This document shows positions 1-33,858 of a stretch of DNA of 33,858 bases, in pieces; within the stretch, counting starts at the first letter, position 1, and the number at the start of each line of letters is the position of its first letter. The stretch spans positions 1 to 33,858 of the forward strand of contig CAMYKB010000031.1 in the NCBI GenBank assembly GCA_947258875.1. The letters run 5' to 3'. Source of the stretch: an uncultured Gammaproteobacteria bacterium (GTDB taxonomy: Bacteria > Pseudomonadota > Gammaproteobacteria > CAMYKB01). The translations under genes and the position numbers were made by a program. Below the pieces are notes generated by a model that was given only the letters and a program-made list of their open reading frames with translations, ran no database searches and was not told the origin of the DNA.

Positions 1-40
1 GTACATCCATTCCGATAAATAGTATGTTCGAAGCTGTCAT
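1..40 (-). CDS. IS110-family transposase, N-terminus only (runs off the left edge)
   Basis: Reading leftward from an ATG at 40-38, the 13 visible codons give MTASNILFIGMDV. The hydrophobic strand ending in a GMDV/GIDV motif is how IS110-family (DEDD) transposases begin, with the Asp being the first catalytic acid. A strong Shine-Dalgarno (GGAGG on the minus strand) sits about 5 nt upstream. The rest of the gene is outside the window, so length and integrity cannot be judged. The family call rests on a very short stretch and the good ribosome site. Any short reverse-strand ORF with a similar start is a remaining alternative. Confidence 0.55.
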   Translation of the reverse strand, partial: MTASNILFIGMDV

Positions 41-175
41 GTCGACCTCCGATCCTGTTTATTGATGGCGATGTCCTCAATCATTATGGCTCTGACGCAC
101 AGCGTTAATCCACGCTTAGGACGGAGGTCGGCACCTTCTGCGGAAAGCCATTATGTCTATGCATCCGGAAAACAT
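41..175. repeat. Non-coding stretch upstream of the IS110-like gene, with a 75-bp imperfect palindrome
   Basis: No convincing gene lies here. The arms at 82-99 and about 139-156 match at roughly 14 of 18 positions when one is reverse-complemented (left arm begins CATTATGGCT, right arm ends AGCCATTATG). A smaller hairpin (AGCGT/ACGCT, 101-116) lies between them. A second inverted pair flanks the region (CGACCTCCG near 44-52 and CGGAGGTCG near 122-130). The right arm ends in ATTATGT, one base off an attC core GTTATGT, about 20 nt before the next gene start, as in integron cassettes. It could be a worn attC site, an IS110 end, or both. IS110 elements can carry a guide RNA in this non-coding end. 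Confidence 0.4.
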
Positions 176-547
176 ATGAAAAAGATATTTTTACTACTTT
201 GCATATTCTTGCTCTCAAGTACCTCGTATGCCTCAAAAATTGGTCGAATTACCTTAGAAGACATGGAGACTAAAGCAGAGTACATCATTCTAGGGAAGGT
301 CATTGATGTAGAGCGAGACTTAGATAGAGATAAAGTTACTATAGAAATACGAAAGTTGCTAAAAGGGAATAAGCTACCTAATGAAATAGTTAGCTTTTGG
401 CTTACTTCTAGGGGTGGCTTAAAAGATTTTGATCCTGAGGTTCAGGTTGGAAACTCAATTGTAGCATTTCTGGTAGGGGAAAATGGCAAATTCAAAAAGG
501 CTTATTGGGGTAGTATTGCCATATTTACAAAACCAAATTATTTGTAG
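176..547 (+). CDS. Small secreted hypothetical protein (cassette-like gene)
   Basis: A 123-residue protein starting MKKIFLLLCIF. The first ~20 residues are a classical Sec signal peptide (two Lys, hydrophobic core, cut likely after SYAS), which is why the ATG at 176 is preferred over the longer reading from 62. The mature part is charged, has a beta-rich look (AEYIILGKVIDVERD, then VTIEIRKLLKG), and ends TKPNYL. I do not recognise the family. The pattern resembles small periplasmic proteins that begin 'A..I..GKV..V' and precede a conserved WLTSRGG-type strand. AT-rich codon use differs from the GC-richer chromosome to the right. It is followed after 14 nt by an attC-like site, suggesting a captured gene cassette. 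Confidence 0.7.
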   Translation: MKKIFLLLCIFLLSSTSYASKIGRITLEDMETKAEYIILGKVIDVERDLDRDKVTIEIRKLLKGNKLPNEIVSFWLTSRGGLKDFDPEVQVGNSIVAFLVGENGKFKKAYWGSIAIFTKPNYL

Positions 548-561
548 GCGTTAAGACTAAT

Positions 562-651
562 GCATAACAATGAACTTTCAGTTGGACGCTCCGCTTTGCT
601 GCGCGCCTCTGAGCATAGGCATTATGCCCTACATACACCATTGAGTTAAGC
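562..651 (+). repeat. attC-like recombination site, degenerate
   Basis: It starts with an inverse core GCATAAC (562-568) and ends with a core GTTAAGC (645-651) that fits GTTRRRY. The inner arms share CAATG next to each core (GCATAACAATG versus reverse-complement GCTTAACTCAATG). Total length is 90 bp, in the usual attC range. It lies directly after the preceding stop codon, where an attC belongs. The middle is GC-rich. Cores are imperfect mirror images, so it is probably worn. Confidence 0.55.
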
Positions 652-702
652 TGAATAATTGAGAATTGTGTAAATATAAATGATAAATAGTAGATTGGTC
701 GT

Positions 703-1071
703 ATGGTGCGTTTTACGGCATTAATACTAGCCTACTTTTTCTTAGTCCTGGCAATAGTGGGTATGTTTTTCCCTGGTTTGCCAACGGTTCCTTTTTTGCT
801 TTTAACAGCATGGTTTGCAGCAAGAGGATCTGGCCGTTTACATAGCTGGTTATATGCTCATCCACATTTAGGTAAATTGCTTATTGATTGGGAGCGACAG
901 GGAGCGGTATCACGTACAAGTAAAGTAACAGCAGTGTTAATGCTAATTGCTAGCTGGATTGTCATGTATCTTCGCTTAGATAATGCTTGGTGGGTGGCTG
1001 GTGTTGCCGTACTATTTGTTGCAATAGCTACGTTCTTAGTAAGTAGGCCAGAACCCAATAAACATGAGTAA
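703..1071 (+). CDS. YbaN-family (DUF454) inner-membrane protein
   Basis: 122 residues. The N-terminal half carries the DUF454 hallmark: a membrane helix, then GMFFPGLPTVPFLLL, then aromatic-rich WFAARGS and the LHSWLYAHPHLGKLLIDWE segment. Two further hydrophobic helices follow (about 74-92 and 95-113). Family members such as E. coli YbaN are about this long and have no established function, so none is given here. The gene sits between two attC-like sites, so it looks like a gene-cassette copy rather than the chromosomal one. No clear Shine-Dalgarno precedes the ATG (TTGGTCGTATG). Confidence 0.85.
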   Translation: MVRFTALILAYFFLVLAIVGMFFPGLPTVPFLLLTAWFAARGSGRLHSWLYAHPHLGKLLIDWERQGAVSRTSKVTAVLMLIASWIVMYLRLDNAWWVAGVAVLFVAIATFLVSRPEPNKHE

Positions 1072-1089
1072 CAAATATATAATATTGTG

Positions 1090-1177
1090 GCATAACAAGT
1101 CGTTTAAATCGCTGTGAAAAAACCCCCACAGCTCGGACGAGTAAAAAAGCGGCTCGCCGTTTAACTCAGCGTTATGT
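1090..1177 (+). repeat. attC recombination site of an integron cassette
   Basis: This is the best attC in the window. The inverse core is GCATAAC (1090-1096) and the core is GTTATGT (1171-1177). Typical inner boxes are present: AAGTCGTTTAA on the left and GTTTAACTCAGC on the right, the layout of classical cassette sites. CATAAC is mirrored exactly, and the following ~10 bases are mirrored with the usual spacer mismatches. Length is 88 bp. It contains a sub-hairpin GCTGTG/CACAGC (1111-1132). It begins 18 nt after the YbaN-family stop codon. Confidence 0.8.
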
Positions 1178-1214
1178 TCCCGAGCTACCCATGAAGAGTA
1201 GACACACTCAACAA

Positions 1215-1361
1215 TTAGATTAATATCTAACGAGAGGTGTCAAAATGGCAATCAAAAGAACGAAAGCATACCCAGAGTCATTCCTCCGTGAGGCAGTCAG
1301 ATTAGCAGATTTGCCTGATAGGACAGCAGTCGATGTCGCTAAAGAACTAGGGACTCATCCG
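1215..1361 (+). mobile_element. IS3-family remnant: leader hairpin and first 39 codons of orfA
   Basis: A hairpin TTAGAT-taat-ATCTAA (1215-1230) and a Shine-Dalgarno GAGAGGTG precede an ATG at 1245. The 39 codons that follow (MAIKRTKAYPESFLREAV..., ending KELGTHP) match the start of IS3-family OrfA, a small helix-turn-helix protein that binds the IS ends. The usual continuation after the HP (NQ.YNWR) is missing. The reading frame passes instead into a histidine-phosphatase gene. No orfB or right end is present, so it is a dead fragment left by a deletion. Confidence 0.75.
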
Positions 1362-1922
1362 CTGAGGAAATTTTGGGCGGCCTCCCTTACAACGGTTATC
1401 CTTCTCCTATATACAGCGCCAGGGCTTTCTTCAGAAGGAGAGGCAGCGCTCTGGAATGCACTGCGCTCGGGGGTACACATTGCGCTATTGCGTCATGCGA
1501 TCGCCCCCGGCATGGGAGATCCAGCGGATTTCACGCTTGGCGACTGCGGTACACAAAGGAACCTCTCTGACGAGGACCGCGATCAGGCTGCGCGGATCGG
1601 TATGCGCTTCCGTGCAAACGGGATTAAGACGGCACGCGTGTTGTCGCTGCCTCGAAACGGCGAGATTGCTGAAGCTCGGACCGATTCAAGCGTTATCCGC
1701 TCTCAAATCCTTTTTTGAAGACTTCGAGCGCCAGAAGCCGCAAACTCAAATGCTTCAGGAGTGGCTTGCCGGGCAAGATCTCGATCAGCTACTGGTGTGG
1801 TCACACATCAAGTGAACATCACGGCCCTAGCTGATGTCTATCCCAGTTCTGGCGAACTGGTGATCATTCACCGATCCAAAACCGGTGAAATTTCAGTTGT
1901 CGGCACCATTGAAACACATTAA
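1362..1922 (+). pseudogene. Histidine phosphatase family protein, frameshifted and fused to an orfA stub
   Basis: From 1362 the frame reads LRKFWAASLTTVILLLYTAPGLSS, a signal peptide. Then comes ALLRHAIAPG with the RH motif whose His is phosphorylated in the histidine phosphatase superfamily, and the CGTQRNLSDEDRDQAARIG block typical of it. Near 1646 the frame changes (loss of about 11 bases before CRCLETARLL). Near 1795-1800 it changes again (the expected VTHQVNITAL continues in another frame). The last segment (DVYPSSGELVIIHRS...) ends at the TAA 1920-1922. Two shifts and a lost start codon make it non-functional as a phosphatase. A fusion peptide from 1245 to 1718 could still be translated. 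Confidence 0.8.
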
Positions 1923-2054
1923 GCCTTGCTTAAGGCATAATAATGAAACATATCACTCCGTAGGAAAGAGAATATTAATTTGTTTGGTGCAGGACGCTAC
2001 TACTGCTATTGCGCCATACTACATCCAATAAACAACAAATAGACAGGGGAACCG
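1923..2054. other. Intergenic stretch, no gene seen
   Basis: Begins with a small inverted repeat (AAGCCTTGCTTAAGGC, 1921-1936) and GCATAAT, one base off an attC inverse core. I could not find a partner core before the next gene, so no attC is called. Otherwise featureless. Confidence 0.3.
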
Positions 2055-2288
2055 ATGGCGGTAAAAAAAGTAAGCATATCGCTCGACATGGTAATCGTTA
2101 TTGCCGTTGTTTTTATCATTTCATTTGGATACAACCTGTATCAGAAGTATCAATATCAGGATTTGTTGCAAGAGCATGTTGATGTTATGTGGCACGACCA
2201 GAACATGGAGATCAACTGGAAGTATGTCAAAGGTCTGCTAGAAAAGTGTGAAGGAAAGAATAAGGAAGACATCAAGGATAAGTCTTGA
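2055..2288 (+). CDS. Small single-pass membrane protein, function unknown
   Basis: 77 residues. One transmembrane helix at about residues 11-28 (MVIVIAVVFIISFGY...) is followed by a tyrosine-rich YQKYQYQDLLQEH segment and a Lys/Glu-rich tail ending KNKEDIKDKS. AGGGGA about 6 nt before the ATG serves as ribosome site. I do not recognise the family. The stop TGA overlaps the ATG of a second, truncated reading frame (TGATG at 2286-2290), so this was probably the first gene of a two-gene unit whose second gene was destroyed. Confidence 0.6.
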   Translation: MAVKKVSISLDMVIVIAVVFIISFGYNLYQKYQYQDLLQEHVDVMWHDQNMEINWKYVKGLLEKCEGKNKEDIKDKS

Positions 2289-2347
2289 TGAAGGTTATTT
2301 TTTTACTGGCTACCCCCTTTGCAGGCACGATGAATGAGTTTTTTTAG
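2288..2347 (+). pseudogene. Truncated start of a second gene, overlapping the preceding stop codon
   Basis: ATG at 2288 overlaps the stop of the small membrane protein (TGATG), the classical translational-coupling arrangement. Nineteen codons follow (MKVIFLLATPFAGTMNEFF) before TAG. The start resembles a signal peptide or a membrane segment. IS3-remnant sequence begins at about 2345, so the gene appears to have been cut off by an insertion and later deletion. The product cannot be identified. Confidence 0.35.
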
Positions 2348-2352
2348 TTAGA

Positions 2353-2480
2353 CCTGAACTAATTATTCAGGAGCGTTCAAGATGCCAAAACCGGGACCAA
2401 GAACGACGTATAAGTACAGTGAGGAATTCAAGGCAACAGCTGTCAAGCTGAGTGAATTACCGGGTGTAGCGAGTGTTTAA
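2353..2480 (+). mobile_element. IS3-family remnant: leader hairpin and first 32 codons of orfA
   Basis: Hairpin CCTGAA-ctaatta-TTCAGG (2353-2371) runs straight into the ribosome site AGGAG, with ATG at 2382. The 32 codons (MPKPGPRTTYKYSEEFKATAV..., ending LPGVASV, TAA at 2478) match the start of IS3-family OrfA proteins. It is a different lineage from the fragment at 1245, which begins MAIKRTK. Normal OrfA would continue into the helix-turn-helix. The break is near 2473 and the tail of another gene follows immediately. Confidence 0.7.
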
Positions 2481-2572
2481 AAGTAGCGCATCATATTTGG
2501 GTTGGTTCAAAAGCAGTTTGGGATGAAATTGGTGATTCTGGAGTACAGCATCTTGAATCTTTTAAGGGGTAA
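2477..2572 (+). pseudogene. C-terminal remnant of a GFA-family (formaldehyde-activating enzyme-like) protein
   Basis: In the frame ending at TAA 2570-2572, about 31 codons read ...HHIWVGSKAVWDEIGDSG then QHLESFKG. The HIWVGSKA.WDEIGD pattern is the usual end of GFA (glutathione-dependent formaldehyde-activating, Mss4-like fold) proteins. The zinc-binding Cys residues, which lie earlier in the family, are missing, so nothing functional remains. It is directly downstream of the broken orfA, which suggests IS insertion into the GFA gene followed by deletion. Confidence 0.5.
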
Positions 2573-2621
2573 CATGAGCATTACAGTAATGCACAACAAC
2601 CGCTGACGCTAATCGTTATGT
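2567..2621 (+). repeat. Candidate attC site, short and degenerate
   Basis: The core GTTATGT (2615-2621) is identical to the core of the good attC at 1171 and lies 18 nt before the next gene start, as expected for a cassette. A left arm GGGTAAC + ATGAGCATTA mirrors GTTATG and TGACGCTAAT with mismatches. A perfect 15-bp palindrome (GCATTAC-a-GTAATGC, 2578-2592) lies inside. The right half is convincing; the left half is poor. Confidence 0.45.
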
Positions 2622-2639
2622 TTCACAAAGGATTTGCTA

Positions 2640-3131
2640 ATGTCTAAATTTCAATTGGCACAGCTAAACATTGCAAAAATGAAATATTTACTGAATTCAC
2701 CGGAAATGTCTGACTTTGTTGGCAATCTTGACCGGATAAATGCCCTTGCTGAAGATGCACCTGGATTTATTTGGAGATCACAATCTGATGATGGTAATGC
2801 TGTAGTTGTTAAGTTATTTGGTTCTAACATGTTAGTAAATATGAGTGTGTGGTCAGATATTGAGCTATTACATAATTATGTATATCGCTCAGAACATTCT
2901 AAAGTGATGAGTAAGCGTAAAGAGTGGTTTGAGCGAATAGAGTATGCATATTCAGTGCTATGGTGGGCGCCAGAAAATACGAAACCTACTTTTGTAGAAG
3001 CAAAAGAAAAGCTATTAGTGTTAAAGAATAGTGGGCCAACTAATGAAGCATTTACATTTAAAAATGCTTTTCCAGCGCCAAACGCGCATTTTAATCAATC
3101 CGTTGGTGATATTGATGATCAGCGCCAATAG
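2640..3131 (+). CDS. DUF3291 domain-containing protein (gene cassette)
   Basis: 163 residues counted from the ATG at 2640, which has AAAGGA 8 nt upstream. A TTG two codons earlier is less likely. The sequence fits DUF3291: FQLAQLNIAKMKYLLNSPEM at the start, then a GFIWRSQS strand, VNMSVWSDIELLHNYVYRSEH in the centre, and VLWWAPE followed by TFKNAFPAP near the end. This is a small alpha+beta (antibiotic-biosynthesis-monooxygenase-like) fold of unknown activity. The family is common among integron cassettes, consistent with the core site upstream and an attC-like site starting at the next base after the stop. AT-rich codons contrast with the core genome. Confidence 0.85.
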   Translation: MSKFQLAQLNIAKMKYLLNSPEMSDFVGNLDRINALAEDAPGFIWRSQSDDGNAVVVKLFGSNMLVNMSVWSDIELLHNYVYRSEHSKVMSKRKEWFERIEYAYSVLWWAPENTKPTFVEAKEKLLVLKNSGPTNEAFTFKNAFPAPNAHFNQSVGDIDDQRQ

Positions 3132-3225
3132 ACATAACACATCGCTCAAAGCCCGGGACGCGCTGAGGCGCGCCCCTTATGCTAATCTACATGGACTCCC
3201 CCTGTGTCAAGCGCAGATGTTGAAC
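3132..3225 (+). repeat. Candidate attC site after the DUF3291 gene
   Basis: The inverse core ACATAAC (3132-3138) follows the stop codon directly, with CATCGCTCAAAGCCCGGG next, a typical left half. The best right end is GTTGAAC (3219-3225), which fits GTTRRRY and whose inner box mirrors AACACATCGCT approximately. CTTATGC (3176-3182) is an alternative, shorter right end. The left half is well supported; the right boundary is uncertain. Confidence 0.5.
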
Positions 3226-3444
3226 GACGTAAAGGCATAAGACTGCAGCTCTACATTCGGCCTTTTTAATTGAGTCGCTTTGACTCTGGCCATGATGACT
3301 ATTCGCTGGGGGATTTGCCTCATTCGTTAGACGGCGTTGAACGCCATTAAGCTAAACAGGCTCGTCTCCCCTCGGTCTGACCGTTATCGTCATACAACGC
3401 CTTCGCAGGACTCGGCAGGGTTACTCACTGCTGTCCCGCTAACG
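3226..3444. other. Gene-less stretch with several small palindromes
   Basis: No plausible gene on either strand. It contains a hairpin GAGTC-gcttt-GACTC (3272-3286) and the palindrome GGCGTTGAACGCC (3333-3345). An isolated GTTAGAC (3326-3332) fits an attC core but has no clear partner. This is probably decayed cassette or repeat DNA. Confidence 0.35.
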
Positions 3445-3532
3445 CGTCATTTCCGCGTAGGCGGAAATCCAGTGAACATGAATAGGCTATAAATCAATCG
3501 TTTACTGGATACCCGCCTGCGCGGGTATGACG
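3445..3532. repeat. Inverted pair of REP-like palindromes (MITE-like unit)
   Basis: Two ~30-bp units face each other. The left is CGTCAT-TTCCGC-gtag-GCGGAA-ATCCAGT (from 3445); the right is ACTGGAT-ACCCGC-ctgc-GCGGGT-ATGACG (3504-3532). Each unit is itself a hairpin, and the pair forms a larger inverted repeat around an AT-rich centre. The arms resemble the widespread GTCATTCCCGC...GCGGGAATCCAGT repeats (dRS3-like) dispersed in many proteobacteria. Confidence 0.75.
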
Positions 3533-3543
3533 ACAGTTTCGAT

Positions 3544-3707
3544 GAGATTTCCATGTAATCTAGCACAAAGGAGATCTCAGCATGAAGAAGAAGCGATACA
3601 CCGAGGAACATATCATCGGTGCCATCAAGGAACATGAGGCGGGGGTTAAGGTGGATGAGCTTTGTCGAAAACTCGGTATTTCGGCCGGCACCTTCTACAA
3701 CTGGCGC
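3544..3707 (+). mobile_element. IS3-family remnant: leader and first 42 codons of orfA
   Basis: An inverted pair GAGAT (3544-3548)/ATCTC (3574-3578) and AAAGGAG precede an ATG at 3582. MKKKRYTEEHIIGAIKEHEA and the helix-turn-helix ELCRKLGISAGTFYNWR follow, a clear IS3-family (IS407/IS2-like) OrfA start. The match stops after NWR, where normal proteins continue with SKYGG-type sequence. The open frame goes on to 3764 with unrelated residues. No orfB is present. Confidence 0.8.
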
Positions 3708-3715
3708 GGCTTCGC

Positions 3716-3829
3716 TATGCTTTCATTGAGAGCGCCCCTGGAAGTAGTAGAAACATACGCCTAACTGAAACGCGCGAAGGTAACGCCTGGATACAAAATA
3801 ACAAGGATCTGTTGTCAAACCGGTTTTGA
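3716..3829 (+). pseudogene. Possible 3' remnant of an unidentified gene
   Basis: After the orfA break, one frame stays open to TGA 3827-3829 and has a protein-like composition (RLTETREGNAWIQNNKDLL). It has no start codon of its own and no family is recognised. It would parallel the phosphatase and GFA remnants that follow the other two orfA stubs. Weakly supported. Confidence 0.2.
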
Positions 3830-3954
3830 CCTGTATTGATGTCTGCTCTGGCAGGTGGCCTTTTACGTTATTTCATCAAGACAAATTTGCCGGGCAAAGG
3901 AATAAACCCTGTCGGACAACAGTCTTGTTATAAACAATAACCACGAGGATCATC

Positions 3955-4434
3955 ATGAAATTACGCTTCTGGCATATCGTCTTTTTGTTCCCCATCAACT
4001 CCGCATGGGCTGCAGACACTCCGGCGACGCTTTCGCTGGAGACATTATCCCCTGAGGTAGCCAATCAGATCGTGGTGGCTGCCATTACAGATTGTACCAG
4101 ACGCGGTTTCAAGGTCTCCGCTGCCGTGGTCGGCCGGGACGGTAACTTGTTGGCGTTTCTGCGCAACCCGTTATCAGGCCCACATACCATTCTTACCAGT
4201 CAGAAAAAAGCCTACACCGCTGCCAGCCTGCAAGCCGCAACCTCTGCCATGGCTGACCGCCCCGACCTCAATTATGCGCCGGGTATTCTGCTCATTGTTG
4301 GCGCTGTCCCCATTAATGTTGCCGGTAAATTCTACGGTGGCGCGGCGGTGGCAGGCGCGACAACCGAAGTTGATGAACAGTGCGCACAGGCGGGCATTGA
4401 TGCGGTGAGCGAAATCCTGGAATTCGCCGACTAG
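3955..4434 (+). CDS. Secreted GlcG/HbpS-family protein
   Basis: 159 residues. A signal peptide (MKLRFWHIVFLFPINSAWA, cut before ADTPA) is followed by one GlcG/HbpS (DUF336) domain. Markers are ITDCTRRGFKVSAAVVGRDGNLLAFLRNP, the SQKKAYTAAS stretch, GILLIVGAVPI and the glycine-rich GKFYGGAAVAGA strand near the end. Members include the haem-binding HbpS and the uncharacterised GlcG. The substrate here is unknown and periplasmic location is inferred. A good ribosome site (CGAGG) lies 7 nt before the ATG. This is the first intact gene right of the mobile region and has the GC content of the core. Confidence 0.85.
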   Translation: MKLRFWHIVFLFPINSAWAADTPATLSLETLSPEVANQIVVAAITDCTRRGFKVSAAVVGRDGNLLAFLRNPLSGPHTILTSQKKAYTAASLQAATSAMADRPDLNYAPGILLIVGAVPINVAGKFYGGAAVAGATTEVDEQCAQAGIDAVSEILEFAD

Positions 4435-4551
4435 GCGATACGCCTGCTTGCACTTGAATGAGCAACTTATCGGGACATCAGATACAACAGTGTAGGCACC
4501 CGCTCGGCAGAGCCCGCAGATTGTTTGCATCATTGCTGTTCCCGATGGGCT

Positions 4552-4566
4552 GCCCGCGATGCGGGC
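4552..4566. repeat. Short GC hairpin between the GlcG-like gene and the next gene
   Basis: GCCCGC-gat-GCGGGC, a perfect 6-bp stem with a 3-nt loop, not followed by a T-run. It lies just upstream of the preferred start (4578) of the following gene, so it is a structure in the leader rather than a proven terminator. Confidence 0.5.
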
Positions 4567-4577
4567 GGCTGGTCTAT

Positions 4578-4859
4578 ATGCCGCATGTAAAGCTGGCTAA
4601 TGCGATTCGGCGCCTCACCTGTGCCAGAGGTATGCCGGTTTTATTAGTACTGATCCCGACATTTTTTTATCCTTATGCGGTTATCTTGGTGCTATTGCTT
4701 GTTACCGCGTTATTGTATTTTTGGGATAGCTTTAGTCTCGCGCCCAAGGAATTCGCAAAAGAACAGCGTGATCAGCGCGGCGCGGCATTGCTGGTATTCG
4801 CTGGCGCTTGCGTGCTGATTTGCGCCAGCGTGCTGGTGTTTTTGTTTACTCGAAACTAG
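4578..4859 (+). CDS. Small two-helix membrane protein, function unknown
   Basis: 93 residues from the ATG at 4578. Two hydrophobic helices lie at roughly 20-47 (MPVLLVLIPTFFYPYAVILV...) and 69-91 (AALLVFAGACVLICASVLVF), joined by a charged loop KEFAKEQRDQRG, ending FTRN. The frame is open back to an ATG at 4458. However, the extra 40 residues are poor in character, span a GC hairpin and contain an isolated CPRC pair, so the shorter start is preferred. No family recognised. Its stop codon overlaps the stop region of the oppositely oriented xthA by 4 bp (4856-4859). Confidence 0.55.
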   Translation: MPHVKLANAIRRLTCARGMPVLLVLIPTFFYPYAVILVLLLVTALLYFWDSFSLAPKEFAKEQRDQRGAALLVFAGACVLICASVLVFLFTRN

Positions 4860-5623
4860 ATGTTGAATTCCGCTACCACTGGTGCGTGATCGGACGGCCG
4901 CTCCAGTTTGCGCGGCTCTATATCGACGATGCTGCTGGTGCATTTCTTCGCCAGCGGCGTGCTGGCCAGAACCAGGTCGATACGCAGCCCGCGGTTACGG
5001 CGAAACCCCGCCGCGCGATAATCCCACCAGCTGAAGACATCCTCCTGCTGATCAAATTTGCGGAAACTGTCTTCAAAACCGAGGCTCAGGATTTTCTGCA
5101 GCGCCTGCCGCTCGGCTGTGCTACACAAGATTTTCTCATGCCAGGCTTCGGGGTCATACACATCGCGGTCCTCCGGCGCAATATTGAAATCCCCCAACAC
5201 CACATAGTTTGGATGCCGCTTCATATCGGCCGCAATGTATGATGTGACCTTTTCCAACCAATCCAGTTTATAGGCAAATTTTTCCGAGCCCACTTCCTGC
5301 CCATTGACGACATACAGATCCAGCACGCGTAGCTTGCCAATCGTTGCCCCCAGGATCCTGCGTTGCGGATCATCGAGGTTCGGCACATCAGTAATCACCT
5401 CGCTGGCTTGCTGCTTGCTGATGATGGCAACACCGTTATAGGTTTTTTGGCCCGAATAGACGACGTTATAACCGGCTGCCTCAATGTCCGCTACGGGAAA
5501 CTGGTCGTCGGTTTGTTTGGTTTCCTGTAACGCCAATACATCGGGTTGATTATCGGCAAGCCAGTCGAGCACATGCGGCAAGCGCACACGCAGGGAGTTG
5601 ACATTCCACGAGGCTATTTTCAT
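4856..5623 (-). CDS. xthA: Exodeoxyribonuclease III / AP endonuclease
   Basis: 255 residues from the ATG at 5623-5621. A TTG immediately before it is an unlikely start. The protein cuts DNA 5' to abasic sites and degrades 3' ends in base-excision repair. The EEP-nuclease motifs are in order: MKIASWNVNSLR (metal-binding Asn), DVLALQETK (catalytic Glu), GVAIISK, VLGDFNIAPED (Asp/Asn pair), RIDLVLAS and SDHAPVVAEF at the C-terminus (Asp-His). Length is normal for the bacterial family. The upstream SH3 gene stops only 3 nt before this ATG (TAA-ttg-ATG), so the two are almost certainly co-translated. Confidence 0.95.
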   Translation of the reverse strand: MKIASWNVNSLRVRLPHVLDWLADNQPDVLALQETKQTDDQFPVADIEAAGYNVVYSGQKTYNGVAIISKQQASEVITDVPNLDDPQRRILGATIGKLRVLDLYVVNGQEVGSEKFAYKLDWLEKVTSYIAADMKRHPNYVVLGDFNIAPEDRDVYDPEAWHEKILCSTAERQALQKILSLGFEDSFRKFDQQEDVFSWWDYRAAGFRRNRGLRIDLVLASTPLAKKCTSSIVDIEPRKLERPSDHAPVVAEFNI

Positions 5624-5626
5624 CAA

Positions 5627-6316
5627 TTAGTCCAGGGCAAAACCAGGGAAGCGCTTACTCAACCGTTTTTTGACGAGCCGCATGCCGAGGACCAGGCCCG
5701 CAATAAAGGCGGCGACGGCAAACGCAAGATAAAACCATCTGTAGTCCGCTCCGGCCTGATCAACGGACAGGGCTCGAGCCGGTTTGGCTTGCTGGACCTG
5801 GGTATTGGGCAGGGCTTGAGCTACCTTGTCTTGTTGGGCTGCCTGCCCGATCTTCTCCAGTTCTTTGGCTTGCTGATCCAGGGTTTTCTGCGCCTGCGCA
5901 AATTGTTGTTGTGTCTGGATCAGTTTTTCTTTCAATTGATTAATTTCGGCATCGGTTTCGGGTTTAGACGCATTGAGCTGGTTGCGCAGGCGAATCAACT
6001 CTTGCTCCAGTGCTTTTTTTTGCCCCTCCAGTCCCGCGACCAGCAGTTTGGCAGGGGGATCGCTGACAATGAATGCGCTTTTCACCCAACCGGTAGTTGC
6101 ATCGTCGAGAATAACTTGTGCAAACGCGCCCTTGCGTTCCAGAATTTCGACAGCCTCACCGCTTACCAGCACCTTGATACGCTCGCTACTGGTATTGGCA
6201 TCAGCATACATGCCCAGCAGTAAACGGTCAGTCACATAACCATCTTCGGCCGAGGCCGCTGCTGCAATAAACATAAGAACGACTATCAGGGTGAGTTGAT
6301 TCGGACTTGGTTTCAT
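5627..6316 (-). CDS. SH3-domain protein with coiled coil and C-terminal membrane anchor (TIGR04211/YgiM type)
   Basis: 229 residues. Signal peptide (cut likely after AAASA), then a bacterial SH3 domain of about 25-90 (YVTDRLLLGMYADANTSSERIKVLVSGEAVEIL, ending GWVKSAFIV). A Gln/Leu/Glu-rich coiled coil runs from about 95 to 160, then a linker, and a C-terminal transmembrane helix (WFYLAFAVAAFIAGLVLGMRL) with a basic cytoplasmic tail. This is the architecture of the gammaproteobacterial YgiM/TIGR04211 proteins, which are envelope proteins of unclear role. Its 5' end overlaps the stop of prlC by 4 bp, so prlC, this gene and xthA form one leftward unit. Confidence 0.85.
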   Translation of the reverse strand: MKPSPNQLTLIVVLMFIAAAASAEDGYVTDRLLLGMYADANTSSERIKVLVSGEAVEILERKGAFAQVILDDATTGWVKSAFIVSDPPAKLLVAGLEGQKKALEQELIRLRNQLNASKPETDAEINQLKEKLIQTQQQFAQAQKTLDQQAKELEKIGQAAQQDKVAQALPNTQVQQAKPARALSVDQAGADYRWFYLAFAVAAFIAGLVLGMRLVKKRLSKRFPGFALD

Positions 6317-8352
6317 GCCGCTAATCCGCTGTGCCGTAATAATGCATCGATGCTGGGTTCACGCTGGCGGAAATTCCTGAACAACACCATCGCCGGCTCA
6401 CTGCCGCCACGCTCAAGTATGGAATGCAGAAATGCCTGTCCGGTTTCCTGATTGAACAAACCCTGTTCTTCAAATGCTGCAAAGACATCCGCCGATAATA
6501 CTTCGGCCCATTTGTAACTGTAGTAACCTGCTGCATAGCCACCCGCAAAGATATGTGAGAAACCATGCTGGAAACGCACAAATTCCGGTGGTTTTATAAC
6601 GGCGACCTCATCGCGTACCTCGTCCAGAATTTTTTCAACCCTTGCCCCCTGCGTAGCTTGGTATTCAAGATGCAGGCGGAAATCAAACAATGCAAATTCC
6701 ACTTGGCGTAGTGTTTGCAGACCAGCATTAAAATGCTGGCTTGCCAGCAGCTTCTGAAACAGTGTTTCAGGGATACAATCACCCGTTTCGTGGTGGCGCG
6801 CAAACAAATCCAGCGCCTCGCGCTGCCAGCACCAGTTTTCCATAAACTGGCTGGGCAATTCCACCGCGTCCCATTCCACACCACTGATACCTGCCACGCT
6901 CGGATAATCCACCAGCGTCAACATGTGATGCAGGCCGTGCCCAAATTCATGAAACAAGGTGATCACTTCATTATGGGTAAACAACGCCGGCTTACCATCG
7001 ACAGGAGGCGTTCCGTTGCAGGTCATGTAGGCCACCGGTATTTGCACGCTATCGCCGCGGCGCATGCGCGCGACGCATACATCCATCCATGCGCCACCCC
7101 GTTTGTGCTCGCGCGCATATAGATCCAGATAAAACTGCCCGCGTAGCCGGCCTTGTGAATCACTAATTTCATAAAAACTCACATCGCTGTGCCAGCTATC
7201 GACTCCTTTCTTTTCACGAATAACAAGCCCATATATACGCCCCACCAATTCGAACAAACCCTGTAATACCTGATCAACCTGGAACCAGGGCTTCAGTTCT
7301 TCTTCTGAAAAGGCATAGCGGTGTTGTTTGAGTTTTTCACTCACATAGGGCAAATCCCAGGACGCGATATCATCAATGCCCAGCTGCACGGATGCATATT
7401 CACACAGTTCTTCTAGTTCTTTCTCTGCTTTGGGGCGTGCGCGGCTCGCTAAATCGCGAAGAAAGGTCAACACGCTCTGCTCCGTCTCAGCCATCTTGGT
7501 TGCCAGAGAGCGCTCAGCGTAGTTTGCATAACCCAGCAATTCTGCGGCTTCATGGCGTAGTGCCAATATCTGCTCCATTACTGCGCTGTTATCCCACTGG
7601 CCCGCATGTGGCCCCTGGTCCGAGGCGCGCGTGTTGAATGCCGTATAAACCTCTCGCCGTAACTCACGGTTATCCGCGTAAGTCATCACGGCATGATAAC
7701 AAGGGTATTCGAGGTTTATCAGCCAGCCGTCCTGGCCCTGGTTATGTGCAGCCTGGCGCGCCATAGCCAAAGCGCTTGCCGGTAAGCCCGATAATATCGC
7801 CTTGTCAATAACAGGTTTTTTCCAGGCATTGGTGGCATCCAGAACATTTTCTTCGAAGCGTGAATGCAGGCTTGATAACTGTTGCTGTATCTCCTTGAAG
7901 CGCGCCCGTTGAGTTTCGGGTAAGTCAACGCCGCTTAAGTGGAAGTCGCGCAAGGCATCCTTGATGGCTTTTTGTTGTGCTACTTCCAGCGAAGTGAATA
8001 TTTCAGCTGCAGCGATGGATTGATAGGCAATGAACAGGCCTTCATTCTGCCCCAAATCGGTGGCATATTCGCTTAGTTTCGACAGGCAAACATTGTAGGC
8101 TGCTCGCAGATCATCATTATTCATCACGGCATTGAGATGCCTGACAGGCGACCATACTCGTTCCAGTCTATCCGCCATGTCTTCCAGCGGTTCCACAAAC
8201 GTCTGCCAGTCAAAACGACCCCCCTGCTCCAGCAACGTGCGAATTCGCGCCCGATTGTCGTTTAGCACACTATCAATCGCTGCTTCCACATGCTCGGGCC
8301 GTATTCTGCTGAACGCCGGTAGGGAATGGTTTTCGAGTAGCGGATTATTCAT
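6313..8352 (-). CDS. prlC: Oligopeptidase A (M3 family zinc metallopeptidase)
   Basis: 679 residues, the usual size. It is a cytoplasmic thimet-type oligopeptidase that degrades short peptides, including cleaved signal peptides. The zinc motif HEFGH is at about residues 468-472, followed by GLHHMLTLVDYPSVAGISGVEWD-type sequence carrying the third ligand Glu. The substrate-closing segment FAGGYAAGYYSYKWAEVLSADVF lies near the C-terminus, as in E. coli OpdA. The start MNNPLLENHSLPAFSRI matches the family N-terminus. First gene of the leftward prlC-SH3-xthA unit. Confidence 0.97.
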   Translation of the reverse strand: MNNPLLENHSLPAFSRIRPEHVEAAIDSVLNDNRARIRTLLEQGGRFDWQTFVEPLEDMADRLERVWSPVRHLNAVMNNDDLRAAYNVCLSKLSEYATDLGQNEGLFIAYQSIAAAEIFTSLEVAQQKAIKDALRDFHLSGVDLPETQRARFKEIQQQLSSLHSRFEENVLDATNAWKKPVIDKAILSGLPASALAMARQAAHNQGQDGWLINLEYPCYHAVMTYADNRELRREVYTAFNTRASDQGPHAGQWDNSAVMEQILALRHEAAELLGYANYAERSLATKMAETEQSVLTFLRDLASRARPKAEKELEELCEYASVQLGIDDIASWDLPYVSEKLKQHRYAFSEEELKPWFQVDQVLQGLFELVGRIYGLVIREKKGVDSWHSDVSFYEISDSQGRLRGQFYLDLYAREHKRGGAWMDVCVARMRRGDSVQIPVAYMTCNGTPPVDGKPALFTHNEVITLFHEFGHGLHHMLTLVDYPSVAGISGVEWDAVELPSQFMENWCWQREALDLFARHHETGDCIPETLFQKLLASQHFNAGLQTLRQVEFALFDFRLHLEYQATQGARVEKILDEVRDEVAVIKPPEFVRFQHGFSHIFAGGYAAGYYSYKWAEVLSADVFAAFEEQGLFNQETGQAFLHSILERGGSEPAMVLFRNFRQREPSIDALLRHSGLAA

Positions 8353-8425
8353 GTTCGTGTTTTAGGGGTCATGGATGATGGCGCTGCTTACTTTAACGTG
8401 TGTGTCATCACTTGCCAATGCATGC

Positions 8426-9400
8426 TTACGACAAGTAACCTAACCACAGAATATACGCCAGAAAACTGGCGGTCCCGGCAACACCCAATAATGATAGCAA
8501 CGCGCGTTTGCGGTGGCGCGAAACCAGGCCGCTTGGTGAGCCAGTGGCGAGGATAAACGGCAACCGCTTGTCCTGCGTTTCGCTCAAAGTGTGAAATGTA
8601 GATCCTGTAGCGTTCAGTTTATGGTGCTCTTTGGCCAGTATCTGCGCATCGCGACGCACACTGACCCATTCTTTTTCGTCCAACTGCCCATCTTTGTTGC
8701 TGTCATAGCGGCGGAGTAAAAAGGCCTCGTCACGTTTCCAGCTACGCAGGATAGCCGCAACGTCATGCGATAGATCGCCGGCATAATCGCTGCCGATGGT
8801 ATCGAAATGCCCCAGGGCATAGAGCTCTGTTCCACAGGCGATGCGCCGCTCCTGGTAACGGTAGCGGCCGACCCCCATGGACATATTGATACCCAGCGGC
8901 TTAAGCGGTACGGTTTCCGAAGCCCCTATTGGGCCTTCCGGCCATTGACTAGAGCCAAACCAGACATCTTGTGTCGTGGTATAAACTTGCGCGCTTTCGG
9001 GATCAATAATACAGGCGCCTGTATCATCACTCAGCTGAAATAATTCTGTGCTCGCGCCGCGGTCCAGTACCTCCCAGCCTGAGCGCTGCAACAAACGCGA
9101 AAACCAGCCCCCACCTATTCGGGCTTCGATTGTATAACTGTACCAAACACAGTTTTTACCAGAGAGTGGGGCCCTGATATCTGGCCCGGGTAACCAGTCT
9201 GCACGGCCTATAAGTTCAACATAGCCTTGAGCCGCGGAACGTATCTTTGACGTCGCTATGTCCTCGATCATGCGCGCGCGCAGCATGTTGCTGAACGCGT
9301 TGATCAACAACCAGATTGTTGTAGCCGTCAATACCAGCAGCGCAAACCAGGATAAACCTGAACCATTGGTTATGTAATTTTCTAGCCATTGCTGTAACAC
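8426..9400 (-). CDS. GIDE-domain membrane protein with an EF-hand calcium-binding motif
   Basis: 324 residues. An N-terminal membrane helix (about 17-36) and a C-terminal one (about 300-320) flank a cytoplasmic or periplasmic body. The middle shows the GIDE/DUF3137-like pattern (GYVELIGRADWLPGPDIRAPLSGKNCVWYSYTIE, a variable loop, then RYQERRIACGTELYALGHFD). This domain is shared with mitochondrial MUL1-type ligases but here lacks a RING. At residues 233-244 lies a canonical EF-hand loop (D-S-N-K-D-G-Q-L-D-E-K-E) with acidic or amide residues at positions 1, 3, 5, 9 and 12. lemA is immediately upstream, a common pairing. Function unknown; a Ca2+-responsive membrane role is inference. Confidence 0.8.
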   Translation of the reverse strand: MLQQWLENYITNGSGLSWFALLVLTATTIWLLINAFSNMLRARMIEDIATSKIRSAAQGYVELIGRADWLPGPDIRAPLSGKNCVWYSYTIEARIGGGWFSRLLQRSGWEVLDRGASTELFQLSDDTGACIIDPESAQVYTTTQDVWFGSSQWPEGPIGASETVPLKPLGINMSMGVGRYRYQERRIACGTELYALGHFDTIGSDYAGDLSHDVAAILRSWKRDEAFLLRRYDSNKDGQLDEKEWVSVRRDAQILAKEHHKLNATGSTFHTLSETQDKRLPFILATGSPSGLVSRHRKRALLSLLGVAGTASFLAYILWLGYLS

Positions 9401-9417
9401 GCGGGAGTACTGACGCT

Positions 9418-10008
9418 TCAGTTTGTGTTCGCAGGGTTATCCAGTAACGACTTGATATCAACATCACCGGTTTGTTCGGGCTTGAACTTTAATAGCTTGA
9501 AAGGTTTGAATGCAAAAAGTCGTGCCAGAAACACATCCGGGAATTGTTCGATACGGGTGTTATTGCGGGTCACCGATTCATTGTAAAACTCACGCCGGTC
9601 AGCAATGGCATTTTCGAGGCCACTGATACGTTGTTGCAGGTGCAGGAATTGCTTATCGGCCTTGAGTTCAGGGTAGTCCTCGACCTGTATGAACAGGCGA
9701 CCCAAGCCCTGCCTGAGGAAATCTTCAGCAACACCCAGCGCCTCGATATCATGATGTTGCTGTGCCAGCGAAACACGGCTGCGTGCCTGCATGACTGCTT
9801 CCAGGGTTCCCCGTTCATGCTGCATATACGCTTTACAGACCTCGACAAGCTTTGGTAACTCGTCATAGCGCTGGGTCAAGAGGACATCAATATTGGACCA
9901 GGCCTTACCGACATTGTGTTTTATCACTATCAGATGGTTATAGAGAATGACGGCATAGATGAGGATCATGAACACTACCGATATCAGCAGCATGCCCGCG
10001 ATTTGCAT
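9418..10008 (-). CDS. lemA: LemA family protein
   Basis: 196 residues. An N-terminal transmembrane helix (about 5-27) is followed by the LemA core: YNHLIVIKHNVGKAWSNIDVLLTQRYDELPKLVEVCKAY, then helical ...LEAVMQARSRVSLA, and an ENAIADRREFYNESVTRNNTRIEQFPDVFLA block with the invariant YN motif. The cytosolic part is an antiparallel helical bundle. Family function is unclear. The gene is 17 bp upstream of the GIDE protein and clearly in one unit with it, supporting a shared membrane-associated role. Confidence 0.95.
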   Translation of the reverse strand: MQIAGMLLISVVFMILIYAVILYNHLIVIKHNVGKAWSNIDVLLTQRYDELPKLVEVCKAYMQHERGTLEAVMQARSRVSLAQQHHDIEALGVAEDFLRQGLGRLFIQVEDYPELKADKQFLHLQQRISGLENAIADRREFYNESVTRNNTRIEQFPDVFLARLFAFKPFKLLKFKPEQTGDVDIKSLLDNPANTN

Positions 10009-10039
10009 AAGACTATTCCTTCAGACTAACCCACCCCGA

Positions 10040-10066
10040 AAGCTCGGCACTTGTTGCCGTAAGCTT
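10040..10066 (-). terminator. Hairpin between gyrB and lemA, possible terminator
   Basis: On the transcribed (minus) strand the stem is AAGCT + CGGCA (with a 2-nt bulge), loop ACAAG, then TGCCG + AGCTT. It lies 15-40 nt past the gyrB stop. No U-run follows (TCGGGG), so termination efficiency is doubtful. Confidence 0.4.
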
Positions 10067-10080
10067 GGATCAGGGGCTCC

Positions 10081-13604
<3,524 letters not shown>

Positions 13605-13685
13605 AAAGAGGCCGAGAGGCCTGCAAAATCAGGGGCAGGGTGCAGTTCCACCAATAATATACAAATAAATCAGGTGCTTATACGT

Positions 13686-14786
13686 TTAAAGCCGCATTGG
13701 CATAACAACATAACGCGCCGTTTCATCCCCATTACCCATTACCAGGGCGCTGCTGTTTGCATCTTTCAGCTTAACATCAACGAGCTTGCTGGAAATCGTC
13801 GATAGCGCATCAAGTAGATATGTCACGTTGAACCCAATCTCCAATGGCTCCCCTTTATAGTCAATTTCAATGATTTCTTCTGCTTCTTCATGCTCTGGGT
13901 TATGCGCCTGTAATTTGAGAGAGCCTTTTTCATGCGAAAGTCGGATACCACGGTATTTTTCATTTGAAAGGATCGATGTTCGTGTCAGCGCTTGCTTGAA
14001 CAACTCTTTATCAACGCTCATTTCCTTATCGGTGCTCTTGGGCAAAACCTTGTTGTAGTCTGGAAAACGACCGTCGATAAGTTTAGAGGTGAAACGCAAA
14101 CCCGCCACTGTCACACGAATATGACTGTTTGAGATATCTATAGTCGCTAGGTCGTCATTGTTTTCCAACAAACGCTGCAATTCCATAACCCCTTTACGTG
14201 GGATTATGACCTGCCGTGTTGCATCTAAATCAGACTTAAACGGTATTTCACACATCGCCAGGCGGTGTCCGTCGGTAGCCACGGCTTTAATATTTTTTGC
14301 TGTTAATTCAAGCATTAAACCGTTCAAATAATAACGTACATCTTGTTGCGCCATAGCAAAAGCCGTGCGCTCAATTAACGATTTCAGCTCATTCTGACTT
14401 AATGTCAACTGCTGGCTATTATCGAGTTCATCCAAAGTAGGAAAATCACTAGCTGGCAAAGTTGCCAGTGAGAAACGGCTCCGCCCTGATTTAATCGCAC
14501 TTCGATCAGCCTTAATATCAAAATCAAGCACTGCCGACTCGGGCAATGTTCGACAGATGTCCAATAACTTGCGTGCCGGGAGTGTCGTCTCACCGGTTTC
14601 AGAAAGCTCCATATCGAGATGAGCTTGCAGCTCAACTTCAAGATCAGTTGCAGTGAGTGAAATACCAGAATCATCTGATCTCAGCAGAATATTTGCCAGA
14701 GCAGGTAAGGTTTGCCTTCGTTCTACAGCACCAATAACCTGCTGTAAGGGCTTTAACAAGGATTCGCGCTGGACGCTGAACTTCAT
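13686..14786 (-). CDS. dnaN: DNA polymerase III beta subunit (sliding clamp)
   Basis: 366 residues, as in E. coli. It forms the dimeric ring that tethers polymerase to DNA. The three-domain pattern is clear: MKFSVQRESLLKPLQQVIGAVERRQTLPALANILL at the start, TDLEVELQA, an FSLATLPASDFPTLDE segment, YYLNGLMLEL and ATDGHRLAM in domain II. The C-terminal hydrophobic pocket sequence TARYVVMPMRL ends it. A Shine-Dalgarno GAGAGGAAAGC precedes the ATG. It follows dnaA after the 238-bp AT-rich gap proposed as oriC. Confidence 0.98.
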   Translation of the reverse strand: MKFSVQRESLLKPLQQVIGAVERRQTLPALANILLRSDDSGISLTATDLEVELQAHLDMELSETGETTLPARKLLDICRTLPESAVLDFDIKADRSAIKSGRSRFSLATLPASDFPTLDELDNSQQLTLSQNELKSLIERTAFAMAQQDVRYYLNGLMLELTAKNIKAVATDGHRLAMCEIPFKSDLDATRQVIIPRKGVMELQRLLENNDDLATIDISNSHIRVTVAGLRFTSKLIDGRFPDYNKVLPKSTDKEMSVDKELFKQALTRTSILSNEKYRGIRLSHEKGSLKLQAHNPEHEEAEEIIEIDYKGEPLEIGFNVTYLLDALSTISSKLVDVKLKDANSSALVMGNGDETARYVVMPMRL

Positions 14787-15024
14787 GCTTTCCTCTCTGT
14801 TAATTATATAAAGTAATATTATTTATTACTGTTATTAGTAAAACTTATTTTTGTGGATATCTCTTAATTGTAGTTAATTATCAATGCGTTACAGATATAT
14901 TCCCCTGTGCATAGTCGGTCAGTAATCTGTAAGTTTTGTCTTTACACTATGTGAATAACGCTAGTAAGAGATTATATACCTGTGCCACAGCACAGCTTAT
15001 CCACAGATCTATGCTTAAGCTAGA
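14787..15024. other. oriC: Putative chromosomal replication origin (dnaA-dnaN gap)
   Basis: This gene-free gap is strongly AT-rich at 14800-14885 (runs of TTAATTATATAAAG type), suitable as an unwinding element. Four DnaA-box-like 9-mers follow at roughly regular 44-54 bp spacing: TGTGGATAT (14852), TGTGCATAG (14906), TGTGAATAA (14950) and a perfect TTATCCACA (14997). Position between dnaA and dnaN, close parS sites and outward gene orientation on both sides fit an origin. The dnaA-rpmH gap has another box and is the alternative or a second part. Confidence 0.65.
14997..15005 (+). promoter_or_regulatory. Perfect DnaA box
   Basis: TTATCCACA, the consensus high-affinity DnaA box, 20 bp downstream of the dnaA stop in the dnaA-dnaN gap. 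Confidence 0.85.
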
Positions 15025-16374
15025 TCAGCTGCTCAGTATACGCAAGAGATTCACGTAATCCTCATCGATGCGTATATCACTTTCACGTAATTCGGTAACC
15101 TTACGGCAAGCATGTAATACCGTCGTATGGTCACGGCCACCAAAGGCTTCACCGATTTCAGGCAGGCTATGATTGGTGAGTTCCTTAGCTAACGACATTG
15201 CTATTTGCCGTGGCCGGGTTATCGACCGGCTGCGTCGTGGAGAGTGCAAATCAGAAACACGAATCTTGAAATATTCAGCCACCGTTTTCTGGATATTATC
15301 AATGGTTACTAGCCGGTCTTGCAGTGCCAATAAATCACGTAAGGCATCTTTAGCAAAATCCAGAGTGATGGGTCGCCCGGTAAACTGTGAATTAGCGATA
15401 ATCCTGCGTAATGCTCCCTCTAGTTCACGAATATTCGAGCGTATACGTTTGGCAATAAAAAAAGCGACTTCACTCGGTAAATCTACATGCGCCTGTTCCG
15501 CTTTACTCTGCATGATGGCAACTCGGGTTTCCAGTTCCGGGGCCTCAATGGCCTGAGTCAGTCCCCAGCCAAACCGGGATTGCAGCCGTTCTTCAAGACC
15601 TTCGACCTCCTTAGGATAGCGGTCGCAAGTAAGGATAATTTGTTGCTGACCTTCGAGCAGGGCGTTGAAAGTGTGAAAAAACTCCTCCTGGGAACGTTCC
15701 TTGCCTGCGAAGAACTGGATATCATCGATCAACAGGGCGTCAACCGAGCGGTAGTAGCGCTTGAAATCGTTGATCGCGTTATGTTGCAGCGCCTTTACCA
15801 TGTCAGCAACAAAGCGTTCAGAGTGCAGGTAAACCACCTTGGCGTATGGATTTTGTGCCACTATATGGTTGCCTAAGGCATGCATCAGATGGGTTTTACC
15901 CAGACCAACACCGCCATATAGGAAAAACGGGTTATAGGCTACACCCGGGTTGCTGGCGATCTGCAAGGCGGCAGCCCTGGCAAGTTGATTTGATTTACCC
16001 TCGACGAAATTGTCGAATGTGAAATTTGGGTTGAGGTTATTTGTGAATTTATTGCTACTCGAAGCGACCGGCTGGGGTTCATCCCGGCTAACCTCGGTAG
16101 TCGTCTTTTGCGGGACTCTTACAGCCGCGCTACTGCCGACCTCAAGAATTACCCGCCGCGCCTGATCGCGACAAAGATCCTCAATCAGTTGATTAATGCG
16201 CTCATAGTGGTGATCGCGTACCCAGTCCAGTACGAAGCGATTGGGTGCCAGCAGGCGCAAGTCATGCTCCTCTTCGATCGCATGCAAGGGCCTGATCCAG
16301 GTATTGAGTTGCTGATCGGAGAGTTCACTCTCGAGTTGCTCAACGCATTGCTGCCATAACGGGCTTGCAACCAA
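15025..16374 (-). CDS. dnaA: Chromosomal replication initiator DnaA
   Basis: 449 residues. DnaA binds DnaA boxes and melts the origin. Domain I begins [16 protein letters not shown], with [10 protein letters not shown] as in E. coli. Domain II is a short Ser/Gln/Asn linker (about 85-115). AAA+ domain III has Walker A GGVGLGKT (154-161) and Walker B LLIDD (214-218). DNA-binding domain IV ends with [15 protein letters not shown] (412-426). The only start in reach is TTG at 16374, since an in-frame stop lies 18 nt upstream. This fits tight control of initiation, though the start is inferred. Confidence 0.98.
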
Positions 16375-16435
16375 AGGGGGACCCCGTACTTATACTGGTG
16401 GATGGGAGCGGCAAGTCTATACCCTAAAATAAGAG

Positions 16436-16444
16436 TTATCCACA
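16436..16444 (+). promoter_or_regulatory. DnaA box upstream of dnaA
   Basis: A perfect TTATCCACA in the divergent dnaA/rpmH gap, 62 bp before dnaA. This position suits autoregulation of dnaA or a contribution to origin activity. Confidence 0.75.
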
Positions 16445-16476
16445 CCCCCTTGAAGAAACCGGCAAATTGTTATTTA

Positions 16477-16505
16477 TTGACAAAATGCGCCGCGAACAGT
16501 ATGTT
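16477..16505 (+). promoter_or_regulatory. Sigma70-type promoter of the rpmH operon
   Basis: TTGACA (16477-16482), a 17-bp spacer, then TATGTT (16500-16505), 55 nt before the rpmH ATG. The -35 is perfect and the -10 matches four of six. It drives rpmH-rnpA-yidD-yidC and possibly mnmE. Confidence 0.75.
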
Positions 16506-16559
16506 TCCGCTCCTTGTCCCCGCAGGCAATGAAGCCGGGCAATAAAGTGGATTTGAGTC

Positions 16560-16694
16560 ATGAAACGTACATATCAACCCAGCAATCTGAAACGTAAACG
16601 CACCCATGGTTTCCGTGCCCGCATGAGTACCAAGGCCGGGCGCCTGGTGATCAAGGCACGTCGCGCAAAAGGCAGAGCAAGGCTCTGTCCCTAA
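16560..16694 (+). CDS. rpmH: 50S ribosomal protein L34
   Basis: 44 residues: [19 protein letters not shown], then [20 protein letters not shown] and ARLCP. This very basic sequence is unmistakable for L34, a structural protein of the large ribosomal subunit. Start ATG at 16560 and TAA at 16692-16694. rnpA begins 5 nt later, the conserved arrangement in bacteria. A conventional promoter lies just upstream. Confidence 0.97.
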
Positions 16695-16713
16695 CGGCTT
16701 GACCGCCGTCAGG
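16690..16713 (+). promoter_or_regulatory. Hairpin with the rnpA start codon in its loop
   Basis: CCT-A-ACGGC / loop TTGACC / GCCGT-C-AGG. Eight base pairs with one A-C mismatch place the inferred rnpA TTG (16699-16701) in the 6-nt loop and the rpmH stop codon in the stem. Ribosomes finishing rpmH would open it, giving coupling between the two genes (inference). Confidence 0.4.
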
Positions 16714-17061
16714 GCGTTTTCATTCCCATGGCGCGCCCGCCTCAATAAGCCAGAGTTATACAAGCGTGTCTTTGCTGATAAGCAACAGCGTAGTAGCGAC
16801 ACTGCCCTGACGCTATTAGCGCGGCCCAATGGCATGGGTTATCCCAGGCTCGGCCTGGCCATCTCAAAAAAGAACGTAAAACGGGCTATAGTACGCAACC
16901 GTATCAAACGTTTAACAAGAGAGAGCTTCCGCCGCCACCAGCACGACCTACCATCCCTCGATATAGTCGTAATGTGTCGGCCGGCGATACAACAATTATC
17001 CAACAGGGAGATAGATGCCTCGCTGGAGAAACATTGGCGCAGACTAAATAATAATGCGTAG
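16699..17061 (+). CDS. rnpA: Ribonuclease P protein component
   Basis: 120 residues. RnpA binds the RNase P RNA and helps process tRNA 5' ends. It starts with [19 protein letters not shown], has [29 protein letters not shown] as the RNR signature helix (about 54-81), then LDIVVMCRP. The start is a TTG, five nt after rpmH; no ATG or GTG is available in frame near the conserved N-terminus. Its end overlaps yidD by 8 bp. Confidence 0.95.
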
Positions 17062-17278
17062 CATTCTTATAGCCTTGATTAAGGGGTATCGCCTTCTGCT
17101 GAGTCCATTCCTTGGCCAGAACTGCCGCTTTACGCCCAGTTGCTCAAGTTATGCCATTCAGGCGCTTGAGTACCACGGCGTGCTGAAAGGCAGTTGGTTG
17201 AGCTTGCGCCGTGTGCTGCGCTGTCATCCCTGGCACCCGGGTGGCGAGGACCCGGTACCGAAACACCACCATCATTAA
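17054..17278 (+). CDS. yidD: Membrane protein insertion efficiency factor YidD
   Basis: 74 residues. YidD is a small amphipathic protein that assists YidC-dependent insertion. The family pattern is complete: [34 protein letters not shown], then [29 protein letters not shown]. The three conserved Cys are present. The protein ends with four His (PKHHHH), a natural His-rich tail. It overlaps rnpA by 8 bp, so translation is coupled, and yidC starts 19 nt downstream. Confidence 0.96.
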
Positions 17279-17297
17279 AATGTGAATAAACCATTAC

Positions 17298-18971
17298 ATG
17301 GATAATCAACGCACATTCTTATACATAGCGCTGGGCCTTATTGTGTTCATGATTTGGCAAGCCTGGCAACGTGACTACGGGCCCAAGCCGGTAGCAGAAG
17401 TTGAAACCATCAGCACGAGTCAACAACAAGCCCCGGCAGCCGCACCAGAGGACATTCCTGATGCTGCAGAGGCCGTGCGCAGCGATATGCCGGTGAGCGC
17501 ACCAACAAGACAAGACGTAAGCAGTCGGCAGGTAAGGGTAATAACCGATACCCTGGATATATTGATAGACACTCGCGGTGGCGACATTGTGCAAGCGGAT
17601 TTACTGACCTATCCGCTGGTTGTCGATCAGCCTGATAAACCGTTCCGCCTTCTTAGTAACGAAGGCGCAAGCGTGTATGTAGCGCAATCAGGGTTGATAC
17701 ACGACAAAACGGGTGATCGTGATGTCAGTAAACTGTCCCCATCACATTACGCAATTTACGACGCCGCACAAACCGAGTATCGACTTGCTGACGGAGCAGA
17801 AGAGTTAACAGTGCCGCTGACCTGGGAATCGGCCAACGGTATTAAAGTCACCAAGACCTATACCTTCAAGCGCGGTCAATTTCTACTGGAGCTGGATTAC
17901 CAGCTTGAAAACCAAAGTACGCAGCCTTGGATCGGCCGTCAATATCGCCAGTTACGGCATGGTGACGTACAGAAAAAAGATAAGAAGCGGTTTATCTATA
18001 CATTTACTGGAAGTGCGTATTACAACGGTAAATATCAAAAACTGCAGTTCGACGACATGGAAGATGAGGCCCTGGCCGAAGAAGTCACCGGCGGCTGGGT
18101 ATCGATACTTCAACACTATTTTGTTTCAGCCTGGATACCCCAGGGTGACGAAAAAGAATTTTTCTATACCCGCGTCGTGAAAGACAACGGAGCGACTCGC
18201 TACATCATCGGTATGCGCTCACAGCCTATCACTGTTGCTCCAGGCGAAAATGGACAGCTGCATACCCGCTTGTATGTTGGGCCCAAGATACAAAAAGACC
18301 TGGCGCCGCTCGCCAATAGGCTTGAGCTAACGACCGATTACGGTATCTTCACGGCACTCTCCAAGCCGCTATTCTGGTTGCTGGATAAAATTCACAGTGT
18401 AGTAGGTAATTGGGGCTGGGCTATCATTATCCTGACGCTGATTATCAAGTTGTCGTTTTACAAGTTATCGGAAGCACAACATCGCTCCATGGCTAAAATG
18501 CGTAATCTACAACCTCGCATGGTCGCGATGAAAGAACGTTTCGGTGATGACAAGCAGAAGTTCCAGCAGGCGATGATGGAGCTTTATAAAAAGGAGAAGG
18601 TTAATCCCTTAGGTGGTTGTCTGCCGTTGCTGATCCAAATGCCGGTATTCATCTCTTTGTATTGGGTGTTGCTGGAAAGTGCGGAGATGCGGCAGGCGCC
18701 ATTTATGTTGTGGATTAACGATCTCTCCAGCAAAGACCCGTACTATGTGTTGCCTGTGTTGATGGGTATCACCATGTTCATCAGCCAGAAGCTAAACCCA
18801 CAACCCGCCGACCCGGTACAGGCCAAGATCATGATGATGTTGCCGCTGGTCTTTACCGTGTTCTTCGCGTTTTTTCCTTCAGGCCTGGTGTTGTACTGGT
18901 TCTTCAATAACCTGCTAACCATTATTCAGCAATATGTGATCACTCGACGCATTGAGCAAGCTGCCCACTGA
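17298..18971 (+). CDS. yidC: Membrane protein insertase YidC
   Basis: 557 residues, normal for the Gram-negative type. The N-terminal helix (LYIALGLIVFMIWQAW) is followed by a large periplasmic beta domain (to about 340). The conserved C-terminal insertase core then follows: WGWAIIILTLIIKLSFYKLSEAQHRSMAKM (helix 2 and coiled-coil region), NPLGGCLPLLIQMPVFISLYWVLLESAEMRQAPF and FFAFFPSGLVLYWFFNNLLTIIQQ. It inserts inner-membrane proteins, notably AtpE and AtpB encoded at 27784-28933. Confidence 0.98.
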   Translation: MDNQRTFLYIALGLIVFMIWQAWQRDYGPKPVAEVETISTSQQQAPAAAPEDIPDAAEAVRSDMPVSAPTRQDVSSRQVRVITDTLDILIDTRGGDIVQADLLTYPLVVDQPDKPFRLLSNEGASVYVAQSGLIHDKTGDRDVSKLSPSHYAIYDAAQTEYRLADGAEELTVPLTWESANGIKVTKTYTFKRGQFLLELDYQLENQSTQPWIGRQYRQLRHGDVQKKDKKRFIYTFTGSAYYNGKYQKLQFDDMEDEALAEEVTGGWVSILQHYFVSAWIPQGDEKEFFYTRVVKDNGATRYIIGMRSQPITVAPGENGQLHTRLYVGPKIQKDLAPLANRLELTTDYGIFTALSKPLFWLLDKIHSVVGNWGWAIIILTLIIKLSFYKLSEAQHRSMAKMRNLQPRMVAMKERFGDDKQKFQQAMMELYKKEKVNPLGGCLPLLIQMPVFISLYWVLLESAEMRQAPFMLWINDLSSKDPYYVLPVLMGITMFISQKLNPQPADPVQAKIMMMLPLVFTVFFAFFPSGLVLYWFFNNLLTIIQQYVITRRIEQAAH

Positions 18972-19006
18972 GTTCTTAGCCATAGCGCTACCGATGATTG
19001 CGTAGT

Positions 19007-20368
19007 ATGAAACACGCTGACGCCGATACCATCGCTGCAGTGGCCACCCCGCCTGGGCGGGGTGGCGTCAGCATCATTAGAATATCAGGTGACAAGGTTC
19101 GCAGGATCGCCGAGGCGGTCCTTGGTAACTTACCTGCACCCCGCTATGCGACACACTCCGTGTTCATGAATGAATCCGGAGCCATCATCGATGATGGCGT
19201 GGCAATATTTTTCCCCGGCCCCAACTCCTTTACCGGTGAGGATGTAATCGAACTACAAGGGCATGGTAGTCCGGTAGTGATGGACATGCTGCTTAACAGG
19301 GTCTATTCGTTGGGCGCCCGTCCCGCACGCCCTGGCGAATTCAGTGAACGCGCATTTCTCAATGACAAGCTCGACCTTGCACAGGCGGAAGCAATTGCCG
19401 ATTTAATCGACAGTCATTCAGAGCAGGCCGCGCGCAGCGCCATGCGTTCCCTGCATGGTGAGTTTTCGCAGATGATCTCGGCTCTGGTTAATGGCTTGGT
19501 CGAACTAAGGGTCTATATCGAAGCAGCATTGGATTTCGCCGAAGAAGAGATCGACTATCTGGCCAACGATGACGTGACGCGTCGTCTCGACGCCTTGCAG
19601 GCACAACTTGCCAGCGTCATCTCCGGGGCCCGACAGGGTAGCCTGTTGCGTGAAGGCGCGGTCGTTGTGATCATAGGCGAACCCAATGTCGGCAAATCCA
19701 CCCTGCTAAATCGTCTTGCAGGTCGTGAAGCCGCGATTGTTACCGAGATCCCGGGCACTACCCGGGATGTTTTAATGGAAGACATACTGTTGGACGGTCT
19801 GCCCTTGCGGATTATCGACACCGCTGGTTTACGCGAGACAGATGACCCGGTCGAATTGGAAGGGATCCGCCGCGCCCGCGCGGAACTCGATACAGCCAGC
19901 CTGGTCTTATGGATAGCGGATCGCGCCAGCAGGGGAGCTGAGACGCAACTAATCATAAAAACACCCCCGGTTATCGAAAAAAACCGGCCTGAAAATGTAC
20001 CAGTAATCAAGGTATGGAATAAAATTGACCTGGTTAATGAGGCCGCTGGAATGCGGGATGAAGAATGGTTTATCTCCGCGAAGACGGGTGCCGGCGTGGA
20101 GGTCTTGCGTGACAGCTTGAAATCGCGGCTTGGTTATCACGGCGATGCGGAAGGCGTTTACATGGCCCGCCGTCGCCATCTCACAGCACTTGCAGCAGCA
20201 GCAGAGGCATTACAACGAGCATCTGAACAGCTCCACAGGGACCGCGCAGGGGAATTGGTTGCAGAAGAATTACGGAGGGCGCAGCATGCGCTAACCGAGA
20301 TTACGGGAGAATTTACTGCGGATGATCTCCTCGGAGAAATTTTTTCCAGTTTCTGCATAGGTAAATGA
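19007..20368 (+). CDS. mnmE: tRNA modification GTPase MnmE
   Basis: 453 residues from the ATG at 19007; a TTG at 18998 is less likely. With MnmG it adds carboxymethylaminomethyl groups to wobble uridine of tRNAs. The N-terminal folate-binding domain begins DTIAAVATPPGRGGVSIIRISG. The G domain has GEPNVGKS (224-231), TTRD (251-254), DTAGLRE (271-277) and NKID (338-341). The C-terminal FCIGK carries the Cys of the family. Its G-domain loop before NKID (KTPPVIEKNRPENVPVI) is a little longer than usual. mnmG is 2 kb downstream. Confidence 0.98.
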   Translation: MKHADADTIAAVATPPGRGGVSIIRISGDKVRRIAEAVLGNLPAPRYATHSVFMNESGAIIDDGVAIFFPGPNSFTGEDVIELQGHGSPVVMDMLLNRVYSLGARPARPGEFSERAFLNDKLDLAQAEAIADLIDSHSEQAARSAMRSLHGEFSQMISALVNGLVELRVYIEAALDFAEEEIDYLANDDVTRRLDALQAQLASVISGARQGSLLREGAVVVIIGEPNVGKSTLLNRLAGREAAIVTEIPGTTRDVLMEDILLDGLPLRIIDTAGLRETDDPVELEGIRRARAELDTASLVLWIADRASRGAETQLIIKTPPVIEKNRPENVPVIKVWNKIDLVNEAAGMRDEEWFISAKTGAGVEVLRDSLKSRLGYHGDAEGVYMARRRHLTALAAAAEALQRASEQLHRDRAGELVAEELRRAQHALTEITGEFTADDLLGEIFSSFCIGK

Positions 20369-20410
20369 AACCCGTTATACTAGGCAAAGTGTCGGTGAAA
20401 GGATTGTGTT

Positions 20411-21244
20411 ATGAAGTACTTAGGAAGGAAACCGAAGGTTAATTACATTCTAGTCGCTCTTGTAGGCCTGTTTTTTTGTCAGGCCGCTCAGGCAGATCTT
20501 GTCTTCAGCGCGCCGCCTCGAGAAACCCCGGAAGAAGGCCTGCAACGCTACGGGCCACTTGTGGAAAGTATGAGCCGTATCCTGGGTGAAAGGGTGGTGT
20601 ACAAACATCCACGGGATTTTCTCAGATACAGCAACAATATGCGCAAAGGCGAATACGATATCGTTTTTGATGGCCCGCATTTCACCGCCTGGCGTATCGA
20701 ACACCTGGATCATCAGCCAGCCGCCCGCCTCAAAGGCGCCCTGGTGTTTTATGTGGTATCCAACAACCCTGAGTTAGAGACGCTCGAAGACCTGATTGGT
20801 AGGCCGGTTTGCGGCCTGGCATCGCCCAACCTGGCGACCATGACACTGCTGTTTCAGTATAAAAACCCTATCCAGCAACCCAGCATAATCAGCACCAGAG
20901 GTGGGTTTAAGAATGTATTCGCCGCCTTTGAGCAAGGCCGGTGTGAGGCGGCGGTATTGCGTAGCACTTTTTATGATAACAATGTGCCGAACGACCAGAA
21001 GCAAGGTGTGAAAATCATCTTCAAATCCAAACCGGTACCCAACCAGGCGATTACGGTTGGCCCCAATGTGAACGAGGAGGGCAGGAAAAAACTGGCTGCT
21101 GCCTTGACCAGCGAAGAGGGTGCGGTTGGCGCCCGCAAACTGTTTGATCGTTACAGCAAGGATTCCAAGGCCTTTGTGGCTACAGGAGGTGAAGAGTTTA
21201 CCTATCTTAATCTCTTGCTGGAGGGTGTTGTTCGCGGATGGTAA
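20411..21244 (+). CDS. PhnD-like periplasmic substrate-binding protein (orphan)
   Basis: 277 residues. Signal peptide (NYILVALVGLFFCQAAQA) followed by a type 2 periplasmic-binding fold of the phosphate/phosphite/phosphonate (PhnD) superfamily: FSAPPRETPEEGLQRYGPLVESMSRILGERVVY, then YDIVFDGPHFTAWRI, LEDLIGRPVCGLASPNLATM, and FEQGRCEAAVLRS. Ligand unknown. No ABC permease or ATPase gene is adjacent, so it may serve a distant transporter or act as a sensor domain. Start ATG with GAAAGG upstream. A strong terminator follows the gene. Confidence 0.85.
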   Translation: MKYLGRKPKVNYILVALVGLFFCQAAQADLVFSAPPRETPEEGLQRYGPLVESMSRILGERVVYKHPRDFLRYSNNMRKGEYDIVFDGPHFTAWRIEHLDHQPAARLKGALVFYVVSNNPELETLEDLIGRPVCGLASPNLATMTLLFQYKNPIQQPSIISTRGGFKNVFAAFEQGRCEAAVLRSTFYDNNVPNDQKQGVKIIFKSKPVPNQAITVGPNVNEEGRKKLAAALTSEEGAVGARKLFDRYSKDSKAFVATGGEEFTYLNLLLEGVVRGW

Positions 21245-21288
21245 TACCACAGCTACTGGTCGGTAGCGTGCGAATTGTAAAAATCATG

Positions 21289-21313
21289 GGGCGCCGGAGA
21301 AGCGCCCTTTTTT
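21289..21313 (+). terminator. Rho-independent terminator after the PhnD-like gene
   Basis: GGGCGC, loop CGGAGAA, GCGCCC, then TTTTTT. A clean stem and U-run about 45 nt beyond the stop codon. Confidence 0.85.
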
Positions 21314-21325
21314 AATGTGCTGAGG

Positions 21326-21346
21326 GGCCCGCCCGGAGCGCGGGCC
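21326..21346. repeat. GC-rich palindrome, possibly REP-like
   Basis: GGCCCGC, loop CCGGAGC, GCGGGCC. A perfect 7-bp stem not followed by T residues, just after the terminator. The stem pattern recalls REP units and the other GCCCGC hairpins at 4552 and 25383. Confidence 0.5.
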
Positions 21347-21476
21347 TACGCTAAACTGTGAAGCACAACCCGCTATAGTATGATGTATAAAAGATATAGT
21401 AAGGCCCAGCCCAGCCTGTAAGACAGAGTTCCGCAGCGGCGGCGCCCGAATTGATTGGATATAAACGGAGATTGAT

Positions 21477-22184
21477 ATGCGTTACCTTATGAGTTTGCTG
21501 ACCCTGTTACTGTGCATCACGACAGCACGTGCAGCCGATATTGAAATTATTAACCCGCTGCAGGAAACCTTCCGTGGCTTATCGGAAGATATGGGCGCGG
21601 CGTACAGTTATAAGGGCCTTAACCCTGCAGAGCCCCTCGGTATACTCGGTTTCAACCTTGGTGTGGTTGGTAGTTATACCAGTGTTGAAAACGAACAGCT
21701 CATCACTGACCTGACGGGTCAAGACATCGGTGAACTGGGCGCCGTGGGAATCAGTGCCACCAAAGGCCTGCCACTGAACATCGATGTCGGTGCTTATTAC
21801 ACCGAAGATCCCAATACCAATGTCAGCCTCATCGGCATCGAACTGCGTTACGCCATTCTCGAAGGCAGCGCTGCAACACCGGCGGTAGGCTTAAGGGCGG
21901 CGGCCACACAGATCGACGGTATCGATAGCTTTGACTTCAACACCTACAGTATTGACGTATCGATTTCCAAAGGACTGACACTGTTTACCCCTTACGGTGG
22001 TATCGGCCAGGTGTTCGTTAAGAGTGATCCGAACGCGTTTCTGGGTCTGGAGGACGAGAGCTTTGAATTGACCCGCATCTTTCTCGGGACCCGTGTCACG
22101 CTGCTGCCATTTGCGTTTACCGGTGAAGTCGACAGAACCGGCGACAATACATCGTTCAATCTGCGCGCAGCTATCGCATTCTAA
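21477..22184 (+). CDS. Outer-membrane beta-barrel protein, YfaZ-like
   Basis: 235 residues. Signal peptide (LLTLLLCITTARA, cut before ADIEI). The body is a run of amphipathic beta strands with Gly/aromatic spacing (GFNLGVVGSYTS, LPLNIDVGAYYTED, VSLIGIELRYAI, FTPYGGIGQVFV). The last residue is Phe (NLRAAIAF), the signal recognised by the BAM machinery. Family assignment to YfaZ is by general resemblance only and function is unknown. It stands alone between two terminator-flanked regions, with a possible own promoter (TATAAA near 21385). Confidence 0.6.
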   Translation: MRYLMSLLTLLLCITTARAADIEIINPLQETFRGLSEDMGAAYSYKGLNPAEPLGILGFNLGVVGSYTSVENEQLITDLTGQDIGELGAVGISATKGLPLNIDVGAYYTEDPNTNVSLIGIELRYAILEGSAATPAVGLRAAATQIDGIDSFDFNTYSIDVSISKGLTLFTPYGGIGQVFVKSDPNAFLGLEDESFELTRIFLGTRVTLLPFAFTGEVDRTGDNTSFNLRAAIAF

Positions 22185-22294
22185 TTACAGCGGGCACAAA
22201 CATGATTCGTTTATTAGCCGCGGTTGCCGGCCCTGCCTGCATCCAGTAGAGGGGGCGTTGGCGTATCATCTTCACGCAGACCTGAAGCATCAGA

Positions 22295-24187
22295 ATGGAT
22301 AGCTCTACAACATACGACATCATAGTGGTCGGCGGCGGCCATGCCGGTACCGAAGCCGCGTTGGCGGCTGCGCGCATGGGCGCCAACACCCTGCTGTTGA
22401 CGCACAACATCGAGACCATCGGCCAGATGAGTTGTAATCCAGCCATAGGCGGGATTGGCAAAGGGCATCTGGTGAAGGAAATCGATGCGTTGGGTGGCGT
22501 GATGGCACAGGCCGCTGACCGCGGTGGCATCCAGTTTCGTATCCTCAACAGCCGCAAAGGCCCGGCGGTGCGCGCAACGCGAGCGCAAGCCGACCGCGTG
22601 CTTTACAGACAGGCCGTTCGTCGCATCGTTGAACACCAGCCTAAGCTGAGCATTTTTCAACAAGCGGTTGATGATCTGCTGGTTGAGGGCGAACGCGTTA
22701 TCGGTGTCGTCACGCAGATGGGGCTTAAATTTCGTGCCCGTGCCGTGGTGTTGACGGTTGGCACGTTTCTCGGCGGCAAGATACACATCGGTGAATCCAG
22801 CTATCGCGGTGGCCGCGCCGGCGATCCGCCGGCGATTGCGCTGGCCGAGCGCCTGCGCGAACTACCATTCGATGTGGGCCGACTGAAAACGGGTACACCG
22901 CCGCGTATCGACGGCAGGTCGGTCGAGTACAGCATGTTGCAGGAACAACCGGGCGATGAGCCTACGCCGGTATTTTCATTCCTCGGCGCCGCGGTGCAGC
23001 GCCCGCGACAAGTTAGCTGCCATATCACTTACACCAACTCACGTGCGCACGACATTATCAACAGCGCGCTTGATCGTTCGCCAATGTTCAGCGGGCAGAT
23101 TGAAGGTACGGGTCCGCGTTATTGCCCGTCGATTGAAGACAAGATCGTGCGTTTTGCGGACAAGGATTCGCACCAGATCTTTATCGAGCCGGAAGGCCTG
23201 GACACGCACGAAATTTACCCTAACGGAATTTCCACTAGCCTGCCCTTCGATGTGCAGACGGCGTTTGTGCGGGCGATTGATGGTTTTGAAAAGGCGCACA
23301 TCACGCGACCGGGTTATGCCATTGAGTATGACTACTTCGACCCGCGAGGTTTGCGCCCCAGCCTGGAAACACAACCACTAAAGGGGTTATTTTTTGCGGG
23401 ACAGATCAATGGTACCACCGGTTATGAAGAAGCGGCTGCGCAAGGACTGGTCGCAGGCATTAATGCCGCGCGCAGGGTGCAGGATAAAGAACCGTGGTCT
23501 CCGCGCCGCGACGAGGCTTATATCGGTGTGCTGATCGACGACCTGATTACCCGCGGTACCAACGAGCCCTACCGCATGTTCACCAGCCGTGCGGAATATC
23601 GCTTAATACTACGAGAAGATAATGCAGATTTACGTTTAACCGAGACTGGCCGTGATCTGGGGTTGGTTGATGACGAGCGTTGGCGACACTTCGAGTGTAA
23701 ACGTGAGGCGATCGAACAAGAACAACAGCGCTTGCGTGACACCTGGGCGAGACCAGAGATCGTCGGCACGGAAAAGGCCGAACAGGTTTTGGGTGCCCCA
23801 CTCACACGTGAATACCGCGCCAATGAGTTGTTGCGCCGTCCGCAAGTATCGTATCGTGCTTTGATGTCTTTGCCCGGGCTTGGTGCGGGTGTCGATGATC
23901 CAAAGGTCGCCGAACAGATAGAGATCCAGGCAAAGTACTCGGGTTACATCGACCGGCAACATGAAGAGATCGCCCGCTCGCTGCAACACGAACAAAAAAA
24001 AATACCGATGGATATCGATTATGCATCGGTACATGGTTTATCGTCCGAGGTGCGGCAGAAACTCGATCAGCACCGACCGGCGACGATTGGTCAGGCCGCG
24101 CGCATAGCGGGCGTCACGCCGGCGGCGATTTCAATTTTATTGGTCCACCTCAAAAAACGGCAGTGGCTGGATAAGAAAACTGCGTAA
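22295..24187 (+). CDS. mnmG: tRNA uridine modification enzyme MnmG
   Basis: 630 residues, equal to the usual length. An FAD protein that partners MnmE. N-terminal Rossmann loop GGGHAGTE (13-20), [61 protein letters not shown] and [23 protein letters not shown] are all present. The C-terminal helical domain begins near YRALMSLPG. Two conserved Cys are also present. A DUF302 lipoprotein gene and rsmG follow; mnmG-rsmG adjacency is common in Proteobacteria. Confidence 0.98.
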
Positions 24188-24209
24188 CTCATTCTTCGGA
24201 GGATTTATC

Positions 24210-24689
24210 ATGCGTAAATTAGTATTGCTGTTTGTATCGTTAATGGTTTTAGTCACCGGTTGTGCGCAGGCAGACACCATGCCTTCGAATGGTAATGGCT
24301 TAATCACCAAGGCCAGCGCCCACAGTGTCGATGTCACGGCCAAACGCCTCAAAAATGTCTTGCAGAAGAAAGGTATCAAGGTGATGGCGGAAGTAGATCA
24401 TCAAAAAAATGCGACCGGCGCCGGTCTCGAGCTTAAGCCAACGCGCTTAGTGATTTTCGGAAACCCTAAACTCGGCACCCCATTGATGCACTCCAACCGC
24501 ACCGCGGGTATCGACCTGCCGATGAAGGCGTTGATCTGGGAAGATGGCAACGGCAAGGTGTGGCTGGCGTATAACGATCCGAAATATCTATCTAAACGCC
24601 ATACTATTGGCGATCGTCAGGCCGTGGTCGACAAAATGACGGGTGCGCTCGACAAGATGACTCAAGTAGCTGTCTCTGTAGATCCTTGA
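24210..24689 (+). CDS. DUF302-domain lipoprotein
   Basis: 159 residues. A lipoprotein signal peptide with lipobox LVTGC (Cys at about 17) follows basic MRK. A DUF302 domain then follows (SVDVTAKRLKNVLQKKGIKVMAEVDHQKNATGAGLEL to TRLVIFGNPKLGTPLMHSNRTAGIDLPMKALIWED). DUF302 proteins have a small alpha/beta fold with no fixed function. Placement between mnmG and rsmG is unusual. The Shine-Dalgarno GGAGG is 7 nt from the ATG. The stop overlaps the proposed rsmG start by 3 nt. Confidence 0.9.
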   Translation: MRKLVLLFVSLMVLVTGCAQADTMPSNGNGLITKASAHSVDVTAKRLKNVLQKKGIKVMAEVDHQKNATGAGLELKPTRLVIFGNPKLGTPLMHSNRTAGIDLPMKALIWEDGNGKVWLAYNDPKYLSKRHTIGDRQAVVDKMTGALDKMTQVAVSVDP

Positions 24690-25348
24690 AGCACGGCATC
24701 GATCCCAGACAAGTGCTGGCTGATGGTGCCGCTGCACTGGATCTGGAGATCACCGACACGGTTATTGATGCGCTGTTGCGTTATGTCGGGCTGCTGGACA
24801 AATGGAACCGCGTTTATAACCTCACCGCCATCCGCGATGTCGACACCATGGTTGTCTCGCATGTGCTGGATAGCCTCGCCATCCTGCCATATATAAGCGG
24901 CAAGCGTATTCTTGACGTCGGCAGCGGCGCGGGCTTGCCCGGTATTCCCCTGGCAATCTGCAATCCGGAGCAGGATTTTGTGTTGCTGGACGCCAACAGT
25001 AAAAAGACGCGTTTCCTGCAGCAAGCCGTCATCGAGCTGTCACTCTCCAATGTGGCCATCAAGCATAGCCGTATCGAAAACTATCATCCGGGTGAGGGCT
25101 TTGATACAGTCGTATCGCGGGCATTTGCGGCACTGGGTGACTTCGTCAGCCATGCCGGGCGTCTGTGTGGCCCGGGGGGCAGGCTGGTAGCGATGAAGGC
25201 CCGACGGCGTGAAAAAGAATTGGAGACGCTACCGCAAGGCTTTGCTGTAGATCGCGCCGTCACCCTCAAAGTGCCCGGTATCGGCGCAGCGCGCATGGCG
25301 GTCATCGTGGCACCTGTACCGCTAGCGGTAACATCCTCACAACAATAG
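24686..25348 (+). CDS. rsmG: 16S rRNA (guanine527-N7)-methyltransferase
   Basis: 220 residues from a TTG at 24686 that overlaps the upstream TGA. A GTG at 24713 is the alternative; there is no ATG before residue 55. RsmG methylates G527 of 16S rRNA with SAM. Signs are LLDKWNRVYNLTAIRDVDTMVVSHVLDSLAILPYI, SAM motif LDVGSGAGLPGIPLA (76-90), and FDTVVSRAFAALGDF. Length is near the family's ~207. The start is uncertain, the identity is not. Confidence 0.95.
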   Translation: MKHGIDPRQVLADGAAALDLEITDTVIDALLRYVGLLDKWNRVYNLTAIRDVDTMVVSHVLDSLAILPYISGKRILDVGSGAGLPGIPLAICNPEQDFVLLDANSKKTRFLQQAVIELSLSNVAIKHSRIENYHPGEGFDTVVSRAFAALGDFVSHAGRLCGPGGRLVAMKARRREKELETLPQGFAVDRAVTLKVPGIGAARMAVIVAPVPLAVTSSQQ

Positions 25349-25382
25349 AATAGCAGCGTATTACAATAACGGTGCGATTATC

Positions 25383-25402
25383 ACGCCCGCTAAAGCGGGC
25401 GT
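25383..25402. terminator. Hairpin between rsmG and parA
   Basis: ACGCCCGC, loop TAAA, GCGGGCGT. An 8-bp perfect stem followed by a loose TCATCACATTTTC, so a weak terminator or leader structure for parAB. Confidence 0.5.
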
Positions 25403-25427
25403 CATCACATTTTCACGGCATAGCGGC

Positions 25428-26219
25428 ATGGCAAGAATTATCGCAGTTACCAATCAGAAGGGCGGGGTCGGTAAAACCACCACCAGCGTCAATCTTGCGG
25501 CTTCGCTGGCCGCGATCAAGCGCCGTGTGTTGATTGTCGATCTTGATCCACAGGGTAATGCCACTATGGGCAGCGGCGTCAATAAGTACGAAGCCGAAGC
25601 CACCACAGCGGACGTGTTGTTGGAACGGGTAGATGCCGCCGCCGCTATCCTGCCGCTGGAAAAGGCCGGTTACAGCATCATCCCCGGCAACGAAACACTC
25701 ACGCTAGCCGAGGTGGAACTCATGAATGCCGTGGCGCGCGAGTTCCGCTTACGGGAAGGGCTGGAAAAGGTTCGCACGCGTTTTGACTACATCCTTATCG
25801 ACAGCCCGCCGTCCTTGAATACCCTGACTGTTAATGCGCTGGTTGCAGCCCATGGTGTTATCGTGCCGACGCAATGTGAATATTATGCACTGGAAGGCTT
25901 ATCTGCCCTGATGAATACAATTCAGCGCATCCAGCAAACCGCCAACCCGAAGCTGCAGATCGAAGGCCTGCTGCGCACTATGTTCGATCCGCGGAATAAC
26001 CTGGCGAACGATGTCTCTGATCATTTGTTGGCTAATTATGGTGACCAGGTTTATCAAACCATTATCCCTCGAAATGTCACTCTGGCCGAAGCCCCCAGTC
26101 ATGGCATGCCGGTTATACTGTATGATAAAACCTCGCGCGGCGCGCTCGCTTATCTGGCCCTTGCAGGCGAGGTGTTGCGCAGGGAGCGGCGCATCTCGGT
26201 TGCAGCGCAACAACATTGA
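25428..26219 (+). CDS. parA: Chromosome partitioning ATPase ParA
   Basis: 263 residues, the short chromosomal (Soj-type) form without an N-terminal DNA-binding domain. Deviant Walker A KGGVGKTTT (11-19), DLDPQGNATMG (A'), IDSPPSLNTLT (Walker B) and the ALEGLSALMNTI helix are present. It positions replicated origins by cycling on the nucleoid with ParB-parS. parB begins 24 nt downstream. The parS sites lie in recF. Confidence 0.97.
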   Translation: MARIIAVTNQKGGVGKTTTSVNLAASLAAIKRRVLIVDLDPQGNATMGSGVNKYEAEATTADVLLERVDAAAAILPLEKAGYSIIPGNETLTLAEVELMNAVAREFRLREGLEKVRTRFDYILIDSPPSLNTLTVNALVAAHGVIVPTQCEYYALEGLSALMNTIQRIQQTANPKLQIEGLLRTMFDPRNNLANDVSDHLLANYGDQVYQTIIPRNVTLAEAPSHGMPVILYDKTSRGALAYLALAGEVLRRERRISVAAQQH

Positions 26220-26243
26220 TACAGCATAGCAACATACAACGAC

Positions 26244-27113
26244 ATGGCTAAAAAACGACGTGGACTAGGCAGCCTGGGAGTGGACGCACTGTTAAGCGCG
26301 AGCGCACTGGTCAAGCCGGACGCTGCATCGCCGTCCGCCACTGACCTTAGCAGCCTGCCCGTCGATACCATACGGCGCGGCAAATATCAGCCGCGTACCC
26401 ATTTCAGCCAAGACTCATTGCAGGAGCTGGCAGACTCCATTATTGCCCAGGGAATGATACAGCCGGTGGTCGTGCGTAAGGCCACTGACGGTTATGAGTT
26501 GATTGCTGGAGAGCGTCGCTGGCGTGCCGCACAACTCGCGGGCCTGCATGAAGTGCCGGTGGTGATCCGCGATATCCCGGACCAGGCTGCGGCAGCAATG
26601 TCGCTGATCGAGAACATCCAACGCGAAGACCTCAATCCGCTGGAGGAAGCCAATGCGCTATCAAGGCTGATTGAGGAATTTGGACTGACACACCAGGAGG
26701 CTGCCGAGGCTGTCGGGCGTTCGCGAACCGCGGTTAGCAATCTGCTCCGTCTGTTAGAGCTGAGCGAAGACGTCAAAAAGATGCTCGATGAGCGCCAGCT
26801 GGAGATGGGTCATGCCCGCACGCTGTTGCAACTTGCTGGCCGACAGCAAATCGAGGCCGCCCACCACATCGCCGGTAAAGGCATGTCAGTGCGGGAAACG
26901 GAGCGTTATGTTAAAAACCTCTTGAGCAAGGCCTCCGCCAAGACTGCCCACAAGCCCAAGAAAGACCCCAACATTAGCCGCTTTGAACAGGACCTGTCAG
27001 ATAAGCTGGGAGCCAACGTTGATATCCAGCACGGCGCCAAGGGCAAAGGTAAGCTGGTTATCCACTACAGCAGCCTGGATGAGCTGGACGGCATCCTTGA
27101 GCACATCAAGTAA
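26244..27113 (+). CDS. parB: Chromosome partitioning protein ParB
   Basis: 289 residues. N-terminal ParB/CTPase domain with motif GERRWRA (89-95) and ENIQRE (123-128). A helix-turn-helix follows at about 149-171 (HQEAAEAVGRSRTAVSNLLRLL). The C-terminal dimer region is basic (KPKKDPN...). It binds parS and spreads as a CTP clamp. The start MAKKRRGLG... is the usual one. The last stop is followed by the atp promoter region. Confidence 0.97.
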   Translation: MAKKRRGLGSLGVDALLSASALVKPDAASPSATDLSSLPVDTIRRGKYQPRTHFSQDSLQELADSIIAQGMIQPVVVRKATDGYELIAGERRWRAAQLAGLHEVPVVIRDIPDQAAAAMSLIENIQREDLNPLEEANALSRLIEEFGLTHQEAAEAVGRSRTAVSNLLRLLELSEDVKKMLDERQLEMGHARTLLQLAGRQQIEAAHHIAGKGMSVRETERYVKNLLSKASAKTAHKPKKDPNISRFEQDLSDKLGANVDIQHGAKGKGKLVIHYSSLDELDGILEHIK

Positions 27114-27183
27114 TGCAGAGCAGCATAAATCGGAGCAGTCCGGCGCACCAAGAAAAAAAGTGTGCTGGCTATATAAGCGCTCA

Positions 27184-27212
27184 TTGATACTTAGTCACGG
27201 AATCTTTATACT
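27184..27212 (+). promoter_or_regulatory. Sigma70-type promoter of the atp operon
   Basis: TTGATA (27184-27189), a 17-bp spacer, then TATACT (27207-27212). Five of six matches in both boxes, 121 bp before the atpI start. No other gene starts between them. Confidence 0.7.
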
Positions 27213-27332
27213 CCCACCCCGCATTTGGCGCCGGGCTGGTTGGAAATCACGCATAATTTGGTTTTTCAGCCCCCAGTAGCCGTTGCCGGAGCGGCCATGT
27301 GTCGCCACAGGGCCTTACAGCAGAGCGGTTAG

Positions 27333-27704
27333 TTGCAGATACCCCGAAAACCAGCCGTCATTTCACAACTAATTGGCGCTGAATTGCTGATAGTTGTGGT
27401 CTTGCCGGTAGCGCTACTCTTGCACAGTACACATGTCGCGATCTCAGCTTTTGTGGGTGGGACGGCCTGCCTGATACCCAATGCCTACGTTGCATATAGG
27501 CTATATAGGGTTCAGGGCGCTGAATCAGGGCAGCGGGTAGTATTGCGCGCCATGCGTGCAGAGTTAGGCAGATTGTTGATGACCGCGGTGCTCGTGGTGA
27601 CGGCGATTCTCCTGTTTGGGGATATGGATATCATCGCGTTCTTCGGGACGTTTATCCTGGTACTCGTAATCGACCGGGTGATGCCCATGGTCATCAGGCC
27701 ATAG
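27333..27704 (+). CDS. atpI: ATP synthase subunit I (AtpI)
   Basis: 123 residues with four hydrophobic segments, first gene of the atp operon. Recognised by position and pattern (AFVGGTACLIPNAYVAYRLYR, then LGRLLMTAVLVVTAILLF). AtpI helps assemble the c-ring. The start is a TTG at 27333 directly after an in-frame TAG; no ATG is available before residue ~70. Confidence 0.9.
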   Translation: MQIPRKPAVISQLIGAELLIVVVLPVALLLHSTHVAISAFVGGTACLIPNAYVAYRLYRVQGAESGQRVVLRAMRAELGRLLMTAVLVVTAILLFGDMDIIAFFGTFILVLVIDRVMPMVIRP

Positions 27705-27780
27705 TAAATAGACCGTAGTAAATAGACGACCCTGGTCAATCGTCAGTAACGTTAATTGTGGCGCGAAAAAAGTGATTTGA

Positions 27781-28653
<873 letters not shown>

Positions 28654-28669
28654 TTTCGTTTTAACTTAA

Positions 28670-28933
<264 letters not shown>

Positions 28934-28972
28934 GCAGCGAGCGAATTAACGTCTGACGCATAAGGTATAAGC

Positions 28973-29443
28973 ATGAACATCAACCTTACCCTGATCGGGC
29001 AGAGCATCACGTTTTTCATATTCGTGTTCTTCTGTATGAAAGTCGTGTGGCCGCCGATTATGCACGCGCTCGATGAGCGCAAGAAACGCATCGCCGATGG
29101 TCTGGCGGCTGCCGAGCGCGGCGCACATGAGCAGGAACTCGCTGAAAAGCGTGCCGCAGAAAAGCTGCACGAAGCCAAACAGCAGGCCAGTGAGATTTTG
29201 GCGCAGGCCAATAAGCGCGCCAGTGAAATAGTCGATGAAGCCAAAGAGGCGGCGACTGAAGAAGGCAACCGCCTGAAAACAGCCGCAGAGGCCGAGATCG
29301 AGCAGGAAGTCCATCGCGCCAAGGAAGAGCTGCGTAAGCAGGTCTCCGCTGTCGCTCTGGCCGGTGCCAATAAGGTCCTGAAGAAAGAGGTCGATGCCAG
29401 CACGCATAAGGCTGTGCTCGATGACCTGATCGCACAAATTTGA
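28973..29443 (+). CDS. atpF: ATP synthase subunit b
   Basis: 156 residues, typical. An N-terminal membrane helix ([26 protein letters not shown]) is followed by a long charged helix forming the peripheral stalk ([25 protein letters not shown] onward). Overlapping position with atpE and atpH is standard. Confidence 0.97.
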
Positions 29444-29453
29444 GCGAGGACCG

Positions 29454-29990
29454 ATGTCTGAAATAACTACTGCAGCACGACCCTACGCCCGCGCCGTATT
29501 CGAACTCGCGCAGGAAAAAGGCGAGCTCGACGTCTGGGAACAACGTCTCGCCTTCATGGCGGCGGTGGCCAGTGACCCAAGCATGCGCAACCTGCTGGCG
29601 AGCCCCAAGCTGTCCCGGGAACAGGCCGCTGAGCTGTTTAATAAAGTTACGGGTGACCAGGTCGGTGAGCACGGCCAGAACATGGTCAGGATGATGGCGG
29701 AAAACGACCGCCTCGCACTGTTGCCCGATATTCTGCCGCTATATCAGCAGTTCAAGGCTGAAGCAGAAGGTATGGTCGAAGCCGAGATTGTATCGGCTAT
29801 GCCAGTGAACGATGAGCAACAGGCCGCAATTGCCAAGGCATTGCAGGTACGTTTGGGCCGTGAGATTAAGCTGGTCAACCGCATCGATGAAACGTTAATC
29901 GGTGGTGCGGTGATCAAGGCAGGCGATTTAGTGATTGATGGTTCGATTCAGGGGCGCTTTGACAAGATGGTCAACGCACTGACTCGATAA
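29454..29990 (+). CDS. atpH: ATP synthase subunit delta
   Basis: 178 residues. It connects stalk and head. ARPYARAVFELAQEKGELDVWEQRL at the start and GGAVIKAGDLVIDGSIQGRFDKMVNAL at the end are hallmark sequences. Starts 10 nt after atpF. Confidence 0.97.
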   Translation: MSEITTAARPYARAVFELAQEKGELDVWEQRLAFMAAVASDPSMRNLLASPKLSREQAAELFNKVTGDQVGEHGQNMVRMMAENDRLALLPDILPLYQQFKAEAEGMVEAEIVSAMPVNDEQQAAIAKALQVRLGREIKLVNRIDETLIGGAVIKAGDLVIDGSIQGRFDKMVNALTR

Positions 29991-30004
29991 CGAGGATATA
30001 ACAA

Positions 30005-31546
30005 ATGCAACTCAACCCAACTGAAATCAGCGATCTGATCAAGAAGCGTATCGAAGGCTTCGAAGTCGCCGCCGAAGCGCGTACCGAAGGTACCGTGGTC
30101 GGTGTGACGGACGGTATCGTACGTGTCCACGGACTGGCCGATGTCATGGCCGGCGAGATGGTCGAATTTCCTGGCAACACCTACGGCATGGCGCTCAACC
30201 TGGAACGCGACTCGGTCGGTGCAGTGGTGCTGGGCGATTACAAGCACATCTCCGAGGGTGACACGGTTAAATGTACCGGGCGCATCCTCGAGGTGCCGGT
30301 GGGTCGTGGTCTGTTGGGCCGCGTGGTCGACTCGCTGGGCAGTCCGATCGACGGCAAGGGTCCGATCGAAGCTGAAGGCACCTCGCCCATCGAAAAAATC
30401 GCCCCCGGCGTGATCGAGCGTAAGTCAGTGGACCAGCCGGTACAGACCGGTTTGAAGTCCATTGATGCCATGGTGCCAATCGGTCGCGGACAGCGTGAAT
30501 TGATTATTGGCGACCGCCAGACGGGTAAAACCGCGGTGGCCATCGATACCATCATCAATCAAAAGGGTACCGGCGTTAAATGTATCTATGTGGCGGTTGG
30601 CCAGAAGGCATCCTCGATCGCCAATGTGGTGCGCAAACTGGAAGAGCACGGCGCGCTGGAGCACACTATCATTGTCGTGGCATCAGCCGCGGATTCGGCC
30701 GCCATGCAATACATTGCGCCGTATTCCGGTTGCTCCATGGGTGAGTACTTCCGTGACAATGGTGAAGATGCGCTGATCATTTATGACGACCTGACCAAGC
30801 AGGCCTGGGCCTACCGCCAGGTATCCTTGCTACTGCGCCGCCCGCCGGGCCGTGAAGCCTATCCCGGTGATGTGTTTTACCTGCATTCCCGTTTGTTGGA
30901 GCGTGCATCGCGTGTCAACGTCGACTATGTCGAAAAGATCACTGGCGGTAAGGTGAAAGGCAAGACCGGTTCGTTAACCGCACTGCCGATTATTGAAACC
31001 CAGGCTGGTGACGTTTCCGCATTCGTACCCACTAACGTGATTTCCATTACCGATGGCCAGATCTTCCTCGAGAGCGATTTGTTCAACGCCGGTATTCGTC
31101 CCGCGATCAACGCCGGCTTGTCGGTATCACGTGTCGGTGGTGCCGCGCAGACCAAAATCATTAAAAAACTCGGTGGTGGTGTGCGTCTGGCGCTGGCGCA
31201 GTATCGTGAACTGGCGGCGTTTTCGCAGTTTGCGTCCGACCTTGATGAAGCCACCCGCAAACAGCTGGAACGCGGCAAGCGCATTACCGAGTTGATGAAA
31301 CAGCCACAATACTCGCCGTTGAACGTCGCCGAGATGGCGTTCTCATTGTTCGCTGGTAACGAGGGTTACCTGGACGACGTTGATGAGAACAAGATTGTCG
31401 ATTTCGATGCTGCCCTGCACAGCTATTTGCGCTCTCAGCAGACTGACTTGCTGGGCAAGATCAACGAGAACGGCGATTACAACGACGAAATCGAACAGGC
31501 CATGCGTAAGGCGCTGGACGACTTCAAAGCCAATAACGCTTACTAG
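30005..31546 (+). CDS. atpA: ATP synthase subunit alpha
   Basis: 513 residues, as in E. coli. P-loop GDRQTGKT (169-176). The RVGGAAQ stretch near 373 holds the catalytic arginine finger. It is the non-catalytic nucleotide subunit of F1. Shine-Dalgarno GAGG lies before the ATG. Confidence 0.99.
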
Positions 31547-31558
31547 GCGGAACGACTC

Positions 31559-32416
31559 ATGGCAGGCGCGAAAGAAATCCGCACCCAGATCAAGAGTATT
31601 CAAAGTACTCAAAAGATCACCAAGGCGATGGAGATGGTGGCCGCATCTAAGATGCGCAGAGCGCAGGACCGTATGCTGGCCTCCCGCCCCTACGCACAAA
31701 AGATGCATAATGTCATCGGCCACATGGCGTTGGCGCACCCGGAGTACAGGCACCCCTTCCTGTTGGAACGCGAAGTCAAGCGGGTGGGTTTTATTATCAT
31801 CTCAACAGACCGTGGTTTGTGTGGTGGATTGAACATTAATCTGTTCAAGAAGGCGTTATCCTCGATTCGCGAATGGAGAGATCAAGGCGCTGAAATTGAT
31901 TTATGCCTGGTGGGTAGCAAGGCGGCGAGCTTCTTTGGCCGCGTCGGCAACGTGGTGGGACAGATCACCCAGTTAGGCGACAAGCCGTCGGTGGCTGACC
32001 TGATCGGTACCGTTAAGGTCATGCTGGATGCCTATTATGAGGGCAAGATTGATCGCTTATTTATGGTGGAAAACGAATTCGTTAATACCATGACGCAGAG
32101 CGCGCGCCAGACGACCTTAATCCCGGTCGAGCCTGTCAAAGACAAGGCGCTGAAACACCACTGGGATTACATCTATGAACCCGATGCCAAAGAGGTGATC
32201 GACGGCCTGATGATGCGTTATATCGAATCGCAGGTGTACCAGGGCGTGGTCGAGAATGTGGCCTGTGAGATGGCTTCACGGATGGTGGCGATGAAGAGCG
32301 CCTCTGACAACGCCGGCAGCCTTATAGATGAATTACAACTGGTCTACAACAAGGCCCGCCAGGCCGCGATTACGCAGGAAATATCTGAGATCGTGAGCGG
32401 TGCCGAGGCTGTTTAA
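31559..32416 (+). CDS. atpG: ATP synthase subunit gamma
   Basis: 285 residues. The central rotor shaft. N-terminal [31 protein letters not shown] and C-terminal [24 protein letters not shown]-type helices are both typical. The start is 12 nt after the atpA stop. Confidence 0.98.
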
Positions 32417-32447
32417 ACAGCCAAAGCAAATGTAACCAGCCCAATAG

Positions 32448-33857
<1,410 letters not shown>

Positions 33858-33858
33858 A

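Follow-up and report, generated by a model that had tools for sequence, protein, structure and literature searches.

Organization of the Locus

The window analyzed here, i.e., the whole stretch of 33,858 bp, represents an entire contig (C31) of a draft genome consisting of 67 contigs (3.01 Mb), so that position 1 is a contig end and not a biological border. The host is apparently a gammaproteobacterium, judging from the gene order and the nearest relatives. The left end of the window is occupied by small genes, attC-like sites and remnants of insertion elements, followed by a chromosomal anchor gene (Table 1). The three genes recognized in an earlier note on this DNA (the secreted, the YbaN-like and the DUF3291 proteins) were confirmed, and so was the AT-rich nature of the short genes: the GC content was 0.37–0.43 over most of the stretch vs. 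approximately 0.52 in the backbone. Within positions 1–6000, the array combined low GC with a positive GC skew in contrast to the backbone with its higher GC and negative skew, as expected for head-on foreign genes.

Table 1. Features identified at the left end of the window.
Feature	Position	Strand	Evidence and remarks
IS110/IS1111-family element, broken-off end	1–154	-	First part of the transposase (MTASNILFIGMDV...), truncated by the contig end, and the non-coding end upstream of it; minus-strand translation
Secreted hypothetical protein, 123 aa, cassette ORF	176–547	+	ORF call
attC, mildly degenerate, R' = ATTATGC	562–627	+	Covariance model 18.8 bits, E = 1.2e-3 in 5 kb
DUF454 (YbaN-like) membrane protein, cassette ORF	703–1071	+	PF04304, 7.6e-31
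attC, well formed, two-arm layout as in C41:546–626	1090–1177	+	Covariance model 19.6 bits, E = 7.5e-4 in 5 kb; fold z = -2.5
IS3-type orfA remnant, N-terminal HTH only	1245–1360	+	HTH_Tnp_1, E = 0.048, weak, below family cut-off; fused to histidine-phosphatase frame
Histidine-phosphatase-like pseudogene, frameshifted	1360–1925	+	Similarity to NCBIfam PRK06193, 5.9e-9; frame switch near 1714
Small membrane hypothetical ORF, 77 aa	2055–2288	+	No family above cut-off
Second IS3-type orfA N-terminal remnant	2382–2480	+	HTH_Tnp_1, E = 0.012, sub-threshold
Collapsed attC, R'' and R' without inner stem; also 5' junction of the DUF3291 cassette	2591–2621	+	Covariance model 16.1 bits over 31 nt
DUF3291 cassette ORF	2640–3131	+	PF11695, 1.5e-51
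Terminal half-attC retaining R''-L'' but not the R' side	3132–3182	+	3132–3225 scored 7.2 bits, not significant; R'' (ACATAAC) is complementary to GTTATGT, the 5' core of this cassette
Third IS3-type orfA remnant, immediately beyond the array	3582–3764	+	HTH_Tnp_1, 2.6e-14
xthA (exonuclease III family), chromosomal gene anchoring the distal end	4856–5626	-	Usual neighbor ubiD located on C41 beside intI

The contig is cut on the left inside an IS110/IS1111-type element, and the assembly was probably broken at this repeated element. Its 154 bases were 75% identical to C27:20385–20534(-), where the ORF reads ...NILFIGVDVHKDN; the element was assigned to the IS110 family from this motif, its body lying outside the contig. 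The three IS3-type orfA stubs (at 1245, 2382 and 3582) are different from each other and all cut at about the same point after the N-terminal HTH, two of them scoring below the family cut-off. A palindromic dispersed REP- or MITE-like repeat of approximately 115 bp was present at 3423–3540, with 38 more full or partial matches in the genome (best identity 97%). The Rfam search of the window gave nothing at gathering scores and two sub-threshold matches to miRNA families, both located on this palindromic repeat (3445–3532).

Detection and State of the attC Sites

The sites were scored with a covariance model constructed from 29 attC sites of class 1 plasmid integrons and of intI-flanked chromosomal arrays from other genomes, none of them belonging to the genome under study. 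The stems of the model are the R and L boxes, which showed strong covariation (85 double-change cells vs. 38 in shuffles). A second alignment, including the sites of the same genome, was made, but no model was built from it because it would be partly circular. Simpler detectors were rejected: the sites of this genome, several of which have R'' GCATAAC or ACATAAC, escaped a regular expression for generic attC; of two palindrome scorers, one lacked specificity, and the other found 1090–1177 but ranked an unrelated coding stretch at 30193 above it, which was the reason for using the covariance model.

Four attC-like palindromes had been proposed previously, and they fared differently. The site at 1090–1177 passed the covariance check, and its bottom strand folded better than shuffled sequences. 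The site proposed at 562–651 was present as well, albeit with its real end at 627, with R' ATTATGC instead of GTTATGC and with a fold no better than shuffles (z = -0.9). From 2567–2621 only the two outer boxes have survived, joined at 2591–2621, so that it matched merely as a remnant devoid of the internal stem. The sequence 3132–3225 could not be upheld as an attC (E = 0.99): a good 5' half (R''-L'') is present at 3132–3160, while the 3' half is missing. The complete attC geometry (boxes paired in the order R''-L''-(loop)-L'-R', cores AAC/GTT) was observed at 1090–1177 and, except for one core base, at 562–627, in contrast to 2591–2621 and 3132–3225. The rest of the 33.9-kb window had no attC match above 11.2 bits with the same model, the three best matches thus all falling within a single stretch of 2.1 kb. 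For 19-bit matches the genome-wide E was only about 0.5, and therefore 562–627 and 1090–1177 rest on their position and context besides the score.

A true cassette is recognizable by the agreement between the R'' box of its attC and the bases that follow its 5' crossover point. Such a match of the 5' junction (TTRRRY) was read from the sequence for the DUF454 cassette (TTATGC/GCATAAC), the DUF3291 cassette (GTTATGT/ACATAAC) and all three cassettes on the contig C41 described below; the previously noticed 18-nt distance from the core to the DUF3291 start was correct. The region 1178–2590 breaks this junction rule, being filled with the frameshifted phosphatase-like gene and two of the IS3 orfA stubs, a content in keeping with rearrangement and decay.

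The occurrence of the same genes without attC in relatives had been named in advance as counter-evidence, and this was observed in part. The secreted gene had a single homologue among 274 genomes of the class (G164:C18), and the 1.5 kb around it contained three attC-like matches (20.0, 15.4 and 12.9 bits). In G001:C57 an attC scoring 44.7 bits immediately follows a DUF3291 homologue, and the homologues in G255 and G047 are located near an attC, while most other DUF3291 homologues are not. No attC was found beside the nearest homologues of the DUF454 gene, which is mostly a plain chromosomal gene in the relatives; it was, therefore, either captured or present in the array for other reasons.

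Integrase Platform and Gene Order

No intI is present within the window, in agreement with the earlier note, which had also suggested looking for it elsewhere in the genome. An intact integron integrase gene was indeed found on C41 (1652–2614), scoring 508.7 bits with TIGR02249 against a cut-off of 265 and keeping R, K, H, R, H and Y at the positions of IntI1 R146, K171, H277, R280, H303 and Y312. Three cassettes with strong attC (42, 37 and 24 bits), all scoring higher than the two best sites of the window, are oriented away from intI and lead to the left end of C41, where a fourth cassette is cut off. The junction of the first cassette, GTTAGGC, lies approximately 140 bp from the intI start (candidate attI side). 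The third cassette after intI (C41:203–529, minus strand) codes for a member of the barstar family (1.6e-14); an obvious barnase gene is not seen beside it.

The flank of C31 reads gyrB, LemA, GIDE-like, prlC, SH3-domain gene, xthA, array, and that of C41 reads array, intI, ubiD, parA. Both contigs are cut inside an array with their facing ends correctly oriented, and the alignment of their attC sites showed a common two-arm layout. Overlapping parts of the order prlC-xthA-ubiD-parA, all in one orientation, were found in five relatives belonging to the same class. The nearest, G048, has gyrB, LemA, GIDE-like, prlC, SH3, xthA and ubiD, the latter two almost touching, and neither attC nor an integron was found at its xthA–ubiD locus. 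In G035 the order is prlC-SH3-xthA-phzF(-like)-ubiD, in G019 xthA and ubiD are on one strand 8.3 kb apart, in G044 xthA adjoins the same parA, and in G002 prlC adjoins ubiD. This order is not universal, since in several relatives (of the same class at closest) xthA and ubiD are far apart or on separate contigs. Neither ubiD nor xthA was found beside intI in the other integron loci examined, so that the xthA–ubiD location cannot be regarded as ancestral on this basis. No other partner was found for either contig end. Arrays of attC are also located at other contig ends of this genome (C27, C36, C24, C20 and C34), and topology alone would, therefore, not have chosen C31, while synteny does; pairing of C41 with any of these five was rejected on synteny. 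Synteny and orientation thus suggest that C31 and C41 are physically joined and form one integron between xthA and ubiD.

The genome is rich in integron remnants. A second integron is represented by the right end of C53 (decayed intI with stops, C53:4457–4792) and the left end of C36, which have a 26-bp overlap read by eye; C36:1–3000 begins with cassettes and several attC (36, 25, 23 and 19 bits). More attC arrays or sites are located at contig ends at C27:1–6600, C24:800–2450, C20:62380 and C34:40017, and decayed pieces of intI on C11, C17 and C38.

Origin of the Cassette Cluster

The observed attC sites with their decay, the intact intI and the gene order make it very probable that a sedentary chromosomal integron, with its platform on C41, is inserted between xthA and ubiD and that the region 176–3182 is its decaying distal tail. 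The description of the locus as eroded integron cassettes therefore stands: it includes one well-formed, one mildly degenerate and two collapsed attC sites, together with IS remnants and a pseudogene. Its classification as a CALIN is not supported, because the contig ends within the array, the intact intI with its attI-side cassettes lies at the end of C41, and the gene order of the five relatives places C41 beside C31. A CALIN consists of at least two clustered attC sites, which are present here (562–627 and 1090–1177), with no associated integrase, while here an integrase is associated, provided that the C41–C31 join is correct.

If the cluster at xthA were nevertheless independent and without an integrase of its own, the C41 intI would belong to a different array. 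The window taken alone, lacking intI, would fit such a true CALIN, as would the several array pieces and decayed intI copies in the genome, among which orphan clusters may exist; but the window ends inside the array, the relatives' gene order puts ubiD, the neighbor of intI, next to xthA, and both the orientation and the attC subtype match between C31 and C41, making this explanation improbable. Still less credible is an origin unrelated to integrons, i.e., chance palindromes between small horizontally acquired genes. Two of the four proposed sites failed or are remnants, a single 19-bit match is not rare at the genome scale (E about 0.5), and DUF454 homologues occur without attC; against this, the three best matches of 33.9 kb share one strand, are clustered within 2.1 kb and are spaced from the stop codons as in cassettes, the 5' junctions match R'' within the cassettes, and the same gene families are found beside attC elsewhere.

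When an array is functional, the bottom strand of attC folds and is bound by the integrase, which excises cassettes as circles and re-inserts them at attI. For the integron between xthA and ubiD, the platform on C41 would comprise the intact intI, the attI side and the first three cassettes, and the assembly would have broken inside the array, on the C31 side within the IS110/IS1111-type copy. At the tail, only 1090–1177 still looks fit for recombination, and perhaps 562–627. The damaged sites have presumably lost their function: since 2591–2621 and 3132–3182 lost half or all of the inner stem, the last genes are probably stuck.

Orientation Relative to Replication

The distance of the cluster from oriC, previously given as about 12 kb, was close to the value of approximately 13 kb obtained from dnaA (15025–16374, minus strand) and the skew minimum near 16.5–17.5 kb, where the GC skew changes its sign; yidC starts at 17298 on the plus strand. 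From the dnaA/yidC position and the skew switch, the fork would cross the array from right to left, against the rightward direction of the cassettes, which would place the attC bottom strands on the lagging-strand template. The array, judging from its position, may thus run head-on to replication, which is perhaps unusual. Inversion of the Vibrio array reportedly resulted in instability. It is conceivable, albeit rather doubtful, that the locus represents a natural case of the same instability, i.e., a chromosomal integron approximately 13 kb from oriC that lies in the disfavored orientation, has kept its integrase intact and is losing its distal tail. The opposite orientation is favored in large chromosomal integrons, a rule drawn from large arrays (PMC11023631). 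If the orientation holds, the rule that the recombining strand of large integrons stays on the leading-strand template could be tested at this locus in a natural setting; failing that, the locus is an ordinary chromosomal integron of a gammaproteobacterium with several integron remnants.

Comparison with Known Systems

The authors of IntegronFinder warned that a complete integron may look like a CALIN when it is split in a draft assembly (PMC9024848). The present case would be an example of draft genomes creating false orphan cassette clusters, which can be rejoined by the gene order of relatives. From its contig alone the locus resembles a CALIN (a cluster of attC sites lacking an integron-integrase; PMC9024848) in having two attC and no intI, but intI is intact on another contig, which probably adjoins, and its absence would be an assembly effect. 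The IS110/IS1111-type end abutting a cassette is reminiscent of the IS1111-attC group (ISKpn4, ISPst6; PMC11187229 and references therein), except that only one end of the element is present in the contig and that no attC adjoins the similar end on C27. With the sedentary chromosomal integrons of Xanthomonas (beside ilvD; PMC12444791) and the Vibrio superintegron the locus, if rejoined with C41, shares a full-length intI beside a housekeeping gene, the attI side, an array of small genes, mostly of unknown function and each ending in attC, as well as ISs within the array and its decay. In contrast to them, it is probably situated between ubiD and xthA, and, unlike in large chromosomal integrons (PMC11023631), its orientation appears to be head-on to replication. 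The best reading is, therefore, an integron of a known kind, i.e., the ordinary chromosomal type with an eroded tail.

Follow-up and report, generated by a model that had tools for sequence, protein, structure and literature searches.

A conserved EF-hand motif in a LemA-linked GIDE-domain membrane protein of Gammaproteobacteria

The locus we investigated raises the question of whether a membrane protein encoded beside LemA carries a working calcium site and, if so, what such a site does there. The window, by which we mean the whole stretch of DNA analysed, comprises 33,858 nucleotides from an uncultured gammaproteobacterium. A first-pass annotation had described a GIDE-domain membrane protein paired with LemA, and this description holds: Pfam recognizes both products, the first through PF12483 (E 6.8e-9, 35.8 bits versus a cut-off of 23.6) and the second through PF04011 (E 1.3e-44), and LemA also matches the structure 2ETD (E 2.8e-25). 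The two genes are separated by 17 bases and are listed with their neighbors, and with the parts of the GIDE protein discussed below, in Table 1. The M3-family peptidase encoded downstream is presumably of the oligopeptidase A type. According to hydropathy and an AlphaFold model of the window protein (mean pLDDT 84.4), the GIDE domain sits between two membrane spans.

Table 1. Coordinates of the GIDE/EF-hand gene, its annotated parts and the neighboring genes in the window.
Feature	Position	Strand	Basis or remark
GIDE/EF-hand membrane protein gene	8426..9400	-	324 aa, GTG start; ORF and Pfam scan
EF-hand loop, residues 233-244 (DSNKDGQLDEKE)	8669..8704	-	coordinates calculated from the ORF start
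EF-hand cassette, residues 210-264	8609..8773	-	AlphaFold model: two helices (210-223, 225-232), then the loop and a third helix (242-264); absent in L193
PF12483-matched part of GIDE domain, residues 103-201	8798..9094	-	Pfam
Conserved post-EF-hand segment, strands 269-273 and 283-285	8546..8596	-	taken to close the GIDE fold
First membrane span, about residues 17-37	9290..9352	-	hydropathy and AlphaFold model
Helix 289-323, contains second membrane span	8432..8536	-	hydropathy and AlphaFold model
lemA, directly upstream partner gene	9418..10008	-	196 aa; ORF and Pfam scan
M3-family peptidase gene, downstream	6313..8352	-	
gyrB, upstream neighbor	10081..12489	-	
SH3-domain gene	5627..6316	-	
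Endonuclease/exonuclease-family gene	4856..5626	-	

The first-pass annotation had also claimed that residues 233-244 of the GIDE protein hold every ligand position of an EF-hand. This is confirmed: the segment DSNKDGQLDEKE, followed by W245, is a complete loop that fits the canonical pattern of D at position 1, D, N or S at positions 3 and 5, G at position 6, a hydrophobic residue at position 8, and E or D at position 12. The same pattern, which is of the PROSITE type, appeared in 153 of 200,000 shuffles of the window protein; a chance motif is ruled out by conservation across the family. The AlphaFold model predicts a helix-loop-helix in which helices 225-232 and 242-264 flank the loop, with pLDDT values of 82-92 in blocks from residue 211 to 260. 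The profile of the family matches EF-hand structures, troponin C among them, across the EF-hand segment. The Pfam EF-hand models nevertheless score the window protein below their curated cut-offs (16.8 versus 25.4 bits for EF-hand_1), and among eight other EF-bearing members scanned only one (L013) rose above the cut-off of a single EF-hand model; the motif is therefore easily missed.

Is the loop shared by related proteins? A homologue was present in 15 of 56 genomes (the window's own, which is among the 15, and 55 others of the same class), and all 15 carry the EF-hand loop. An alignment of 14 of these homologues served as the profile for wider searches, which recovered relatives from 95 of the 369 class genomes and, among named genomes, from 341 places, the best 80 being analyzed; a search of the named-genome contigs with a single sequence found no relatives, compared with the 341 found with the alignment. 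The fetched loci contain 188 distinct matching frames, 157 of them strong (E under 1e-60), and the canonical loop is found in 149 of these 157 homologues, most of which were retrieved with a profile that itself contains the EF-hand. The eight exceptions comprise one protein with glycine at loop position 7 that keeps all side-chain ligands (L163), two with a degenerate loop (L031 and L173), two without the loop (L193 and L194), and three incomplete frames (L047, L188 and L190). Counted by genome, 82 of 95 have the canonical loop; the script returned 83, from which we subtracted G283, whose loop belongs to a four-EF-hand protein that we take to match the profile solely there. The 12 genomes without it are G080 (the L163 protein), G068 (degenerate), G221 (loop-less), G072 and G136 (fusion proteins), G228, G334, G316 and G252 (short or broken frames), and G079, G121 and G361 (remote GIDE proteins). 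A sample of 398 genomes from the phylum yielded 14 matches in the same class and four weak ones in other classes (E 2.6e-4 to 9.9e-4), the latter all starting in the EF-hand region. As a control blind to the EF-hand, the Pfam GIDE model (PF12483) alone was run on 398 phylum genomes; 12 matched and 10 of the 12 carry the EF-hand, the other two being a GIDE-GIDE-LemA fusion and a short, stop-containing stretch under the cut-off.

For conservation position by position, we tabulated strong homologues (E under 1e-60) of 271-449 residues, leaving out fragments and over-long frames, and clustering at 70% reduced the 151 rows to 117. D233 is kept in 114 of 116 rows, position 235 is N or D in 114 of 116, position 237 is D, N or S in 114 of 115, and G238 and E244 are each found in 114 of 115. 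Loss of the ligands in relatives would have spoken against the first-pass annotation; nearly all relatives keep them. The mean relative entropy is 3.6 bits at loop positions 1, 3, 5, 6, 8, 9 and 12, versus 1.2 bits at positions 2, 4, 7, 10 and 11, and in the 117 rows the EF consensus positions rank among the most conserved of the whole protein, whereas the remaining loop positions vary. Such an alternation of conserved and free positions is typical of a working EF-hand. The pattern permitted Asp at loop position 12, yet all 149 canonical loops have Glu there, the residue that favors Ca2+. The alignments give good support for selection on the metal site, and metal binding by the EF-hand is very likely.

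The window protein is not an odd version of a single GIDE protein. A large gammaproteobacterial family normally has the EF-hand, with losses scattered among its members, and the idea that lone EF-hands in this family are degenerate as a rule was rejected, degeneracy being the exception (L031 and L173). In a tree built without the EF-hand columns, half of whose inner branches are weakly supported, the four proteins that lack an intact site (L031, L173, L193 and L194) are placed separately among EF-bearing members; the simplest reading of this tree is that the site was lost from an EF-bearing ancestor. In genome G034, which is a single contig, the gene (L016) is broken up over two short frames, possibly a recent loss. 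Another locus (L126, G180) holds three tandem GIDE/EF-hand genes at 1-552, 419-1486 and 1387-2418, all three encoding an EF-hand; the first is truncated at the locus edge, and the fetched stretch contains no lemA. Two metagenome-assembled records titled Klebsiella pneumoniae (L032 and L047) carry a GIDE/EF-hand gene. L032 clusters in the tree with other gammaproteobacteria, Methylohalomonas among them, and the Klebsiella record names may be wrong.

With respect to where the motif lies, the earlier placement has to be revised. The EF-hand had been assigned to the loop between the GIDE domain and the C-terminal membrane helix. In the AlphaFold model, strands 269-273 and 283-285 come after the EF-hand and before the last membrane helix, in a conserved segment that reads LPFILA in the window protein and RPFILS in the family consensus. 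In L193, which lacks the EF-hand, the PF12483 alignment reaches model position 152 of 160, whereas in eight EF-bearing relatives from the same scan it ends at 104-119; it ends at 110 in L194, which is also EF-less, and the Pfam argument for placement rests on L193. The model of L193 retains most of the predicted strands, including one just before the last helix, and has a low-confidence loop at the site where the cassette would be. Because the L193 alignment extends further and strands follow the EF-hand in the model, the EF-hand reads as a removable cassette inserted into the GIDE domain ahead of the final strands. As for the fold of the domain, Foldseek found nothing at E 0.001 or better for the model of the window protein, and a second-look alignment with model residues 48-287 returned many OB folds at Z of about 7-9.5, among them RPA (3dm3; Z 9.5, 84 residues, 5.2 A) and YgiW (1nnx; Z 8.3, 81 residues, 2.6 A). 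The same second look with the model of the EF-less L193 placed no OB fold at the top of the list. We consider a small OB-like barrel likely for the GIDE domain, with the OB-fold alignments taken as suggestive; the likeness to these OB-fold proteins is a resemblance to the model only.

The association with lemA extends across the family. Of the best 80 of the 341 named-genome loci, many being closely related (e.g., Stutzerimonas), 78 have lemA upstream in the same orientation; of the other two, one starts at a contig end (L033) and one is without lemA (L061). In a wider set, lemA is close by in 151 of 166 frames, and the 15 without a separate lemA include two copies of one GIDE-GIDE-LemA fusion as well as several contig ends, tandem arrays and over-long frames. 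Four loci (L061, L108, L151 and L191) have no lemA in at least 1.4 kb of upstream DNA. Members with a missing or degenerate EF-hand are found beside lemA (L193, L194, L031 and L173), so the EF site is not needed for the pairing. Other neighbors are less constant: among the same best 80 loci, the M3 peptidase gene follows the GIDE/EF-hand gene in 31, as it does in the window, and three have gyrB no more than 1.5 kb upstream. Genome G145 has two copies, an EF-hand copy right behind gyrB without lemA (L151) and an EF-less copy beside lemA elsewhere (L194). The fusions, L143 (G072) and L204 (G136), are single chains of about 760 residues that contain two GIDE stretches and a LemA domain and have no EF-hand. 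They lend indirect support to a physical interaction between LemA and the GIDE protein.

Charges flanking the membrane spans bear on which side of the membrane the domain resides, and free Ca2+ in the cytosol is normally low. The counts covered 150 of the 151 rows. Around the first span, windows of 12 and 15 residues contain more K and R on the side of the domain in all 150 proteins, and equal windows of 10 residues do so in 134 of 141, with one against and six ties. For the second span, 145 of 150 agree and five tie in unequal windows; the tail is shorter than six residues in 105 of the 150, and of the 45 longer tails 41 agree and four tie. The charges around the first span thus predict that the GIDE domain is in the cytosol.

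The explanation we favor, which we would put just short of an even chance, is that LemA and the GIDE/EF-hand protein constitute an inner-membrane complex with a state that depends on cytosolic Ca2+. The GIDE/EF-hand protein would span the inner membrane twice, expose to the cytosol a GIDE domain with the EF-hand cassette before its last strands, and form a membrane complex with LemA. A rise in cytosolic Ca2+ would fill the EF-hand, the cassette would fold or re-orient, and this change would shift the position of the GIDE barrel against the membrane and LemA. Computation supports this picture as far as a metal site under selection in a membrane protein linked to lemA, together with its position in the domain and charges compatible with a cytosolic location; in vivo Ca2+ binding, complex formation with LemA, the switch and a dimer are proposals that go beyond it. 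The canonical motif occurs once per chain in 149 of 149 homologues, none having a second EF-hand; because there is one EF-hand per chain, the lone EF-hand may pair between two copies of the protein. The first-pass annotation had suggested a possible Ca2+-sensing version of the protein; the conserved ligands make the metal-binding part of that suggestion very likely, and that the site senses Ca2+ in the cell rather than merely stabilizing the domain is what we infer.

The strongest rival is that the EF-hand is a structural site for Ca2+, or for Ca2+ and Mg2+, which is always filled and merely stabilizes the GIDE domain without any sensing. The near-absolute conservation of the ligands fits such a site as well as it fits a sensor, the model shows the cassette as a single, mostly high-confidence helical unit, and a single EF-hand cannot show the cooperativity of paired EF-hands. 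However, L193 is without the whole cassette and its modeled domain keeps most of its strands. Furthermore, if the domain is cytosolic, Ca2+ would be too scarce to keep a weak lone site filled, although Mg2+ could do so. We regard the structural reading as rather doubtful, if far from negligible.

Next in strength is the possibility that the domain is periplasmic and that the EF-hand senses or makes use of Ca2+ from outside, for instance in tethering the complex to the envelope. A lone EF-hand of low affinity would suit the millimolar Ca2+ outside, and the charges of LemA hardly decide the side: a first count with unequal windows gave 58 for a cytosolic location and 12 against, of 81, and equal windows gave a near even 33 for and 20 against, with 27 ties, of 80. 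The C-terminal domain of LemA has been predicted to be extracellular in a passage of one paper (PMC3905215), and according to part of another the homologous BAM/GIDE domain of human MAPL is located in the intermembrane space (PMC4457424). The charges of span 1, with 134 of 141 pointing to the cytosol and one against, make a periplasmic domain improbable. Two further observations touch on sidedness. If every GIDE unit of the GIDE-GIDE-LemA fusions crosses the membrane twice and LemA once, both kinds of domain would be on the same side. A periplasmic domain would be favored by a disulfide linking the conserved C84 and C130; 130 proteins have both cysteines, 14 and 6 have one, and one has neither, and the two do not co-vary (Fisher p 0.53). 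The least probable alternative by far is that the helix-loop-helix is a protein-docking element in which metal binding is incidental: the non-chelating W221, K222, W245 and A252 are just as conserved as the ligands in the 117 rows, and L031 keeps the tryptophans despite several lost ligands, but the changes tolerated at the chelating positions 3 and 5 stay Ca2+-competent.

GIDE, LemA and EF-hand are each known families. LemA is common, as are bacterial GIDE proteins, and we know of no function assigned to the pair. The GIDE/BAM proteins (PF12483), including the eukaryotic E3 ligase MAPL/MUL1, share the GIDE domain between two spans; the window protein differs from MAPL/MUL1 in that it has no RING, ends at the second span, and carries the EF-hand cassette in its domain. 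The E3 ligase function implied by the Pfam name was rejected, as the Pfam scan found no RING. Since the EF motif is under the Pfam cut-offs in most members scanned, automatic annotation likely shows just 'E3 ubiquitin ligase', which is misleading here. The main text of a paper on BAM/GIDE evolution contains no EF-hand, calcium or LemA (PMC4457424). Members of the LemA family (PF04011; 2ETD; MamQ) have in common an N-terminal span and a helical bundle, and MamQ was described in 2016 as the sole member of the family linked to a known process (PMC4902198); in contrast to MamQ, the LemA studied here is encoded with a GIDE/EF-hand protein, and it scores 64.3 bits versus a cut-off of 250 in the MamQ model. 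With EF-hand proteins such as troponin C, the polcalcins and the bacterial Asr1131 (PDB 9qsb), the window protein shares the canonical 12-residue loop and flanking helices; unlike these, it has a single EF-hand in a membrane-anchored beta domain instead of a soluble pair. Searches of open PMC papers listed no title or start of an abstract that names a GIDE/EF-hand protein, and the sole open PMC paper matching both 'GIDE domain' and 'LemA' has neither term in the available part of its main text (PMC12285602).

The conserved metal site in a shared gene pair gives a concrete entry to the function of the LemA-GIDE pair, which qualifies as a good candidate for a membrane complex under calcium control. 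The broadest reading, that a widespread gammaproteobacterial Ca2+ receptor faces the cytosol at the inner membrane, with an EF-hand grafted into a GIDE barrel and controlling LemA, is one that we offer tentatively, as possible rather than probable. The list of bacterial Ca2+ sensors is short, and the GIDE/EF-hand protein would add to it a membrane-bound and probably cytosol-facing candidate. If the reading is true, LemA gains a regulatory input, and the family would represent a new class of bacterial Ca2+ sensor.
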